From Bacteroidales bacterium (GTDB taxonomy: Bacteria > Bacteroidota > Bacteroidia > Bacteroidales > Lentimicrobiaceae): a stretch of 64,000 bases of DNA. The stretch is taken from positions 62,001 to 126,000 of the forward strand of contig JAEUTG010000004.1 in NCBI GenBank assembly GCA_016788045.1. The letters run 5' to 3'. The notes under the pieces were generated by a model, which made no database searches, was not told the origin of the DNA, and was given only the letters and a program-made list of their open reading frames with translations. This document shows, in pieces, positions 1-64,000 of the stretch (positions are counted from its first letter, which is position 1; each line of letters starts with the position of its first letter). The position numbers and the translations under genes were made by a program.

Positions 1-158
1 CTGCTTAGAATAGCCATCAGGGCATGGCCACTTTCGTGAAGCAGAGTGTTTACCGATCTGAAGTATCTGCCGATAAATGGTAAACGGATCACAATGACTG
101 AAAAAATCAGCGAAATATAAAATAGCAGATCCGGATTTCCTTTCAGTAAATCTTCCAT
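1..158 (-). CDS. M50-type membrane zinc metalloprotease, N-terminal fragment
   Basis: This is the 5' end of a gene that runs off the left edge of the window. Reading leftward from the ATG at 158, the peptide begins MEDLLKGNPDLLFYISL, has a hydrophobic segment at about residues 12-24, and then carries HESGH at about residues 44-48. HExxH next to a membrane segment is the zinc-binding signature of M50 (site-2-protease-like) peptidases, which cut within or beside the membrane; the small M50B-like family is the likeliest match. Only 52 codons are visible, so the second motif cannot be checked. The ATG lies one base after the feoAB stop, so the two genes are probably cotranscribed. Confidence 0.6.
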   Translation of the reverse strand, partial: MEDLLKGNPDLLFYISLIFSVIVIRLPFIGRYFRSVNTLLHESGHALMAILS

Positions 159-159
159 A

Positions 160-2727
160 TTAAATCAATAAGCTGCCAAGCTGAAACACCAGCAAAGAAG
201 CAAGGTAGGCCAGACCGGTGGTGTAAACAACGATAAACGCAGCATACTTCCAGCTGCCTGATTCTTTCCGTATAGCGGCTACAACGGCAACACAGGGGAA
301 ATAGATCAGGATAAAAATCATAAAACTGAAAGCAACCAGTGGTGTGAAGACTTTTTCACCTTTGTAAGGCCCTGAGACATGAGTTTGTTGCTGTAGTTTC
401 TGGATCAGAGAAGCCGAAGTTTCATCGGTGCCTTCTCCTGCCTGATAAAGTACGCCCAGGGTGCCGACCGTTATTTCCTTGGCAGCAACACCGGTCAGGA
501 TGGCCACACTCATTTTCCAGTCGAATCCGAGTGGCCGCATCACTGGTTCGATGAAGTGACCGAGACGGCCAATATAGGAGTTGAGTTGCCGGTTGCTCTC
601 TTTTTCGTTTTCTATTTCGGTGATTTTGGTGTTCATTTCTTCCTTTATTCCGGCAACGACTTCCCTGGGTTGTTGCGTCTGGTGTATTGCCCTAGAATAC
701 TGCCCTGTAATTGTCGCGATGCGGCTTTCGTAAACAGAGTCCTGAGGTGTGGTCCTGGGGAAATAGCCCAGTGCCCAGATGATGATGGATGCAACGAGAA
801 TCACTCCGCCGATTTTCTTAAGGTACTGCTCAGCCCTGTTCCACATGTGCTTGAGCAGTGATCGAAGGGTAGGGGTGCGGTAGGGCGGAAGCTCCATAAC
901 AAACGGAACATCGGCCTGCTTGAACATTGCTTTGCGGAAAAGCAGCGCAGAACCAATAGCCAGCAAAACCCCGATAACATACATGGAGAAAAGAATGGTC
1001 CCCTGATACTGAACAAAAAAGGCACTGATAAAAAGGATGTATACCGGAAGGCGTGCGCTGCACGACATAAAAGGGTTGATAAGCATGGTAATCAGCCGGT
1101 CGGTGCGGCTTTCGATGATCCGTGTCGACAGAATCGCAGGCACATTGCATCCAAAACCCATGAGTAAGGGAATAAATGATTTTCCATGCAGCCCAATCTT
1201 GTGCATTACCTTATCCATAATAAAAACAGCCCTGGCCATATAGCCACTGTCTTCCATCAGTGATATAAACAGGTACAGAAGCAGAATATTCGGCAGAAAG
1301 ATAATAACACCGCCAACACCACCGATGATTCCCTGTATAAACAGGTCTTTGAGCATGCCATCGGCCAGCAAAGCATCCAGTTTTTGCGAGGTGAACTCAA
1401 CCAGGGCTTCAATCCAGTTCATCGGATATTCACCTATTCTGAAGGTGCCATAAAAGGTCAGCCACATCAGAAAAACAAAGATGGGGATGCCCCATACCTT
1501 GTGTGTGATGATGGTATCGATGACTTCGCTGGCTTTTCTTTCATTAACAGCATTCAGGATAAGCGTCTCACGCAATGCTCCAGCGATAAATCCATATTTG
1601 GCATCGGTTATCAGGCTTTCTGTATCCTGGTTCATGTTCGTTTCAATGCGCGAAATCTCAGCATCCACTGCATCGTTGATCTCTCCGGCATTGGAAAACT
1701 GCTCAGAAAAAACTTCTGCAGCACGGTCTTTTTCAATCAGTTTTATGGCCAGGAAGCGTGAGGATATCCTGTCAATCTGACTTCGGTTCCCGGGTTTTCT
1801 TAAAAGTTTCTGTATCCTGGAAATACCTTCTTCAATAAATTCACCATAATGGATGTGGATGTGACGAAGTGAGGTTTCGCGGTCTTCATAAACATCGATG
1901 ATTTTTTGAAGCATATCATCCACACCCTTGCCTTTTGAACCGACTGCTGTCACAAAAGGAAACCCAAGCAGATGACCCAATTGTCCGTGGTTGAGGGTGT
2001 TGCCGCTTGCTGTAAATTCATCGTACATATTCAATACACCTACCAACTTGATATCCATATCGATAAGCTGAGTTGTAAGGTAGAGATTGCGCTCAAGGTT
2101 AGAACTGTCGATGATGTTGACCACCACATCAGGCATGGCTTCGGTGATGAAGTCTCTTACATACAATTCCTCAGGGCTGTAAGCTGAAATTGAATAGGTG
2201 CCCGGGAGATCGGTAACGATAAATGTGTAATCTCCTTTTCTGAAACGTGCCTCTTTGGCATCCACAGTAACCCCGGAGTAGTTGCCTACATGTTCACGGG
2301 AGCCTGAGGCATGGTTGAATATGGTTGTTTTGCCTGAATTGGGATTTCCGACCAGGGCAACATTGATCACCTTACCTTTCTGCCGGGCTGTATATCCCAA
2401 CAATGATCCATTGAAAGATAAATTACCGTTGGTTTCAGGCTGTGACCATACTTCTGATTCAGTAACGATCTCTATCAGAGAGGCTTCGCTGTTACGCAGT
2501 GAAACATTGTAACCCATGATGGTGTATTCAACCGGGTCAAGCAGAGGTGCGCGCTGTAATACACTGACTTCTTTGCCGGCAACAAAGCCCATCTCCAGAA
2601 TCCTTTTTCTGAAAGCCCCACGCCCCTTAACTTTCGTGATTATTCCCTTTTCTCCCGGTGACAGATCAGATAGGTTCAAAGTCTGCTTATTTAGAATCGA
2701 TATAAATTGCGGGTAAAAGTACAGCAA
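160..2727 (-). CDS. feoB: FeoA-FeoB fusion, ferrous iron transporter
   Basis: A Fe(II) uptake protein of the inner membrane that joins the small FeoA SH3-like domain (about residues 18-90) to FeoB. The G domain follows with G1 GNPNSGKTT (127-135), G3 DLPG (about 173) and G4 NMYD (about 233). The transmembrane permease has the Gate-like segments seen in FeoB, around GFGCNVPAI and GVAAKEITVGTLG. FeoA-FeoB fusion is common in Bacteroidota. The ATG at 2727 gives about 16 residues that do not look like FeoA. A TTG at 2679, giving MNLSDLSPGEKG, fits the FeoA N-terminus better and would leave the metalloregulator-like half-site at 2687-2697 outside the coding region. The M50 gene follows after one base. 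Confidence 0.96.
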   Translation of the reverse strand: MLYFYPQFISILNKQTLNLSDLSPGEKGIITKVKGRGAFRKRILEMGFVAGKEVSVLQRAPLLDPVEYTIMGYNVSLRNSEASLIEIVTESEVWSQPETNGNLSFNGSLLGYTARQKGKVINVALVGNPNSGKTTIFNHASGSREHVGNYSGVTVDAKEARFRKGDYTFIVTDLPGTYSISAYSPEELYVRDFITEAMPDVVVNIIDSSNLERNLYLTTQLIDMDIKLVGVLNMYDEFTASGNTLNHGQLGHLLGFPFVTAVGSKGKGVDDMLQKIIDVYEDRETSLRHIHIHYGEFIEEGISRIQKLLRKPGNRSQIDRISSRFLAIKLIEKDRAAEVFSEQFSNAGEINDAVDAEISRIETNMNQDTESLITDAKYGFIAGALRETLILNAVNERKASEVIDTIITHKVWGIPIFVFLMWLTFYGTFRIGEYPMNWIEALVEFTSQKLDALLADGMLKDLFIQGIIGGVGGVIIFLPNILLLYLFISLMEDSGYMARAVFIMDKVMHKIGLHGKSFIPLLMGFGCNVPAILSTRIIESRTDRLITMLINPFMSCSARLPVYILFISAFFVQYQGTILFSMYVIGVLLAIGSALLFRKAMFKQADVPFVMELPPYRTPTLRSLLKHMWNRAEQYLKKIGGVILVASIIIWALGYFPRTTPQDSVYESRIATITGQYSRAIHQTQQPREVVAGIKEEMNTKITEIENEKESNRQLNSYIGRLGHFIEPVMRPLGFDWKMSVAILTGVAAKEITVGTLGVLYQAGEGTDETSASLIQKLQQQTHVSGPYKGEKVFTPLVAFSFMIFILIYFPCVAVVAAIRKESGSWKYAAFIVVYTTGLAYLASLLVFQLGSLLI

Positions 2728-2763
2728 TTTTTAATATTGCATTAACATGGCCATTCTAAATAA
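2687..2763. promoter_or_regulatory. Inverted repeat around the feoAB start, possible metalloregulator site
   Basis: TTATTTAGAAT at 2687-2697 and its exact reverse complement ATTCTAAATAA at 2753-2763 flank the 5' end of feoAB, with 55 bases between the arms. Half-sites of this TTTAGAAT type resemble operators of metal-responsive regulators (Fur or DtxR class). That a regulator binds here is inferred from the palindromy and the iron-transport gene, not shown. Confidence 0.4.
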
Positions 2764-2808
2764 AATCTTTTTGAACGTATGTTCAGTATCGACACTGAGA
2801 ACTGAAGG

Positions 2809-3324
2809 TTACGATTTCAGGGAAAGGTTGTGCAGGGTAAGCATGGCCTTTAAAGCAGCCGGGCCCCAGTGGTCGTTAAAGTGAAGGCAAACCTGATGAA
2901 CGGCATTCTCTTTCGCAGTATAGAGGTTCTTCTGGTAAAGGATCAGAAAGTCTTTCATATCCTGGTAAACATCGGCCAGGCACTCGGCCAGGCTTGCTTT
3001 CTCAATTTCTGCGTCTTCATCGGTCAGGCTGCTGCTGACCCAGAAGTGATCGTCGGGATAGAATTTATTGCGCAGGGTGTTAAAGAGCAATTCCCATTCC
3101 TCCTCGGTAAAGAAAAGTTCAGCCGATTCAGGGTCGGAAGGCTCAACCGGCTGCACCAGTGATCCTTTGAGGTAAAGCAACGGAAGAATTCTACGATAAT
3201 AATCTACCAGATCTTCTTTGGAATATGATTCTGCTTTTGCCGTGAACTGGCAGAATTCATTGCTGACAGTGATAAACTCAAGTATTGGACGGGTTAAAAC
3301 AGGGTCATTTTCCGGTAGGCTCAT
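2809..3324 (-). CDS. DUF5063 family protein
   Basis: A soluble, acidic, mostly helical protein of 171 residues from the ATG at 3324 (MSLPENDPVLTRPILEF). It matches the DUF5063 pattern as I remember it: an N-terminal helix with EFCQF, the LVDYYRRILPLLYLKG segment, a central acidic stretch, and a C-terminal HFNDHWGPAALKAM. The family is widespread in Bacteroidota and has no assigned biochemical role. The longer reading from 3369 adds a poor N-terminus with no family resemblance, so the internal ATG is preferred. It is followed by feoAB on the same strand, but 81 bases and the inverted repeat separate them, so it is probably a separate transcript. Confidence 0.75.
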   Translation of the reverse strand: MSLPENDPVLTRPILEFITVSNEFCQFTAKAESYSKEDLVDYYRRILPLLYLKGSLVQPVEPSDPESAELFFTEEEWELLFNTLRNKFYPDDHFWVSSSLTDEDAEIEKASLAECLADVYQDMKDFLILYQKNLYTAKENAVHQVCLHFNDHWGPAALKAMLTLHNLSLKS

Positions 3325-3545
3325 GGTGTTTTTTTCTGCAAAGTTAATCGAAACAGTGCAGACCAGCATAAACCTTCTTTGTCATAAACAATAAGAAACA
3401 GTTGTGATATCACTGTCTCAGTGAATTAATCCTGAGACATTCAATGATTTCCTGCTGAATGAAAGGAATTGGTCTTCTTTGTATTTCAGACTGAACAGAA
3501 AGCAGCAGTTGACTGTTGATTTAACCGATTGTATAAATGCATTTC

Positions 3546-3998
3546 ATGAAACGTACGTTACTTTTCTTTGCCATCACTTTATTACTACTGCAGTCATGCA
3601 GCATGCCTGATTCGGACATTAAACAGATAAAATTCAGCCCTGAAATTCAGTCGGTCATTGACCGGTACAAACAGGAGCTTAAACCGGATGATTTCCAGAC
3701 CAGCCCCGGCTGGATACGTTTTGATACCATCATCCGGCACAAGGTAATCGTTACCCTGCTCAGTGCCCGGAATCTTCCGAAAACAGATAATGAGCAGAAA
3801 GAACTGGCACTTCGGATTTCGGCCGATGTGTATGATCAACTTATCAACAAGGAAGATTTTTCCGAAATCGAGGTTATTTTTCAGAATATGTCCGGTGTAC
3901 TCCTGAAGATGAAGATACGACGTAATTACCTTTTTACATTTTGGGAGATAAGGCAATTCAGACAAGGTGATGGTTTAAGCTTGGATGGGAAAGAATGA
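3546..3998 (+). CDS. Small putative lipoprotein of unknown function
   Basis: From the second in-frame ATG (MKRTLLFFAI) the protein is 150 residues with a lipoprotein signal peptide. A basic start and hydrophobic run end in LLLLQSC, so Cys18 is the likely lipidated residue. The mature part is a small mixed alpha/beta domain with no motif I recognise; it ends with the strand-like MKIRRNYLFTFWEIRQF. An upstream in-frame ATG at 3537 adds three residues. The gene stands alone between the DUF5063 gene, which is divergent, and a long non-coding stretch. Confidence 0.6.
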   Translation: MKRTLLFFAITLLLLQSCSMPDSDIKQIKFSPEIQSVIDRYKQELKPDDFQTSPGWIRFDTIIRHKVIVTLLSARNLPKTDNEQKELALRISADVYDQLINKEDFSEIEVIFQNMSGVLLKMKIRRNYLFTFWEIRQFRQGDGLSLDGKE

Positions 3999-4411
3999 TA
4001 AAATTCAGCAATTCACCGGTGCAGGTCTCATGAAAATCTTCTTTGCCATATAACCAGAGTTTTTGGTTGTACACACTTCAGGCTGGACATTGGATGTAAT
4101 TTGTCCTCGCGATCGCCCGGTAGATATTAAATCAGGCCGAGGCTGCCAGGTTTAAAACAAGGTCTGAAAAATGATTATGTATGAAATAAAACTGACATTT
4201 CCTTGAGCTATTTTTCAGATATTTAATAATGTTACTTTTGTCCTGTTAAATATCGTGATTTCTCTCTGTGAGCCTGCCTGTTTGCACAGGCGGACAAGCG
4301 TTAGCGAAGAACCGACCGAAGGGAGCCTGCCAGACTATGTCAGACAGACAAGCTCACCGAAGGTAATCTCATAATTTTACCGGACAACAATAGTTTTAAA
4401 TATCAAAGTTG
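3999..4411. other. Non-coding stretch with a promoter-like box and mosaic repeat
   Basis: No convincing ORF lies here. TACTTTTG at 4233-4240 matches the Bacteroidota TAnnTTTG -7 element and points at the DinB-like gene. It would give a leader of about 165 bases that contains the repeat at 4270-4371. Confidence 0.45.
4270..4371. repeat. Two imperfect tandem copies of a GAGCCTGCC repeat
   Basis: GAGCCTGCC occurs at 4270-4278 and again at 4323-4331, a 53-base offset. Each copy continues with a small hairpin (GCCTGTTTGCACAGGC in the first, GTCTGAC-type in the second), then GACAAGC and a GAAG-containing tail. Similar CCTGCCTGTCTGC words occur at 13475-13500. This looks like a dispersed intergenic repeat of the genome rather than a gene. 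Confidence 0.5.
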
Positions 4412-4873
4412 ATGGATTTTATTCATGTAACAAACGGTATTCTCGGATACACCAGATTCTGGGAGCCTGAACTCAGCAATTTAACGGAAGAAACCATTAC
4501 TATAAAACGCAACCATCAAAACAGATCCATCCGGCAGATTCTCGGGCATCTGATTGATTCGGCCGCCAATAACCATCAGCGCTTCATCCGGTTGCAATAT
4601 TGCAAAGAACTTGTTTTTCCGGATTATCAGCAGGACAATGACCTGTGGATTGCCCTGCAGGACTACCAGCAGGCTGACTGGCACAACACCATTCAACTCT
4701 GGAAGTATTACAACCTGCACCTTGTTCAGGTAATCCGGTCGGTTAACCCTGAATGCCTTGGCAATACCTGGACCAATTTCGAAGGAAAAAGCATTACGCT
4801 GCAACAAATGATCGAAGGCTATACCCGGCATATGGCCCTTCATCTGGCTGAAATCAGGGAACTGATTGATTAA
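4412..4873 (+). CDS. DinB-like (DinB/YfiT superfamily) four-helix protein
   Basis: A 153-residue all-helical protein with the usual DinB_2 pattern. Histidines sit at the expected places in GHLIDSAANNHQR (about residues 44-56) and near the C-terminus in RHMALHLAEI, where the family binds a divalent metal. Members include metal-dependent thiol transferases, but most Bacteroidota copies have no known substrate. The ATG at 4412 directly follows an in-frame TTG at 4409; the ATG is taken as start. The leader carries the mosaic repeat described above. The next gene, on the same strand, is 290 bases away, so it is probably monocistronic. Confidence 0.8.
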   Translation: MDFIHVTNGILGYTRFWEPELSNLTEETITIKRNHQNRSIRQILGHLIDSAANNHQRFIRLQYCKELVFPDYQQDNDLWIALQDYQQADWHNTIQLWKYYNLHLVQVIRSVNPECLGNTWTNFEGKSITLQQMIEGYTRHMALHLAEIRELID

Positions 4874-4982
4874 TAAATGATTATTTGTCTTCTTTTATCC
4901 GGTTTTGCGCTCCAATAAGCCTTTTTCATCGGGTGGTAGCCTGACTACCCTTGCTTTCACTCATTCATCGTTGCACCATTTT

Positions 4983-5009
4983 TTGTCTGATATCTTATTT
5001 CTACATTTG
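4983..5009 (+). promoter_or_regulatory. Putative promoter for the isoprenoid-synthase-like gene
   Basis: TACATTTG at 5002-5009 is an exact TAnnTTTG -7 element, with TTG at 4983-4985 as a possible -33 element. The 16-base gap is slightly short. The leader to the ATG at 5165 would be about 150 bases, and I see nothing else in it. Confidence 0.35.
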
Positions 5010-5164
5010 CCGGCAGCTAAAACACTGATTTGTTATTGTTCATGCGGCTGAGGGATGCCATTTTAAGCAGGGATTTTCGTACCTGAAGGCAGATGCTGAT
5101 TTTATTGCCGGACGCCTCTGGCTGCTTATTTCACACATTTGATACCAACAACTGATCCAATACC

Positions 5165-6196
5165 ATGCAAAAAGTATCTTTGATCTTGAAAATAGTGAAA
5201 GTACTGGCCGGCATGGTTAAGTTCAATATCGTCTACCACCGGAAGGCTGCACGGATGGTTAAAGAGATTACTTCTGATTTTAATTTGACCAGCGTGCCGC
5301 AACTGCCCTCCATTGCAAGGCTGAAGATGCAGTGGTATATGGCGGAATTTGCCTATATCTGCGAAACAATGAACCGGTTATCCGGTCAGCGCTCTTCGGC
5401 TGAACAGAAGCGTACGTACTATCTGAGTGGAGCATTGGCCGCCATCAGCGATCTCATCATCGACGATATGGAAATGGATGAAGCGCGGATCAGGCAGTTA
5501 AAACATCCAGCGGAGGATTTTAAATGCCAGAATGAACTGGAAAGGCTTTATATCCAATGCTACCATGCCTTTCTGAACTCATTGGATAAGTCAATGAGAG
5601 ATAGGGTTATCCATTACGGAGGGCTTATTTTCGAAGCCCAGCTAAGAAGCAAGCAGCAGTTCAGACCGGATATCTCAAAAGAGGAAACCGATAAGATCTG
5701 CAGGGACAAAGGTGGCTATTCAGTCCTCTTTCTAAGGGCCCTGGTAAGCGGACCCATCAGTGAAGCCGAGGAAAATGCATGGGTTGAACTGGGAGCCTTT
5801 ATTCAGTACTGCAACGATGCACAGGATATCCACAAAGACCTCCACCGGGAATTGAAGACATTTGCAACGGTCAGAACCGGCATCGCTGAGATAGAACAAG
5901 ACCTCGGCCAGCAAATGACCAGGGCCTTTCTTCTGCTGAGGGGAACTGACTACGAACAAAAAAAGAAGGATTTCTTCCTGCTGACTTTTTATGTGATGTA
6001 TCTCGGAATTCTGGCCAAACTCTCGGCGTTCTCCCGCATCTGCAATCAAGAATTTTCTTTTGAATCATTCAAAGCCAGAAGCAAAGCGGAAATCCGGGCC
6101 AGCACTTCAGCCCCCAGATTATTTCCTTTTATGATGGCCAGGGCAATCAAATTTACCTACCAGACTGCACCTATCCCTGCAGGTGAAAGTATTTGA
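5165..6196 (+). CDS. Class I isoprenoid-synthase-fold protein (orphan prenyltransferase/terpene-synthase-like)
   Basis: A 343-residue helical protein with the two metal-binding signatures of class I isoprenoid enzymes at the expected spacing. The first is DDMEMD (DDxxxD type) at about residues 100-105, within ISDLIIDDMEMDEARI. The second, NDAQDIHKD, lies at about 219-227 after GAFIQYC. In the family these aspartates bind the Mg ions that hold a prenyl diphosphate. It is not a normal FPP or octaprenyl synthase: the first motif is not the classical DDxxD, and no second prenyl enzyme, phytoene desaturase or cyclase is adjacent. Bacteroidota carry proteins annotated only as 'class 1 isoprenoid biosynthesis enzyme', which is the best label. 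Substrate and product are unknown. Confidence 0.7.
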   Translation: MQKVSLILKIVKVLAGMVKFNIVYHRKAARMVKEITSDFNLTSVPQLPSIARLKMQWYMAEFAYICETMNRLSGQRSSAEQKRTYYLSGALAAISDLIIDDMEMDEARIRQLKHPAEDFKCQNELERLYIQCYHAFLNSLDKSMRDRVIHYGGLIFEAQLRSKQQFRPDISKEETDKICRDKGGYSVLFLRALVSGPISEAEENAWVELGAFIQYCNDAQDIHKDLHRELKTFATVRTGIAEIEQDLGQQMTRAFLLLRGTDYEQKKKDFFLLTFYVMYLGILAKLSAFSRICNQEFSFESFKARSKAEIRASTSAPRLFPFMMARAIKFTYQTAPIPAGESI

Positions 6197-6296
6197 ATTC
6201 TGCTATTTCTGATCTTCAGCACTTCAACCTGCACTGATATTATCCTTCAGGTACTTGAACTGAACGCCCTGACAGCGTCAGTGCGACTCTGATCAG

Positions 6297-7064
6297 TTAA
6301 ATGTGAAATCCGCCCGAAACTTCAATCCTCTGGGCATTGACCCACTTCGCTTCGTCGCTGCACAGGAAAGCCACCACACTGCCGATGTCGTCGGGCAATC
6401 CAACCCTGCCGAGGGCTGTTGCTGAAGCCAGATATTGGTTCAGATCCTTATTATCCCTGACAAAACCGCCGGCGAAGTCTGTTTCAATCGCTCCCGGGGC
6501 TACCGTATTCACCCTGATCTTCCTGCTGCCGAGTTCAAGGGCCTGATACCTTGATAAGCTCTCAATGGCAGCTTTCATGATGGCGTAGGCTGAATAATTG
6601 CTGCTGCTGAAGCGGGCGAGGCCGGAAGAAATATTGACTATACTGCCACCATCAGAGAGTAACGGAAGCAATTTCTGGGTGAGAAAAAAGGCTGATTTCA
6701 GGTGCGTATTTACCATATCGTCAAACTGGGCTTCCGTAGTGCTTACAAAGGGGGCATACAGTCCGGTTCCGGCATTGTTTACCAATGAGTGAATCCGGCT
6801 CATGCCAAAATCATTGATCAGGCATTCATTCACTTTGCTTATAAAAGCATCAAAATCAGAGGATTTTGATACGTCAAGTTTCAAAGCGACCGCCATTCTG
6901 CCGCTTGCCTTAACTTCCTCAACCACCCTGGCAGCAGCCTCCTGGTTGCTGTGGTAGGTGATGATCACGTCAAAACCTTTCTGAGCGAGTTGAATGGCCA
7001 TATCCCTTCCCAAACCGCGGCTTCCACCGGTAACAAGGGCTATTTTATCTGTGTTTTTTTCCAT
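6297..7064 (-). CDS. Short-chain dehydrogenase/reductase (SDR)
   Basis: A 255-residue classical SDR that should use NAD(P)H in the cytoplasm. It shows the cofactor motif TGGSRGLG near residue 12, NNAGTG at about 90, an ISS segment, and the catalytic YxxxK as YAIMK at about 158-162, followed by the PGAIETDF segment. The C-terminal SGGFHI is typical of FabG-like members, but the substrate cannot be told. It lies 88 bases downstream of the AraC-type regulator on the same strand, so the regulator may control it or be cotranscribed with it. Confidence 0.9.
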   Translation of the reverse strand: MEKNTDKIALVTGGSRGLGRDMAIQLAQKGFDVIITYHSNQEAAARVVEEVKASGRMAVALKLDVSKSSDFDAFISKVNECLINDFGMSRIHSLVNNAGTGLYAPFVSTTEAQFDDMVNTHLKSAFFLTQKLLPLLSDGGSIVNISSGLARFSSSNYSAYAIMKAAIESLSRYQALELGSRKIRVNTVAPGAIETDFAGGFVRDNKDLNQYLASATALGRVGLPDDIGSVVAFLCSDEAKWVNAQRIEVSGGFHI

Positions 7065-7152
7065 TGCTTAATGATTTTCTCTTGAGAAACAAAGGTCAGG
7101 CTTTTGTCAGTAATCTGATTGTAAATTGCAATCCATTTCTTGCAAAAAACAA

Positions 7153-8082
7153 TCAATTACGGAATTTTAGAGGTGACAGGGAGGTGTGCTTTCTGAAAAA
7201 GTTTGAAAAATGGGCAACTTCATCAAAACCAAGAACATAAGCAATCTCTGAGACAGTCCAGTTTGTCTGCTTGAGCAGTATTCCGGCTTCTTCTGCAATC
7301 CTGCTGTTGACGATTTCAACGGTGCTTCTGCCGGTGGTTTCCTTCAATACCTTGTTCAGATGGTTAATGTGCACGCCCAGGGTTGATGCAAACCCGGCTG
7401 GCGACCTGAGTTGTATAACCTGGGCATTGTTTTCAATAGGGAACTGCCTCTCCAGCAACTCGATAAACAATGATGTAATTCTTCCTGCCGCATTTGCCGT
7501 ATTCACTGTGCTTTCCATAGGCTTCAGCTTCTGGCCGTTGTGAATCAGCTCCATCACATAATTGCGGAGCAGGTCATATTTGTAAGGATAGTCTGAAGAA
7601 AGCTCAGCGTCCATTTTTCTGAAGATGGTCTCCATTGTGGAAAACTGTTCATCACTCAGCTGGTAGATAAAATCACCGGAGGGTTGATAAATCGGCAATT
7701 CATCAATATTCAGACCCGTTTTTGATCTCGACATGAAATCACGGGTAAACACGCAGAAGAACCCGTTCTGTTCCGGATCCTGAGGGGTATAACGGTAGGG
7801 TATTCTAGGCGTAGCAAACAGAATTCCTTGTTTTTCAATCAGAACCGTCCTGCCGGCATATTCAACAAGGTTTTTCCCTCTGATCAGGCTGATTTTGTAA
7901 TACAACCGCCGGTTGTAGGTCATTTCAGACTTTTTCTTACTGCTGTGGTAAAAGCCGGCTATGTCGAAGACATTGAAATGTCCCAGTTCAACGGAACTTT
8001 TACTGTCGAAAATGTAATCAAGCTGACAACCTGATATACCGCAGAGTGACCTGTAAAACTCTCTGATGTCTGTGTTTTCCAT
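7153..8082 (-). CDS. AraC family transcriptional regulator
   Basis: A 309-residue protein from the ATG at 8082 (MENTDIREFYRSLCG); an ATG at 8100 would add six residues. The N-terminal part is a cupin-like sensor (GHFNVFDI ... VLIEKQGILFATPRIPYRY). The last hundred residues are the double helix-turn-helix of the AraC family, with HINHLNKVLKETTGRSTVEIV and the second helix pair WTVSEIAYVLGFDEVAHFSNFFRKHTSL (written here in part). The effector is unknown. It precedes the SDR gene on the same strand, an arrangement common for regulators of small oxidoreductases. Confidence 0.9.
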   Translation of the reverse strand: MENTDIREFYRSLCGISGCQLDYIFDSKSSVELGHFNVFDIAGFYHSSKKKSEMTYNRRLYYKISLIRGKNLVEYAGRTVLIEKQGILFATPRIPYRYTPQDPEQNGFFCVFTRDFMSRSKTGLNIDELPIYQPSGDFIYQLSDEQFSTMETIFRKMDAELSSDYPYKYDLLRNYVMELIHNGQKLKPMESTVNTANAAGRITSLFIELLERQFPIENNAQVIQLRSPAGFASTLGVHINHLNKVLKETTGRSTVEIVNSRIAEEAGILLKQTNWTVSEIAYVLGFDEVAHFSNFFRKHTSLSPLKFRN

Positions 8083-8275
8083 AATATTTGCAAAATTCAA
8101 ACATTAGCAAAGGTATTACTTTTATTTTCTTCCTCCGGTATAAGTCTGAGACCTCAGTCATTTTCCTTTTTCAAGTCTGTAAGCTGTTCAGACTTTATCG
8201 CTTTAAGTTTTTGACTTGTGTTTTTCTGCGACAGCAAGTCTGTAACTTGTCCTACATTACGAATCCTCAATCCCA

Positions 8276-8761
8276 TTATAGTTTCCGGGTGATGCGTCCT
8301 ACCTTACCCTTGTATCTTTCATATTGATCTCCAAAGACTTCAAGCAAGCTGGCTTCTTCTTCTTTTACAAGAATTATGGTAGCCACACACATTACAACAG
8401 CCGATAACAGGAAGAGCCAATTATTCAGAAAAAGCCACAATGAAGGCAGGATGAAGAGGATCCAGCTGGCATAGATCGGGTTGCGCGAACATGCATACAT
8501 GCCGGTACAGATCAGTTGCCCTTTCGGAAAATTACGGGAGAACTGGATCAGCGAAGCAAGAAAAAAGGCCAATCCGGCTGCCAGCAAGATGAATCCTGAT
8601 GATTGAATGATGGGATGCTGAAAAAAAGTTAACCGGATAAACGAAGCTTGTGAGAGCTCAGTTGCAACAGCGGCCAACAGAAATGGGAAGGTGCGGAGCA
8701 TGATTCGCGGTCCGACACCGCGGGCATCCAGTCCGGATGAGGAGATTAAATATTGTTTCAT
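8276..8761 (-). CDS. Isoprenylcysteine/phospholipid methyltransferase-like membrane protein
   Basis: A 161-residue integral membrane protein with about four hydrophobic segments. The C-terminal half carries the signature of the ICMT/PEMT family: GMYACSRNPIYASW, then a pair of membrane helices, then the EEEASLLEVFGDQYERYKGKVGRI segment (shown in part here), where the family binds S-adenosylmethionine. Bacterial members methylate small lipids or unknown acceptors. No prenylated protein is expected in this organism, so the acceptor is open. It stands alone between the AraC and PPOX-like genes. Confidence 0.85.
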   Translation of the reverse strand: MKQYLISSSGLDARGVGPRIMLRTFPFLLAAVATELSQASFIRLTFFQHPIIQSSGFILLAAGLAFFLASLIQFSRNFPKGQLICTGMYACSRNPIYASWILFILPSLWLFLNNWLFLLSAVVMCVATIILVKEEEASLLEVFGDQYERYKGKVGRITRKL

Positions 8762-8866
8762 CGCTTGTTCTTTTTTGGATAATTGAATGGATTTATTGAA
8801 GTCATTGACTGATTTTCCTCATTCAAATGTGGCTTTCTGGCAGAACCGGCTTAGTGGGGGTTGTAT

Positions 8867-9397
8867 TCAGAACTGAACCTCAGGTGCAGCAAATGTCAGC
8901 GGGTCATTGTTTATACCCATTTCGTAGTTTATTACCTGCAGGATTTCCGGCTCAATCCTGATCAGTACAAAGATCTCCTGCCATCCCGGGATGCCATCCC
9001 AGTAGTCACGTTTCTTTATTTTCAGCAATTCCTTGTCATCAATCACTGTTGCCTTGCCTGTGATGTTAACATATCCCCGGGCTACCTGATGGTTGGCGAA
9101 ATAAATGCTGACCGAAGGATTGCTTCTGATCTGACGTACTTTTAAACTGTTGCGCGAAGTAGCAAACCATATTACAAAGTCATCACCCAAAGGAAAGGGA
9201 TTCATGGTGCGGGTCTGAGGCCTTCCTGCTGAATCAACAGTTACGAAGCCACAATATACAGACTGTTTCATCAGATTTTTTGCAACTGTCAGCAGGGTAT
9301 CTCGTGTGTAAGTGGTCTGTGCATCCAGTGGAGGTTGTATCAAAATCAGGATAAGCGCTGTAACTGCAATTTTTATAAAAGTTCCGGTTGATTTCAT
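8867..9397 (-). CDS. Exported pyridoxamine 5'-phosphate oxidase-fold protein
   Basis: From the ATG at 9397 the protein is 176 residues. The first 27 look like a cleavable signal peptide (MKSTGTFIKIAVTALILILI, then a likely cut before QTTYTR). The mature part is a split-barrel PPOX-like domain, with GFVTVDSAGRPQTRTMNPF, then DDFVIWFATS, KVRQIRSNPSVSIYF and GYVNITGKATVIDD. This fold binds FMN, heme or F420. Relatives are nearly always cytoplasmic, so the signal peptide is notable. An ATG at 9424 would add nine residues ahead of the signal. The substrate is unknown. Confidence 0.8.
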   Translation of the reverse strand: MKSTGTFIKIAVTALILILIQPPLDAQTTYTRDTLLTVAKNLMKQSVYCGFVTVDSAGRPQTRTMNPFPLGDDFVIWFATSRNSLKVRQIRSNPSVSIYFANHQVARGYVNITGKATVIDDKELLKIKKRDYWDGIPGWQEIFVLIRIEPEILQVINYEMGINNDPLTFAAPEVQF

Positions 9398-9823
9398 ATT
9401 CTGTGGTTTGTTGAGTTGATTCATGGGTAACGCGATTATGTTTGTGTTTGCTGGTTCTGTTTCCGGCTGAAATCAGAATGCAAAAATGACCTTATGAAAC
9501 AACACATTCCACATTATTTCGGTAAAAGCATCTTTTCTGGCATTGAAAGCCCTGATTTTACCATTGAATGACAAATCCTGAAAAAATATTCCTTATTGTC
9601 AGCTCAAATTGGAACCAATCGCACAAAGGTTGACGCCAGTGCTTTTTATTGGCTTTTTTCGCATTGGTTTGGCGCAATTCTTTGACTTGTATATTCATAC
9701 AGTCAAACAGATTCACATAATTGACCGGAAGATCAGGTTTCAATGCACCTGATCCGATTGTATCCTGCTTTTTTGCCGTTTGTATTTTCCATGAGTATTT
9801 CCTACATTTACCAAAAATGCCCG
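9398..9823. other. Non-coding stretch between divergent genes
   Basis: About 425 bases separate the PPOX-like gene (leftward) from the GreA-like gene (rightward). A 61-codon leftward reading frame at 9558-9743 has no protein-like features. No clear promoter or repeat was seen apart from short AT-rich hairpins around 9630-9660. Confidence 0.4.
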
Positions 9824-10276
9824 ATGGAAGACCTGAAACTGAAACACGAACTGGTGAACGCCTGCCTCAAATTAAAGCAGGAGAGCGAGCTCAATCTGAT
9901 GCAGGCCATACAGGAAGCTGAGTTGAGTGCCAACGAATACGGTCAGCCGAAAGACCGTTACGATTCTTACCGGGAGCAGCTTTCTGCCCGGCGGGAGATG
10001 CTTACCCGTCAGCTGCAGAAGGTACAGGAGGAGCTGGGCCTGCTCGACCGCATCGACCTGAGCCGTCCGTGCGAGGTAGCCGGTTTCGGAGCCGTGGTAA
10101 TCACCCCGGTACAAAAGGTCTTTATTGCCGTTGGCATGGGCAAGGTAGCTGCAGCAGATACTGAGTACTATGTGATCTCGCCGGTGGTGCCGTTTGCCCA
10201 GGCCATCAAGGGGCTGCGGCGTGGCGATACCTTTGCATTTAATGGCAAAAAGCTGAATATCATTGAATTGTACTAA
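9824..10276 (+). CDS. GreA/GreB-like transcript cleavage factor family protein
   Basis: A 150-residue protein starting MEDLKLKHELVNACLKLKQ at 9824. It has the Gre layout: an N-terminal antiparallel coiled coil (about residues 5-80, with LMQAIQEAELSANE in the tip region) and a C-terminal FKBP-like domain ending VPFAQAIKGLRRGDTFAFN. In the family the coiled coil enters the RNA polymerase secondary channel. This short form is common in Bacteroidota and diverges from canonical GreA, so cleavage activity is not assured. The longer frame from 9743 adds a hydrophobic N-terminus that the family lacks, so the internal ATG was chosen. Confidence 0.75.
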   Translation: MEDLKLKHELVNACLKLKQESELNLMQAIQEAELSANEYGQPKDRYDSYREQLSARREMLTRQLQKVQEELGLLDRIDLSRPCEVAGFGAVVITPVQKVFIAVGMGKVAAADTEYYVISPVVPFAQAIKGLRRGDTFAFNGKKLNIIELY

Positions 10277-10287
10277 CGGTTCGGGGA

Positions 10288-12273
10288 TTACTCAAAGCCG
10301 GCAAAGTCGGGGGCTCCCGTCCTCAGTTGTTCATAATTGTTTGCCTCCACATCCGACAATCCGAACCAGGTTCTGTTGCCATTGTCATCGGGTCGTCCGT
10401 ACCAGGTGAAACTGATCTGGAATGTTGAGAACACCAGATTTTCATTTTTAATCCTCATTCCAAGGTTCAGGGCGGTGAGAGGTTCCCTGAGCGACGATGG
10501 TTTGTTGCTGCTTCCGGCAACAGCCAGTTCGAAGGAGGTAAATCCTGCAAAGCGGAATCCCATGAGGTAGTAAGGTGAGAAAAGCACGGTTTCGGCTTTC
10601 AGCCCCAGCCGTTGGATTCCGCTTTTGCTGAAGTTGCTGAAGGCGGGGGAGAAGCGGTCGTTGCTCAGGTTCAGGCTATTGCTGGTCTCACGGTTGATGC
10701 CACACTTATACGAAAGTGAAAGGAAACCACGCAGGCGGTAATTGCCTGCAAGGTAAAGCCGGGTAATGTATTCCGAGCCAAATCCGGCGATACCATCGCT
10801 GAAAGACTTTTGGTTGAAGTAACCCGAACCTTCCAGCCAGCCATAGACAAAATCACCGGAACCGAAGCGGATTCCTGTGATCAGTTTCAGTCCGGTATAG
10901 TAACGCTTGCTGAGGATGCTGCTTTCATAACCGAAGTTCAGCAGCAGGCCTTTGCCGGTGGGGATGTCCTCGGTACGGCCGAAGCTGCGGATCATGTTGG
11001 TTTTGTAATAACCACCCCTGAGCAGACTGACCCCTGCAATATACCGGGTTAACGTTACCATGGGCATGGGTGTTTCAACCAACAGGGGTGGGGTGCTGCG
11101 AAAATTTATGTTGTAATAACGGCCTGTAAAGGTCAGTACACTTCTTTCGCCAAACGGTGAATTATACCGGTTGATGATCGTGGAGTAACCTCCCCAGAAG
11201 TCGTAAACATTGAATGTATAGGGAAAGGAGGGCGATTCACCCTTCAGCAGTGTTGTGGTGGTTTGGTAGATGTTGATACCACCGGCTGTCCTGGTTTCAG
11301 GATCGGTAAATGGCTTGTTAACACGGAATCCGGTAAGCCGGTAATCGGGGTTGTTGTTCCAGACCAGCTCAAAGTCGGTAAATGTTCGGAACAGGTTTCT
11401 GATTTTGTAGCTGCCGGCATCGAGGTAGAGCCCGGGCCGGGCCCTGGTTTTCAATCCCAAAGTCTGGGATGCCTGATGCCCGAACCCGAAGATATTGCGG
11501 TTGTAAAGCCTCACAGAAGCTGAAGTTGAGCTTTTAACTTTCACATCAAAGCCCAGCGGGAACAGGTCCTTGATCACCAGCACCACATCCACACTGTCGC
11601 CAACGGCACTTTTGCAAACGAGAAAGCGGGCATCGTCAAACAGCGATGACTCCCTGATAAGCCGTTCATTGTCGGCAGTTTTCACCGCATCGAAAGTGTC
11701 ACCTTCCCGGAAACGGAGGTATTTTCGAATTACGGCATCGGAGGTGTTGAAATGCAGCCGGTTAAGTGATTTGTCAAGTAAATTGCCCGAAAACCAGGTG
11801 GTATCGAAGACCGTGCCGCCAAAAACCGGTACTTTCACAATCCTGACCGACCGGATGACCTTACCGGTTTCTGCCTGAAATTGAATGGTCTCAACCTGTG
11901 GTCCGGCATTCATATCGTATTCGGGTGCCGGTTTCCTGAAAAGCAATGGGTAAAGGTTCCGGTAAATAAAGTGATGGTCAGCCTCTGCCTTCAGCTTCTG
12001 ATAAAAATTGCCCGATGATTCAAACCGTTTCTTCTGCATTTCATAGCGCAGGCTGTCTGAAGTGCGTTTTACCCGAATATTGCCGGATTTGATTCTCAGC
12101 CGTGCTATGCTGTCGTGATGTACTTGTGCTGAAGTTACACAGGGGAGAAGCATCAGTACAATAATTAAGAGCAGAAAGAACAGGCTGTATACAACCAGCC
12201 CGGAGTCAGCCGTGCGCAATCGGTGCGACATTTCAGATACCTTTTCTGGCATGTTGAGGTCCGGGAAAATCAT
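10288..12273 (-). CDS. BamA/TamA-like outer-membrane barrel protein with POTRA domain
   Basis: A 661-residue envelope protein. An N-terminal hydrophobic segment (LVVYSLFFLLLIIVLMLLP, about 26-44) ends near SAQVHH and acts as signal. It is followed by a polar linker and a POTRA-like domain (about 165-235, including RKYLRFREGDTFD and NERLIRESSLFDDARF), where BamA relatives bind partner chains. The rest is a barrel-like array of alternating strands. The last residue is Glu, so the usual C-terminal aromatic signal is absent; the barrel end needs care. Its job is probably outer-membrane protein insertion or small-molecule export. It is divergent from its GreA-like neighbour's end and lies downstream of rplS, with a terminator between. 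Confidence 0.75.
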   Translation of the reverse strand: MIFPDLNMPEKVSEMSHRLRTADSGLVVYSLFFLLLIIVLMLLPCVTSAQVHHDSIARLRIKSGNIRVKRTSDSLRYEMQKKRFESSGNFYQKLKAEADHHFIYRNLYPLLFRKPAPEYDMNAGPQVETIQFQAETGKVIRSVRIVKVPVFGGTVFDTTWFSGNLLDKSLNRLHFNTSDAVIRKYLRFREGDTFDAVKTADNERLIRESSLFDDARFLVCKSAVGDSVDVVLVIKDLFPLGFDVKVKSSTSASVRLYNRNIFGFGHQASQTLGLKTRARPGLYLDAGSYKIRNLFRTFTDFELVWNNNPDYRLTGFRVNKPFTDPETRTAGGINIYQTTTTLLKGESPSFPYTFNVYDFWGGYSTIINRYNSPFGERSVLTFTGRYYNINFRSTPPLLVETPMPMVTLTRYIAGVSLLRGGYYKTNMIRSFGRTEDIPTGKGLLLNFGYESSILSKRYYTGLKLITGIRFGSGDFVYGWLEGSGYFNQKSFSDGIAGFGSEYITRLYLAGNYRLRGFLSLSYKCGINRETSNSLNLSNDRFSPAFSNFSKSGIQRLGLKAETVLFSPYYLMGFRFAGFTSFELAVAGSSNKPSSLREPLTALNLGMRIKNENLVFSTFQISFTWYGRPDDNGNRTWFGLSDVEANNYEQLRTGAPDFAGFE

Positions 12274-12341
12274 GGTCAGGGTTAAATACGCTATTGCAAC
12301 AAGTTTGCTCGGAAGGTAAAGTTATTACAAAAAAAGTACCG

Positions 12342-12375
12342 AAAAAAAAAGCCCGGCACAAAGGCCAGGCTTTTC
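12342..12375 (-). terminator. Rho-independent terminator after rplS
   Basis: Leftward strand: AAGCCTGGC, a short loop, then GCCGGGCTT followed by a run of at least eight T. It lies 20 bases past the rplS stop and separates that gene from the BamA-like gene. Confidence 0.85.
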
Positions 12376-12394
12376 AACACTTATGAAAACAAAA

Positions 12395-12751
12395 TTAGAC
12401 TCTTTTCTCTTTGATACGGGCTTTCTTACCTTTGAGTTCGCGGAGGTAAAAGATGCGGGCTCTGCGAACAACACCACGTTTGTTCACATCAATTTTTTCA
12501 ATAAAAGGTGAAGCGAACGGGAAAATCCTTTCAACTCCCGTGCTGCCGGAAACTTTACGTACGGTAAAGGTTTCGGTGGCATTTTCGCCTGAGCGCTGAA
12601 GAACTACGCCCTGAAACTGCTGGATTCTTTCCTTGTCACCTTCTTTGATTTTATAGTGAACGGTTACAGTATCGCCAGCTTTGAAGATAGGAAATTCCTT
12701 TTTTGTCACCAGAGTATCCTCAACGTATTTTACTAATGCCTTCTTGCTCAT
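12395..12751 (-). CDS. rplS: 50S ribosomal protein L19
   Basis: A 118-residue basic protein of the large ribosomal subunit, at the 30S-50S interface. It shows the L19 core: [43 protein letters not shown] and the C-terminal [18 protein letters not shown]. Its length is normal. The ATG at 12751 ([12 protein letters not shown]) is chosen over an upstream in-frame ATG at 12805, which adds 18 residues unlike L19. In many bacteria rplS follows trmD; here trmD is over 30 kb away. A strong terminator follows. Confidence 0.97.
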
Positions 12752-12885
12752 TATTTTAGGTATTAAATTGTTGCGTTTTTCAAAATGAGTGCAAATATAC
12801 GGCAATATTTTTCAATAAAACAAGCCCCTGCGGAAAATATCTTAAGATTGATGGGTTATTCAGTATTTGATGTGCCAGAAAAATA

Positions 12886-12912
12886 TGACACCATCCCGAT
12901 GTCCATCGGGAC
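12886..12912 (+). repeat. Left arm of a 27-base inverted repeat
   Basis: TGACACCATCCCGAT, four bases (gtcc), then ATCGGGAC. It is matched in inverted orientation at 13549-13575, differing only in the four loop bases. Each arm is itself a hairpin (CCCGAT/ATCGGG). Together the arms enclose the decayed GxxExxY gene. Confidence 0.75.
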
Positions 12913-12943
12913 CCAAAACACAAATTCTCACCAAAAATATTTA

Positions 12944-13328
12944 GAATCGATTCCTAAAGAATTAGATGTAATTGGTAAACAAATAGTTGATGCTGCTTAA
13001 ACAGTACATAAGAATCCTGGACATGGACTCCTTGAAAAAGTTTATGAGGTATGCTTTTGTTATGAATTATCAAAAAGGGGCTTATCTTACCAACACCAAA
13101 ATTGATGTTCCAAGAATTATGATGACATTGAATTCGATGAAGGATTGCGTTTAGACGTTTTTGTGGTGAAAAAGATAATTTGCGAACTAAAAGGCAAGAG
13201 AAACAATAAACTCAGTTTAACTTGCTCAAGTCTTAAGTCATTTGAAATTAACCAAGACGAGGTTAGGATATTTGATAAATCTCAATGTTGTGAGCATCAG
13301 AGATGGTATTAAACGCATAGCAAACTAA
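12944..13328 (+). pseudogene. Decayed GxxExxY family gene
   Basis: Fragments of a GxxExxY protein (a family often associated with mobile or defence-type accessory DNA, function unknown) can be read across several frames. ELDVIGKQIVDAA is followed by an in-frame TAA at 12998. The same frame then continues TVHKNPGHGLLEKVYEVCF, where GHGLLEKVY is the family signature. KIDVPRI needs one frame change at about 13098. YDDIEFDEGLRLDVFVVKK and ICELKGK return to the first frame. The conserved end, NLNVVSIRDGIKRIAN, needs another change near 13270. One nonsense codon and about three frame changes make it non-functional. No clear start codon remains. Confidence 0.7.
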
Positions 13329-13474
13329 ATAAAGTGGTTAACCTCAGAAGTACGCTAGATTCATAATTTCCAATTATGCCTGCATTATTTCAGCCCTGAA
13401 GATTGTATAAATTAAATCACTATTGTCCGATTAAAGAAAAAGAAACCTTGACACCAAAACTCCTAGCCACCAAC

Positions 13475-13494
13475 CTGTCTGCCTGAGCAGACAG
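13475..13494. repeat. Short palindrome of the CCTGTCTGC type
   Basis: CTGTCTGC, four bases, GCAGACAG: a perfect 8-base stem in non-coding DNA, with GGCAGG following. It resembles the repeat words at 4270-4371 and is probably the same class of dispersed intergenic element. Confidence 0.5.
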
Positions 13495-13548
13495 GCAGGA
13501 ATCACTCTAAATCAGATAAATAAGTTGGTGCTTTCTTGGTGTTCTGGA

Positions 13549-13575
13549 GTCCCGATACCTATCGGGATGGTGTCA
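13549..13575 (-). repeat. Right arm of the 27-base inverted repeat
   Basis: Reverse complement of the arm at 12886-12912 apart from the four central bases. Similarity continues outward for some 15 more bases (a GAACACCAAG-like word against AACACAAAT). Confidence 0.75.
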
Positions 13576-13720
13576 AAAAAATCTCCAGCACATTAAAAAA
13601 TGAAATACCTAGATTGATTTTGCCATTCCGTAGCCCTTCACCTTTATTCACCGACAATTTCATTTGCAGGCAAGACCAAAAACCTGTAAGTTTGTATGTA
13701 CCAATCAAAACATTCGTTTT

Positions 13721-14407
13721 ATGAAACATCTATTGCTGTTAGCGCTTTCTTCTTTTCTCACTGTCAGCTTGTTAGCTCAGGATTGTGAGGGTTATTTCCC
13801 TGCTAAGGGTGGCACTTTTATTGAAACCAAAAACTATGATGCCAAAGGGAAACTTACCGGTACCAGTCAGCAGACCATCCTTTCGGTAGACCAGATTCCC
13901 GGAGGACTGAGTCTGAAAGTTAAAAGTGAATCGCTCGACAGCAAGGATAAACTGCAATATTCACAGGAACTTGGCATGCGTTGTGAAAACGGCGTTTTTT
14001 ATATGGATATGAAGAATTTCCTTGACCCGAATACCATGAGCGGTTTCAAGGATATGGAGGTTTCAGTAGACGGGATAGATCTGGAGTATCCATCGGTTCT
14101 GCAAATCGGGCAGACGCTGAAGGATGGCGATATCCAGATGAAATTTATGTCGGGTGGAATGTCCATTATGACCATGTCGGTGCGTATGTTCAACCGCAAG
14201 GTGGAAGCGCTGGAAAGCATCACTACGCCGGCCGGAACCTTTGAGTGTTACAAACTGACCTACGACATGGAAATCAAATCTATGATTAAAATGACTGTCA
14301 AAGCCACCCAATGGGTTGCCCGCAATGTAGGTGCAGTGAAAACAGAATCGTTTGATAAGAACGGTAAATTGGTTGGATATTCCCTGTTGACAGCTTTCAG
14401 GAATTAA
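13721..14407 (+). CDS. Secreted DUF3108/TapB-like protein
   Basis: From the ATG at 13721 the protein is 228 residues, with a signal peptide (MKHLLLLALSSFLTVSLLAQ) probably cut before DCEGYF. The mature domain is beta-rich, with repeated strands such as FIETKNYDAKGKLTGTS and, near the end, GTFECYKLTYDMEIK and WVARNVGAVKTESFDKNGKL. This arrangement is typical of a periplasmic family annotated as DUF3108-like or TapB in Bacteroidota; no activity is known. The frame is open from 13664, but those extra residues are not signal-like. It is monocistronic, next to the decayed repeat region. Confidence 0.75.
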   Translation: MKHLLLLALSSFLTVSLLAQDCEGYFPAKGGTFIETKNYDAKGKLTGTSQQTILSVDQIPGGLSLKVKSESLDSKDKLQYSQELGMRCENGVFYMDMKNFLDPNTMSGFKDMEVSVDGIDLEYPSVLQIGQTLKDGDIQMKFMSGGMSIMTMSVRMFNRKVEALESITTPAGTFECYKLTYDMEIKSMIKMTVKATQWVARNVGAVKTESFDKNGKLVGYSLLTAFRN

Positions 14408-14540
14408 CTTCCAACATCAGTGGTCCGGCATCAACCCGGTAACGTCTCTGCCTGATAGCGGTAATTGCTCAGGAAGGTTTCCGGGAGAGGTTTTTTGTGC
14501 TGCCTTTTTTCAGACCTTTGTTCTCTAAAATTCAACTCAA

Positions 14541-16628
14541 TTGGGCTTACAGTTTGTTTCAGCTTATTCCTGGTGGTTTCTGCCGCTATGCCTGATTACA
14601 GGAGCTGCGTTGGCATGGGTTCTTTATTACAAAAACAGATCGGATGACTTCTCGCTCCGTTTGCGCTGGCTGCTTGCAGTTTTCCGTTTTGTTTCAGGCA
14701 GCCTCATAGCCTTTCTCCTGCTTGCTCCCATGGTGAAAACAAGTGTACGCAATACCGAAAAACCGGTTGTGGTGATCGGTATCGACAATTCACGTTCCAT
14801 GACCGGTAGTGCTGATTCTGTCTTTGTACGGCAGGAACTCAGGTCTCAGCTGGACCAACTGGCAAAAAAACTGGGAAGCGATTTTGAGGTGGTCAGCTAT
14901 ACCTTTGGTGAAGAAGTGAAGGTAAGCGACAGTGCCGTTTTTTCAGAGAATATGTCTGACATCGGAAGTTTTATCAGGCAGGTTTCCACAAGGTATTACA
15001 ACCGGAATCTGGGCGCCATGATTATGGCTACCGACGGAATCTACAATGCCGGCACCGATCCGGCCTTTCAGGCTGATGACCTTCCGTTTCCGGTATATTC
15101 CATCAATACCGGCGATACCACCCAACGTCGTGATATCCTGATAAAGAAGATCAATTATAACCGTACAGCCTATAAAGGAAACCGTTTTCCGCTGGAAATA
15201 CTCATTCAGGCTTTTGAAGCCTCGGGCAAAACCTGCAGGCTGGAGGTTAACCAGAACGGTGCAGGGTTCTATAGTCAGGATCTGCGTTTTACTTCCGACA
15301 AGCAACTGGTCACTGTTCCCGTGATGGCCAGCGCCAGTGAAACAGGAAAGGTGAAATTCAGAATAGCTGTCTCTGTGGTGGAGGATGAAGTCAATGAGTC
15401 GAACAATGTGCGCGAAATCATTGTCGAGGTTAAGGAAAGCCGCCAGAAAATAGCCATCATTGCCCATTCACCCCACCCCGATCTGGCCGCTATTGAAAGA
15501 AGCCTTGGCAACAGCAACAACTTTGAAACAAACCTGATTACCGATGGGAATTTTACCGGCAACCTTGCTGATTACAGTATGGTAATACTGCACCAGTTGC
15601 CATCGCAATCGAACAGAATGACCCGGGAACTGGCTGAAATTGAACGCCTTGGTATTCCTGTTCTTTTTATACTCGGAAGTCAGTCAGATATTTCTGCCTT
15701 CAATACGCTCCGGACTGGTATTCAGATTACCGGTTTCAACGGATTATACAATGAGGCATTGCCTGTCATCAACCCTTCATTTCCTTTATTTATTGTATCT
15801 GAAGACATAAAACAACTGCTTCGTGATGTGCCACCGCTGATGGCGCCTTTCGGGAAGTTCAGCACAGGCAATGCTTCTACTGTGCTTGCCTTGCAGGCCA
15901 TCGGAAACTCCTCAACCAATATGCCGCTGATCGTGTTCAGTCAGCAGCCCGAAAGACGCATCGGTGTGATTGCCGGTGAAGGTCTCTGGAAGTGGCGGAT
16001 CAGCGATTTTCAGAAAAACAACAGCCACCTCGCTTTTGACGAACTGCTGGGTAAAATGATGCAATACCTGGTCATCCGCGAAGAAAAGGGAAGGTTCAGG
16101 GTATCACACCGCGATTTCTATGCGGAAAATGAAAGCATTGAATTCGGGGCCACTCTGCTGAATGAAACCGGCGAACTGATCAACGACCAACTGGTGAAAA
16201 TGACAATTTCCGGTGATGACGGAAATAAATACGAATTTGAGTTTTCGGCAATAGGGGAGGCGTATACCCTGAATGCAGGAAGTCTGAAGCCCGGACTGTA
16301 TGAGTATACGGCTACAGCAGGATCCGGCATTGATATGCTCACACAACGAGGCAGTTTCGTGGTTACAGCGCTTAACCTTGAAGACATCAACACGGTCGCC
16401 AACCACCAAATCCTCAACCGCTTGTCTTATCTTACCGGAGGTAAAAGCATCAGCCCTGCTGAAATAGCCTCACTGGCTGAACTCATCAGTTCGAGGGAAG
16501 ACATGAAGCCCGTAACCTATACACGGAAACGCTATACTGATCTGCTTAACTTTTATCCCCTCCTGCTGCTGATCATCGGGTTGTTGAGTGCAGAATGGTT
16601 CCTGAGAAAATACCACGGCAGTTATTAG
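14541..16628 (+). CDS. Membrane-anchored VWA domain protein
   Basis: A 695-residue inner-membrane protein. Two N-terminal membrane segments (about 8-28 and 42-62) are followed by a von Willebrand A domain with the metal-ion site DNSRSM (DxSxS, about 83-88). A glutamine-amidotransferase-like Rossmann domain comes next (about 305-500, IAIIAHSPHPDL ... ILGSQSDIS), and a last membrane helix lies near the C-terminus (LLNFYPLLLLIIGLLSAEWF). This matches a conserved Bacteroidota family related to BatA-type proteins; its partner and role are unknown. The start is a TTG at 14541. The residues after it, GLQFVSAYSWWFLPL, fit the family N-terminus, and no ATG is in frame upstream of the first helix. Confidence 0.85.
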   Translation: MGLQFVSAYSWWFLPLCLITGAALAWVLYYKNRSDDFSLRLRWLLAVFRFVSGSLIAFLLLAPMVKTSVRNTEKPVVVIGIDNSRSMTGSADSVFVRQELRSQLDQLAKKLGSDFEVVSYTFGEEVKVSDSAVFSENMSDIGSFIRQVSTRYYNRNLGAMIMATDGIYNAGTDPAFQADDLPFPVYSINTGDTTQRRDILIKKINYNRTAYKGNRFPLEILIQAFEASGKTCRLEVNQNGAGFYSQDLRFTSDKQLVTVPVMASASETGKVKFRIAVSVVEDEVNESNNVREIIVEVKESRQKIAIIAHSPHPDLAAIERSLGNSNNFETNLITDGNFTGNLADYSMVILHQLPSQSNRMTRELAEIERLGIPVLFILGSQSDISAFNTLRTGIQITGFNGLYNEALPVINPSFPLFIVSEDIKQLLRDVPPLMAPFGKFSTGNASTVLALQAIGNSSTNMPLIVFSQQPERRIGVIAGEGLWKWRISDFQKNNSHLAFDELLGKMMQYLVIREEKGRFRVSHRDFYAENESIEFGATLLNETGELINDQLVKMTISGDDGNKYEFEFSAIGEAYTLNAGSLKPGLYEYTATAGSGIDMLTQRGSFVVTALNLEDINTVANHQILNRLSYLTGGKSISPAEIASLAELISSREDMKPVTYTRKRYTDLLNFYPLLLLIIGLLSAEWFLRKYHGSY

Positions 16629-16741
16629 ATGCCTGGCCGGTAGAAAACTACTGTTGAAAAAAAATCTCATCCGTACTTCCAATGTTTACCGGATAACGAT
16701 GATTAAAAACTAATCATTTTTTAATTGATAGTTAAGAACAT

Positions 16742-17995
16742 ATGGCTTCTTTTCTGTTTTATCTGATCCTTGCTTTAGTAACTGCAGGATTTCTTTTTGG
16801 TCAGCTGCTGGCCCTGCTCAACCACCGGCAGAGGTTTAAACCTGTTCCTGCCATTCTTCACGGGGTGTATTCCCCTGAACGGTACAGCAAATACCTGGAG
16901 TACAAAAAGGTATCCTATCGTTTCGGACTGCTGATGGCATGGCTTTCTTTTGGAGCAACACTGCTGATGCTGAATGGTGGTTTTATTCTGGTTGATTCAC
17001 TGGCGATCGGCATAACAGATAGTTCCGTGATTCAGGCCCTGATCTTTTTTGGCACCATCGGACTGGCTGCAGATCTGTTGTCCACTCCGTTTGACGTATA
17101 CGATACTTTCGTGATAGAACAGCGGTTTGGGTTTAACAAAACCACCTGTAAAGTTTACATTGCTGACAAGCTGAAATCGTGGTTGCTGGCTGCTGTGATC
17201 GGAGGTGGCCTGCTAAGCCTGATCGTGTGGATGTATGCCCTGCTTGGCGCCGATTTCTGGTGGCTGGCCTGGTTGACAATCACCGTTTTCTCTTTGCTGA
17301 TGAGCCTGTTCTATTCTAACCTGATAGTTCCGTTGTTCAACAAGCAGACTCCGCTTGAAGAAGGGGAACTACGAACTGCGCTTGAAAATCTGGCAGGGCG
17401 CACAGGCTTTGGCCTGAAAGATATTTACATCATTGACGGATCGAAACGTTCAACCCGTGCCAATGCCTATTTTACCGGCTTAGGAAGGATGAAGCGCATT
17501 GTGTTGTACGACACCCTGCTGCAGAAGCATACCACTGCTCAGATTGTTTCAGTGCTGGCCCATGAAATAGGTCACTACCGGAAAAAACATACCCTGAAGA
17601 CGCTGATACTTTCGGTTATTCAGACAGGAATTGTGCTTTACCTGTTTTCGCTCGTTGTAGGTTCACCGGTGATTTATGAGGCTCTCGGCAGCAGTCACCA
17701 TTCATTTCATCTGGGGCTTGTGGTTTTCCTTATCCTGTATAGTCCTGTTTCAACCATCACCTCCATTGGCCTGAACTACATGTCAAGAAGATTCGAGTTT
17801 CAGGCCGACCGTTTCGCAGCTGAGAATGCTGATGCCGGTGAGATGGTGGCATCACTCAGGATGCTAACTGCCGACAATATGTCGGATCTTACCCCGCATC
17901 CGGCTTACGTTTTCGTGAATTACTCACATCCGCCACTCAGAGAGCGGATTGAATCGATTCAACGATTTGCCGGAAGTCAGGTGAAGCAAGGATGA
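16742..17995 (+). CDS. M48 family zinc metalloprotease (Ste24/CAAX-protease type)
   Basis: A 417-residue integral membrane protease. It has the N-terminal multi-helix region of Ste24-type members (about residues 1-200), the catalytic HEIGH at 274-278, and the downstream EFQADRFA that supplies the third zinc ligand (about 352). Bacterial relatives degrade misfolded or damaged membrane proteins; no prenylated substrate is implied. Its length agrees with Ste24 rather than the shorter HtpX. The gene ends exactly where the convergent TPR gene ends: the two stop codons abut (TGA at 17993-17995, then the leftward TGA at 17996-17998). Confidence 0.93.
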   Translation: MASFLFYLILALVTAGFLFGQLLALLNHRQRFKPVPAILHGVYSPERYSKYLEYKKVSYRFGLLMAWLSFGATLLMLNGGFILVDSLAIGITDSSVIQALIFFGTIGLAADLLSTPFDVYDTFVIEQRFGFNKTTCKVYIADKLKSWLLAAVIGGGLLSLIVWMYALLGADFWWLAWLTITVFSLLMSLFYSNLIVPLFNKQTPLEEGELRTALENLAGRTGFGLKDIYIIDGSKRSTRANAYFTGLGRMKRIVLYDTLLQKHTTAQIVSVLAHEIGHYRKKHTLKTLILSVIQTGIVLYLFSLVVGSPVIYEALGSSHHSFHLGLVVFLILYSPVSTITSIGLNYMSRRFEFQADRFAAENADAGEMVASLRMLTADNMSDLTPHPAYVFVNYSHPPLRERIESIQRFAGSQVKQG

Positions 17996-18406
17996 TCACC
18001 GGAAGATACTACCGGTAACGAAAGCGAGGGTTTCAATAGCGTCGATGCGTCGGGCTGCATTGTAATCCTGGGTAGCGGCCCATCGGTTTCCGGCTTTCTG
18101 GTTGGCCATACCCCTGTAGAGCAAGGCATCAAGATTGTCTGTGTTGATCGAAAGAACGATGCCGAAATCCTGAATGGCACCGCTGTAGTCTTTCAGAAGC
18201 AGCTTGTTGTATCCACGGTGAAAATAAGCTGTTTCATAAGCATTGTTCAGATTGATCGCTGCATCACAAAGCAGGATAGCCTGTGCATAGTTCTTGTTAT
18301 TGGTAGCCACCAGGGCGGCTTTCAGGTAATCAGCTGCCTTTTTCTGGGCAAAACTGGCCGCAGAAGGAATCGATATCAATAGAATCAGAATTATCAGTTT
18401 TTTCAT
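17996..18406 (-). CDS. Secreted tetratricopeptide-repeat protein
   Basis: A 136-residue protein with a signal peptide (MKKLIILILLISIPSAASFAQ) and about three TPR units: residues 27-60 (AALVATNNKNYAQAILLC), 61-95 (ETAYFHRGYNKLLLKDY) and 96-130 (LDALLYRGMANQKAG). TPRs mediate protein binding, and the partner is unknown. It lies in the periplasm or is surface-associated by its signal. It converges with the M48 protease gene without a gap. Confidence 0.85.
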   Translation of the reverse strand: MKKLIILILLISIPSAASFAQKKAADYLKAALVATNNKNYAQAILLCDAAINLNNAYETAYFHRGYNKLLLKDYSGAIQDFGIVLSINTDNLDALLYRGMANQKAGNRWAATQDYNAARRIDAIETLAFVTGSIFR

Positions 18407-18621
18407 TGCACTGCCTGTGTTTGAACCTTATCTGGCGGAACTGCTAAATTAACAATTTTCGCTGATTAAGGTTGTCGGTTTTCCGATGTTTATAGACGGT
18501 TCAGGAGCCGGAAAGTTACAAACTGACTCCGATGTTTTGATTGGATTTCATTGTAACTTGCAACATGAACAAAATGGATCATCTTTATTTTTATTTAACT
18601 GAATTACAAATAGATAGGTAA

Positions 18622-20991
18622 TTGAAAGACGGAAGACTAATATTGAATACGGGTTGGTTGCTTCTGAAAAAAGTGCTGAGGTTTGTCTTTGGTATCTTTT
18701 ACAGACTGCCTATTTGGGCTGATAGCCTGATTAAAAAGGCAGCAATGAGACTTCTTCAGCTGGCTATGCTTTTGATGGTAATTGTACTTAGCATAGATCT
18801 AAACCTCCTGGGATTGTTCGGCCCATCCCCACAGCTCAATGATCTGAAGGATCCTGAAATAAGCATTGCTTCTGAGTTGTATACAGCCAATGGTAAACTC
18901 ATGGGCAAATATTACCGTGAAAACCGCTCCCCGGTGGAGTTCAGCGAATTATCACCGGTACTGATCAACACACTGCTGGCAGCAGAAGATATCCGCTTTT
19001 ACAACCATCACGGTATTGACCTTAAAGCAACCCTGGCTGCTGCTTGGAGCACAGCGAAGGGCGACAAGCGTGGCGGAAGCACCATTACCCAGCAATTGGT
19101 CAAGAACCTTTACAAAACCAGGCACCGTAACAGGAAGGGATTGCTTGGATATATTCCGGGGGTCAATATCCTGGTTGATAAGTCGAAAGAATGGATCAAC
19201 GCCTTGAAGCTGGAGTTTTACTATTCTAAAGATGAGATCCTGACCATGTACCTCAATACGGTGGATTTCGGAAGTCATGCCTTCGGGATCAAGGCAGCGG
19301 CTTCCACTTTTTTTAACAGAAAACCTTCAGAACTGAAGCCCGAAGAAGCAGCAGTACTCATCGGTCTGCTGAAGGCACCGACCTATTACAGCCCTTCTCA
19401 GAATCCGGAAAATTCCCTCCGTCGCCGGAACAATATCCTGATGCAAATGGCACGCTATGGGTTTCTGAATCAGCAGGAGGCCGACTCTCTGGCCAGGACC
19501 AGAATAAACCTCAGATACCGGAAGAACACCGATGACGAAGATGCCACCTATTTTAAGGAGGCTGTTGCCAGAAGCCTTCAGGACTGGAGCAAAGAAACCG
19601 GGTATGATATTTATACTGACGGACTCAAAATATATACCGCCATCGATCCTCAACTGCAGGCTTATGCAGAAGAAGCTATGGAAGAGCACATGAAACGCTT
19701 GCAGAAAAGGTTTTACGAACACTGGCAGGGGCAAAACCCATGGGTCGACAGCAAAGGCAAGGAGATTCCGGGTTTTATTGAAGACCTGGCCCGGGAAACC
19801 CCCTACTACGAAAGCCTGGATAAAAAGTACCGGGGGAATGCCGATTCTGTAACACATTACATAAACCTTCCGCGTGCGATGCAGGTGTTCTCCTGGAACG
19901 GAACTACGGATGCCATGATGAGTACGATGGACTCGATCAGGTATTACAGGCATCTGCTGAATACAGGATTTGTCAGTATGGATCCCGAAACAGGGTATAT
20001 CAAAGCCTGGGTGGGAGGCATCAATTTTAAATTCTTTAAATACGATCATGTAAATCAGGCAAGACGGCAGCCCGGGTCGCTGTTTAAGGCATTTGTCTAT
20101 ACAGCCGCCTTTGAGCAGGGGTTGGGCCCCTGTGACCGAAGAACCGATAAACCGGTGACCATTTCATATCAGGAACAGGGTGAAACCAAAAACTGGTCTC
20201 CGCACAATGCCGACTGGAATTTTTCCTGGACCGATATGCCCCTGAAAACGGCTTTTGCCCGCTCAGTCAATTCCGTAGCTGTACAGCTGACCCAGGAGAT
20301 GGGATGGGATAAGGTGATTGCCTGTGCCAAAAAGATGGGTGTTGACTCCCGGTTACGCAATGTACCTTCCGTATGTCTGGGCTCCAGCGATGTTACATTG
20401 CTCGAAATGGTGAATGCCTATTGCACATTTATCAATGGTGGAAACCTCAATGAACCGGTGTTTGTTACCAGAATAACCGACCACGATGGCAAAGTCCTCT
20501 ATGAATACAAACCCGTTAAAAAGCAGGTGATTGATGAAGAGAATGCTTTCCTGATGCAGGTCATGCTTCGCTCTGGCCTCACCGAATCAGGAGGAACAAC
20601 CCAGGGGTTGTGGGATTATGACATTTTCAGGTATGATACCGATTTCGGCGGTAAAACCGGAACTTCTTCCAACTTCTCCGACGGATGGTTTATCGGGGTT
20701 ACACCGCACCTGGTTTCCGGGGCATGGGTAGGCGGAGAACACCGAAATGCCCGTTTTCGCACCTCTCAGCTCGGTGAAGGACTGAGAACTGCTTTGCCAT
20801 TGTTTGGTTTGTATATGGAGAAAGTGCTGCAGAATCCATCCCTGATGCACTACAGAGGGAGGTTTAAAAAACCGGAAATTCAGATCAATAAACCCTACAC
20901 CTGTTCGGGAAGGATTGCTGAACCGGATTCTCTGAATTTCGGGAACGGAGCAAGCGGTACAGATTCCTCAGAGGTCGCGCTTCCTCAGTAG
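18622..20991 (+). CDS. Class A penicillin-binding protein (glycosyltransferase/transpeptidase)
   Basis: A bifunctional cell-wall enzyme. Numbering from the TTG at 18622, a membrane anchor (about 43-65) precedes the GT51 domain. That domain has the catalytic Glu122 in EDIRFYNHHG, then GGSTITQQLVKNL (151-163) and KDEILTMYLN. The transpeptidase domain shows the SxxK box as SLFK (Ser486), SVN (548-550) and KTGTS (678-682). All motifs needed for peptidoglycan polymerisation and cross-linking are present. The TTG directly follows an in-frame stop. An ATG at 18748, just before the anchor, is an equally good start and would give 747 residues, nearer the usual layout. The 3' end overlaps the convergent ABC permease gene by 24 bases. 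Confidence 0.95.
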   Translation: MKDGRLILNTGWLLLKKVLRFVFGIFYRLPIWADSLIKKAAMRLLQLAMLLMVIVLSIDLNLLGLFGPSPQLNDLKDPEISIASELYTANGKLMGKYYRENRSPVEFSELSPVLINTLLAAEDIRFYNHHGIDLKATLAAAWSTAKGDKRGGSTITQQLVKNLYKTRHRNRKGLLGYIPGVNILVDKSKEWINALKLEFYYSKDEILTMYLNTVDFGSHAFGIKAAASTFFNRKPSELKPEEAAVLIGLLKAPTYYSPSQNPENSLRRRNNILMQMARYGFLNQQEADSLARTRINLRYRKNTDDEDATYFKEAVARSLQDWSKETGYDIYTDGLKIYTAIDPQLQAYAEEAMEEHMKRLQKRFYEHWQGQNPWVDSKGKEIPGFIEDLARETPYYESLDKKYRGNADSVTHYINLPRAMQVFSWNGTTDAMMSTMDSIRYYRHLLNTGFVSMDPETGYIKAWVGGINFKFFKYDHVNQARRQPGSLFKAFVYTAAFEQGLGPCDRRTDKPVTISYQEQGETKNWSPHNADWNFSWTDMPLKTAFARSVNSVAVQLTQEMGWDKVIACAKKMGVDSRLRNVPSVCLGSSDVTLLEMVNAYCTFINGGNLNEPVFVTRITDHDGKVLYEYKPVKKQVIDEENAFLMQVMLRSGLTESGGTTQGLWDYDIFRYDTDFGGKTGTSSNFSDGWFIGVTPHLVSGAWVGGEHRNARFRTSQLGEGLRTALPLFGLYMEKVLQNPSLMHYRGRFKKPEIQINKPYTCSGRIAEPDSLNFGNGASGTDSSEVALPQ

Positions 20992-21786
20992 CCAATATAT
21001 CAACAGGTAAAATATCATTGCCCACACAAAGCAGATCCCGGCATCGGCCACTGAAGTGTATTCGCTGAACGAAACCCCGAAGATTTTCATCAGGGCGCTG
21101 TTGGGCAAGGGTACCAGGTTGCTGCACGCCTCCAGCGGAAGAAAACGGCCAACCGCATCGGGTAGCCTGAAAACCAGAATACGCTCAATGATAAATGAAT
21201 ACAGCAGAAAAACAATGATGGTGATGCCGGCCCGCCTGAAAAGGAATGCCAGAATAGAGGCAAACATCAGATAAGTGAACAGCTCCAACGCATGGGATGC
21301 CAGAAAAATCAATTTCCGGCTTACAATGGCCTCATAATCAGGAGATTGTTGCAGCAAACCGGCAATCATACCGGAAATACCGATCAGCAGGGCAATCCCG
21401 ACCGAGAGAATCGCCACCATCAACGTCTTGGCTGTCAGAAATTCCATTCTCCGGCTTCCTGAAATGATCTGCTGTTTATAGGTGGTAAAGGTGAATTCAT
21501 TGGTAATGAGTATGATAATCAGAAAGGCAGGGAACATCTTCAGGAATCCTGCAATGTAGGTCAGGTTCTGCCATACCCCTGGAAACGAATAAACAGGATA
21601 TTCGGGAATGGGCAGGGGAGATTTGGTGTTGATATTTACGGTTACGTTGTTCAGAATTCCCTGAAGGCTGAAAAGCAGCAACAGCAGTGTGAGGGTGTAT
21701 AGTCCCGCCAGTAGCCAGAAGGTGCGGTAATTCCTCACTTTCAGCCATTCGGTATAAAGGATGTATGTTAAGTTCCGGATATTCAT
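20968..21786 (-). CDS. ABC-2 type transporter permease
   Basis: A 272-residue membrane protein with six predicted hydrophobic segments, starting LTYILYTEWLKVRNYRTFWLL and including FLIIILITNEFTFTTYKQQII, a usual ABC-2 permease pattern. It works with the ATP-binding protein encoded just upstream; the start ATG at 21786 overlaps that gene's stop by four bases (ATGA). The exported substrate is unknown. It converges on the PBP gene with a 24-base overlap. Confidence 0.88.
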   Translation of the reverse strand: MNIRNLTYILYTEWLKVRNYRTFWLLAGLYTLTLLLLLFSLQGILNNVTVNINTKSPLPIPEYPVYSFPGVWQNLTYIAGFLKMFPAFLIIILITNEFTFTTYKQQIISGSRRMEFLTAKTLMVAILSVGIALLIGISGMIAGLLQQSPDYEAIVSRKLIFLASHALELFTYLMFASILAFLFRRAGITIIVFLLYSFIIERILVFRLPDAVGRFLPLEACSNLVPLPNSALMKIFGVSFSEYTSVADAGICFVWAMIFYLLIYWLLRKRDL

Positions 21787-22700
21787 GAGGCCTGGTTTGT
21801 GCCGCCATTGCTGGCAGTAATTTCAAGAAAATAGTTCTCCAGCGATTTCTTCCTGATGCTGAGGTGTGTGCAGACAATGCCTTTTTCAAAAAGAAAATGG
21901 TTGATTTCAGCAGGCCGGACAACACCGTTGGATTTCATCTCTACAAAACCGGATGATATTTTATGTGATTGATAATCCGGGTATTCGATAAGGGCTGCTT
22001 CCAGTGCTTCCATGGATTCAGCACCCACAAGGATGGTTTCTGTGTTGTTGAGTACATCGTCAACGCTGCCGGCAAATAGTTTTCGTCCCTGTTTGAGTAC
22101 TGCAACATGGGAGCAGATCTTCTGCACTTCATCGAGCAGATGGCTGGCCATAATGATGGTAGTGCCTTCAGCAGCCACCCCGGCAATCAGCTCCCTGATC
22201 TCAGCTATTCCCAGCGGATCAAGCCCGTTGGTCGGTTCATCCAGAATCAGAACTTCAGGATTTCCCAGCAGGGCTCCGGCTATGGCGAGCCGTTGCTTCA
22301 TCCCGTAAGAGTAGGTCTGGTATCTGTGCTGGCGACGGTCGTAGAGGTTCGTCAGACGAAGCACCCTGTCAATGTCAGAAACATCGCTGTTCCTTATCCG
22401 GGCGACGATTTTCAGGTTGTCAACGGCATTCAGGTAAGGGTAAAAATTGGGGTGCTCGAGGATGGCCCCGATCCGCTTGAGTGATTTCTCAGTCAGTCGT
22501 TCGCCAAACCACCTGAAATCGCCCCTGTTGGGATGCAATGCGCCGAGAATGATCCCCAGGGTGGTGGTTTTTCCGCTTCCGTTGGGTCCCAGCAATCCGA
22601 AAACCTGACCGCGCTCAACCGAAAGATCAAGTTCTTTCAGGGCTTCAAGCTTTCCATAGCTTTTGCTCAGGTTCTCTATATCGAGAATTTGTTGTTTCAA
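21783..22700 (-). CDS. ABC transporter ATP-binding protein
   Basis: The cytoplasmic ATPase partner of the ABC-2 permease, 305 residues from a TTG at 22700 (LKQQILDIENLSKSYGKLEAL). It has Walker A GPNGSGKTT, a Q-loop region around ILEHPNFYPYL, the signature YSYGMKQRLAIAGALLG and Walker B VLILDEPTNGLDP, then the switch His in ASHLLDE. An ATG at 22790 is in frame but adds a polar, low-complexity leader and would run into the promoter region of the divergent FKBP gene, so the TTG is preferred. The C-terminal third is a typical extension of this subfamily. Confidence 0.9.
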   Translation of the reverse strand: MKQQILDIENLSKSYGKLEALKELDLSVERGQVFGLLGPNGSGKTTTLGIILGALHPNRGDFRWFGERLTEKSLKRIGAILEHPNFYPYLNAVDNLKIVARIRNSDVSDIDRVLRLTNLYDRRQHRYQTYSYGMKQRLAIAGALLGNPEVLILDEPTNGLDPLGIAEIRELIAGVAAEGTTIIMASHLLDEVQKICSHVAVLKQGRKLFAGSVDDVLNNTETILVGAESMEALEAALIEYPDYQSHKISSGFVEMKSNGVVRPAEINHFLFEKGIVCTHLSIRKKSLENYFLEITASNGGTNQAS

Positions 22701-22813
22701 AATGGTTGGTTCTGTTGGTTGATGATTTGTTGTCTGGTGTTCCGTCTTTTGACGCGGTCTTCCCGGGAAAATTACAAAAAAAGAAAACAATCTGCCCGAT
22801 TCGACTTTTTAAC

Positions 22814-22821
22814 TATTTTTG
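22814..22821 (+). promoter_or_regulatory. TAnnTTTG box before the SlyD-like gene
   Basis: TATTTTTG fits the Bacteroidota -7 element and lies 60 bases before the FKBP ATG. No matching -33 TTG was found, so this is weak. Confidence 0.3.
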
Positions 22822-22880
22822 CCGTTCAATTTCAACATTTTATCAGTAGATCTGTTAGTTTTAATCTTAAATATAAAATA

Positions 22881-23387
22881 ATGACTGTTTCTCAGAACAA
22901 AGTGGTATCACTCACCTACGAGTTGAAAATCGATAATGCCTCCGGTGAGGTGGTCGATGTTGCTGACGCATCACAGCCCCTTGTTTTCCTCTTCGGAGCA
23001 GGTAACCTTCTTCCGAAATTTGAAGACAATATTGCCAATCTCAAGGCCAACGATACTTTTGAATTTACACTTCAGGCTGCTGATGCCTATGGTGAACTTT
23101 CGCAGGAGGCCATCATTTCTCTGCCGATTGACATATTTCTTGTTGACGGCAAAATTGATCCCGATATGCTCAGGATCGGCAACGTGATTCCCATGCAGGA
23201 CAATGAAGGTCATCCTCTCGAAGGCGTTGTAAAAGCTGTGGAAGATGATGCCGTAATCATGGACTTCAACCACCCGATGGCAGGTAAAACCCTGTATTTC
23301 ACCGGTTCAATCCTCGAACTTCGTGACGCAACCCAGGAAGAAATCAGTCATGGTCATGTTCATGGCCCTCATGGTCACCACCATTGA
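22881..23387 (+). CDS. SlyD-like FKBP-type peptidyl-prolyl isomerase
   Basis: A 168-residue cytoplasmic folding helper. It has the SlyD arrangement: an FKBP domain split by an insert-in-flap chaperone domain. The order is NKVVSLTYELK, FLFGAGNLLPKFEDNIANL, AYGELSQEAIISLPID (insert), DFNHPMAGKTLYF, then the histidine-rich end HGHVHGPHGHHH, which can bind nickel or other metals. The ATG at 22881 is taken; the frame stays open upstream to 22533, but those residues overlap the ABC gene and are not FKBP-like. A bidirectional terminator lies after the gene. Confidence 0.9.
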   Translation: MTVSQNKVVSLTYELKIDNASGEVVDVADASQPLVFLFGAGNLLPKFEDNIANLKANDTFEFTLQAADAYGELSQEAIISLPIDIFLVDGKIDPDMLRIGNVIPMQDNEGHPLEGVVKAVEDDAVIMDFNHPMAGKTLYFTGSILELRDATQEEISHGHVHGPHGHHH

Positions 23388-23411
23388 TGAATCAATCACC
23401 TGATATTCGAT

Positions 23412-23436
23412 AAACCTCCTTCCCGGAGGTTTTTTT
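23412..23436. terminator. Bidirectional hairpin terminator between convergent genes
   Basis: AAACCTCC, loop TTCCC, GGAGGTTT and further T. The hairpin serves the rightward FKBP gene. It also overlaps the stop of the leftward methyltransferase, whose TAA is at 23435-23437. Confidence 0.85.
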
Positions 23437-24142
23437 ATCTCGACAAAAGAAAAACGGTAGGCTTCTTACCCGGATCAGGGTTGATTTTCTTCCATTCTGC
23501 TACTGAGGCACTTTTAACAGACTCATCCGCGAGGCTCAGGTTGCTGGCGATGCAGAGCATCACTTCATTGCTGCAACTGGAGAGGATGGATTCAATCATG
23601 TGTTTGTTGCGGTACGGCGCCTCAATAAAAATATGGGTCTGCCCGGTTTTAAAAAGATCCTTTTCTAACTCTTTGATTTTGCGAACCCTGTCGTGTTCTT
23701 TCACCGGAAGATAGCCGTGAAAAGTAAACTGTTGTCCATTGAAACCCGAGGCCATCAGCGAAAGGATAATGGAGGTAGGTCCGGATAGAGGTACCACCCT
23801 GATATTCATTTGCTGTGCCAGTTTAACTACACCAGAGCCCGGATCAGCCACCGCCGGACAGCCGGCTTCTGAAAGCAGGCCTGTGTCAATGCCGGCTTTA
23901 ATCTGCTCTAGAAAGGATAAGAGCTCATGGTCAGGCGTGTGCTCATTCAGCAGGTGAAAAACTACCTGGTCAAAATCCTTCATATACCCGCATTTCCTGA
24001 GAAACCTGCGGGCGGTACGCAGCTCTTCAACAATGAAAACATCCAGCTGTTTCATCAGTTGAAGGTTATAGGCCGGCAATACCTTATCCGGATCCGTTTC
24101 GCCAAGGGTGCTGGGAATGAGAAAGAGCGTTCCGGTTTTCAT
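23435..24142 (-). CDS. RsmI-like tetrapyrrole-methylase-fold SAM methyltransferase
   Basis: A 235-residue member of the tetrapyrrole methylase fold, related to 16S rRNA 2'-O-methyltransferase RsmI. It shows the N-terminal LFLIPSTLGETD, VEELRTARRFLR, the LSEAGCPAVADPGSGVV motif and PLSGPTSIILSLMASGF. It is shorter than canonical RsmI (about 280) and lacks its C-terminal helix. In Bacteroidota this shorter relative is often near dnaA and the LMW phosphatase, as here. RNA target not proven. The ATG is 11 bases after the PLP dehydratase stop, so the three genes likely form an operon. Confidence 0.85.
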   Translation of the reverse strand: MKTGTLFLIPSTLGETDPDKVLPAYNLQLMKQLDVFIVEELRTARRFLRKCGYMKDFDQVVFHLLNEHTPDHELLSFLEQIKAGIDTGLLSEAGCPAVADPGSGVVKLAQQMNIRVVPLSGPTSIILSLMASGFNGQQFTFHGYLPVKEHDRVRKIKELEKDLFKTGQTHIFIEAPYRNKHMIESILSSCSNEVMLCIASNLSLADESVKSASVAEWKKINPDPGKKPTVFLLSR

Positions 24143-24153
24143 GATGTTTGGTT

Positions 24154-25098
24154 TTAGAAAGGTAAAGCACTCAGATCTACATTCCCTCCAGAGAGTATAA
24201 TGCCAATTTCTGCTCCTTCAACCTGTACTTTTTTTTCAAGAATGGCAGCCAGCGGGACAGCGGAGGAGGGTTCCACAATGATCTTCATGCGTTCCCAGAT
24301 CAGTTTCATAGCTTCTCTGATAGCTTCTTCACTCACGGTAACAATCTGATGAACATGTTGTTGAATGATAGGGTAGGTGAGTGATCCCAACGATGTCAGC
24401 AAGCCATCGGCAATGGTTTGGGGGTTCTCTGAGGGAACGAAGATCCCACCATAGAAAGAACGGTAAGCATCGTCAGCTCCTGCAGGTTCTGCACCAATCA
24501 CTCTGACCTTTTGGCCGAAAAACCCGGCTGCCAGGGCAGTTCCGCTCAGAAGTCCGCCACCACCCACAGGAGCCATCACTACCTCCAGATCAGGCAACTC
24601 CGCTATCAATTCCATACATGCTGTTGCCTGCCCGGCGATAATTCTGTAATCGTTGTAGGGATGTATTTCAACAGCTCCGGTTTTGCGGATGACTGCCGCT
24701 AAGGTGCTCTCCCGCGCTGTGAGGGTGGGTTTGCAAAAAGTAATTACACCTCCGTATTCTTCTACTGCTTTGATCTTTAATTTGTTAGAATTTTCTGGCA
24801 TGACAATAAATGCCCTGGTTCCAAGCCGTTTGGCTGCCAGCGACAGGGCTGCAGCGTGATTTCCCGATGAATGTGTAGCTACTCCTTTGGTTAGATCATC
24901 CTGGCTTAGCTGAAGCAGGGCGTTGGTAGCCCCCCTCGATTTGAAAGCACCGGCTTTCTGAAAATTCTCACATTTAAACCGGATATTGCAGTTAAACATG
25001 CGGTTAATGGCCGAACTGCTGAGTACCGGGGTGCGGTGCAGGTAGGGCTTTATTCGCTCTGCTGCACTTATAACCGATTGTTTATCAAGTTGATTCAT
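24154..25098 (-). CDS. PLP-dependent threonine/serine dehydratase (or serine racemase)
   Basis: A 314-residue fold-type II PLP enzyme. The PLP lysine is Lys53 in GAFKSRGA, the phosphate loop is in SSGNHAAAL, and GGGGLLSG is the glycine-rich PLP motif. Its length is that of a catalytic-domain-only enzyme, lacking the ACT domain of ilvA (compare the second copy at 59406-60641). Reaction: dehydration of threonine or serine to the 2-oxo acid, or racemisation of serine; sequence alone does not decide. Its start overlaps the LMW phosphatase stop by four bases. Confidence 0.88.
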   Translation of the reverse strand: MNQLDKQSVISAAERIKPYLHRTPVLSSSAINRMFNCNIRFKCENFQKAGAFKSRGATNALLQLSQDDLTKGVATHSSGNHAAALSLAAKRLGTRAFIVMPENSNKLKIKAVEEYGGVITFCKPTLTARESTLAAVIRKTGAVEIHPYNDYRIIAGQATACMELIAELPDLEVVMAPVGGGGLLSGTALAAGFFGQKVRVIGAEPAGADDAYRSFYGGIFVPSENPQTIADGLLTSLGSLTYPIIQQHVHQIVTVSEEAIREAMKLIWERMKIIVEPSSAVPLAAILEKKVQVEGAEIGIILSGGNVDLSALPF

Positions 25099-25562
25099 TT
25101 TTTTAGTCCTTTTATTTCATCCACGATCTTTTCGGTTGCAGCATCCAGCATGTTCCAGGTTTTTCTGAAGCCATCCTGCCCGCCGTAATAGGGATCCGGA
25201 ACTGCCATGTTGGTGCCCGGATAAACCATATTCATGATATAATCCACCTTTTTCAGGTCCTCACTGTTTCGGGCTTTGGAGGCAACGTCGCTGAAGTTTT
25301 TATTGTCCATGACGTAAATCCTGTCAAATTCATCGAAAAATGATACTTTAAAGGTTCTGGCCCGGTGGCCTGAGAGGTCAACCCCGTTTTCGGCAGCAAC
25401 CTGGGCAGCCCTGCGGTCGGCTTTGTCGCCAACATGAAAAGATTCGAATCCACAGGACTCAACAGAAGCATCTATCTGGTTATTCATAAGCTTGTGACGC
25501 ATAATGCCTTCAGCCAGCGGAGAGCGACAGATGTTCCCAAGGCAGACCATCAGAATTTTCAT
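25095..25562 (-). CDS. Low-molecular-weight protein tyrosine phosphatase
   Basis: A 155-residue cytoplasmic phosphatase. The P-loop CLGNICRS (C(X)5R) is at about residues 7-14 from the ATG at 25562, and the general acid lies in VPDPYYGG near residue 123. Bacterial relatives dephosphorylate tyrosine on proteins, often linked to polysaccharide export. An ATG three codons upstream is also possible. The gene lies 166 bases downstream of dnaA, past the hairpin region, and overlaps the dehydratase start. Confidence 0.93.
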   Translation of the reverse strand: MKILMVCLGNICRSPLAEGIMRHKLMNNQIDASVESCGFESFHVGDKADRRAAQVAAENGVDLSGHRARTFKVSFFDEFDRIYVMDNKNFSDVASKARNSEDLKKVDYIMNMVYPGTNMAVPDPYYGGQDGFRKTWNMLDAATEKIVDEIKGLKK

Positions 25563-25616
25563 AATGTGCATGTTAGACAGATCTCAATAGAAGAAACCTG
25601 ATATTTATACAAAAAT

Positions 25617-25703
25617 TTAATTTTCAAAGGCTTGAAAATGAGATCCTTTCATTTTCATATCAACAAATAACCTCATCTGGAGCTGAGTGCAGATGAGGTT
25701 ATT
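25617..25703. other. Cluster of hairpins downstream of dnaA
   Basis: Three stems lie close together. TTTTCAA/TTGAAAA is at about 25621-25638. GAAAATGA/TCATTTTC follows, at about 25634-25656. The third is a perfect 14-base stem, AATAACCTCATCTG (25666-25679), a 10-base loop, and CAGATGAGGTTATT (25690-25703). Leftward, the last stem is followed by only a few T, so it is a weak Rho-independent terminator at best. Confidence 0.6.
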
Positions 25704-25728
25704 GAACAGCCTGACAGGGGATAGCGGG

Positions 25729-27165
25729 TCAGAGCTTAATCTTTTTCTCAATCTCCTCCACGTAGTTCCTGAACTGCTTGTCGGTTTCAATGAGGTTGTT
25801 CACAGTCCGGCAGGCATGAAGTACGGTTGCGTGGTCTTTGTTCCCGCAGTGAAGGCCGATGGTTGCCAGCGAAGATTTGGTATGCTTTTTCGAGAAAAAC
25901 ATTGCCAGTTGACGGGCTTGTACGATTTCCCTTTTACGCGTTTTGGAATTCAGGTGATCAACATGGATGTTGAAGAAGTCACAAACAACCTTTTGTATGT
26001 AATCAATCGAAATTTCCTTGGAAGTATTCTTGACAAATTTGTCAATCATCTGACGGGCAAGGTCTATCGTAATCGCTTTCTTGTTCAGAGAGGACTGGGC
26101 CATCAGTGATATCAGGGCACCTTCCAGCTCACGGATGTTGGTGGTGATGCTGTAAGCAAGGTATTCAATCACATCCTGAGGCATTTCAATACCATCTTTG
26201 TATAACCGTTTGTTCAGGATGGCGATACGGGTTTCAAGATCAGGTACCTGCAGATCGGCAGCCAGTCCCCATTTAAACCGCGAGAGCAGCCTGGGCTCTA
26301 TCCCTTTAATTTCCACAGGTGCCTTATCAGATGTTATAACCAGCTGATTGCCGTTCTGATGCAGGTGATTAAAGATGTGGAAGAAGGTGTCCTGTGTTTT
26401 TTCTTTGCCTGAAAGAAACTGAATGTCGTCGATCAGCAGTACATCGATCATCTGGTAAAAATGAACGAAATCGTTCTGATTCTGGTTCTTAACAGAATCT
26501 ACGTATTGTTGTATAAACTGCTCTGCAGTTACATACAACACAGTTTTCTCCGGGAAATTCTGTTTTACCTGAATTCCGATGGCATGTGCCAGGTGAGTTT
26601 TACCCAAACCGTTGGGGCTGTAGATAAAAATCGGGTTGAATGCTGTTTTGCCCGGATTGGTGGCAACTGCATAACCGGCAGAACGGGCCAGCCTGTTACA
26701 ATCTCCTTCAATAAAATTCTCAAACGAATACGCTTCATTGAGCTGCGAATGCACCTGTATTTTCCGCAACCCGGGGATTACAAAAGGGTTGGGTATCTCT
26801 TTTGATGACCCCTTGTTAAGGTCAATAGGCATTGAAACCGAAGGATTGTTCAGTACGCTCCGGTTGCTTGTTGGTACCTTAATGGTGTAAGGCGCCCGCG
26901 GGTCGTTTGAATTCTCCATGATAATACTGTACTCCAGCCTTCCCGAAGGACCAAGCTCATGTTTTATAGTTTTCTTCAATAGTGTGATGTAGTGTTCCTC
27001 GAGCCATTCATAAAAAAACTGGCTGGGGACTTGTATAGTCAGAACGTTGTTTTCAAGTTTTACAGACTTGATAGGTGAAAACCATGTTTTGTAGCTTTGA
27101 TAATTTACGTTGTCCTTGATGATCTTTAGGCAATTTTCCCAAACTTCTTGATAAGCTTCTCTCAT
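25729..27165 (-). CDS. dnaA: Chromosomal replication initiator protein DnaA
   Basis: A 478-residue replication initiator. Domain I occupies about residues 1-90 (NYQSYKTWFSPIKSV), and a linker follows. The AAA+ domain carries the P-loop SPNGLGKTH (about 183-191) and Walker B LLIDDIQFLSGK (about 245). The C-terminal helix-turn-helix contains the DnaA signature HCGNKDHATVLHACR. The first glycine of the P-loop is replaced by serine (SPNGLGKT instead of GxxGLGKT). The start ATG is well placed, and domain I aligns from it. It is followed by the hairpin cluster at 25617-25703. Confidence 0.98.
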   Translation of the reverse strand: MREAYQEVWENCLKIIKDNVNYQSYKTWFSPIKSVKLENNVLTIQVPSQFFYEWLEEHYITLLKKTIKHELGPSGRLEYSIIMENSNDPRAPYTIKVPTSNRSVLNNPSVSMPIDLNKGSSKEIPNPFVIPGLRKIQVHSQLNEAYSFENFIEGDCNRLARSAGYAVATNPGKTAFNPIFIYSPNGLGKTHLAHAIGIQVKQNFPEKTVLYVTAEQFIQQYVDSVKNQNQNDFVHFYQMIDVLLIDDIQFLSGKEKTQDTFFHIFNHLHQNGNQLVITSDKAPVEIKGIEPRLLSRFKWGLAADLQVPDLETRIAILNKRLYKDGIEMPQDVIEYLAYSITTNIRELEGALISLMAQSSLNKKAITIDLARQMIDKFVKNTSKEISIDYIQKVVCDFFNIHVDHLNSKTRKREIVQARQLAMFFSKKHTKSSLATIGLHCGNKDHATVLHACRTVNNLIETDKQFRNYVEEIEKKIKL

Positions 27166-27405
27166 TCTCCCTTAACGTGAAAAAGTTGAACTGTTGTTCT
27201 ACATCCGGTCTTCCTGTTTTGTTGTCCGACAAAATGCGTTCTTACTCATATTCAGAACCCTGCATTTTTGTTACCGCAAGCAATATTTTTCAACAAAAAT
27301 CATTTAAAAAAAGTTTAAAAAAAACACAAAATGCACTTGCATTTTCAGAAAAATAGTCGTATTGAATTGGCAGTGTATTGTTGTGTAACCCTTGTCAGTC
27401 TTTAC
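27166..27405. other. AT-rich leader region of dnaA
   Basis: About 240 bases between the yigZ stop and the dnaA start. The part at 27270-27350 has many A and T runs. No TTATCCACA DnaA box was seen in it. Confidence 0.5.
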
Positions 27406-28020
27406 TTATTCAGATCTCAGATATATGACCTTACTTTTATAAGTCTTTCTGATTCTGCTGTTCACCCTGTCAGCTTCTCTTTTTCTGATTTTAAAGATCA
27501 GACTGCAGTCAAGATCAAACTTTGTGTTCAGCAATTCAAGGTTCTCTTCCTTTACAATTTTCATGATTTCATTCATCACTGTGTAATCAAAGCTAACCTC
27601 GTACACTTCATTCACAGTCATCTCTGCAATTTCTGCCTGACTCAATGCATCGCCGGCCGCTGTCTTGTATGCATTGATCAACCCGCTGACTCCCAGTTTT
27701 ATGCCGCCAAAATACCTCACTACAACAATCAGAACATTGGTAAGATCATACGAAAGAATCTGTCCGTGAATCGGCCTGCCGGCAGTTCCTGATGGCTCTC
27801 CATCGTCGTTGATCCTGTAAGCCTCCCGGTTAAACCCAATCACATAGGCATAACAATGATGCCGGGCATCGTAATACTCTTTTCTGATTGCTTCCAGTTC
27901 CTTCTTTACCTCATTCTCGTCTCTTACCGGAGAAGCAATGGCAATAAACTTACTCCCTTTTTCTTTGTATTGACCTGTAGCCCGGTTCCTGATTGTACGG
28001 TAAGTATCATCAAACAACAT
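27406..28020 (-). CDS. YigZ/IMPACT family protein
   Basis: A 204-residue protein with the UPF0029 N-terminal domain, containing ARHHCYAYVIGF, DDGEPSGTAGRPI and VVVRYFGGIKLGVSGLINAYKTAA (a signature string, shown in part). A DUF1949-like C-terminal domain begins at about residue 135 (VSFDYTVMNEIMKIVKEE). Bacterial YigZ binds nucleic acid or translation components; its exact activity is unclear. The length is normal. Confidence 0.92.
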   Translation of the reverse strand: MLFDDTYRTIRNRATGQYKEKGSKFIAIASPVRDENEVKKELEAIRKEYYDARHHCYAYVIGFNREAYRINDDGEPSGTAGRPIHGQILSYDLTNVLIVVVRYFGGIKLGVSGLINAYKTAAGDALSQAEIAEMTVNEVYEVSFDYTVMNEIMKIVKEENLELLNTKFDLDCSLIFKIRKREADRVNSRIRKTYKSKVIYLRSE

Positions 28021-28283
28021 TCAGATTCATCAATTGGTTTTGAATAGCTATGAGAAAAATTAGTTTCGTCAGTGGTGCATTCCGGGCAACTTTCAAACTT
28101 ACTGATTTTTCATTGAAATTATCAAACGAAATGATTAATTCTCTTTCTTTTTTTTAAGAATTTTCTTCTCTGAAGAATAATTTGTTCATTATCAACAATG
28201 TTGAAAAATAATTTCTGTTTTGCGGCCCGAAGTGCTTGTAGTAGTTTACATTTGCTGCTTTTCTATTTCTGGGCTTAACTGCT

Positions 28284-29210
28284 ATGGACACACATCTGAA
28301 AGGTGAGATTGCTGCTTTGATTACTGCTGTATTCTGGACGATTACCGCGCTGGCCTTTGAGTCAGCAAGCAAAAAAGTAGGTTCTCTTGCCGTAAATATC
28401 CTCCGGCTGATTCTTGGACTTTTTTTTCTCAGCATATACGGATGGTTTACCAGCGGAAGTTTTTATCCACAGGGAGCCAGCCTGCATAACTGGGTGTGGT
28501 TATCCGTTTCAGGACTGATCGGTTTCGTACTTGGTGATTTGTTTCTTTTTCAGTCATTTACCATTATCGGTGCAAGGATCTCCATGCTGGTGATGGCTCT
28601 CTCCCCACCCATTGCCGCCATTACCGGATGGATTATGATGGGAGAAAGACTCAGTGCTCAGAGTATTGCCGGCATGGTTCTGACCCTGACAGGGATTAGT
28701 CTGGCTATCCTGGGAAGAAATAAAAACGAAACCGGTGCACTGATTTCAGGCAAAGGGAAGTATAACTATAAACTGAAGTATCCGTTGAAAGGATTGCTTT
28801 TTGCTTTCGGCGGTGCTGCAGGGCAGGGGATAGGCCTGGTGCTGAGTAAATATGGGATGCAGGATTACAATGTATTTGCTTCAACTCAAATCAGGGTAAT
28901 CACGGGTGTTCTGGGTTTTGCCCTCGTTATTTCGCTTTATGGGGGATGGCAAAGGGTCAGGATTGCTTTGAAAAATGCACCGGCTGTCAGAAGTCTTTCC
29001 CTTGGCGCTTTTTTCGGCCCTTTCCTCGGTGTTGCATTTTCGCTTTTATCGGTTAAGTATACCTCCTCAGGAATCGCTTCAACAATTATGGCTTTAACAC
29101 CGGTGCTCATCATTGCACCTTCGGCTTTGCTGTTTAAAGAGAGGGTTACGCTTCGCGAAATAGCCGGTGCCGTAATCGCGGTGCTCGGAGTCTCTCTTTT
29201 CTTTTTCTGA
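28284..29210 (+). CDS. EamA/DMT family transporter
   Basis: A 308-residue inner-membrane protein with ten hydrophobic segments in two EamA repeats (about residues 5-140 and 165-305). It starts MDTHLKGEIAALITAVFWTI, and the second repeat starts around YPLKGLLFAFGGAAGQG. The family exports metabolites or amino acids; the substrate is unknown. A TTATCCACA word inside the gene (28463-28471) looks like a coincidental DnaA box. Confidence 0.9.
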   Translation: MDTHLKGEIAALITAVFWTITALAFESASKKVGSLAVNILRLILGLFFLSIYGWFTSGSFYPQGASLHNWVWLSVSGLIGFVLGDLFLFQSFTIIGARISMLVMALSPPIAAITGWIMMGERLSAQSIAGMVLTLTGISLAILGRNKNETGALISGKGKYNYKLKYPLKGLLFAFGGAAGQGIGLVLSKYGMQDYNVFASTQIRVITGVLGFALVISLYGGWQRVRIALKNAPAVRSLSLGAFFGPFLGVAFSLLSVKYTSSGIASTIMALTPVLIIAPSALLFKERVTLREIAGAVIAVLGVSLFFF

Positions 29211-29222
29211 TGCCAGGCTGCT

Positions 29223-29678
29223 TTAATTCCTGTTCCTGAGACCTTTCAGGCGTTCAGTGATCGCGGCATGCTCGGTTTCTGACAGTCTTATCCGATCCCT
29301 GTTCTCCGGATCAACAGATTGCTGAAGCAGGCCGTACCAGTCTCCATTATCAGCCAGATCGCCCTGCTTTCGCGGAATAATGTGCAGGTGAAGGTGACTT
29401 ATACTCTGACCTGCTTCAAGGCCCTCCTGAAGCGACCAGTCGTAGGCCTCACTCTCAAATGCTTCACATAGAAATGCAGTGATGTCTCTTGCAAAAGAAA
29501 AGAATTCAGAGATCTCACCCTCAGTTAGTTCGAAAAGACTGGTAACATGTTGGTAAGGAACCACAAGGCTATGCCCCGGCAGAATGGGTGAAATGTTGTA
29601 AATAGCGGCAAAACCGTTGCCGGAAGCAAATACAACCGGGCTATGTTCAAGACTGCAAAACGGACAAATTGTGTTCAT
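29223..29678 (-). CDS. HIT family nucleotide-binding protein
   Basis: A 151-residue histidine-triad protein, with the catalytic HxHxHxx motif in HLHLHIIPRK (about residues 98-107) and the N-terminal CPFCSLE (a Cx2C pair). HIT proteins hydrolyse or transfer nucleotides such as AMP-lysine or dinucleoside polyphosphates. The start codon overlaps the stop of the upstream gene by one base (TGATG), which suggests translational coupling. The neighbour is a glycosylase-like protein (29678-30685), a pairing I do not know. Confidence 0.9.
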   Translation of the reverse strand: MNTICPFCSLEHSPVVFASGNGFAAIYNISPILPGHSLVVPYQHVTSLFELTEGEISEFFSFARDITAFLCEAFESEAYDWSLQEGLEAGQSISHLHLHIIPRKQGDLADNGDWYGLLQQSVDPENRDRIRLSETEHAAITERLKGLRNRN

Positions 29679-30685
29679 CAGTAAAAATGTGTTTCAGTAA
29701 AAGGCTCCCAAAGCTCACGGTAATCCTGGTTCTCCGCACCCTTACAATTTGTTTCAAAACTACACTTTTTATGATTTGTCAGCAAGATCATGTTTTCGAA
29801 AGTACAGGGTTGCTTCATACAGACATGTGCTGCACAGAGGGTGGTTTCGTTACAGCACGAGCGCCCGAGTGGCCAGAAAATGTCGTTCATGATCCATGGA
29901 TCAACACCTGATTCCCTGGAAATCAGCTGCATAGCCTCAATGCATGCCTGCCTGACAGGCTCTTCGGTTTTAAGTACCCTCTTTCCGGAAAGTGCCTGCT
30001 TAAGTATTGGGTCAGTGATTTCGACACACCCCATCCTCAACAACACCCGCATCATGTGATAATCCATGATGGGGATATAGTTGAGGGTATCTTCAATACT
30101 ATATAAGCCGCTGTCTGACAATAGCTTGGCAAGGAATGAAGACTTCTTTCGTGCCGGATCAGAGAAAGTCAGGCTTTGTTCCAATAACTCGTAAAGTCCC
30201 ATTCCATTGTTCAGCAGGTGATTTCCGGTTGAACCCAGCAGAAGAGTATAACTGCCGTTGAAACGATGAATTACAAAGTTGCTGAGCTCTTTCATCAGCA
30301 TGATTCTTTCTTCAACCCGGTCGAGGCTTGAGTGTTCTGCAACCTGATTGTCAGAAAAAGCAAGCCTCAGCGACAAGGAAAGTTCTTCCTCATTTGTTCC
30401 GGAGATGTAAGTTGGATCCAGAAGTAACGGCTGGTGCAGGGCGATCTCACAAAACACTTTTTCTATGTATTCCCAACCATACAGATTGTATCTATTGCTC
30501 ACCAGGTTTCTGGTCTGGTGACAGATGGCTACTGAATAAAACAGCATCCGAAGCTTCAGTTCTGAGCTGACAGGCAACGTAAGAAACAGGCGGGTGCTGA
30601 ATTCAGGCCTGATAACCAGATTTCTGACACCTGAAGCCACCTGCCTGCATTGCTGCTGGTTAACCATTACCAATGGACTTTCCAT
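29678..30685 (-). CDS. Divergent HhH-GPD/DNA-glycosylase-like protein with cysteine-rich C-terminus
   Basis: A 335-residue, mostly helical protein that I cannot assign firmly. Near residue 210 it has MDYHMMRVLLRMG, which resembles the VDTHV-RV-R-G segment of endonuclease III-type glycosylases, where the Asp is catalytic. Downstream comes WIMNDIFWPLGRSCCNETTL, and seven cysteines fall within about 43 residues (SCC, LC, VC, PC, KC, NC), as in an iron-sulfur or zinc module. The classic helix-hairpin-helix LPGVG loop is missing, so it is at best a remote relative (queuosine-salvage and AGOG proteins share the fold). It is coupled to the HIT gene; function unknown. Confidence 0.5.
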   Translation of the reverse strand: MESPLVMVNQQQCRQVASGVRNLVIRPEFSTRLFLTLPVSSELKLRMLFYSVAICHQTRNLVSNRYNLYGWEYIEKVFCEIALHQPLLLDPTYISGTNEEELSLSLRLAFSDNQVAEHSSLDRVEERIMLMKELSNFVIHRFNGSYTLLLGSTGNHLLNNGMGLYELLEQSLTFSDPARKKSSFLAKLLSDSGLYSIEDTLNYIPIMDYHMMRVLLRMGCVEITDPILKQALSGKRVLKTEEPVRQACIEAMQLISRESGVDPWIMNDIFWPLGRSCCNETTLCAAHVCMKQPCTFENMILLTNHKKCSFETNCKGAENQDYRELWEPFTETHFY

Positions 30686-30729
30686 TCAATTCGCTTACCT
30701 TTATTAAAAAATCATGATCTTCAGAAGCG

Positions 30730-33087
30730 CTATTCAAAGATGATCTCCATTTCAACCCTCCTGTTCTTCTGACGACCTTCGGGGGAATTGTTGTCTGCAA
30801 CCGGTTTGGTCTGTCCAAACCATTCTGCCTTGATTCTGAACTCCTTAACTCCTTTTGAGATAAGGTAGTCTTTTACAGCCTGAGTCCGGTTTTTTGATAA
30901 TTCCATGTTCTTTTCCGGTTTGCCGGTATTGTCGGTGTGTCCCGAAAGCCTGACCTTCCACATCTCCTGCGAGATCATCAGGGCAGCCAGCTCGTCCAGC
31001 GAAGGATAAGATACTGCTTTGATGATGGATTTACCGGATTCAAATTCCAGGTTTGAAAATGCCCTTTTGATGATTTCAATCTCCTCCTTTTTAATCGGCG
31101 GGCATCCCTTGTTCTCCGGAACTCCTGCAATACTCGGGCAAAGGTCTGATTTATCGGGAATTCCGTCACCATCAGTATCCGGACAGCCCTTAAACTCTGC
31201 CGGACCAGGTATGGAGGGGCACTCATCCTGATCATCGGAGATTCCGTCCTTGTCCATATCGTTGAAAGGGCATCCATCGTAGGCGGCCAGTCCGGCAACA
31301 TCAGGACATTTATCTGCTTTATCAGGAATACCATCATTATCCCTGTCGGGACAACCATTGAATTCAGCTTTCCCGGCTATATCAGGGCATTCATCCTGTG
31401 CATCAGTAATCCCGTCACCATCGGTATCCGGACAGCCATTGAATTGAGGAAGACCAGGAGCATCGGGACAAGCGTCGTTTTTATCCGCGATGCCATCATT
31501 ATCCCTGTCGGGACAACCATTGAGTGATTCCGGGCCCTTTTCGTCGGGACATTCATCATTGGCATCGGTGATGTTGTCTCCGTCAGTATCGGGACAGCCC
31601 AGCATCAGCCAGGGGCCCTTTCTGTCGGGACACTGATCGAGTCTGTTGCTGACCCCATCCTTATCCTTGTCGCGAGCTATGCTCCTGAAAATCGGAATCT
31701 TCAGCATAAAATAGACATCGCCATCATAGATTTTACTGGCAACAGTATTTGATATTATCCCGTTTGAACCTATCCATAGAGGACCCATTCTTAAGCTTAT
31801 CCCAGCCTTGAAACGGCCGAATTCATCAACCTGCACGGGGATTTCAGCGCCGAACCACTTTCTGTCGTACCGGGGTGCGAAGGTATATGTGGAATAATAG
31901 TGAGATTTCGAGGCAATGCTGTTACCCTTGTTTAATGCAATGTAAGGGCTGAAATTCAGAAAAAAGTTGTGCCCGAGGTTGTAATCGAACTGAATGCTGA
32001 GGGCAGTTGGTAACCGCATTCTGTAAGTTTCTGAGACATTTTCGTTAAAATTAAACCGGTTACGCAATGTATCGTTGATGTCCTGTATTGAATTGATTTC
32101 AATGTCCCCTATGTTCCAGTCACGCACATCGGCCTTAAAGTCCTGGCTGTAATAACCTTTTTTATACTTGATGCTTCCGAAATCGAGCAAGGCAACACCT
32201 AGTCTGAACAGGTACTTCTCCTGATCAGGCCTCAGCAGCCCTTCTCGACCATCCATATTGTAGCGATGTTTGCTTATTTCAGGCCGGTATTCATAAACAA
32301 AGCCTATGTCAAATCCCAGTCCTGGTTTGGATACCATTTCCAGAGGTTTGATTCCTTCTTCATCAAAATTGCTGGATAAACCGTATTTTACCGTACTCTG
32401 GAAAAGTGACAAGGTATCAGAACCATCGAAACGGTAACTAAGATCATTGATATAGGTATAGCCTGAAACAATGCCCTGAAGATATTTTAATGTGACCCCA
32501 CCCTTTAGGAATTGTTTCTCTTTGTTGATGATGACATTGCCAAAGGTTATCCCGGTCTCCAACCAATAATTTGCCTGCATGCTGAAGTTGGCATTGGTCA
32601 GCTCCCTGCGGAGCAGCGGATCATAGTCGATGTCTTCGTACATCAGCTTAGCCAGATCCTCAGTGATGTTGTCAATATTGATAATCCCCCTCAGCCTGGT
32701 AGAGAACGCCAGCGCGCTGTTATCAGAAAGGTTAACCATGAATGAGGGCAGCATAACGCTCACTCCCAGGATTCCCGACTTGTCCTTCCCATTCAGGTTT
32801 TCAAACATGTAGTCATCTTTGAAATTGTCCAGTTCCCAGAGTGAACTATTGAAAAGGGCATCCCTTTTAAAAGCGACATAATTGTTGCCCGCAATAACAT
32901 TGGCTCCGGTCAGCGCCATATCAAACCGGTACCTGGAGTCGGCAATTGAAGCCGGTTGAAGAACAATGCCACTGATACCCGCATAGTTACTGTGTGCGAA
33001 TGGCATAAACTCCTGCGAACTGAGCTGAAAATGAGAGGATAAAGTCACAAAAAGCACAGCGATGGTTTTGTACAATGCATTTTTCAT
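30730..33087 (-). CDS. OmpA-family outer-membrane protein with DUF5723 and TSP3 repeats
   Basis: A 785-residue envelope protein. The signal peptide is at 1-25 (MKNALYKTIAVLFVTLSSHF). A DUF5723-like barrel region extends to about 460. Eight or so calcium-binding thrombospondin type 3 repeats follow (units like DTDGDGITDAQDECP and DRDNDGIPDKADKCP, about 475-650). The peptidoglycan-binding OmpA domain closes the protein, with SGHTDNTGKPEKNMELSKNR at about 715. The organisation links outer membrane to cell wall. The TSP3 units are near-identical at DNA level (31090-31670), so copy number may vary. A low-level T9SS link is not implied; it has no sorting domain. Confidence 0.9.
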   Translation of the reverse strand: MKNALYKTIAVLFVTLSSHFQLSSQEFMPFAHSNYAGISGIVLQPASIADSRYRFDMALTGANVIAGNNYVAFKRDALFNSSLWELDNFKDDYMFENLNGKDKSGILGVSVMLPSFMVNLSDNSALAFSTRLRGIINIDNITEDLAKLMYEDIDYDPLLRRELTNANFSMQANYWLETGITFGNVIINKEKQFLKGGVTLKYLQGIVSGYTYINDLSYRFDGSDTLSLFQSTVKYGLSSNFDEEGIKPLEMVSKPGLGFDIGFVYEYRPEISKHRYNMDGREGLLRPDQEKYLFRLGVALLDFGSIKYKKGYYSQDFKADVRDWNIGDIEINSIQDINDTLRNRFNFNENVSETYRMRLPTALSIQFDYNLGHNFFLNFSPYIALNKGNSIASKSHYYSTYTFAPRYDRKWFGAEIPVQVDEFGRFKAGISLRMGPLWIGSNGIISNTVASKIYDGDVYFMLKIPIFRSIARDKDKDGVSNRLDQCPDRKGPWLMLGCPDTDGDNITDANDECPDEKGPESLNGCPDRDNDGIADKNDACPDAPGLPQFNGCPDTDGDGITDAQDECPDIAGKAEFNGCPDRDNDGIPDKADKCPDVAGLAAYDGCPFNDMDKDGISDDQDECPSIPGPAEFKGCPDTDGDGIPDKSDLCPSIAGVPENKGCPPIKKEEIEIIKRAFSNLEFESGKSIIKAVSYPSLDELAALMISQEMWKVRLSGHTDNTGKPEKNMELSKNRTQAVKDYLISKGVKEFRIKAEWFGQTKPVADNNSPEGRQKNRRVEMEIIFE
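31090..31670 (-). repeat. Tandem coding repeats of the TSP3 region
   Basis: Direct repeats of about 78-90 bases encode the TSP3 units of the OmpA-family protein. Words such as CATCATTATCCCTGTCGGGA occur more than once (31333 and 31495), showing recent duplication. Confidence 0.7.
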
Positions 33088-33250
33088 GGGGCGGGGGTTT
33101 TGTTCAAGGGTTTTATGATGAATAAACGAAATTGGAATTGGTAATCGGCTGGTATGGTAAATATACGAAATAATCGGTCAGCAGTGATCATGAAGAGACA
33201 CAGTTACAGCCAATCCTGAAAAGCCAGAGTGCCGGAGACAAACTGAGCCA

Positions 33251-34240
33251 TTATTTTGTCAGACGAAGGAAAACAGGGAGGGCATCAGGAATAAGACTGG
33301 CTGAAAATCCTTTTCCCGGAATAAATTCAGCGGCATAATAAGTGTGTTCCCGGTTAACTGAGATAAGGTGCAGCCGGACCTTGTATTGATCTGATAACAC
33401 CGAAAACAAATCCGGATATTCATGCAGCAGCCTGCCGAGTGATAGTATATCCCTTTCTGAAATTATGATGGTCTTCAGTAAATTGTTAAAAAAGAGGGGA
33501 TAAGCCGATTCTGTCATTCTGGCCAGCTGGGTAACTGAAATTGAAAGGCCTGCTACTATAAAGGCATGATCCTCAATCAACATGCTTGTCTCAGCTATCT
33601 GATCTGCATAAAAACAGTAACCTTCTCCCGGTGAATCATTTCCTGAGTACCGGTCAAAACAGGGCATCAGCCCGTAATTTACTCCCGGGAGGCTGAAAGC
33701 CTCATCCAGATACCCGGGCTCAATGCCGCGGCCTTTGTCAGAATCTGCCGATGCTTGTTCAGCCAAATGTTTCAGGTAATACTCCACCTTTTCATGTGTC
33801 GACTCACTTAACCCTGTCCTTATCTCAGAAACGGCTTCTGCCAGTGACAGATCCTCTGAAGCCTCGATTCCGGCATCGATTAACCAGCGTTGAATCAGGG
33901 TGGATGAGGAGGGTACATTGTTGAAACTGAAATAGAAAATCAGACTTAACAGTTTGTTTCTTGTGTTATCGGGTTGATTTTCTGATTGAATTTCAAGAAG
34001 TCTGGCAATACTGTCATCGCTTGTGGCCAGGGATTCCAGCGTTGATACATCTACTACCAGTAAAGGGCTGTGCCAGTGTCCGTTCAGCAGGTTCTTCTTA
34101 TCCGTGAGTATGCAATCAGCTCCGTCTTCTGTCTGCAAACAAAAAATCAGGTCACGGTTCAAAAATGACTCAACAACAGGGTCAGTCAGTGAATCGCGGC
34201 TGTACTTGGTCAGGCCAATCGGGGTTGTAAGGTAGATCAT
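33251..34240 (-). CDS. Protein of unknown function
   Basis: A 329-residue protein from the ATG at 34240 (MIYLTTPIGLTKYSRDSL). A GTG at 34300 would add 20 residues; the ATG leaves 90 bases to the divergent prmC. No signal peptide or membrane helix is visible. Composition is balanced with a helix-rich middle (about 110-180) and mixed ends. I recognise no catalytic motif. It is not the DUF3822 family, which I considered because that family is also near methyltransferase genes. Confidence 0.55.
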   Translation of the reverse strand: MIYLTTPIGLTKYSRDSLTDPVVESFLNRDLIFCLQTEDGADCILTDKKNLLNGHWHSPLLVVDVSTLESLATSDDSIARLLEIQSENQPDNTRNKLLSLIFYFSFNNVPSSSTLIQRWLIDAGIEASEDLSLAEAVSEIRTGLSESTHEKVEYYLKHLAEQASADSDKGRGIEPGYLDEAFSLPGVNYGLMPCFDRYSGNDSPGEGYCFYADQIAETSMLIEDHAFIVAGLSISVTQLARMTESAYPLFFNNLLKTIIISERDILSLGRLLHEYPDLFSVLSDQYKVRLHLISVNREHTYYAAEFIPGKGFSASLIPDALPVFLRLTK

Positions 34241-34329
34241 CTGATTTTCAGAATCCCGGCAAGGATGATTCCCCAAAGTTACCGGTTTCTTTGAGAACAC
34301 GATTATTTTCTGGCCGCAAACTGTGAAGC

Positions 34330-35232
34330 ATGAAGTTTTCTAAATTTGCCCCTAAACAGGATGGTATGACTTACAGGGCGCTGGAGAAAATGGTGATCGG
34401 TTCGCTGACCGGCATTTACGGATATCATGAAGCTAAATCGATCCAAAGGGTGCTGTTTGAAGACTTACTGGAAATCAGCGCGGCATCTTTTCTGCTGATC
34501 CGCGATGAGGAAACCGGACTGCAGTTTGAAGAACTGGTGATTGAATCCCTCGCAAAACTTAAGCAATTTACTCCGGTTCAGTATGTTACAGGCTTCAGTA
34601 CATTTTGTGGTTTCCGGTTTAAAGTTAAACCCGGTGTGCTGATTCCACGCCCGGAAACTGAAGAACTCGTCGGGGCAATAGTCAGTCATTGTAAAGCAGA
34701 GGATAAAATCAGGATACTGGACATCGGCACCGGGAGCGGAGCTATCGCCATCAGCCTCAGGTTGTTAATTCCATTATCTGAAGTACACGCTACCGACATC
34801 AGTCAGGAAGCGCTGGAGGTTGCTTCATTCAACGCAAGTGCACTGGAGTCAGATATACAGTTTTTCCTCAACGATATCCTTCGCAGGGAAGATTGGCGTC
34901 TCATGGGTACCTATGACCTGATAGTGAGTAATCCACCTTATATCAGGCAGCAGGAGAAAGCCCTGATGTCGCCGAATGTGCTTGATTATGAGCCGGCTGT
35001 TGCTCTATTTGTTCCGGATGATGACCCGCTCCTATTTTACAGGGGAATCTGCGAATTTGCCACCGAAAAACTGATTCCCGGCGGTTCGCTGTGGTTTGAA
35101 ATCAACGAAAGTGAAGGTGAGGCTATGCTTTCCCTCTTAACTTCCTTTGGATTTTCCAACATCACCATCATGAATGATTTCCGGGGAAAGCAAAGATTTA
35201 TTTCAGCAAGAAAAATTATTGATTATCAGTAG
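34330..35232 (+). CDS. prmC: Release factor glutamine methyltransferase PrmC
   Basis: A 300-residue SAM-dependent methyltransferase that methylates the glutamine of the GGQ motif in peptide chain release factors. It has the helical N-domain (about 1-90), VLIPRPETEELV, the SAM motif DIGTGSGAIAI, and the catalytic NPPY in VSNPPYIRQQE. The ATG at 34330 is natural, and the N-terminus matches PrmC. It is divergent from the unknown gene. In many genomes prmC follows prfA; no prfA is present here. Confidence 0.95.
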   Translation: MKFSKFAPKQDGMTYRALEKMVIGSLTGIYGYHEAKSIQRVLFEDLLEISAASFLLIRDEETGLQFEELVIESLAKLKQFTPVQYVTGFSTFCGFRFKVKPGVLIPRPETEELVGAIVSHCKAEDKIRILDIGTGSGAIAISLRLLIPLSEVHATDISQEALEVASFNASALESDIQFFLNDILRREDWRLMGTYDLIVSNPPYIRQQEKALMSPNVLDYEPAVALFVPDDDPLLFYRGICEFATEKLIPGGSLWFEINESEGEAMLSLLTSFGFSNITIMNDFRGKQRFISARKIIDYQ

Positions 35233-35252
35233 ATTAAATTATATTCAACAGG

Positions 35253-35264
35253 GTACAATTGTAC
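35253..35264. promoter_or_regulatory. Perfect GTACAATTGTAC palindrome upstream of the subtilase
   Basis: A 12-base exact palindrome in the 207-base gap before the S8 gene. The same core, TACAATTGTA, recurs at 37654-37663 after that gene. It could be an operator; this is inference. Confidence 0.35.
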
Positions 35265-35439
35265 GTGCTTTACCAATTACTTTTCGTTAAATCGCTGATT
35301 AATAGATAAATTTCTGTCAATAAAATGTGTGTTTTGCACAAACCAAACCGTTTGATTGCGATATTTGCGCTTGCTGAAATGGAACACTCAAACCTTTTGA
35401 TCTGTACAGTGTTTAATTTCATTATTTAATTCACTTAAA

Positions 35440-37128
35440 ATGAAAATCTTTAACTCCATACTCTTCTTTCTCCTCTTATCACTTTTTGTCTCAGGTCAAT
35501 CTGCGGGTTCCTGGTACAAAGTCCGCTTTACAGACAAAGGGCAATCGCCCTATTCGATTTCGCGGCCGGCTGAGTTTCTTTCACAAAGATCCATTGAGAG
35601 ACGGTTGTCTCAGCAGATTCCGCTGAATGAGACGGATCTGCCGGTAAATCCTGACTATATCAATGCTGTGATCAATTCAGGTGCAAAGATCGTTTATACA
35701 TCGAAATGGCTTAACCTGATCATCATAGAAACCAGAGACAACAGCGTTGTCAGCAACCTGAAACAAAACAGGTTTATCAGTAGTATTGAACCAGCTGATC
35801 AATACTTCATGAAAAGGCCTCAGTCTAAGAAAAAGATGTTTTTTGAAACCGAGGCGATTGAAAAGTTCAATACAAGATCGCTTGTCCGTTCTCCAAAGAC
35901 TTCCCAGTCAATGGATTATGGATCTGCCTTCAATCAGGTCAGTATGATTCATATTGATGAGATGCATGCGCTCGGCTTCACCGGACAAGGTGTTACGATG
36001 GCTGTGATTGACGGAGGTTTCAACAGTGCAGATGTTATGGTTGTTTTTGACAGCATCAGAATGGGAGGACAGGTACTTGGCACCAGGGATTTCGTACAAC
36101 CGGGTAACAATGTTTACGGCACCTCAATGAGTGCTCACGGAACCATGGTTTTGTCGACCATTGCAGCCAACCTGCCCGGGCAGATTATCGGGACTGCACC
36201 CAAAGCCTCTTTCTGGCTTCTGCGCTCCGAAGATGTGCTGGCTGAATACCTAATGGAAGAGTATTACTGGGTTAATGCTGCTGAGTATGCCGATTCTGTC
36301 GGGGCCGACATCATCAATTCTTCCCTGGGATACACTACTTTCGACAACCCGGATGAAAATCATACCTATAGTGATATGGACGGCAACACAACCATTGTAA
36401 CCATTGGAGCCGATATGGCTGCTTCCAAAGGTATCCTGGTGGTTAACAGTGCCGGAAACTCAGGTGACAGTCAGTGGCATTACATCGGCGCTCCGGCTGA
36501 TGGGGATAGTGTGCTGACAGTAGGTGCTGTAAATCAGAATGGTGTATATGCTTCTTTCAGTTCAGTGGGACCAACCAGCGATGGCAGAATAAAACCTGAT
36601 GTAACTGCTCAGGGTCAGAATACTGTCGTTGCTGTCGTACCTTCAGGGATTGCACAGGGGAGTGGAACTTCTTTCTCTTCACCCATCATTGCCGGTGCTG
36701 CAGCTTGTTTGTGGCAGGCCAACCCTTCGTATTCAAACATGGAACTACTCAATGCCATCCGCATGAGCGGAACCCTGTCATCCAGTCCTGATAACCAGAA
36801 AGGCTGGGGAATCCCCGACTTTATGCTCGCCAACAATCTGCTTACGACCACCCAGTACCAGAAAGCTGATCCGTTCCAAAAACTTCGTGTATACCCGATT
36901 CCCTTCAGCTCAAATATCAATATTGAACTGGAATCATCTAAGTGGCTTATGGTGGATGTTCTGATTACAAACTCAACCGGTAAGGTGGTTTCTGAAATGA
37001 AAGGGGTTGAAATCAATAAAGGCTTAAACCTGATTGTCTTCAATAAAATTGACAGACTTCCGCTTGGTGTCTACATGGTTCACATCACAGATGGAACCTT
37101 CTCGGTTGCACACAAGCTCATAAAGTAG
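35440..37128 (+). CDS. Secreted S8 subtilisin-like protease with T9SS sorting domain
   Basis: A 562-residue exported protease. The signal peptide is MKIFNSILFFLLLSLFVSGQ (to about 20), followed by a propeptide-like region to about 165. The S8 catalytic triad is visible: Asp in VIDGGF (about 192), His in SAHGTMV (about 232) and Ser in GTSFSSPIIAG (about 410). The last 80 residues are a type A T9SS sorting domain (VYPIPFSSNI ... LPLGVYMVHITDG ... AHKLIK), so it is probably delivered to the surface or outside by the T9SS. A terminator follows. Confidence 0.95.
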   Translation: MKIFNSILFFLLLSLFVSGQSAGSWYKVRFTDKGQSPYSISRPAEFLSQRSIERRLSQQIPLNETDLPVNPDYINAVINSGAKIVYTSKWLNLIIIETRDNSVVSNLKQNRFISSIEPADQYFMKRPQSKKKMFFETEAIEKFNTRSLVRSPKTSQSMDYGSAFNQVSMIHIDEMHALGFTGQGVTMAVIDGGFNSADVMVVFDSIRMGGQVLGTRDFVQPGNNVYGTSMSAHGTMVLSTIAANLPGQIIGTAPKASFWLLRSEDVLAEYLMEEYYWVNAAEYADSVGADIINSSLGYTTFDNPDENHTYSDMDGNTTIVTIGADMAASKGILVVNSAGNSGDSQWHYIGAPADGDSVLTVGAVNQNGVYASFSSVGPTSDGRIKPDVTAQGQNTVVAVVPSGIAQGSGTSFSSPIIAGAAACLWQANPSYSNMELLNAIRMSGTLSSSPDNQKGWGIPDFMLANNLLTTTQYQKADPFQKLRVYPIPFSSNINIELESSKWLMVDVLITNSTGKVVSEMKGVEINKGLNLIVFNKIDRLPLGVYMVHITDGTFSVAHKLIK

Positions 37129-37154
37129 ATGACGATTTTTCTGTAGTTCCAGAT

Positions 37155-37180
37155 AAATCCGGGTATACCCCGGATTTTTT
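37155..37180 (+). terminator. Rho-independent terminator after the subtilase
   Basis: AAATCCGG, loop GTATACC, CCGGATTT plus further T: a perfect 8-base stem 26 bases after the S8 stop. Confidence 0.85.
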
Positions 37181-38137
37181 ATTGTATTCCAATTACTTAG
37201 CCGGTCTTCTTACCATTCATATCGCTCTATAAAACGGATAAAATTTTCTGTACCTGCATAGGGCAGGGATTATTAGTCCTACAGCAGGTTATGTTCCCCT
37301 GTTATTTTTATCCACCCTGAATGAAACGGTCTGAATAATCATGAAGTATCCGGAATGCATTACAGACAGACTGAACCATCCATGCTACCCGATGTGTAAC
37401 CTTGCATCAGACTAACCCGGCTTATCTGAATTCATCTTTGCTGAGAACCCAATTGTTACAAGTGTACATCTGTAACCATAAAAATTCACAGATAGTAAAC
37501 AAAAATAAAATACAACTGTAATGCACATCTGTAACCTAATAAATGATGCAATTGGTAAATATCTAATGTACTGAAAAATAGTACTATAAAGAAAAATTAT
37601 TCGTTTTTAATGATATTATTACATCTGTATCAATTCAATAAAATGAATCAAGATACAATTGTATTATTCAAGACAAAATAGTTTCTGAAACTAATCTGTA
37701 AATCATAAATAACTATAATATAAACGTTTATAACTGATTATTTGGTTTATTGATTTCATTTTGAATCCCAAAAATAACGAATTACGAATGTAAACTACCA
37801 ATATGATCACACATGTAAACGCACATGTTAACATAGTTAAATGTACTAATGTAAATGACTATATCATGATCATTTATGGCGATTACTGATGTATCACCTT
37901 AAATATTGTGCTCTAAAATAAAATTCATTTTATATTAAGCAGATAATCAATAATATAGACGTTTTATTTAAACTATTAATTTCAATGAAGTGTATTAAAA
38001 TGTTTGCGACTTTGTATTACAATTCATTATTATTATAACATTGAATAGCAATATATTACAATATAATAACTCAAGTAATAGATTAGATAAAATGACATTA
38101 TATTCAAATTACAGACGTAATATATACAGGATTTTAA

Positions 38138-38170
38138 TTGTTAAACTGTATTGTTATTTATGTAAATTTG
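38138..38170 (+). promoter_or_regulatory. Putative promoter of the XRE regulator
   Basis: TTG at 38138-38140 and TAAATTTG at 38163-38170 match the Bacteroidota TTG/TAnnTTTG pattern with a 22-base gap. Transcription would begin about 10-15 bases before the ATG at 38187. TGTAA words overlap the -7 box, so autoregulation is plausible. Confidence 0.45.
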
Positions 38171-38186
38171 CATAAAACAAAAAAGA

Positions 38187-38837
38187 ATGAACGACCGGAT
38201 CTCACTTGTTCTTAGAACAAAGAACATCAGCCCTTCTGTGCTGGCTGATGAACTGGGTGTGCAACGCTCAGGAATATCTCACATCCTGAACGGACGTAAC
38301 AAGCCCAGTCTAGACTTTATTCAGAAACTGATCAAGCTTTACCCTGATATCAGTATTCAATGGATACTTTTTGGAGAAGGTCCTATGATGAATCCTTATC
38401 CTGCAGAAAAAGCAGACAACAGACCTTTGACAAGCACAATGATTTCTGCAGATAAAAATAAACCCATAATGCCTGATTTATTTAACATGCAGGAGGAGGT
38501 TAAGGAAGCTGCAAGCGATTCTCAGGAGGGAAAAATTGCTGAAGATGAATTCCAGTATGTTGATAAACAAATAGATACAGCGTCTGACGTCAACACTGAT
38601 TTTCCTGACAGAAAAGTTGAACCTTCGGATGTAGTGATGGACAGGCTGACGGGAAGCGATCATCCTGAGGCATTACCAGTTCATCCCGTTAAAAAGAAAG
38701 AGAAGCCGGTCATTTTTCCGCAAGACGAAACAGGCTCCCCAAAAACTGAGAAGCCTGCACGAAAGATTTCAAAAATTGTTGTTTTTTACACTGACCGTAC
38801 TTTTGTGGAATACAATCCCGGGTCAGACGAGGATTAA
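38187..38837 (+). CDS. XRE-type helix-turn-helix regulator with acidic linker
   Basis: A 216-residue protein. The HTH domain is at residues 1-70 ([34 protein letters not shown] in part), followed by [13 protein letters not shown], a usual Bacteroidota XRE ending. A long acidic, low-complexity linker (75-185) leads to a short C-terminal strand motif [19 protein letters not shown]. Similar regulators with a C-terminal IVIFY-type motif occur in Bacteroidales; targets are unknown. It lies directly after the motif-dense region and may bind it. The stop overlaps the convergent ndk gene by four bases. Confidence 0.8.
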
Positions 38838-39253
38838 ACCCTGTCAAATTCAGTAAAAAAGAAAGAAGCTTCAAGTGCAGCGTTGGCATCACTGTCGGAT
38901 CCATGAACTGCATTTTTCTCTACAGATTCGCCGAACTGTTTGCGAATGGTTCCTTCTGCAGCATTTTCGGGGTTTGTAGCTCCGATAAGTGTGCGGTAAT
39001 CCTCAACGGCGTTGTCTTTTTCAAGAATTGCTGCAAGGATAGTTCCGGATGACATAGATTGAACCAGACTATTATAAAAAGGCCTTTCTTTATGAACTTC
39101 GTAGAATTTACCGGCCAACTGAGGGGTAAGCCTGACGACTTTCATAGCCTGAATACGGAAACCGTTATTCAGAATGATATCAAGAATTTTGCCGGTGTGG
39201 TTATTTGCGTAAGCTGCCGGTTTAATCATGGTAAACGTAATGTTTCCTGCCAT
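38834..39253 (-). CDS. ndk: Nucleoside diphosphate kinase
   Basis: A 139-residue kinase that moves the gamma phosphate between nucleotides by a phosphohistidine: His117 in NAVHGSDS. The other signature residues are in [17 protein letters not shown] and [18 protein letters not shown]. The length is normal. It converges with the XRE regulator, whose stop overlaps its own by four bases. Confidence 0.97.
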
Positions 39254-39312
39254 TGTAATTGGGTTTAAAATTAAACGAAGTTAAAAGAATCACGCCTATT
39301 AACAATAATTTA

Positions 39313-39356
39313 TATTTTTGTGTTCGGTCATAAGCCGATTATTTAATAAAAAGGAG
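39313..39356 (+). promoter_or_regulatory. TAnnTTTG box and strong Shine-Dalgarno for nrnA
   Basis: TATTTTTG at 39313-39320 fits a -7 element. AAGGAG at 39351-39356, five bases before TTG at 39362, is an unusually good ribosome-binding site for this phylum and decides the TTG start. Confidence 0.6.
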
Positions 39357-39361
39357 ACATT

Positions 39362-40426
39362 TTGCATAAATTCAGTCCAGCATCAGTAGAAAAAGCAAAA
39401 GAGCTGCTGAAACATCCTGCCGAAATTGTAATAACATCGCATTATAATCCCGATGGTGATGCGATCGGTTCCTCACTGGCCCTGGCAAGTTACCTCAGGA
39501 CAAAGGGGCATTCTGTCCACCTGATTTTGCCCAATGATTTCCCTGATTTCCTGAGCTGGATGCCTGGAATTGAAGATACAATCATTTATTTTCACCATTC
39601 CAAACAGGCTGACAGGTTACTTGAATCGGCTGAACTGATATTCTGCCTTGACTACAACGCGATTCCCAGGGTAAACCTGTTTGCTGATAAACTTTTCAAT
39701 GCAAAGGGTTATAAAATACTGATTGATCATCATTTGCAGCCTGAAAACCATTTCGATCTGCTTTTCTCAGTCATTGAAACTTCTTCCACTTCCGAACTTG
39801 TTTACGATTTTATTGAAGCCATCGGAGACCGGAACCTGATCAGCAAACCTGTTGCCATCAACCTGTTCGTTGGCATCATGACAGATACAGGTTCATTCAG
39901 TTTTGCCTGTAACTATCCGCACACCTTCGAGGTAGTTGCTGAGCTTCTGAAAGCAGGTGTGGACACAGAGTTCATCCATAGACTGGTATACGATACCTAT
40001 TCAGAAGGACGTATGCGATTGCTCGGATTCTGCCTGAGTGAACGAATGGTTGTGCTGACTGAGTACGCAACAGCCTATATTTGGCTGAAGAAAACCGATC
40101 TGGAGCGTTTCGGTTTTAAACCCGGTGATACTGAAGGGGTGGTTAATTATGCCCTGTCGATGAAAGAGGTAAGCTTTGCTGCCCTTTTTACTGAAAAGAG
40201 CGACAGAATCCGGATTTCGTTCCGTTCGAAAGGGAATTTCTCCGTCAATGACTTTGCACGGCTGCATTTCAGTGGAGGTGGTCACCGAAATGCTGCAGGA
40301 GGTGACTCATTCAGTGCCATGGAAGAAACCCTCAGCCATTTCGAGTCTTTACTTCCTGAATATCAGGAAGGTCTGATACAGGCTAAAAATCACAGTGCAG
40401 GCTTTGAATTAACTGATTTCTCATGA
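39362..40426 (+). CDS. nrnA: DHH family oligoribonuclease/pAp phosphatase
   Basis: A 354-residue DHH/DHHA1 phosphoesterase that degrades short RNAs or pAp. Motifs are NPDGDAIGSSLAL (motif I), CLDYNAIPRV (II), LIDHHLQPENHFD (DHH) and, in the DHHA1 domain, SGGGHRNAAGG. The start is TTG, supported by an AAGGAG site five bases upstream; no ATG is near. The stop overlaps the next start by four bases (ATGA), so nrnA, the GldI-like gene and the triple FKBP form an operon. Confidence 0.93.
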   Translation: MHKFSPASVEKAKELLKHPAEIVITSHYNPDGDAIGSSLALASYLRTKGHSVHLILPNDFPDFLSWMPGIEDTIIYFHHSKQADRLLESAELIFCLDYNAIPRVNLFADKLFNAKGYKILIDHHLQPENHFDLLFSVIETSSTSELVYDFIEAIGDRNLISKPVAINLFVGIMTDTGSFSFACNYPHTFEVVAELLKAGVDTEFIHRLVYDTYSEGRMRLLGFCLSERMVVLTEYATAYIWLKKTDLERFGFKPGDTEGVVNYALSMKEVSFAALFTEKSDRIRISFRSKGNFSVNDFARLHFSGGGHRNAAGGDSFSAMEETLSHFESLLPEYQEGLIQAKNHSAGFELTDFS

Positions 40427-40950
40427 GAACCTTGCTAGTATTTATCAGCCTGATCATGCTGTACACCCTTGTATCGTGCAATGGGGAAAGTGTTCCTGCA
40501 ACTGAGAATCAAAATAATGGATCCCTTGAAGAACCGTTGATTTATGCAAACAAGAAAGCCATGCAGGAAGAAAAACAGCAGATTGACGGCTTTATCAGGA
40601 GGTATAAATGGGTAATGAAGGAAACCGGTTCAGGGCTTCGTTACGACATTTATTACAAGGGCAAGGGAGAACAGGCGAAATACGGTCAGGTAGCTGTGCT
40701 CCGGTATTCAGTCAGACTGATTGACGGGTCAGAAATCTACAGTTCTGATCAGTCCGGTAACAAAGAGTTTGTCATCGGAAGAGGGGGCGTTGAAAGTGGT
40801 CTGGAAGAGGGAATATTATTGATGCGGCAAGGCGACAGAGCGAAATTTATCATACCTTCGCACCTCGGTTTCGGATTGCTGGGAGACCAGGACAAAGTCC
40901 CTCCCAAATCAACCCTGATTTATGATCTGGAACTGCTTGAATTAAAATAA
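40423..40950 (+). CDS. GldI-like lipoprotein peptidyl-prolyl isomerase
   Basis: A 175-residue lipoprotein with a signal ending in LVSC (Cys19) and a single FKBP domain at about 80-175 (GQVAVLRYSVRLIDGSEIYSS, with GLEEGILLMRQGDRAKFIIPS and YDLELLELK). In gliding Bacteroidota, GldI is a periplasmic isomerase that helps fold T9SS or motility proteins. The gene is translationally coupled to nrnA by an ATGA overlap, and the triple-FKBP lipoprotein follows 34 bases on. Confidence 0.85.
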   Translation: MRTLLVFISLIMLYTLVSCNGESVPATENQNNGSLEEPLIYANKKAMQEEKQQIDGFIRRYKWVMKETGSGLRYDIYYKGKGEQAKYGQVAVLRYSVRLIDGSEIYSSDQSGNKEFVIGRGGVESGLEEGILLMRQGDRAKFIIPSHLGFGLLGDQDKVPPKSTLIYDLELLELK

Positions 40951-40984
40951 CAAGCGCATTTAACCCAATCAAAATTTTTTGATA

Positions 40985-42313
40985 ATGAAGTACTTACAGA
41001 CAAAATGGCTGCTCTCTGCTGCAGCGTTGATTATTCTTGTGGCAGCATGTTCTAAACACAGTGGTTTTAAAAAAACCAGTGACGGATTGTATTACAAATT
41101 TCATGAGAAAGGGGATGACACCACCACCATGAAAAACGGTATGATTCTCACACTTTCACTAAAGTATTCGATCAATGATTCCGTGCTGTTCAACTCAGGG
41201 ACTTCGCCTGAACCGTTTATTCTGCCGCTGAGTGAACCAACCTACAAGGGTGACATCTATGCTGGTCTGTCGATGATGAAACCTGGCGACAGTGCAACAT
41301 TCATCACAAGTGCTGATTCATTCTTCCTGAAAACCATTCGTTTACCGCAGGTGCCTGACTCTGCTTTCATTGGAAAAGAGGTTATTTTTAATGTCAGGCT
41401 GATCTCAGCGAAGACCCAGGAACAGATCGAAAAGGAAAAGCAGGCAGAACTGGAAACCCTCAAAACAAAGGAAGCAAGTGATCTGGCAGCCTATCTTCAG
41501 AAAAACAACATCACGACAGCACCCCTGCCTTCAGGACTTTATTATACTGAAACCCAGAAGGGTAGTGGCCAGAAACCCAAAGCCGGTGATATTGCCAGAT
41601 TCCATTTTAAGGTTTCTGACATCAACGGTAAAGTGTTTTTCTCATCTTACGATCAGGGAGAACCCATGAAATGGGAAAGTGGTAAAGAGTTTGACAACAA
41701 GGGTGCTACCGAAGCACTGAACCTGATGTCGAAAGGAACCAAAGCATCGGTTATTGTACCTTCTGCACTGGCTTTTGCCGACAAGGGCAGGGGTTCAATG
41801 GTTAAGCCATATTCTACTTTGCTGTATGAGTTTGAAATGCTGGATTTTATGACTAAAGCCCAGTTTGAGAAACAACAGGCTGATGAGCGGAAGAAAGCCG
41901 AAGATGCCAAAGCCAAAGCCAAAAACGAAGAACAGGGTCTTTTGCAGAAGTATCTGAAAGATAACAAGATAAATGTCGCACCTACACAAAGTGGACTTTA
42001 TTACATCGAGAAAACCAAAGGAACCGGCCCCAATGCGGCCAACGGTAAAGTGGTGAAAGTACATTACACCGGTATGCTGCTTGATGGTACCAAGTTTGAT
42101 TCGTCTGTCGACAGAAAGCAACCTTTTGAGTTTACCCTGGGCAAGGGAGAAGTAATCAAGGGATGGGACGAAGGAATTGCGATGATGAAAAAGGGTGGTA
42201 AAGCCAGGCTGATTATCCCATCTGCAATCGCCTATGGAGAAAGTGGAAGGATGCCAACCATCCCACCGAGCGCAACCCTGGTATTCGATGTTGAGTTGCT
42301 CGACATTAAATAA
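40985..42313 (+). CDS. Lipoprotein with three FKBP domains
   Basis: A 442-residue lipoprotein (LVAAC, Cys22) holding three FKBP-type domains. The first (about 45-130) has a degenerate core. The second (about 170-285) contains GDIARFHFKVSDINGKVF. The third (about 330-442) is the most canonical, with VKVHYTGMLLDGTKFDSS, GWDEGIAMMKKGGKARL and PPSATLVFDVELL. Charged helical linkers, rich in Lys, Glu and Ala, join them. It likely folds periplasmic or exported proteins. The ATG at 40985 is preferred over the TTG at 40979. A terminator follows. Confidence 0.9.
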   Translation: MKYLQTKWLLSAAALIILVAACSKHSGFKKTSDGLYYKFHEKGDDTTTMKNGMILTLSLKYSINDSVLFNSGTSPEPFILPLSEPTYKGDIYAGLSMMKPGDSATFITSADSFFLKTIRLPQVPDSAFIGKEVIFNVRLISAKTQEQIEKEKQAELETLKTKEASDLAAYLQKNNITTAPLPSGLYYTETQKGSGQKPKAGDIARFHFKVSDINGKVFFSSYDQGEPMKWESGKEFDNKGATEALNLMSKGTKASVIVPSALAFADKGRGSMVKPYSTLLYEFEMLDFMTKAQFEKQQADERKKAEDAKAKAKNEEQGLLQKYLKDNKINVAPTQSGLYYIEKTKGTGPNAANGKVVKVHYTGMLLDGTKFDSSVDRKQPFEFTLGKGEVIKGWDEGIAMMKKGGKARLIIPSAIAYGESGRMPTIPPSATLVFDVELLDIK

Positions 42314-42333
42314 TCGGTTTGATTGTCATGTTG

Positions 42334-42364
42334 AAAGCTCCGGTCACTTTCCGGAGCTTTTTTT
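42334..42364 (+). terminator. Terminator after the FKBP operon
   Basis: AAAGCTCCGG, 7-base loop, CCGGAGCTTT and more T. The stem is 10 bases, about 20 bases after the FKBP stop. Confidence 0.9.
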
Positions 42365-42439
42365 ATGTGGTTGCCGGGCTCTCAGAAGACTGAAATTACT
42401 AAATTTGAGGTACCTTATCTTTTTATTAATTTCTGAAGG

Positions 42440-43885
42440 ATGATAACTTTCGTTTCTGCCATTCTTTTGCTCATCGCGGGCTACGTAATTTATGGAGCCT
42501 TTGTTGAAAGGATATTCGGCGTTGACGCTGAGCGTGCTACGCCTGCTACCACAATGGCCGACGGCGTGGATTTTGTACCGATGAAATGGGGACGTATTTT
42601 TCTGATTCAGTTTCTGAATATAGCCGGATTGGGACCTATTTTTGGTGCAGTAGCAGGAGCATTGTGGGGACCGGTAGCTTTTTTCTGGATTGTTTTTGGC
42701 AATATCTTCGCCGGAGCCGTTCATGATTATTTTTCCGGCATGTTGTCGGTGAGAAACCATGGACAAAGTGTTCCTGAAATTGTAGGCAAATACCTGGGCA
42801 ATGGTTTCAGGCAATTTATGAGGGGATTCACGGTCTTGCTGATGATCCTCGTTGGTGCTGTTTTTGTCATCGGCCCTTCTGCCATTCTGAATGGAATGGG
42901 TAACCTTGGAATACCGGTGTGGTCAGCCATTGTTTTCCTGTATTATATCCTTGCCACCATGCTGCCCATCGATAAACTGATCGGCAGGGTTTATCCTGTA
43001 TTTGGTTTTGCGCTGTTGTTTATGGCTGTTGGGATTTCGGCCAGTCTCATATACGGAGGCTACCAGATTCCTGAAGCTTTCCCCTCGGGACTGACGAACA
43101 TGCATTCACAGGCTGAAAAATTTCCGGTATTTCCGATGCTTTTCATTACCATCGCTTGCGGGGCTATTTCGGGATTTCATTCAACCCAGTCGCCACTCAT
43201 GGCCCGTTGTATTACCAACGAGAAACTCGGCCGTCGCGTGTTTTACGGTGCGATGGTTGCCGAAGGCATCGTAGCCCTCATCTGGGCTGCAGCCGGTATG
43301 GCATTTTACGGGGGAGTGGGGCCTCTTAACGAAGTGATGGCCGCGCACAACGGCAATGCAGCCTGGGTAGTGAACGATATTTCTAATTCGCTGTTAGGTA
43401 AGCTGGGAGGTCTCCTGGCACTGATGGGTGTAGTTGCCGCTCCCATAACTTCCGGTGATACCGCCTTCAGAAGTGCCCGACTGATCATTGCCGACTTCCT
43501 TAAAATGAATCAGCAATCCATCATCAGCAGGTTAAAAATTACCATTCCGGTATTTATCGTGGGTTTTATCATTACAAAAATTGATTTTGCCATTATCTGG
43601 AGGTATATGGCCTGGTCGAACCAAACCCTGGCCACCATCGTATTATGGGCCATTACCGTCTATCTGTTCAATGAACGGAAAGCTTTCTTCATCACACTGA
43701 TTCCCTCGGTTTTCATGACTGCCGTGATATCAGTATACCTGCTTGCAGCGCCGGAGGGTTTTATGCTTCCTCTGAATACTTCCTATACCATAGGATTCAT
43801 TTTTACCCTGCTGGTACTTGGTTGGTTTATCACCTATGTCAGAAAATCAAAGCAAGCAGAGAGGGGCCAGTCAGTCTTTCAGTAA
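42440..43885 (+). CDS. CstA family carbon-starvation/peptide transporter
   Basis: A 481-residue integral membrane protein of the CstA family with 12 or so segments. It starts FVSAILLLIAGYVIYG and has the family pattern GVDAERATPATTMADGVDFVP, FLNIAGLGPIFGAVAGA, VHDYFSGMLSVRNHGQSVPE and, further on, FHSTQSPLMARC. CstA transporters carry peptides or pyruvate. The length is shorter than E. coli CstA (about 700) but normal for the short form of anaerobes. It is monocistronic. Confidence 0.93.
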   Translation: MITFVSAILLLIAGYVIYGAFVERIFGVDAERATPATTMADGVDFVPMKWGRIFLIQFLNIAGLGPIFGAVAGALWGPVAFFWIVFGNIFAGAVHDYFSGMLSVRNHGQSVPEIVGKYLGNGFRQFMRGFTVLLMILVGAVFVIGPSAILNGMGNLGIPVWSAIVFLYYILATMLPIDKLIGRVYPVFGFALLFMAVGISASLIYGGYQIPEAFPSGLTNMHSQAEKFPVFPMLFITIACGAISGFHSTQSPLMARCITNEKLGRRVFYGAMVAEGIVALIWAAAGMAFYGGVGPLNEVMAAHNGNAAWVVNDISNSLLGKLGGLLALMGVVAAPITSGDTAFRSARLIIADFLKMNQQSIISRLKITIPVFIVGFIITKIDFAIIWRYMAWSNQTLATIVLWAITVYLFNERKAFFITLIPSVFMTAVISVYLLAAPEGFMLPLNTSYTIGFIFTLLVLGWFITYVRKSKQAERGQSVFQ

Positions 43886-43974
43886 ATACGGAATTTATTA
43901 CAAAATTAAATAGTTCAAAATGATGATATATAGTTAATTACAGCATTTTGATTAAAGTAATTGTTGATAAAAGA

Positions 43975-44658
43975 TTAGTCGGTTTCGTTCAGTAATTCGG
44001 GTCGCCGGCTGCGGGTGCGTTCGATGGCACGGGCATAGTTCCAGGCTTTGATCTCCTTGTCGTTTCCTGAAAGCAGGACTTCCGGAACCTTCCACCCATG
44101 ATATTCAGCAGGCCTGGTATACACCGGCGGGCTAAGCAGCCCATCCTGGAATGAATCGGAGAGGGCAGAGGTTTCATCACTCAGCACTCCCGGCAATAAC
44201 CTGATGATGCTGTCTGCCACGATCGCAGCAGCCAGTTCGCCTCCCGACAAAACATAGTCGCCCACAGAGATCTCCCGGGTGATATAATGCTCCCTGATCC
44301 GTTCATCGATCCCCTTGTAATGGCCGCAGAGCAGCATGATGTTACCCTTTAAACTCAGGGCGTTCGCAGCAGATTGGTTAAACAACTCTCCGTCAGGCGT
44401 CAGGAAGATAACCTCGTCGTAGTTTCTCTCCGATTTCAGGCGTTCGATACAATCGGCAATCGGCTGTATCATCATCACCATACCGGCACTTCCGCCGTAT
44501 ACATAATCATCAACATTTTTGTGCTTGTTGGCTGCGTAGTCGCGGATGTTGTGAATATAGATCCCGGCTATGCCTTTTTCCATTGCTCTTTTTACTATTG
44601 AATGAGAGAACGGGCCTTCAAACATACCCGGGAAAATCGTCAGAATATCGATGCGCAT
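43975..44658 (-). CDS. trmD: tRNA (guanine-37 N1)-methyltransferase TrmD
   Basis: A 227-residue SPOUT methyltransferase that makes m1G37 in tRNA. Motifs are [13 protein letters not shown], the knot [13 protein letters not shown], and [15 protein letters not shown], with [16 protein letters not shown]. The ATG at 44658 is used, as the codon before it is a GTG at 44661. Its usual partner rplS is elsewhere (12395-12751). It is divergent from the SBF transporter. Confidence 0.97.
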
Positions 44659-44732
44659 CACGTTGGTTTATTCTGCAAAAGTACCTGAAAAATTCCAGAT
44701 TCCTCTATCAGCAGCTCAATGCGTTGATTGGT

Positions 44733-44740
44733 TATCTTTG
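44733..44740 (+). promoter_or_regulatory. TAnnTTTG box for the SBF transporter
   Basis: TATCTTTG is an exact -7 match 37 bases before the ATG at 44778. No good -33 TTG was found at the right spacing. Confidence 0.35.
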
Positions 44741-44777
44741 CACGTTGATCCTTGTTTCGTTTTTCGTAACCAAAAGC

Positions 44778-45782
44778 ATGAAGGTTGTTAAATTGATCCT
44801 GAAACAGATCAGGATTTGGGGAATTGACTGGTTTGTTCCGGCCTTGCTGCTTATGATCCTTTTGGCCTGGATCTGGCCTGAAATGGGTCTTGAAACGGGG
44901 ATGTTCTCGCTGAAATCCCTGGCCGGTGCCGGTATTTCGGTGATCTTTTTCCTCTATGGACTGAGGCTGAGTTATAAACAGGTGTTCAGCTGTATTTCGC
45001 ACTGGAAGCTGCACCTGCTTATACAAACTATCACCTTTGTTGTATTTCCGTTAATGGCGCTTGCTTTACGAAACGCCTTTCCGGGGGAGCATTACAGGCT
45101 GTTATGGCTCGGATGTTTCTTTCTGGCAACCCTTCCTTCGACCGTTTCATCCGCGGTGGTAATGGTTTCTCTTGCCGGGGGGAATGTTCCTGCAGCCATT
45201 TTCAATGCCAGTTTCTCCAGTATTGCCGGATTGTTCATATCTCCCCTCTGGATGGGGGTCGTTCTGAACAGTGGTGTCCACGACTTTGAAATGACTCCCG
45301 TAATCCTGAAGCTTGGATATCAGATACTTTTACCAATGCTGGCAGGTGTCATGCTCCATCAATGGTTTGGCAAAACAGCAATCAGGTACGCAGGTTTCAC
45401 CAGATATTTTGATCAATCGGTAATCCTCACCATCGTATACACCTCATTCTCTGCTTCTTTCGGAGCAGGGTTGTTTTCTGGTTTCAGTTTACCGGAATTG
45501 CTTTTGCTGTGTTTGGTACTGCTGATTGCATTCGCACTGGTTATGGGGCTGATTACCCTGGTGGCTGCAAAGCTTGATTTATCGCTGCCCGACAGAATTG
45601 CTGCCCTTTTTTGCGGATCGACCAAATCGCTGATGCATGGAACGGTAATGTCGAAGGTTATTTTCGGGGTTTCAGGTACTACGGGGATAATTCTGCTGCC
45701 GGTATTGCTTTATCATGCGATGCAACTCATCATCACAGGGGTATTGTCACGCCGGTTTTCAAAGCTAAAGTATCCTGAATAA
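44778..45782 (+). CDS. SBF-like (bile acid:sodium symporter) transporter
   Basis: A 334-residue inner-membrane protein with about nine to ten helices, resembling the YfeH/SBF-like family (PF13593). It starts KQIRIWGIDWFVPALLLMIL and has GAGISVIFFLYGLRL, LPSTVSSAVVMVSLAGGN and the FCGSTKSLMHGTVMS motif near the C-terminus. The solute is unknown; no bile acid is implied. The open frame extends to 44583 in the trmD leader, but the ATG at 44778 gives the natural N-terminus. Confidence 0.9.
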   Translation: MKVVKLILKQIRIWGIDWFVPALLLMILLAWIWPEMGLETGMFSLKSLAGAGISVIFFLYGLRLSYKQVFSCISHWKLHLLIQTITFVVFPLMALALRNAFPGEHYRLLWLGCFFLATLPSTVSSAVVMVSLAGGNVPAAIFNASFSSIAGLFISPLWMGVVLNSGVHDFEMTPVILKLGYQILLPMLAGVMLHQWFGKTAIRYAGFTRYFDQSVILTIVYTSFSASFGAGLFSGFSLPELLLLCLVLLIAFALVMGLITLVAAKLDLSLPDRIAALFCGSTKSLMHGTVMSKVIFGVSGTTGIILLPVLLYHAMQLIITGVLSRRFSKLKYPE

Positions 45783-45816
45783 CTAGTTTAATTAATATTT
45801 GTTAATATATTATATA

Positions 45817-46278
45817 TCACGATGATATAATATTTAAGTATGGGTCTGAATCCTGTGTTTCAAAGGTAAGGGTGATGGATGATTTATCGAGCAATCCGAG
45901 AATCCAGGCTTTGGCTTCGGGCATTGAAGTAAACACCCCGATTTCAGGCTGCTGTCCGAAGGTAGCTTTGTGTTCTTTCATATCCGCCGGAAGGCTCTTC
46001 ACACAGAAAGCAATTTTGCTGATTCCGATATGATTCATCTGGGGGAAAAGATACCTTGAGACCCATTCATGCATCTTGAAATTCATATGATATACTTCGG
46101 AGGGTGCAAGTACCAGCAGTCTGGTTGCTTTCAAACGCTCTGCTTCATCAAGGAAGGCGATCAGGTTGAGAATATAGGAAGATGGGGAATTGACGTGGCC
46201 TTCATTCACATGGTTGATCAGCATGCTATGATCAGCAAGAAATTCAAACGGTGGTTTAGGGCCTGATGGTTTTATCAT
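45817..46278 (-). CDS. SpoIIAA/STAS-like protein
   Basis: A 153-residue protein from the ATG at 46278 (MIKPSGPKPPFEFLADHSML). It shows the SpoIIAA-like (PF11964-type) pattern: a strand-helix core with RLLVLAPSEVYHMN, a helix WVSRYLFPQMNHIGISKIAF and a C-terminal FTSMPEAKAWILGLL. The family is mostly of unknown function; some act in lipid or regulatory contexts. The upstream frame to 46359 is not family-like. Assignment is by pattern only. Confidence 0.55.
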   Translation of the reverse strand: MIKPSGPKPPFEFLADHSMLINHVNEGHVNSPSSYILNLIAFLDEAERLKATRLLVLAPSEVYHMNFKMHEWVSRYLFPQMNHIGISKIAFCVKSLPADMKEHKATFGQQPEIGVFTSMPEAKAWILGLLDKSSITLTFETQDSDPYLNIISS

Positions 46279-46435
46279 ATTTCCTCTGGTAGCGGATGCA
46301 GTACTAACCGACACCCACCTGATAACCGGGAAATGACGCCGGCAGAGGTCAGAAATCATGGAACCTTCGCCAACATCCGGTTTTTCTTTAGGATGCAGTT
46401 AAGGTTAATCACAAAACTTTAAAAAGGTAATACGA

Positions 46436-47449
46436 TCAGATGCTTACCAGAACTTTTCCCAGCGTTCCGGCATTGAGCATATGGTGGAGTTCATCAGGGA
46501 TTTCATCCATTTGGATGGATTTGCTTACCAGAGCTTCGAAATTAAATGACAGTTTACCGGCAATCAGTTTCCAGATCTCGAGACGGCGCTCCATCGGAGT
46601 TTCTGCGGAGGCAATGCCTACCAGCCTTACGCCTCGTAAAATAAACGGGAATACAGAAACTTCAAGCTTGTTGCCGGCAAGCATGCCACAATTGGCTACG
46701 ATACCCCGGTCAGCAGTAGAGCGGATCAAAGTTGAAAGGGTGTTGCCACCAACAGTATCGAGTGCGGCTATCCAGCGTCCGGGCAGCAGAGGACGGCTTG
46801 AGGGGTCGTTCAGCTCATCACGTGAAATAACCTCCGTAACTCCGTATTTTAACAGCATTTCAGCTGCTTCCTTTCTTCCGGTTGAAGCAACGACGCTGAA
46901 ACCAGCATTGGAAAGCATCGACGCTGCCATTGAGCCAACTGCACCTCCGGCACCGGTAACCAGTATTTTTCCGGATTCAGGCCTGATACCATGTTGCAGA
47001 AATTCATAAATGGCGCTGGCTGCTGTGAAACCGGAGGTGCCAATGATCATACAATCTCTCAGGCTTAGATTTTGAGGCTTTCTGACAGCCCATGCAGAAG
47101 GGACACTGATGTATTCTGAAAACCCACCACTGGTGTTCATCCCCAGATCGTAACCTGTAACCACCACTTCATCGCCGGCTTTAAAACTGTCAGTAAGGGA
47201 TTCAACAACAACACCGGCGGCATCAATCCCCGGTGTATGCGGGTATCGGCGGGTGATGCCCTTATTCCCGACGGCCGACAGGGCATCTTTGTAATTCAGT
47301 CCGGAAAAAGCGACCCTGATCAGCAATTCTCCCTGAGGCAGGTCGGAAACCTGACGGGTTTTTATGCCTGCAACAAATTCACCTGTTTCCTGCTCTTCAA
47401 CAACCAGGGCTTTAAAACTCAAGGATTTGGCAGCGTATGATACACTCAT
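46436..47449 (-). CDS. YhdH/AcuI-type acrylyl-CoA reductase-like oxidoreductase
   Basis: A 337-residue medium-chain dehydrogenase without the structural zinc, of the YhdH/YhfP family. Motifs: SGLNYKDALSAVGNKG, PGIDAAGVV, the nucleotide loop VTGAGGAVGSMA and a C-terminal LHHMLNAGTLGKVLV. AcuI relatives reduce acryloyl-CoA to propionyl-CoA with NADPH. It lies divergently across from the CoA hydrolase/transferase, and the two may share an acyl-CoA task. The gap between them holds palindromes. Confidence 0.88.
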   Translation of the reverse strand: MSVSYAAKSLSFKALVVEEQETGEFVAGIKTRQVSDLPQGELLIRVAFSGLNYKDALSAVGNKGITRRYPHTPGIDAAGVVVESLTDSFKAGDEVVVTGYDLGMNTSGGFSEYISVPSAWAVRKPQNLSLRDCMIIGTSGFTAASAIYEFLQHGIRPESGKILVTGAGGAVGSMAASMLSNAGFSVVASTGRKEAAEMLLKYGVTEVISRDELNDPSSRPLLPGRWIAALDTVGGNTLSTLIRSTADRGIVANCGMLAGNKLEVSVFPFILRGVRLVGIASAETPMERRLEIWKLIAGKLSFNFEALVSKSIQMDEIPDELHHMLNAGTLGKVLVSI

Positions 47450-47474
47450 TGATAATAAATTGATATGCAGTAAT

Positions 47475-47502
47475 ATACATGTATAAAATGTAAATTTTAC
47501 AT
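47475..47502. promoter_or_regulatory. Two palindromes in the divergent acuI/CoA-transferase gap
   Basis: ATACATGTAT (47475-47484) and ATGTAAA-t-TTTACAT (47488-47502), the second an exact 7+7 palindrome, lie 26-53 bases from the acuI-like start. They look like a regulator operator. The TGTAA core resembles the words at 37.4-38.2 kb. Confidence 0.5.
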
Positions 47503-47524
47503 GAAAGCCTGCAGGTTTAATTTT

Positions 47525-47532
47525 TATTTTTG
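47525..47532 (+). promoter_or_regulatory. TAnnTTTG box for the CoA hydrolase/transferase
   Basis: TATTTTTG fits a -7 element, with a leader of about 165 bases to the ATG at 47705. The palindromes lie just upstream, as for a repressor or activator. Confidence 0.4.
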
Positions 47533-47704
47533 CACGGTTAACAGACTGTTTAAATTTAATTGAAACCCGCCCTAAAGGACGTGACTTTTCACAGAGTTAA
47601 AAAATTTAAACAATGGGTCTAAATAAACCGGATTGCAAAGATCACACTAAACTTTTAAACTCCCGTGAGGAATCAACGTTTAATTCTAACTTAAAACTTA
47701 TTCA

Positions 47705-49204
47705 ATGGCACTACGTTTTATTTCAGCCGAAGAGGCAGCAAGTTATATCAACCACGACGATGTCGTCGGGTTCAGTGGTTTTACACCGGCCGGATCGGTT
47801 AAATCAATACCGGTAGCCATAGGGGAGAGGGCAAAGGCTTTTCATGCTCAGGGAAAACCGTTTAAAATCGGTGTAATTACCGGAGCATCTACCGGTGATT
47901 CACTCGATGGTTCCCTGGCAAGGGCTGAAGCTGTGAAATTCAGAACTCCTTATCAGTCAAACCCGGATCTCCGCAACCTGATCAATGCCGGAAAAGCTGA
48001 CTATTTTGATTCACACCTCTCATCAGTCGGACAGAATATCCGGTATGGGTTTCTGGGAAAAATAAACTGGGGAATCATCGAAGCCTGTGAAGTTACGGAG
48101 AACGGGGAAATCGTACTTACCACCGGTGTAGGCATTTCTCCAACCATCTGCAAAGTAGCTGACAAAATACTGATCGAGCTGAACGCCTTTCATCCGAAAG
48201 CATTAAGAGGGATGCACGATATCCACATTGTTGCTGATCCCCCGAACAGACGTGAAATTCCGATCTATAAACCTTCCGACAGGGCAGGCAGTGAAGTTAT
48301 TAAAGTCGATCCCTCGAAGATAGCCGGGGTTGTATTGACCAACCTGCCCGACGAAGTAGGTGGTTTTGCCGGCACGGATGAGGTTACTGATAGAATAGGG
48401 CAGAATGTTGCAGATTTTCTTTCTGCGGAACTGAAAAGTGGTCGCATTCCCTCTTCTTTCCTGCCCCTGCAGTCTGGTGTCGGTAATATTGCCAATGCTG
48501 TAATGGCGGCATTGGGAATGCATAAGGGAATACCTGATTTTGAAATGTACACGGAAGTAATTCAGGACAGCGTAATTGATCTGATGCTGAAAGGGCGTAT
48601 CAGATACGCCAGTGGTTGTTCGCTGACGGTGTCACCCGAAGCATTGAAGACCATCTACGACCAGCTGGATTTTTTCCATAAACGTATTGTCCTCAGGCCT
48701 CAGGAAATCTCTAACAGTCCTGAAATAGCGCGACGCATCGGAATTATCTCCATCAATACAGCCATTGAAGTGGATTTGTTCGGCAATGTCAACAGCACCA
48801 ATGTAATGGGTCGTAAAATGATGAATGGCATCGGAGGTTCCGGTGACTTTACCCGAAACGCTTATATTTCCATTTTCACTTGCCCTTCGGTGGCCAAAGG
48901 TGGGAAAATCAGTGCGTTTGTCCCCATGGTATCCCATACTGACCACAATGAACATTCGGTGCAGGTTGTTATTACTGAACAGGGAATTGCCGACCTGAGA
49001 TCGAAATCTCCTAAAGCCAAAATGCAGACAATCATTGAAAACTGTGTGCATCCTGATTACCGCCAGATCATGAATGATTACGCTTACCTGGCCGGCGATA
49101 CCCACACTCCCTGTACACTTTCCGCGGCATTCGCCATGCACATGGAATTTGAGAAATCGGGGGATATGAAAAATGTCAATTGGGGTGACTGTTTCAGAAA
49201 GTAG
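47705..49204 (+). CDS. Acetyl-CoA hydrolase/succinyl-CoA:acetate CoA-transferase family enzyme
   Basis: A 499-residue cytoplasmic family-I CoA-transferase (Ach1/AarC/ScpC group). Motifs include FSGFTPAGSVKSIP, the probable catalytic Glu284 in MYTEVIQDS by analogy with AarC, and the GIGGSGDFTRNAY oxyanion region (about 375-387). The enzyme forms acetate from acetyl-CoA while making succinyl-CoA, or hydrolyses acetyl-CoA; sequence does not decide. It is rightward, opposite the AcuI-like gene. Confidence 0.92.
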   Translation: MALRFISAEEAASYINHDDVVGFSGFTPAGSVKSIPVAIGERAKAFHAQGKPFKIGVITGASTGDSLDGSLARAEAVKFRTPYQSNPDLRNLINAGKADYFDSHLSSVGQNIRYGFLGKINWGIIEACEVTENGEIVLTTGVGISPTICKVADKILIELNAFHPKALRGMHDIHIVADPPNRREIPIYKPSDRAGSEVIKVDPSKIAGVVLTNLPDEVGGFAGTDEVTDRIGQNVADFLSAELKSGRIPSSFLPLQSGVGNIANAVMAALGMHKGIPDFEMYTEVIQDSVIDLMLKGRIRYASGCSLTVSPEALKTIYDQLDFFHKRIVLRPQEISNSPEIARRIGIISINTAIEVDLFGNVNSTNVMGRKMMNGIGGSGDFTRNAYISIFTCPSVAKGGKISAFVPMVSHTDHNEHSVQVVITEQGIADLRSKSPKAKMQTIIENCVHPDYRQIMNDYAYLAGDTHTPCTLSAAFAMHMEFEKSGDMKNVNWGDCFRK

Positions 49205-49270
49205 AACTTTCGCCTGACCTGCAAATCAGCTTTTATAATCGGTTTACAGTCGATATCAGGTGTTGAAATT

Positions 49271-49310
49271 ATTGCCGGGAGAGCACTTCGGTTGCTACCC
49301 GGCAATTTTT
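49271..49310 (+). terminator. Terminator after the CoA-transferase gene
   Basis: ATTGCCGGG, an 18-base loop, CCCGGCAAT and a T run: a 9-base stem 66 bases past the stop, ahead of the DUF481 gene. Confidence 0.85.
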
Positions 49311-49323
49311 GTATTTTTGGCAA

Positions 49324-50076
49324 ATGAAATTAGTTCTGGTTACTCTGTTTTCAATTGCGATAGCATTCGCTGATGCCCAGGTTCTGAACATTGAACGAGA
49401 ACGCATAAAAACCGATACCACCGGATGGTCAGGTAGCGGTGGGCTGTCAATCAATCTCATAAGCAATACTCAACGCTTTACCGAGATTGCCCTGGGTGCG
49501 CATCTTCAGTATAAAACAAACCGGAGTTTAACCCTGGCGCTGTCGGATTACGAAATCATCAAATCAGAAACAGATGATTTTTCCAACAAGGGAATGCAGC
49601 ATTTCAGGTACAATTACAAGATGAATAAAGTGGTGACCTGGGAAGCCTTTACCCAGGCTCAGTTCAACAAAGTGCTCAACCTGAAATTCAGAGGGCTGCT
49701 GGGGTCAGGTCCCCGGTTTAAAATATTGGGACTGGAAAGTTTCAGGGTTTACTCGGGAATAGCCTATATGATTGAATATGAAGTCCCTGAAGGCGATGAT
49801 ACTGCAGAAACCAGCCAAAGGTTCAGCAGTTACATTTCGCTTACCTTCAAAGTGGGGGATGGCTTCAGCCTGATCAATACCACCTATTTTCAGCCGAAAA
49901 TTTCAACCTTCAGTGACCACAGGGTGTCAAACAATACTGACCTTGTGTTTAAGATCACCAGGCATCTGTCGTATGCCCTGGCCTTTGAACACCTCACCGA
50001 TACAAGACCATTGCCGGATGTGCCGACAAATATTTATAGTTTGAAAAACAAGCTGTTGCTGGATTTCGGGAAATAA
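49324..50076 (+). CDS. DUF481 family outer-membrane-like protein
   Basis: A 250-residue secreted protein with a signal peptide (MKLVLVTLFSIAIAFADAQ). It is followed by the DUF481 beta-barrel-like array: GWSGSGGLSINL, LAHLQYK-type strands, and the closing SLKNKLLLDFGK. The family is outer-membrane located and of unknown role. The ATG at 49324 is in the leader just after a TATTTTTG box (49312-49319). The 97-residue gene follows after three bases, so they form an operon. Confidence 0.8.
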   Translation: MKLVLVTLFSIAIAFADAQVLNIERERIKTDTTGWSGSGGLSINLISNTQRFTEIALGAHLQYKTNRSLTLALSDYEIIKSETDDFSNKGMQHFRYNYKMNKVVTWEAFTQAQFNKVLNLKFRGLLGSGPRFKILGLESFRVYSGIAYMIEYEVPEGDDTAETSQRFSSYISLTFKVGDGFSLINTTYFQPKISTFSDHRVSNNTDLVFKITRHLSYALAFEHLTDTRPLPDVPTNIYSLKNKLLLDFGK

Positions 50077-50079
50077 AGC

Positions 50080-50373
50080 ATGACTGAAAAAAACGGAGCA
50101 AAACCTGACCGGATTCCGGACTTTGATATGATGAAGCTGACCGGATTGATTGCTGAAAGTTTCCTTTCGATGAAGTATCCGGTAAGTCCGGAAGTGATTA
50201 CCCTTGAAGATCCCGATCAGGAGGTTATCAGGGGGAACATCAGGCTGTGGGTTGACCGTGCACTGGAAGATTTTCCATTTGTTATCACTTTCAGAGAAGG
50301 TCGTTTCAGGTGGCAGTTTCTGCCAGATAATCTGGAATTCTCATGCCTGCCTGAGGAAATCAGGCCGGAATAA
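50080..50373 (+). CDS. Small protein of unknown function, coupled to the DUF481 gene
   Basis: A 97-residue soluble protein, acidic at both ends, with no signal peptide or recognised motif. The middle contains IRLWVDRALEDFPFVITF. Three bases separate it from the DUF481 stop, which suggests a shared job. It ends right next to the leftward SUKH gene (50374), with no space between the stop codons. Confidence 0.6.
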   Translation: MTEKNGAKPDRIPDFDMMKLTGLIAESFLSMKYPVSPEVITLEDPDQEVIRGNIRLWVDRALEDFPFVITFREGRFRWQFLPDNLEFSCLPEEIRPE

Positions 50374-50808
50374 TCAGATGCGTTCGTTTACCACAAACTC
50401 AAACAGGTCGGCCAGGGTCTCAAAAGCATAATATTCATCCCATCCGGTAAAATCGAGAATCTGGTATTTATTTTCCGGCTGGTTAAAGACATACACTTCT
50501 TCATCAGAACGTCCGAAGAGGACACATTCAGGAAGCCTTTCCGATATGTTCCATTGTACGTTCTGTACGAGAATATCGTAATGATCGGGCCTTTCACCGG
50601 AACGGACTGAAAAAATATATATCCCGTTATAGAAATATCCATTGGTAATCTTATAGAATGAACTCAGTTCATCACTCCAGGCATGTCCTGATTCTACCAA
50701 TAGCCTGGCCGATTCCTCAAGTAAATCAGGGTTACAGGGTGAATAGGTTTCGGCAAAATCCAATTTACCAAATTTCTTTAAAAGCACTTCCAGTTTTTTC
50801 GTTGCCAT
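50374..50808 (-). CDS. SMI1/KNR4 (SUKH) family protein
   Basis: A 144-residue SUKH-fold protein. The family pattern is visible in the N-terminal helices (LEVLLKKFGKLDFAET), then WSDELSSFYKITNGYFYNGIYIF, EVYVFNQPENKYQILD and ADLFEFVVN. SUKH proteins are often immunity proteins of polymorphic toxins. No toxin gene is next to it, so it may be an orphan or act in another way. The ATG at 50808 is preferred over 50826. Confidence 0.75.
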   Translation of the reverse strand: MATKKLEVLLKKFGKLDFAETYSPCNPDLLEESARLLVESGHAWSDELSSFYKITNGYFYNGIYIFSVRSGERPDHYDILVQNVQWNISERLPECVLFGRSDEEVYVFNQPENKYQILDFTGWDEYYAFETLADLFEFVVNERI

Positions 50809-51247
50809 AACGGACGGTTTAAACAAATTGTGGGGAACACTGTGTTCTCAGGTATAGCTTTGACCCGTTGTTATCCAACCGGATCTTCACGCAAAAATAA
50901 AAAGATTCTGATGACCGCTCAATCTGAACAGGAACTGAAAAAATGGCTGAAGACTCAGAAAATCTGACGCAAAAATGTGCTGAAAATAAAGTTTTGAGCT
51001 ATTCTGAATACCTTAAAAATTATGTTAGAGTCAGGGAATAGTCATTAAACGGAATCAGATTCAAATTTATAGAATTGATTGTTTTAGTTGTTACTTTTGA
51101 GGCTGGGGCCTATTAATTGTTTTGTATTGCTTTGGTTTCCGGAAGCGAAAAGATTGGCTGCTTGCCTTGAATCACAAGAGCGCTAATGAGGTTGGTTCCG
51201 GTACAAACAATACCTGCTCCGGAAGAAGGGGCATAACTCAGAAAAAA
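50809..51247. other. Non-coding stretch before the histidine kinase
   Basis: About 440 bases hold no plausible gene. A reading frame of 18 codons (50911-50967) is too short to call. The kinase frame is open from 51122, but its early codons are not family-like. Confidence 0.45.
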
Positions 51248-52411
51248 ATGGAGGATAACCAGGGAAGGTCAGTATCTGAAACATATCATGCTCCGGCTGA
51301 CAGGGCAAAACATGAGGATATACTGAAATCATACAATCAGCTTGCTGCCAATGAGATGATTGCGTTGATTACCGATGCAATGCCGGATGTTGCTGTGATT
51401 CTGAACAGGCAGCGTCAGGTTGTCTATTCGAATAAAATGCTGATGAATCTGATTGCAGGAGCGCCTGTTGAAACTGCTATCGGGAGCAGGCCAGGGGAGT
51501 TTCTGAGCTGTCTGAATGCCGGTATTGCGCCGGCCGGTTGTGGAACAGGGATCTCCTGCAGGTATTGCGGTGCTGTGAATGCCATTCTGGAATGTCAGAA
51601 AACCGGAGAACAATCGCAGAGTGAATGCAGAATCAGCAGCCGCAGAAATAGTACTGATGTGTCTTTTGACCTTCTGGTAACGGCAAAGCCTTTCAGGTAT
51701 GCTGAAAACGATTTTATCATACTTTCCCTGAAGGACATCAGTGATCAGAAACGGCGCAGGATGCTGGAGCGGATGTTTTTTCATGATGTGCTGAATACGG
51801 CTTCGGGTCTGAACGGCATGATACAGGCACTGAAAGAAGAGGCTTCCGGAAATGAAGAACTTAACGAATACATCGAAATTGCGGGAAAGGCCAGCAATGA
51901 CCTGATAGAAGAGCTTGTTGCGCAACGCTCACTGGCCGCTGCAGAGAACGGTGATTTGCAGACCAATGTAACGCGTTGCTCCAATCTTCAGCTGATTCAT
52001 GACGTTGCCGCCTATCTGTCGCATCACGAAATTGCTGATGGGAAGCGGATTGTGGTTGACCCCTTTTCTCATTCGGTTCAGATAGATACCGATCCCCAAT
52101 TGCTTAAGCGGGTGCTGCTTAACCTGGTTAAAAATGCACTCGAAGCCAGTAAATCCGGTGACATTATCACGTTGGGATCCAAAATAGCAGATACCTCTGT
52201 CAGGTTTTGGGTGAATAACCCTGGAAGGATGTCAGAAGAAGTTCAGAGCCAGATATTTCAGCGGTCATTTTCTACCAAAGGAGCCGAGCGGGGCATAGGG
52301 TCATATTCAGTTAAATTACTGACAACCAAATATCTGAAGGGGACTGTGGAGTTTACTTCGGATGAAAAGTCAGGGACAACCTTCCAGATAGAGCTTCCCC
52401 TGGGAATATAA
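51248..52411 (+). CDS. Soluble sensor histidine kinase with cysteine-rich PAS-like domain
   Basis: A 387-residue kinase with no membrane segment. After a leader to about residue 40, a PAS-like domain follows (about 40-160). It includes a cysteine cluster, with GCGTGISCRYCGAV and a further Cys in ILEC and SEC. Such C-x-C-x2-C patterns are seen in PAS sensors of other phyla and may bind a metal or act as a redox switch. The H box has FFHDVLNTASGLNGM (His at about 179), then the N box LLNLVKNALEAS and a G-box tail. The ATG at 51248 is preferred; the frame opens at a TTG at 51122. Its partner is probably the response regulator convergent with it. Confidence 0.82.
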   Translation: MEDNQGRSVSETYHAPADRAKHEDILKSYNQLAANEMIALITDAMPDVAVILNRQRQVVYSNKMLMNLIAGAPVETAIGSRPGEFLSCLNAGIAPAGCGTGISCRYCGAVNAILECQKTGEQSQSECRISSRRNSTDVSFDLLVTAKPFRYAENDFIILSLKDISDQKRRRMLERMFFHDVLNTASGLNGMIQALKEEASGNEELNEYIEIAGKASNDLIEELVAQRSLAAAENGDLQTNVTRCSNLQLIHDVAAYLSHHEIADGKRIVVDPFSHSVQIDTDPQLLKRVLLNLVKNALEASKSGDIITLGSKIADTSVRFWVNNPGRMSEEVQSQIFQRSFSTKGAERGIGSYSVKLLTTKYLKGTVEFTSDEKSGTTFQIELPLGI

Positions 52412-52451
52412 GTAACCTGAATTTTACGGGCTCTGACAGTAGCTGATTAAA

Positions 52452-52868
52452 TCAGGCTATATATTTCAGAATCAGATCGATCAACTCACCGGCCCTGATG
52501 GGTTTCGGGATGTAATCGTCGCAGCCTGCATTCAGAAAAACCTCACGGTCGCCGGGTATGGCAAAGGCGGTGGTTGCGATGATCGGAACAGAAGGTTTTA
52601 TTTTTTTGATGGCCCTCGTGGCTTCTACGCCATTCATCACTGGCATCTTAATGTCCATCAGAATCAGGTCAATCTTGTTGTCGATTTCGACATACTCCAG
52701 CGCTTCAAGACCATTGTTGGCCCTGAAAAGATCAAAACCGGCCTTTTTCAGGAGTTTTTCAATGTAACGGAAATTCGATTCCTCATCCTCTGCTACAAGA
52801 ATCTTTATCCCAGGTGGTACCTGTCTGTTCTCTTTCGGCTGAAAATCTGGTTGTTCTGACTCTGACAT
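52452..52868 (-). CDS. Single-domain response regulator
   Basis: A 138-residue CheY-like receiver. The phosphorylation Asp is in LILMDIKMPV, the acidic pair in VAEDEES, and the conserved Lys in YIPKPI. It has no output domain. A short leader MSESEQPDFQPKEN precedes the domain (ATG at 52868); the longer frame to 52976 is not needed. The gene converges with the histidine kinase, 40 bases from its stop, and is its likely partner. Confidence 0.88.
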   Translation of the reverse strand: MSESEQPDFQPKENRQVPPGIKILVAEDEESNFRYIEKLLKKAGFDLFRANNGLEALEYVEIDNKIDLILMDIKMPVMNGVEATRAIKKIKPSVPIIATTAFAIPGDREVFLNAGCDDYIPKPIRAGELIDLILKYIA

Positions 52869-53135
52869 AATACTGTATGTTGTTCTTTCGGAACTGTTTA
52901 TTAGAACGGGATAAGTAAGGATTTGTTTTGTCTTACAACTAAAAGAACACCTGATTATCCGGAAACGAATATACAAATAGTTTGACTTTTGTCAAGCAAA
53001 TAATTAAGCGAAAGTGCTTGCCGGATTCTGAACAGCACAGAATCATCCGGTTCAGAAACGTAGAATATCGGAAAAAATGGGATCAAACACAATGATATTC
53101 AGCACAATATCATATTACTATGCTTTCTGAATACC

Positions 53136-54710
53136 TTATTGGTGCTTAATAATAAGTTTCCCGGTCTGATATTGTTGTTTACTTATCAACCTCAACAGGT
53201 AGATTCCGTTTGGCAGATTGGAGACTGCGACCGGCAAGGGATCTGAAGAAAAAGGTATTTTTCTGATTACAGAACCTGAAGCATTAATAATTTCCAGTGT
53301 AGAGCCAGGGCTGAAGGGAATCCCGGAATCAACAGAAATGAGGGAAGTAGCTGGGTTCGGGCTGATTGTCAGTGCTTTTGCTATAGTACTATGATCATTC
53401 AAACCTCCAGTAAAAACAACACAGGTATCTTCTGTAATTACAGGAAAACTGCTTATTTCGACAGATGCACTGGAGGAATAGCCTGCCTGGGTGTTCTGGA
53501 TGTTGAGGTTACTGAACATTGCTGAGAAATTGTATAATTCTACTATCATGGGAAAAATGCAATACTCATTATACCCAACACTGTCGGTTTTATATACGCC
53601 TGCATGCGGAATAAAATCAGGAACCTTTTTTAAACCATAGATTGGACCGTTTCCAAACGTAATATATCCACCATCGCCGGTAGGCATCACCTTCAGGAGG
53701 TCCATGAAAACAAACTGCTGCCAGACAGGATCCCCGTTATTGCCTGTTTTGATCATCGTTCCCCCAAAATAACCAGGATAAGACAGGATGAAACCACCAT
53801 CAGTCAGAGGGACAATGTTGCCCGGGAAACTTGTCCACATCGAATAGCCTGCCCCTGTGTAACTTTGCGACCAGACCGTTTGCCCTGAAAAATCAAGTTT
53901 AATGAGTGTTACCCGGTATTCAGCTTCAGCCAATGCAATAATGCCATCCACTGTAACTGCAACATCATGTACGGATGAATAGGAACTTTCCTCGGTATCC
54001 TGCATGATCACTGACCAAACAGGAATACCATTATCATCTGTTTTAACAACAAAGGCATTACTTCTATAGGATTCCACGTTGCGGGCTTCACCGGCAATTA
54101 CGAGATTACCATCGGGCAACTCACGGGCTATCATTGGTGTGATTTTATACAAAGTTGAAGTATATGTTCCCGACCAGAGGATCTCACCTTGTTCAGTCAA
54201 CCTGATGATCAAAGACCGGATGCCCGACATTGAATAGTAGCCATGTATGGATGCTGAAAGCAGATACCCGCCATTGGCAAGCGCGGAGATTTTTACCCGG
54301 TCAGCAAATTCCATTCCTGAAAAGTACTTCGTCCAAAGTGAATCCCCATGACTGTTCCATTTAATGATGCTAAGTTTCAGTTCTGAATTTCTGTAGAGCA
54401 GCCCCGCAGTAACTATGGTAGAATCGGTATTGCACAATATATCATGAAGTTCACAGGACATCCCCGGGCTGCCTAGTTGCCGGGCCCATTCTATCTGTCC
54501 GGTGGAATCAATTTTAAACATGGTTCCGCTCCCATTATGCTTTTTACCAACCATCACAAACCCATGATCAGGCGATTGATCAGCTCCGAACACACTTAAA
54601 CCGTCATTCGCATCGTAATAAACTTTGTTAAAAAAGGTTTGCTGAGCATTTGTTGTCAGGCAAAACATTGAAACAAGGATGCCAGTTAAGCAGGATAGTA
54701 CTTTTTTCAT
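53136..54710 (-). CDS. Secreted T9SS sorting-domain protein with propeller-like repeats
   Basis: A 524-residue exported protein. The signal peptide is MKKVLSCLTGILVSMFCLTTNAQ. The middle has about ten repeats around a core like GFVMVGKKHN, GGYLLSASIHGY, or GGFILSYPGYF, likely a beta-propeller. The C-terminal 75 residues are a type A T9SS sorting domain (ISPNPATSLISVDS ... LPNGIYLLRLISK ... GKLIIKHQ). It is probably carried to the surface. The ligand is unknown. Confidence 0.88.
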   Translation of the reverse strand: MKKVLSCLTGILVSMFCLTTNAQQTFFNKVYYDANDGLSVFGADQSPDHGFVMVGKKHNGSGTMFKIDSTGQIEWARQLGSPGMSCELHDILCNTDSTIVTAGLLYRNSELKLSIIKWNSHGDSLWTKYFSGMEFADRVKISALANGGYLLSASIHGYYSMSGIRSLIIRLTEQGEILWSGTYTSTLYKITPMIARELPDGNLVIAGEARNVESYRSNAFVVKTDDNGIPVWSVIMQDTEESSYSSVHDVAVTVDGIIALAEAEYRVTLIKLDFSGQTVWSQSYTGAGYSMWTSFPGNIVPLTDGGFILSYPGYFGGTMIKTGNNGDPVWQQFVFMDLLKVMPTGDGGYITFGNGPIYGLKKVPDFIPHAGVYKTDSVGYNEYCIFPMIVELYNFSAMFSNLNIQNTQAGYSSSASVEISSFPVITEDTCVVFTGGLNDHSTIAKALTISPNPATSLISVDSGIPFSPGSTLEIINASGSVIRKIPFSSDPLPVAVSNLPNGIYLLRLISKQQYQTGKLIIKHQ

Positions 54711-54894
54711 TCCAGAACTATTTGAATGAATGAATATTAAATGATTGTATTGCTATAATTCTGATATTCTTAAGCTACACTGAGACCATTATCAAATATA
54801 CGAAACAGGATACCACTTTATCAATGATTCAATGAAAATTTTTTTTGATGAATAGTAGGGAAGTGAATAAGTATTGCAGAGAAACAATTAAATA

Positions 54895-54927
54895 CAAAAA
54901 ACAGGGGATTCACATTTTTCCCCTGTT
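54895..54927 (-). terminator. Terminator after nfo
   Basis: Leftward: AACAGGGG, 12-base loop, CCCCTGTT and a T run, just after the nfo stop at 54943. Confidence 0.85.
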
Positions 54928-54942
54928 TAACAAGCCGCAGGT

Positions 54943-55785
54943 TTATTCAATCATCCCATACAATAGCCGGATTTCCTCCGCCCAGATGTCTTCATCGGGT
55001 GTTTCGAGAATAATGGGCAGGTTGTCGAAACGGGAATCGTTCATCATCCGTTTGAAAACCTCGACTCCGAGAAATCCCTTGCCGATGCTGTCGTGCCGGT
55101 CGACATGGCTGCCCAGGGGTTTCATGCTGTCGTTCAGGTGAATACCACGCAGGTAGCTGAATCCGATGATGTTGTCAAACTGCCTGAAGGTGTCATCGTA
55201 GCCTTCGGGGGTGAGGATATCGTATCCGGCGGTGAAGGTGTGGCAGGTGTCGAGGCAAACGCCAACCCGTGATTTATCCTCAACAAGGTCGATGATGTAC
55301 CGTATCTGTTCAAACTGATGTCCCAGGTTGCTCCCCTGGCCGGCGGTGTTTTCAATGACTGCCGTTACGCCTTTGGTTTTACTGAGGGTGATGTTGATCG
55401 ATTCGGCGATTATTTTCAGGCTGTCTTCAGGAGAAATGAGCTTGAGGTGGCTGCCTGGATGAAAGTTGAGCCGGTCGAGGCCCAGCTGCTCACAACGCTG
55501 CATCTCATCGAGAAAAGCTGCCCTGGATTTTGCCAGCTCATCCTTGCCGGGATGCCCCAGGTTGATCAGGTAACTGTCGTGCGGCAGTATCTGCCAAGGC
55601 TGGTAACCATGCAGGGCACAATTCTCCCTGAATTTAGCAATGCTTTCGTCGCTGAGTGGAGCTGAGAACCACTGACGCTGATTTTTGGTAAACAATGCGA
55701 ATGCTTTTGCTCCGATGGCTGCTGCATTCAGCGGGGCATTCTCAACGCCGCCGGATGCACTTACATGGGCTCCGATGTATTTCAT
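54943..55785 (-). CDS. nfo: Deoxyribonuclease IV (AP endonuclease)
   Basis: A 280-residue TIM-barrel AP endonuclease that cuts 5' to abasic sites. Signature segments include [73 protein letters not shown] and ILETPDED, which hold the zinc ligands. All expected metal residues are visible. The gene is monocistronic between two terminators. Confidence 0.97.
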
Positions 55786-55920
55786 GGACTAATGGTCTTA
55801 ATGGTTGTGAAACAAGCAGAATGAAATCTTGTTGCAGTAAAAGTAAAAAAATTACACTCCGGTATTTAATGTGTGTTTGCGTTGTCACAGCATGACCAGC
55901 AAAGAGTGCAAGGTCTGTAC

Positions 55921-55956
55921 AAAAAAATACAGGGACACGAACAATCGTGTCCCTGT
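55921..55956 (-). terminator. Terminator after the peroxiredoxin gene
   Basis: ACAGGGACACGA, loop acaa, TCGTGTCCCTGT: a perfect 12-base stem. Leftward it is followed by a run of seven T (complement of 55921-55927). Confidence 0.92.
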
Positions 55957-55978
55957 AAAATGCTACGGATTAATTAAA

Positions 55979-56626
55979 TTACAGACTCTTGTGGCAGAAC
56001 CACCAGTCGTAATTTTCATATTCTGTTTTGCGTTTTTTGGCGGTCTCAACGTCTTTTGCCGGCGGAATGATCACGCGGTCGCCGATGAGTTCGTTGTTGG
56101 GCCAGCCGGCAGGGATAGCTACTTTGTGGGCATCGGAGGTCTGCAATGCTTTGAGCGCGCGCAGAATTTCATCCATGTTGCGTCCGATTTCCTGGGGATA
56201 GAAAAGAATGATCCGGATAACCGAATTGGGATCAATCAGGAATACGGCACGAACGGTGTCGGATGCTTTGCCCGGATGGATCATGCCCATCGCCATAGCC
56301 ACGTTACCGGTTGAGTCGGCAATGATGGGGAAAGGAATCTGTACGTTGAGTTTTTCTTCGATCCACTCATCCCATTTGATGTGTGAGAAAATCTGATCAA
56401 TGGAAAGACCAAGCAGTTCGGCATTGAGGGCTTTGAACTGGTCGTAGCGTTTGGCGAAAGCTACAAATTCGGTGGTGCAAACCGGGGTAAAATCAGCAGG
56501 ATGGCTGAAAAGTACAACCCATTTGCCCTTGTAGTCGTTAATCAGGTTTTTAACGCCGTGCGTTGTCTGCACGGTAAGATCGGGAATTTTGTCGCCGATC
56601 AGCGGAAAGCTTTTTACTTCGCTCAT
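55979..56626 (-). CDS. Prx6-type peroxiredoxin
   Basis: A 215-residue peroxide reductase. The peroxidatic cysteine is Cys50 in [13 protein letters not shown]. The C-terminal half has the Prx6 arm with WWFCHKSL, including a second cysteine (Cys210). It reduces hydrogen peroxide or lipid peroxides in the cytoplasm. It lies downstream of dps and the PerR-like gene with a 36-base gap, in one cluster. A strong terminator follows. Confidence 0.95.
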
Positions 56627-56662
56627 GTTGTTTGTTTTATTAAGTTAATAATAATGAATGAA

Positions 56663-57139
56663 TTATTTTGAAAGGTAGGCTGAATACATCCAAACCAGTT
56701 TTTCCTTCTCACGGATGTAGTCACTGGCCATCGCGTTGGTTCCTTCATCGTTCATTTCAGCCGACAGGCTGAGGATTTCGCGTTCCTTTATCAAAAGAGT
56801 TGAAAAAGCATCAAGAATGTGCTCAATACACTTTGGACCGTTGCTTTCATTTTCAACCGGCTTGATTTCTGATGCTTTCAGGTATCCGGCAAATGAATGG
56901 AGGGGTGTACCTCCCAGAGTGAGAATCCTCTCAGCGATTTCATCAATCTTAATCTGAAGATCGTTGTAAAGCTCTTCAAATTTCAGGTGTAATTCAAAGA
57001 ATTTTTCACCCTTGATGTTCCAGTGAAAACCACGGGCATTCTGGTAGAATACCTGGTAATTGGCCAAAAGGTCATTCAGTTTCTCAATCAGTTGGCCCGA
57101 CATTTTCCTGTCAAGCCCGATGCTGTTCATTTTTTTCAT
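56663..57139 (-). CDS. dps: Dps-family DNA-binding ferritin-like protein
   Basis: A 158-residue four-helix ferritin-like protein. The ferroxidase site is shared between subunits, with residues in GFHWNIKGEKFFELHLKFEELY. It oxidises iron with peroxide and stores it, so it protects against Fenton damage. The ATG at 57139 (MKKMNSIGLDRK) is used; 57130 and 57166 are options. The gene is between the PerR-like and peroxiredoxin genes. Confidence 0.95.
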   Translation of the reverse strand: MKKMNSIGLDRKMSGQLIEKLNDLLANYQVFYQNARGFHWNIKGEKFFELHLKFEELYNDLQIKIDEIAERILTLGGTPLHSFAGYLKASEIKPVENESNGPKCIEHILDAFSTLLIKEREILSLSAEMNDEGTNAMASDYIREKEKLVWMYSAYLSK

Positions 57140-57158
57140 ATTTGTCGTTTTTTTTTGT

Positions 57159-57575
57159 TTAATCAAAATTGCCCATCAATTGAAGTCTGATATCACTGAC
57201 CCTGAATCCATTGATTTTTCTTTTACTGAAATACTCATGAAGCAGGTGGTCAAGCTCCGGATCAAAATAATCTTCCATCCTGTCGGAATCAGCACAATAC
57301 AAATGATGATGGTGCTCTGTAACAGCATCGTACCTCATCACATCTGCATCGGTTTTTACCCGTTTTACCAGCCCGTTTTTTACAAATACATCCAGCACAT
57401 TGTAGATCGTTGTAGGGGAGAGGCCTGGTATGGTTGTGGCAACTTCTGCAAATAACTCATCCGCTGTCGGATGATTCTTCAATTTCAGTAACGACTGCAT
57501 CACGGCTACCCTTTGCGGGGTAATCTTCAATCCGGCCTGGTTAAGTCGTGCAACGATATCCTGAACTGACTCCAT
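57159..57575 (-). CDS. Fur/PerR family peroxide or metal regulator
   Basis: A 138-residue winged-helix repressor with residues typical of PerR: GLKITPQRVAVMQSLLK, the DNA helix SPTTIYNVLDVFVKNGLV, and the metal cluster EHHHHLYCADSD. It lacks the CxxC pairs that bind structural zinc in many PerR/Fur proteins; only the single Cys in LYCAD is visible in this region. The ATG at 57575 is chosen; the longer frame to 57647 would overlap the operator. It heads the regulator-dps-prx cluster. Confidence 0.9.
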   Translation of the reverse strand: MESVQDIVARLNQAGLKITPQRVAVMQSLLKLKNHPTADELFAEVATTIPGLSPTTIYNVLDVFVKNGLVKRVKTDADVMRYDAVTEHHHHLYCADSDRMEDYFDPELDHLLHEYFSKRKINGFRVSDIRLQLMGNFD

Positions 57576-57609
57576 TGTTGGTTTATTTTTAATTTTGTAT
57601 TTCTTGTTT

Positions 57610-57628
57610 GTTTGTAATAATAACAAAC
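57610..57628. promoter_or_regulatory. Near-perfect palindrome before the PerR-like gene
   Basis: GTTTGTAATAATAACAAAC, 19 bases with outer arms GTTTGT/ACAAAC, is symmetric at 16 of 19 positions. It lies 35-53 bases before the ATG at 57575. This is the expected place for a Fur/PerR operator and suggests autoregulation. Confidence 0.65.
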
Positions 57629-57767
57629 TGCAAAATGGTTTGTTCAATTACGCTGAAAATTTATTCAGTTTTTTTATTCTTAAAGAAGGGCCTTGATTCA
57701 GTCGGAGTACCTGTTGAAGCTTGAGGTGATCAGCTTTCGGTTCCTGAGATGGTTATTTCAATAAATA

Positions 57768-59402
57768 TCAGCTGTCTGATTCCTCGTCAGTCAGATCTGT
57801 TTCCGGGGTTTCGGGGATCAGCAGGCTGGTATCGGTATCGCCAAGGATTTCAACGCTCTTAAGCCTCCGTTGAATGGCTCTGGTGCGTTTGCCCATCACT
57901 TCGTCAATCTGGTCGCTGGCAACACGGATATTTTTCTGGGCTTTCTCGAGCATCCCCCCGAAGTTTTCAAATTCTTTTTTGACGGCTCCGAGGATTTTCC
58001 ACACTTCGCTGCTGCGTTTCTGAATGGCTAATGTCCGGAATCCCATCTGGAGGCTGTTGAGAATTGCTGCCAGGGTTGTGGGGCCGGTAACCACCACTTT
58101 ATGGGTACGCTGAAGTTCTTCGAGCAGACTGGCTTTGCGCACTACTTCGGCATATATTCCCTCGAAGGGGAGGAACATCACTGCAAAATCGGTGGTGAAG
58201 GGCGGGTCAATGTATTTCTCACTGATGTCCCTGGCCATTTTGCGGATGGTAGATTCAAGAATTTTCTGCGCCGTTTCGATGAGGGCCGGTTCTCCGGTAT
58301 CGTAGGCATTCTGCAGCTGTTCGTAGGCATCGCGCGGGAATTTGGCATCAACCGGTAACCATACAGTTCCCTGAGCGTCATCTTTTCCGGGGAGCTTTAT
58401 TGCAAATTCAACCAGATCGGAACTGCTCTTTTTTGTTCTCACATTGGCTTCGTATTGTTCGGGGGCCAATACCTGTTCGAGCAGCATCGACAGTTGTACC
58501 TCCCCGAAGCCACCCCGCATTTTTACATTGCTGAGTACCCGTTTCAGTCCTCCCACATCCTGGGCCAGCGTTTGCATTTCGCCCAGTCCTTTCTGTACAC
58601 TTTCAAGCTGTTTTCCAACCAGTTCAAACGATTGGCCGAGGCGTTCATTCAGGGTTTTCTGCAGTTTCTCGTCAACAGTCAACCGCATTTCTTCGAGCTT
58701 TTTCTCAGTACTTTCAACCAGTTTTCCCTGTTTCTCCTCAAGCTGCGTAAATTTCTCACGTTGCAGATCATTGAAAGAGGCCACATTTTTATCAAATGCA
58801 GTCTGGAACTCGCGGATTACTTTTTCGATGGATTCACGGGTTGTTTTACTCTCTGTCTGGGCCTGGAGATTGATTGCTGCAAGCTTTTCTTCAACTTTAG
58901 CCGTTATTTTCTCAAGGTTTTCAACGGTTTTGGCAGTCAGCTCCTTTTGTTCGGATTTCAACTCGTCAAATTTACCCCGTTGCTCCAGGGTAAAATCTTT
59001 CAGACTATTGACCAGGGTTTCGCGGTTGGTTTTGTTGTTTTCATCCACCCGGGTAATGAGACTGTTTATTTTCTCATCTAGGGTACGAACAATGGTTTCG
59101 AGTGCTTTTTGGTTTTGCTGGGTGATGAGGCTGAGGTTTTCGGTGATTTCACTCTTAAAATTGGTGAGGGTGTTGTTCAGCTCGGTGCGGTTATCGCGGG
59201 TGAGTGCGGCGTTTTCTTCGCGGTTCAGCCTGAAATCATCCTTCAGGTTTGTTTCAATCCGGGTAAGGTGGGCAGCCAGGTTTTCTGTTTTCTGCAACAG
59301 ACCCTGGTCGGCTGTTTGCCGGCTTCTGGTGATAAAAATCAGGATGATAGCTCCCAGAAGCAAAAGGACAATTATGATAAGAAGTGCTGTTTCCATTGAC
59401 AT
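57768..59402 (-). CDS. rmuC: RmuC family DNA recombination protein
   Basis: A 544-residue protein with an N-terminal membrane segment (about 4-24) and a long coiled coil (about 35-290). A conserved C-terminal nuclease-like domain follows (about 300-500), with MRGGFGEVQLSMLLEQVL, LPVDAKFPRDAYEQLQ and TDFAVMFLPFEGIYAEV. It limits inversions at short repeats in E. coli. It starts three bases after the ilvA stop, so the two are cotranscribed. Its very long coiled coil gives long antisense reading frames that are not genes. Confidence 0.95.
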   Translation of the reverse strand: MSMETALLIIIVLLLLGAIILIFITRSRQTADQGLLQKTENLAAHLTRIETNLKDDFRLNREENAALTRDNRTELNNTLTNFKSEITENLSLITQQNQKALETIVRTLDEKINSLITRVDENNKTNRETLVNSLKDFTLEQRGKFDELKSEQKELTAKTVENLEKITAKVEEKLAAINLQAQTESKTTRESIEKVIREFQTAFDKNVASFNDLQREKFTQLEEKQGKLVESTEKKLEEMRLTVDEKLQKTLNERLGQSFELVGKQLESVQKGLGEMQTLAQDVGGLKRVLSNVKMRGGFGEVQLSMLLEQVLAPEQYEANVRTKKSSSDLVEFAIKLPGKDDAQGTVWLPVDAKFPRDAYEQLQNAYDTGEPALIETAQKILESTIRKMARDISEKYIDPPFTTDFAVMFLPFEGIYAEVVRKASLLEELQRTHKVVVTGPTTLAAILNSLQMGFRTLAIQKRSSEVWKILGAVKKEFENFGGMLEKAQKNIRVASDQIDEVMGKRTRAIQRRLKSVEILGDTDTSLLIPETPETDLTDEESDS

Positions 59403-59405
59403 TTT

Positions 59406-60641
59406 CTATTTTAAAACCTGATAGGAGAGGCCACGTTTATCGATTTCTGAGAGAATGCCGGGCAACTGGGTGTTGTCCTGAAGGTTGAAAGTGATGATGG
59501 CCTGCACATACCCGATGGGTACACTGGTAGTGGAGCGCTCATGGTAAATATCATGAATGCTCGCTTTCACTTTTTCAAGGATTGAAATCACCGATTTGAG
59601 CATTCCGGCCTGATCGGGAATAAGCACCGAGATCCTGGCCCTATAGCCTTCATCCATGACACCTTTTTCAAGAATTTGTTCCAGGATGCTCATGTTGATG
59701 TTTCCTCCGCTGATGATTGCAACGGCCTTGCGTCCTGTCAGATCGGTCTTTTTGTAAAGAATGGCAGCCATGGAAGCAACACCGGCCGGTTCGGCAAGTA
59801 TTTTAGCCCGCTGAAGCAAAAGGTAGGCTGTGCGGGCAATTTCAGCGTCATTGACCACCAGCAGTTCATCCACAAGATTACGGGTGACTTCAAATGTGAG
59901 GTTTCCGGGCGATTTAACGGCGATTCCATCGGCAATGGTATGCACAGAGTTGAGTACCACGGGTGCACCATTTTCCACCGAAAGTTTCATCGACTGTGCT
60001 CCGTCGGCTTCCACACCGATGATACGGATGGCAGGATTCAGTTGTTTGAGCGCAATGGCAATACCGGCAATCAGTCCGCCACCTCCGATGGGAACCAATA
60101 CGTCCTGTACATCGCGCAATTGTTCAAAAATCTCCAGTCCTACAGTCCCTTGTCCCGCTATGGTAAAGGGATCGTTGAAGGGATGAACAAAAGTGGCCCC
60201 GGTTTTTTCGCCGAATTCTACTGCAGCTGCAAAGGCATCATCGAAAGTGTCACCTGTAAGTATGACTTCTGCACCATAGGAACGGGTAGCAATAACCTTA
60301 AGCGGAGGTGCGAATACCGGCATAAAAACCGTGCTTTTTACCCCGAGTTTTGCCGCTGCATAAGCAACGCCCTGGGCATGGTTTCCGGCGGAAGCACACA
60401 AAACTCCACGGCTGGTCTCTTCGGCACTCAGGTTACTGATCTTATAATAAGCGCCCCTTACCTTGTATGAGCCTGTGGTCTGAAGGTTCTCCAGCTTCAT
60501 GAAGACTTCAGCCCCCGACATGGCCGAAAAAGATTTACTCCGTTCGAGCGGGGTTCTTTTCACAATGGCCTTCAGTTCCGATTGTGCGTGGATAATGTCG
60601 GAAAAAACCGGCAGGGTTGAAGAAGGTTCTTTTGCTGACAT
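59406..60641 (-). CDS. ilvA: Threonine ammonia-lyase with ACT domain
   Basis: A 411-residue PLP enzyme that turns threonine into 2-oxobutyrate, the first step to isoleucine. The PLP lysine is Lys60 in TGSYKVRGAYY, the loop is SAGNHAQGV, and the glycine motif is GGGGLIAG. A C-terminal ACT-like domain (about 330-411) starts YRARISVLIPDQAGML and is regulatory. Compared with the catalytic-only copy at 24154-25098, it has the extra domain. It is followed by rmuC after three bases. Confidence 0.93.
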   Translation of the reverse strand: MSAKEPSSTLPVFSDIIHAQSELKAIVKRTPLERSKSFSAMSGAEVFMKLENLQTTGSYKVRGAYYKISNLSAEETSRGVLCASAGNHAQGVAYAAAKLGVKSTVFMPVFAPPLKVIATRSYGAEVILTGDTFDDAFAAAVEFGEKTGATFVHPFNDPFTIAGQGTVGLEIFEQLRDVQDVLVPIGGGGLIAGIAIALKQLNPAIRIIGVEADGAQSMKLSVENGAPVVLNSVHTIADGIAVKSPGNLTFEVTRNLVDELLVVNDAEIARTAYLLLQRAKILAEPAGVASMAAILYKKTDLTGRKAVAIISGGNINMSILEQILEKGVMDEGYRARISVLIPDQAGMLKSVISILEKVKASIHDIYHERSTTSVPIGYVQAIITFNLQDNTQLPGILSEIDKRGLSYQVLK

Positions 60642-60695
60642 ACTGACAATGTTTGTGCAAAGTTAAACAATTGGTTTTGCACCGGTCAGAATTGA

Positions 60696-60738
60696 AGAAA
60701 CAAAAACCCTGAACCACATCGCAGGCTCAGGGTATTAG
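60696..60738 (-). terminator. Terminator after the esterase gene
   Basis: Leftward: ACCCTGA, a 14-base loop region, TCAGGGT and a T run. It lies about 70 bases past the esterase stop and before ilvA. Confidence 0.8.
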
Positions 60739-60802
60739 AATTATAAATCAGGTTTCAGAATCAGGCAGGTCTGTATTTATTCTCCGCCCACTGACCAGCA
60801 GC

Positions 60803-61720
60803 CTATAGTTTGTTCAGAAAGCTGAAAATTCTTGTATAAATCTGCTGAAAATCAGTTTCTGTAAATCCCAGATGCTTACCTCCGTCGATTCGCACCAACT
60901 CGTTCCTGATTTTGAAATCGTTCAGGGTCATGTGCATTTCAATTGCCTGAGTGTAAGGTACAACCGAGTCGTCAGTACCATGGATGGTTATTATCGGAGG
61001 TATACCTGCTGTTATCCGTTTCATGGGAGAATAAGTATCTGAAATCGTTGCCATCCGCTCCGGAGCGCCAACCCACAGCGCTGCATAGTTAGCGGCTTCT
61101 CCCTTATCTCTGTAATAGGTATCTACGCCAGCGATGTCGGTAATCCCAAACCAGTTCACAATTGCATTGATTTTAAGCTTGTTGCCGCTATAGAAGGGAC
61201 TGCTTCCGGGAATACAGTTCAGCATTCCGCTAATCAGGGCAAGGTGACCGCCAGCCGATTCGCCTGATATAACAATACGTTGATTGTCAATATTGTACTC
61301 AGCTGAATGGTCGGCAACCCAAAGAAGCGCCAGCATCACGTCATCAACAGCCTGTGGGGCTGAGGCTTCTCCCTTGCGGTATTCAACGGTAACTACATTC
61401 CAACCGCGTTCAAGATAAGGGATAATAAAGGGAACGATCTGTTCTTTTGATCCACCAAGCCAGCCTCCTCCATGGATATACACCAGTGCTGGATGCAGCT
61501 CTGTGCTGCTTTTCCAGTATTGAGGCTCCCCGATCCATTGTCCCTGATTGTATATATCCATTCGTTGTTCGTCAGAATCACCGTATTTCACATTGGTAGC
61601 CAGAGCGAAATGATGGCCCCAGAAATCCTGACTAACCGGAGCAACTGTCTCTGGCGAACTTTGCGTGTAAGCTGATAATGCAAGAATCAGTAAAAGTAAT
61701 GAGGTAACAGATTTTTTCAT
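60803..61720 (-). CDS. Secreted alpha/beta-hydrolase (esterase/lipase type)
   Basis: A 305-residue exported hydrolase. The signal peptide is MKKSVTSLLLLILALSAYTQ, then HGGGWLGG (oxyanion), the nucleophile Ser in SGESAGGH, the acid in GTDDSVVPY and the His in GGKHLGFTE. The layout matches the BD-FAE/hormone-sensitive-lipase group, which cuts small esters on sugars or lipids. No T9SS sorting domain is present. The substrate is unknown. Confidence 0.9.
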   Translation of the reverse strand: MKKSVTSLLLLILALSAYTQSSPETVAPVSQDFWGHHFALATNVKYGDSDEQRMDIYNQGQWIGEPQYWKSSTELHPALVYIHGGGWLGGSKEQIVPFIIPYLERGWNVVTVEYRKGEASAPQAVDDVMLALLWVADHSAEYNIDNQRIVISGESAGGHLALISGMLNCIPGSSPFYSGNKLKINAIVNWFGITDIAGVDTYYRDKGEAANYAALWVGAPERMATISDTYSPMKRITAGIPPIITIHGTDDSVVPYTQAIEMHMTLNDFKIRNELVRIDGGKHLGFTETDFQQIYTRIFSFLNKL

Positions 61721-61763
61721 AGACTGGTTGATTGGGTTAACAAGGTAAAGATATGGAATGAAA

Positions 61764-64000
61764 CTACCGCAGTTTGACCATCTTTTTTAAGCCGGAGTAG
61801 CCGGATGTGATCAACTTGTAGAAATAGGTATTGTCGTTGAGACTTGGATTGCTGTAATCAAGTTTGTATGAGCCAGAGATCCTGACTCCTTCGTTGATTT
61901 CATCCACCAACCTCAGGTTTGAATCAAACACCTGAATTACAACCCTGCTCCTGGTTATAACATTGTATTCAATTGTTGTACTGTTCTGAAACGGGTTCGG
62001 ATAGTTTTGCCTTAGATGAATGTTGTCGATATTGCCAGTGGTGTTGATTGCTGAAGGTTTAAACAGGGTTGCTGGTGACCATGTGCTCCATTTCAGGTTG
62101 TGATCACGATATTGTACATCAACGTAATAAGCTGTATTTTTAGTAAAAAGAGTCTGGGGCAGTGTAATTCTGTACATATTTTTTCCCTGATTCAAATCAA
62201 CTGGATATCCTGCACCATTGATGCCATATACGTTTTTCCAGTGGATGAGTGAATCGACTATTACCTGATTCTGATTCAGACTGTCAACAACACGAATGCG
62301 GATTGTCATGAGTGAATCTGGTCCGGAAAATGGGGTTGATACAAAGACAAAGTTATCATCATGAATTTCAATACCCAATGCTCCCGGGGGAGCCGGTGCA
62401 GCCTGATTTTCTTTTTTGTACCATGAATCAAGTACAACCGGGTCTGTGGGATACTGAAGGTTACCCAGGCTATACACTGTATTCAGGTATGAATGTTCCG
62501 CCGGATCTATTTCAAGTATCTGAAAAAAATAATTACTTATGGTGATGTGAACGTCATTAATGTCAATGTTCTGATCTTCCCCCCATGGATCAAGCGGCCC
62601 ACCGCTTCCGCCACCACAGATTATCCGGAAATCGCCTTCTGGCTGACCGCCACGGATGGTTCCTCTTTCGAAACCATGGGTATGACCATAATGCAATTGC
62701 CTGACTTTAGAATATTTTCTGATGATCGGGAAAAGGGTGTTCTCTACATAGTCAGGTCCTGAATCATAACTGGTTGCGTACTTCCATAGTTCTGAAAACG
62801 GCGGATGATGGAATAGAATGAACACAAAATCAATGGACTGATCATTTTCTATTAAATCCAGCTGCTGATCCAGCCACGAGGATTGCGTTGTCCCATATTG
62901 CTCAGTAATGTTTGTATTCAATCCGATAAACACTGAATTTCCGTCCCTCATTTTCCAGATTTTCTCATTCAGTTCAGGAGAATCCGGGAAAGCTGAAAGT
63001 TCATCCAGCTTAAGATACCGGTAAAACATGCTGTTTTCGCCTTCGTGGTTGCCGGCAACCACCTGGGTTGCCATGAAAGGTGACAACACCGACATTGGTT
63101 TGAAATACTGTGTGGTATAATGGGATGGAACAGAACCTGATACAACAATATCACCCGTATGGAGGATGCCATCGAGGTGGTTTTCAAGGTCGGATCCATA
63201 GAGTTCGCTCATTTTGATTCCGGCTGCACGAAGAATTATACCGGCCATAGTTGTATCGGAGGCATGGGTATCACCAAGAATAAGGTATCTGCGTTTGCCG
63301 GCTCCGGAGGTAGTTTTCTGAGTTTTAAATGAATATAGCAAAGATGAATCCCCTCCGCTGAAAACCCGGTAGAAATACCTGCTGTCAGGAATCAGCCCTG
63401 TAAGACGGACAGAATGCCAGGTAAAAGGAAAGCTGATTGCTTCAGAAGTACCGGACTTCTGATATCCAAGACCGGGTGTCAGCCCATATTTAACAACGGT
63501 CTCATAGGTAGCCGAATCGTGCCAGCAGATAGTCATGCCTGTTTCAGAACGGGCCTGAAGGTAAGGTACACGACTCATCACGAAAACTGAACTGGTATGG
63601 CCAAAACCGCCAAGTTCATTAATTTCAGCTGAAGTAAGGGCGACATCCCACAGACTGAGTTCAGAACAACTGATTTCACCGTCTTCACCATCTTCATCTG
63701 CAAACATAAGTAAACTATTGTCGAGTGAGAACCTGCCGTCAATTTCCTGAACATTTCCATCCAGGATGAGATTGCCATCGAGAAAGTACCTGAATTGGTA
63801 CCCGTTTCTGACAGAAATTACCAACCTGTACCATTCCCCGGCATTGATGGTGTTGTTGGCATATCCTACTGCAGCCACCCCAATGTTGCCAGAGGGATTG
63901 ATAAATAAATCGCCATCGTTTGTATTGCCCGGATCTGTCTGAAAGAAACAATGCCACGAAGTGGTTGCAGATACTTTGAAATCGACCTGAATGCTGTACT
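61764..64000 (-). CDS. T9SS-exported metallophosphoesterase with LamG-like domain, N-terminal part missing
   Basis: The gene runs off the right edge, and the frame stays open to 64000. Visible order: a LamG/concanavalin-like domain (from the edge to about 63580, with WYRLVISVRNGYQFRYFLDGN in part), a fibronectin-like domain, then a calcineurin-like phosphoesterase with GDTHASDT, HTGDIV, GNHEGE, HHPPF and HYGHTHGFERG. The metal residues all appear, as in purple acid phosphatases. A type A T9SS sorting domain closes it (NYPNPFQNSTTIEYN ... NTYFYKLITSGYSGLKKMVKLR in part). The signal peptide lies outside the window. Confidence 0.9.
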   Translation of the reverse strand, partial: YSIQVDFKVSATTSWHCFFQTDPGNTNDGDLFINPSGNIGVAAVGYANNTINAGEWYRLVISVRNGYQFRYFLDGNLILDGNVQEIDGRFSLDNSLLMFADEDGEDGEISCSELSLWDVALTSAEINELGGFGHTSSVFVMSRVPYLQARSETGMTICWHDSATYETVVKYGLTPGLGYQKSGTSEAISFPFTWHSVRLTGLIPDSRYFYRVFSGGDSSLLYSFKTQKTTSGAGKRRYLILGDTHASDTTMAGIILRAAGIKMSELYGSDLENHLDGILHTGDIVVSGSVPSHYTTQYFKPMSVLSPFMATQVVAGNHEGENSMFYRYLKLDELSAFPDSPELNEKIWKMRDGNSVFIGLNTNITEQYGTTQSSWLDQQLDLIENDQSIDFVFILFHHPPFSELWKYATSYDSGPDYVENTLFPIIRKYSKVRQLHYGHTHGFERGTIRGGQPEGDFRIICGGGSGGPLDPWGEDQNIDINDVHITISNYFFQILEIDPAEHSYLNTVYSLGNLQYPTDPVVLDSWYKKENQAAPAPPGALGIEIHDDNFVFVSTPFSGPDSLMTIRIRVVDSLNQNQVIVDSLIHWKNVYGINGAGYPVDLNQGKNMYRITLPQTLFTKNTAYYVDVQYRDHNLKWSTWSPATLFKPSAINTTGNIDNIHLRQNYPNPFQNSTTIEYNVITRSRVVIQVFDSNLRLVDEINEGVRISGSYKLDYSNPSLNDNTYFYKLITSGYSGLKKMVKLR

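Follow-up and report, generated by a model that had tools for sequence, protein, structure and literature searches.

A pair of overlapping genes in a 64,000-nucleotide stretch of DNA (the window), taken from a 4.7-Mb Bacteroidales genome, encodes a cysteine-rich protein of 335 residues, named GLY here, and a HIT hydrolase. Which reaction does GLY carry out, does its cysteine segment hold a metal cluster, and what does the HIT protein contribute? The initial annotation had seen in the pair a glycosylase-like enzyme coupled to a nucleotide-processing one, in a new salvage or repair route.

Results

The GLY-HIT locus

The open reading frames and the sequence of the junction, TTTTACTGATGAACA, confirmed the arrangement first described: the TGA stop of GLY and the ATG start of HIT overlap by one base. 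A putative transporter gene converges on the pair and is its conserved neighbour within the genus (cluster c3, 16 loci). The features of the locus are the following.

28284..29210, plus strand: putative EamA/DMT-type transporter (from a look at the sequence), convergent to the GLY-HIT pair
29223..29678, minus strand: HIT, 151-aa Fhit-type hydrolase, one-base overlap (TGATG) with the upstream GLY gene
29678..30685, minus strand: GLY, 335-aa protein of the Qng1 superfamily, N-glycosidase-like, with a 7-Cys loop near its C-terminus (open reading frame, Qng1 fold, DUF2419 profile matches)
30146..30148, minus strand: K180 codon, aligned to Qng1 K199 in alignment A6, invariant in 67/67 homologues
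30026..30064, minus strand: DYHMMRVLLRMGC, residues 208-220, containing D208, aligned to Qng1 D231 and invariant in 67/67 homologues
29744..29857, minus strand: 7-Cys segment, residues 277-314, candidate Fe-S loop with an inserted Cys-rich piece (invariance, profile alignment, structural ranges)
29681..29692, minus strand: C-terminal THFY, the counterpart of the T-x-x-Y end found in Qng1 and in the sister family, with T332 and Y335 conserved (alignment A6)

GLY is predicted to have the fold of Qng1

The AlphaFold2 model of GLY, built on 21 homologues, exhibits a pLDDT of 92.9 and a pTM of 0.90. Searching with this model in Foldseek led to DUF2419/Qng1 structures at all of the ranks 1 to 11 (E 4e-8 to 4e-7), with TM scores by target of 0.58-0.68. 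The structural alignment with Qng1 (VIA-align) gave a Z of 25.7 over 273 of the 335 residues, and the next-best folds were AGOG (Z 15.8), EndoIII (Z 15.0) and MutY (Z about 15). The kinship to HhH-GPD enzymes that had been suspected is thus found at the level of the superfold, and the queuosine-salvage proteins, also proposed as fold candidates, are the best match.

The sequence profiles point in the same direction. The GLY profile retrieved human Qng1 (7ugk) among the PDB sequences with an E of 7e-4, and 17 of 21 members of the GLY family matched PF10343 (best E 1.4e-8). Four relatives score above the cut-off of this model, while the GLY of the window, with 16.4 bits, stays under the 25 bits required. 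The NCBIfam scan of the window GLY gave no match, and a canonical Q_salvage match was not found in its genome. PF09171 (AGOG) was matched weakly by one member only of the family alignment A1; the other weak Pfam matches (PF09674/DUF2400, HEAT and others) came from scattered members at chance level and were rejected, as were the chance matches to Cas9 (E about 0.24) obtained when the profile was run against the PDB. The LPGVG-type HhH DNA-binding hairpin is absent from the sequence, as the initial annotation had noted, and from the family alignment as well. By its predicted structure and its profiles, GLY is a divergent relative in the Qng1 (DUF2419) superfamily, of the HhH-GPD superfold. We file it as a superfamily relative and not as Qng1, because it does not reach the PF10343 cut-off and the aromatic N-F-x-F-W motif of Qng1 is absent.

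The catalytic residues of Qng1 are retained

Bacterial Qng1 has been crystallized as K199C (7u5a) and D231N (7ulc) forms, according to the titles of the structures, and both positions were checked in the sequence. D231, the Asp of FADYK, aligns to D208 of GLY in MDYHMMRVLLRMG (residues 207-219). The segment that had been likened to a catalytic Asp region therefore does contain, in the Asp of MDYH, the equivalent of the catalytic Asp. Alignment A6, which joins two plasmid-borne bacterial proteins annotated as queuosine salvage, Qng1 fragments, the kinase fusions described below and GLY, has invariant columns at D197, K201, D232, Y233, G243 and R272 (Variovorax numbering), K201 being the column of Qng1 K199 and GLY K180. 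K187, considered as catalytic Lys by an analogy with AGOG, was ruled out, since the alignment with canonical Qng1 gives K180.

In the 67 full-length homologues, K180, K181, K187, D208-Y-H, R213, R245 and T332 are invariant, and C55-H-Q-T is kept save in one row that differs at H56. This CHQT takes the place of the Qng1 N-F-x-F-W motif, which reads HQFGFW in the sister family (alignment A6). The base pocket of GLY would then be changed relative to Qng1 and, as the aromatic motif is replaced, the substrate is probably shifted.

Distribution of GLY

Homologues of GLY were found in 23 of 99 related genomes and at 72 loci of a genome-contig collection, nearly all of them in Bacteroidales-type MAGs; the relatives named in this collection are Lentimicrobium and other Bacteroidales MAGs. 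Among 395 genomes sampled across Bacteroidota only the genome of the window carries GLY, and the family is therefore restricted to some Bacteroidales-type lineages and a sister phylum. Neither GLY nor the sister domain had a match in the plasmid collection, in which canonical Qng1 is present.

Some copies (L060, L092, L094, L095 and L096) come from contigs assigned by binning to Micrarchaeota, Rhabdochlamydia, Patescibacteria and Aenigmatarchaeota. L060 and L094 fall within the Bacteroidales tree of GLY, which makes an error of binning or a transfer likely. The copy at L096:3977-4985 consists of two overlapping open reading frames, a frameshift-like split.

A sister family fused to a PfkB kinase

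The entry point to the sister family was a distant match of the genome scan (L097), in a MAG named Deltaproteobacteria UBA796, which we take to be Myxococcota in current usage. Across 377 genomes of the phylum of this MAG, 27 places matched most of the domain; a few loci of this phylum (L142-L145) were too fragmentary for their architecture to be read. The sister proteins, of about 600 aa, present a PfkB kinase followed by the glycosidase domain, with the catalytic motifs of both intact. The kinase domain matched PF00294 (E 1e-24 for L151) and its TGAGD motif is invariant in 12 fusions; one sister protein, L165, is without kinase. A NupC/CNT nucleoside transporter is encoded in 8 of the 20 sister loci fetched and is divergently adjacent in 5 of them (nupC E 9e-118). 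At L159:8567-10700 and L163:4004-5389, two to three related genes of ~230 aa lie between the fusion and NupC (cluster c17).

The best family models for the sister kinase are sugar kinases, with nucleoside kinase lower in the ranking; we infer that it acts on a nucleoside. The substrate of Qng1 is a 5'-monophosphate (PMC11130926, PMC13421765), so the fusion of a kinase to such a glycosidase is chemically sensible. Of the salvage or repair route first suggested, the salvage part is plausible and is better illustrated by this kinase-fused family than by the HIT gene; nothing supports the repair part. The literature that we searched, which includes few subscription journals, contained no description of the GLY branch. 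It also held no paper connecting queuosine salvage to iron-sulfur in Bacteroidetes, HhH-GPD to a PfkB fusion, or queuosine to a nucleoside kinase; judged by title, none of the papers found there with both queuosine and PfkB deals with such an enzyme.

Purine-catabolism genes next to GLY

A Se-type xanthine dehydrogenase and/or an SsnA-like amidohydrolase is encoded nearby in 21 of 67 GLY loci, outside the genus. These genes often stand immediately upstream and downstream of GLY on the same strand, sometimes overlapping it, and the loci sometimes add a D-hydantoinase (above cut-off) and a threonine-synthase-like PLP gene. The xanthine dehydrogenase belongs to TIGR03311 (Se_dep_XDH), whose cut-off is exceeded by the one neighbour scanned, and the SsnA-like neighbour scores below the SsnA cut-offs. 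The linkage is dispersed over the GLY tree, with 8 changes of which at least 6 are forced. At the genome level, the dehydrogenase is present in 12 of 23 GLY genomes versus 14 of the 76 others (p 0.0025 overall and 0.058 outside the genus, relatedness being ignored). Xanthine dehydrogenase/SsnA are missing from 11 of the 23 GLY genomes, and GLY persists in members of the genus devoid of them; they are, thus, a frequent and not an obligatory partner. Since the relatives of GLY are accompanied by nucleoside importers, predicted nucleoside kinases and enzymes of purine breakdown, a role in salvage or catabolism is probable, rather than one in DNA repair.

The genome of the window has its own Se-type xanthine dehydrogenase gene, with one in-frame TAG, beside an SsnA-like gene (G000:C32:25507-28053 and 23683-24939), far from GLY. 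Single stops in the Se-type gene also occur in G015 and G027. Outside the genus, a protein of ~150 aa with a CoA-binding domain is often encoded immediately upstream of GLY (L045:3538-3987 and 13 further loci, cluster c5).

Queuosine salvage

Like Qng1, which liberates the vitamin-like base queuine from its nucleotide, GLY could be a true queuine salvage enzyme, cleaving queuosine-5'-monophosphate so that TGT re-inserts the queuine, as in eukaryotes. Such a role would agree with the closeness of Qng1 by fold and profile and with the retained catalytic residues. It would also fit the host genes in two respects: a full QueC match is found in 0 of 23 GLY genomes versus 22 of the 76 others (relatedness ignored, Fisher p 0.0015 for all 99 genomes and 0.10 outside the genus), so scavenging of a Q precursor is possible, and TGT is near universal. 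However, all 99 genomes (99 of 99) encode QueA, so that Q can be finished from preQ0/preQ1, and a preQ1-type TGT is not known to use queuine. The loss of the N-F-x-F-W motif also speaks against this role, as do the recurrent neighbours, which are purine-catabolism genes and include no Q genes.

Within the genus (the genome of the window and 18 relatives) there is no full QueC match, QueA is kept and TGT is found in nearly all members, so that the genus looks like a preQ0/preQ1 scavenger. With QueC missing, QueA universal and TGT near universal, it appears that the hosts scavenge preQ0/preQ1 for their Q and would have no need of queuine; a need arising from lost Q synthesis was rejected, QueA being universal. 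We regard a true queuine salvage enzyme as unlikely, and recycling of queuine for tRNA as less likely than the salvage or catabolism of a purine or modified purine, though Q-5'-MP itself might still be a substrate.

The C-terminal cysteine loop

Seven cysteines had been counted in about 43 residues of GLY. The number holds and the span is tighter, the seven falling within 38 residues with the spacing CCx5Cx4Cx4Cx13Cx5C. When the 12 Cys of GLY were shuffled, seven fell within 38 residues in 0.36% of the trials. All seven (C277, C278, C284, C289, C294, C308 and C314) are invariant in the 67 full-length homologues, with X at 278 in one row, and the clustering is therefore not due to chance; the conservation in homologues on which the initial annotation had staked its proposal is found in full.

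Canonical Qng1 has no Cys loop at this position, its last helix (LWxxR) continuing to an LTRTTxY-like end (alignment A6). In GLY and in the sister family the loop is inserted exactly between the Qng1-type last helix and the C-terminal end. The sister loop is C-x7-C-x2-C-x5-C; its four Cys do not vary among the 12 fusions aligned, and L147 differs in a last spacing shorter by one. The EndoIII loop is C-x6-C-x2-C-x5-C.

The two families align with an hhalign E of 3e-27, in which C308-x5-C314 of GLY falls on the last Cys pair of the sister family. In the structural alignments, the range ends pair EndoIII (2abk) residue 208 with sister-model residue 294, and EndoIII residue 209 with GLY-model residue 320. 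An ungapped back-count from these ends matches C203 of EndoIII (textbook numbering) to C289 of the sister family and to C314 of GLY, and for this reason C308-x5-C314 is likely the equivalent of the last EndoIII-type pair. C278 is likely the first EndoIII-type Cys, and one of C284, C289 and C294 the second; hhalign gives the same pairing for the first Cys and for the last pair. As four Cys have equivalents in the sister loop, GLY has three extra Cys, which fall within an insertion relative to the sister family.

What is new in GLY is, then, a Cys loop at the place of the EndoIII [4Fe-4S] loop. The likeness to an iron-sulfur module recorded at the outset stands in this positional sense, for EndoIII and MutY carry their Fe-S there, and the loop of GLY probably holds a [4Fe-4S] cluster, as predicted from sequence and model. 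The 7-Cys loop of Bacteroidales could alternatively bind Zn or two metals. If the module were a structural zinc site or a redox/metal sensor, GLY might be a regulated or inactive glycosidase, and the spacing of the seven Cys, not an exact match to EndoIII, together with the extra Cys of the insertion would be in keeping with this. Against it stand the invariance of every catalytic-site residue, the EndoIII-like four-Cys loop of the sister family and the alignment of C308-x5-C314 to the last pair of that loop; we hold it to be somewhat less probable even than queuine salvage.

The HIT partner

The HIT protein matches PF01230 (E 8.9e-21) with an HLHLH triad (H-x-H-x-H), and its nearest solved structures are of the Fhit type (PDB Fhit/Ap3A hydrolase, E 4e-19). 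Its gene is the immediate downstream neighbour of GLY in all 15 homologues from the genus and in G057, and the one-base overlap is retained in 11 of the 14 in-genus contigs read. In a few more loci HIT is about 0.9-1.8 kb from GLY, and in most others it is absent from the stretch fetched. In the 99 genomes, HIT (over 95 bits) and GLY are shared by 18 and occur alone in 5 and 5; outside the genus they are shared by 3 and occur alone in 5 and 3 (p 0.012, relatedness ignored). G008 and G009 contain HIT without GLY. On the GLY tree, the linkage requires 4 changes. The expectation that homologues lie beside HIT genes holds, therefore, for the genus and fails for most homologues outside it, and strong coupling as a general rule was ruled out: HIT is a lineage-specific neighbour of GLY, rarely coupled to it outside the genus.

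Fhit-type enzymes liberate NMPs from dinucleoside polyphosphates. From the adjacency of the two genes, NMPs released by HIT may be substrates of GLY, and HIT need not share the pathway of GLY. That GLY would excise bases from DNA or RNA as EndoIII and AGOG do, while HIT cleaned adenylated ends like aprataxin, is very improbable in spite of the HhH-GPD fold, the catalytic Asp, the Fe-S-like loop and the AGOG and EndoIII scores, given that Qng1 is far closer, the DNA-binding hairpin is missing, the sister proteins carry a fused PfkB kinase, frequently with a nucleoside importer next to them, and HIT is Fhit-like and not aprataxin; fold ranking and context led us to reject a DNA repair identity.

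Discussion

Proposed function

We favour, with a confidence somewhat above even, GLY being an N-glycosidase of nucleoside 5'-monophosphates that probably holds an Fe-S cluster and acts in the salvage or catabolism of purines or modified purines. The fold, the family, the conserved catalytic-site and Cys residues, the kinase fusion and the gene neighbours are results of the analysis; the proposal extends them to the reaction, the substrate, the cluster and the role of HIT. GLY would bind a nucleoside 5'-monophosphate, probably of a purine or modified purine, and D208, with K180, would cleave the N-glycosidic bond as in Qng1, yielding the free base and ribose 5-phosphate. The Cys-rich loop just ahead of the C-terminal strand would carry a [4Fe-4S] cluster, as in EndoIII/MutY. 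In the sister family, NupC would import a nucleoside, the fused PfkB kinase would phosphorylate it and the glycosidase domain would free the base. In many Bacteroidales, the freed base could pass to xanthine dehydrogenase, the SsnA-like amidohydrolase and hydantoinase. In the genus of the window, the Fhit-like HIT protein might provide the NMP through cleavage of a dinucleotide polyphosphate or some other nucleotidyl compound.

A broader proposal is tentative, and we would not yet bet on it: these proteins may form an undescribed class of Fe-S NMP N-glycosidases of Qng1 stock, an unrecognised entry to the anaerobic breakdown of purines, possibly oxidised ones such as 8-oxo-GMP. It would take the form of importer-kinase-Fe-S glycosidase in Myxococcota-like bacteria, of glycosidase-xanthine dehydrogenase-SsnA-hydantoinase in Bacteroidales, and of a variant with Fhit-like HIT in the genus of the window.

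If the preferred reading of GLY as an NMP N-glycosidase is true, the Qng1 glycosidases, known for queuosine salvage, extend into a large branch in bacteria that has gained a metal-binding loop and probably acts on a different substrate, and nucleotide glycosidases become linked to the Fe-S DNA glycosylases. The role of the cluster, a long-standing question for EndoIII and MutY, could then be tested in an enzyme without DNA to scan, and the kinase fusion offers a direct biochemical handle on the substrate.

Comparison with known systems

The reductive uric acid pathway has XdhD, SsnA and HyuA among its steps (PMC12507026). In a likeness to the anaerobic gene cluster described there, GLY is often flanked by a Se-type xanthine dehydrogenase gene and an SsnA-like one, with a D-hydantoinase and a PLP-enzyme gene added in some loci; the passages of that account consulted mention no N-glycosidase. 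The 151-aa HIT protein resembles Fhit (Ap3A hydrolase) in its type and its HLHLH triad, and differs from it in being bacterial and in overlapping a glycosidase gene. The kinase fusion has work-alikes, by analogy only, in the PsuK-PsuG pairs and the nucleotide nucleosidase PpnN. In pairs of the PsuK-PsuG type, a PfkB kinase forms the nucleoside 5'-phosphate and a glycosidase frees the base and ribose-5-P; the glycosidase folds of these pairs and of PpnN are unrelated to GLY.

Among the enzymes of the same superfold, the 8-oxoguanine glycosylase AGOG, second-best by fold, acts in DNA repair and, to our knowledge, lacks an Fe-S loop. EndoIII and MutY share with GLY the superfold, the position of the catalytic Asp and the location of the Cys loop after the last helix. 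Unlike GLY, they possess the HhH hairpin, their Cys spacing differs from that of the Bacteroidales GLY, and the context of GLY is nucleoside metabolism; the sister-family loop exceeds the textbook EndoIII loop by one residue. The queuosine-5'-monophosphate N-glycosidase Qng1/DUF2419 (PF10343; 7u07, 7u91, 7ugk) shares with GLY the fold of the whole chain, the K199 and D231 equivalents, the EER motif, the invariant Arg and the T-x-x-Y C-terminus, whereas the sequence identity is about 15%, the gene neighbours differ and the 7-Cys loop is an addition of GLY.
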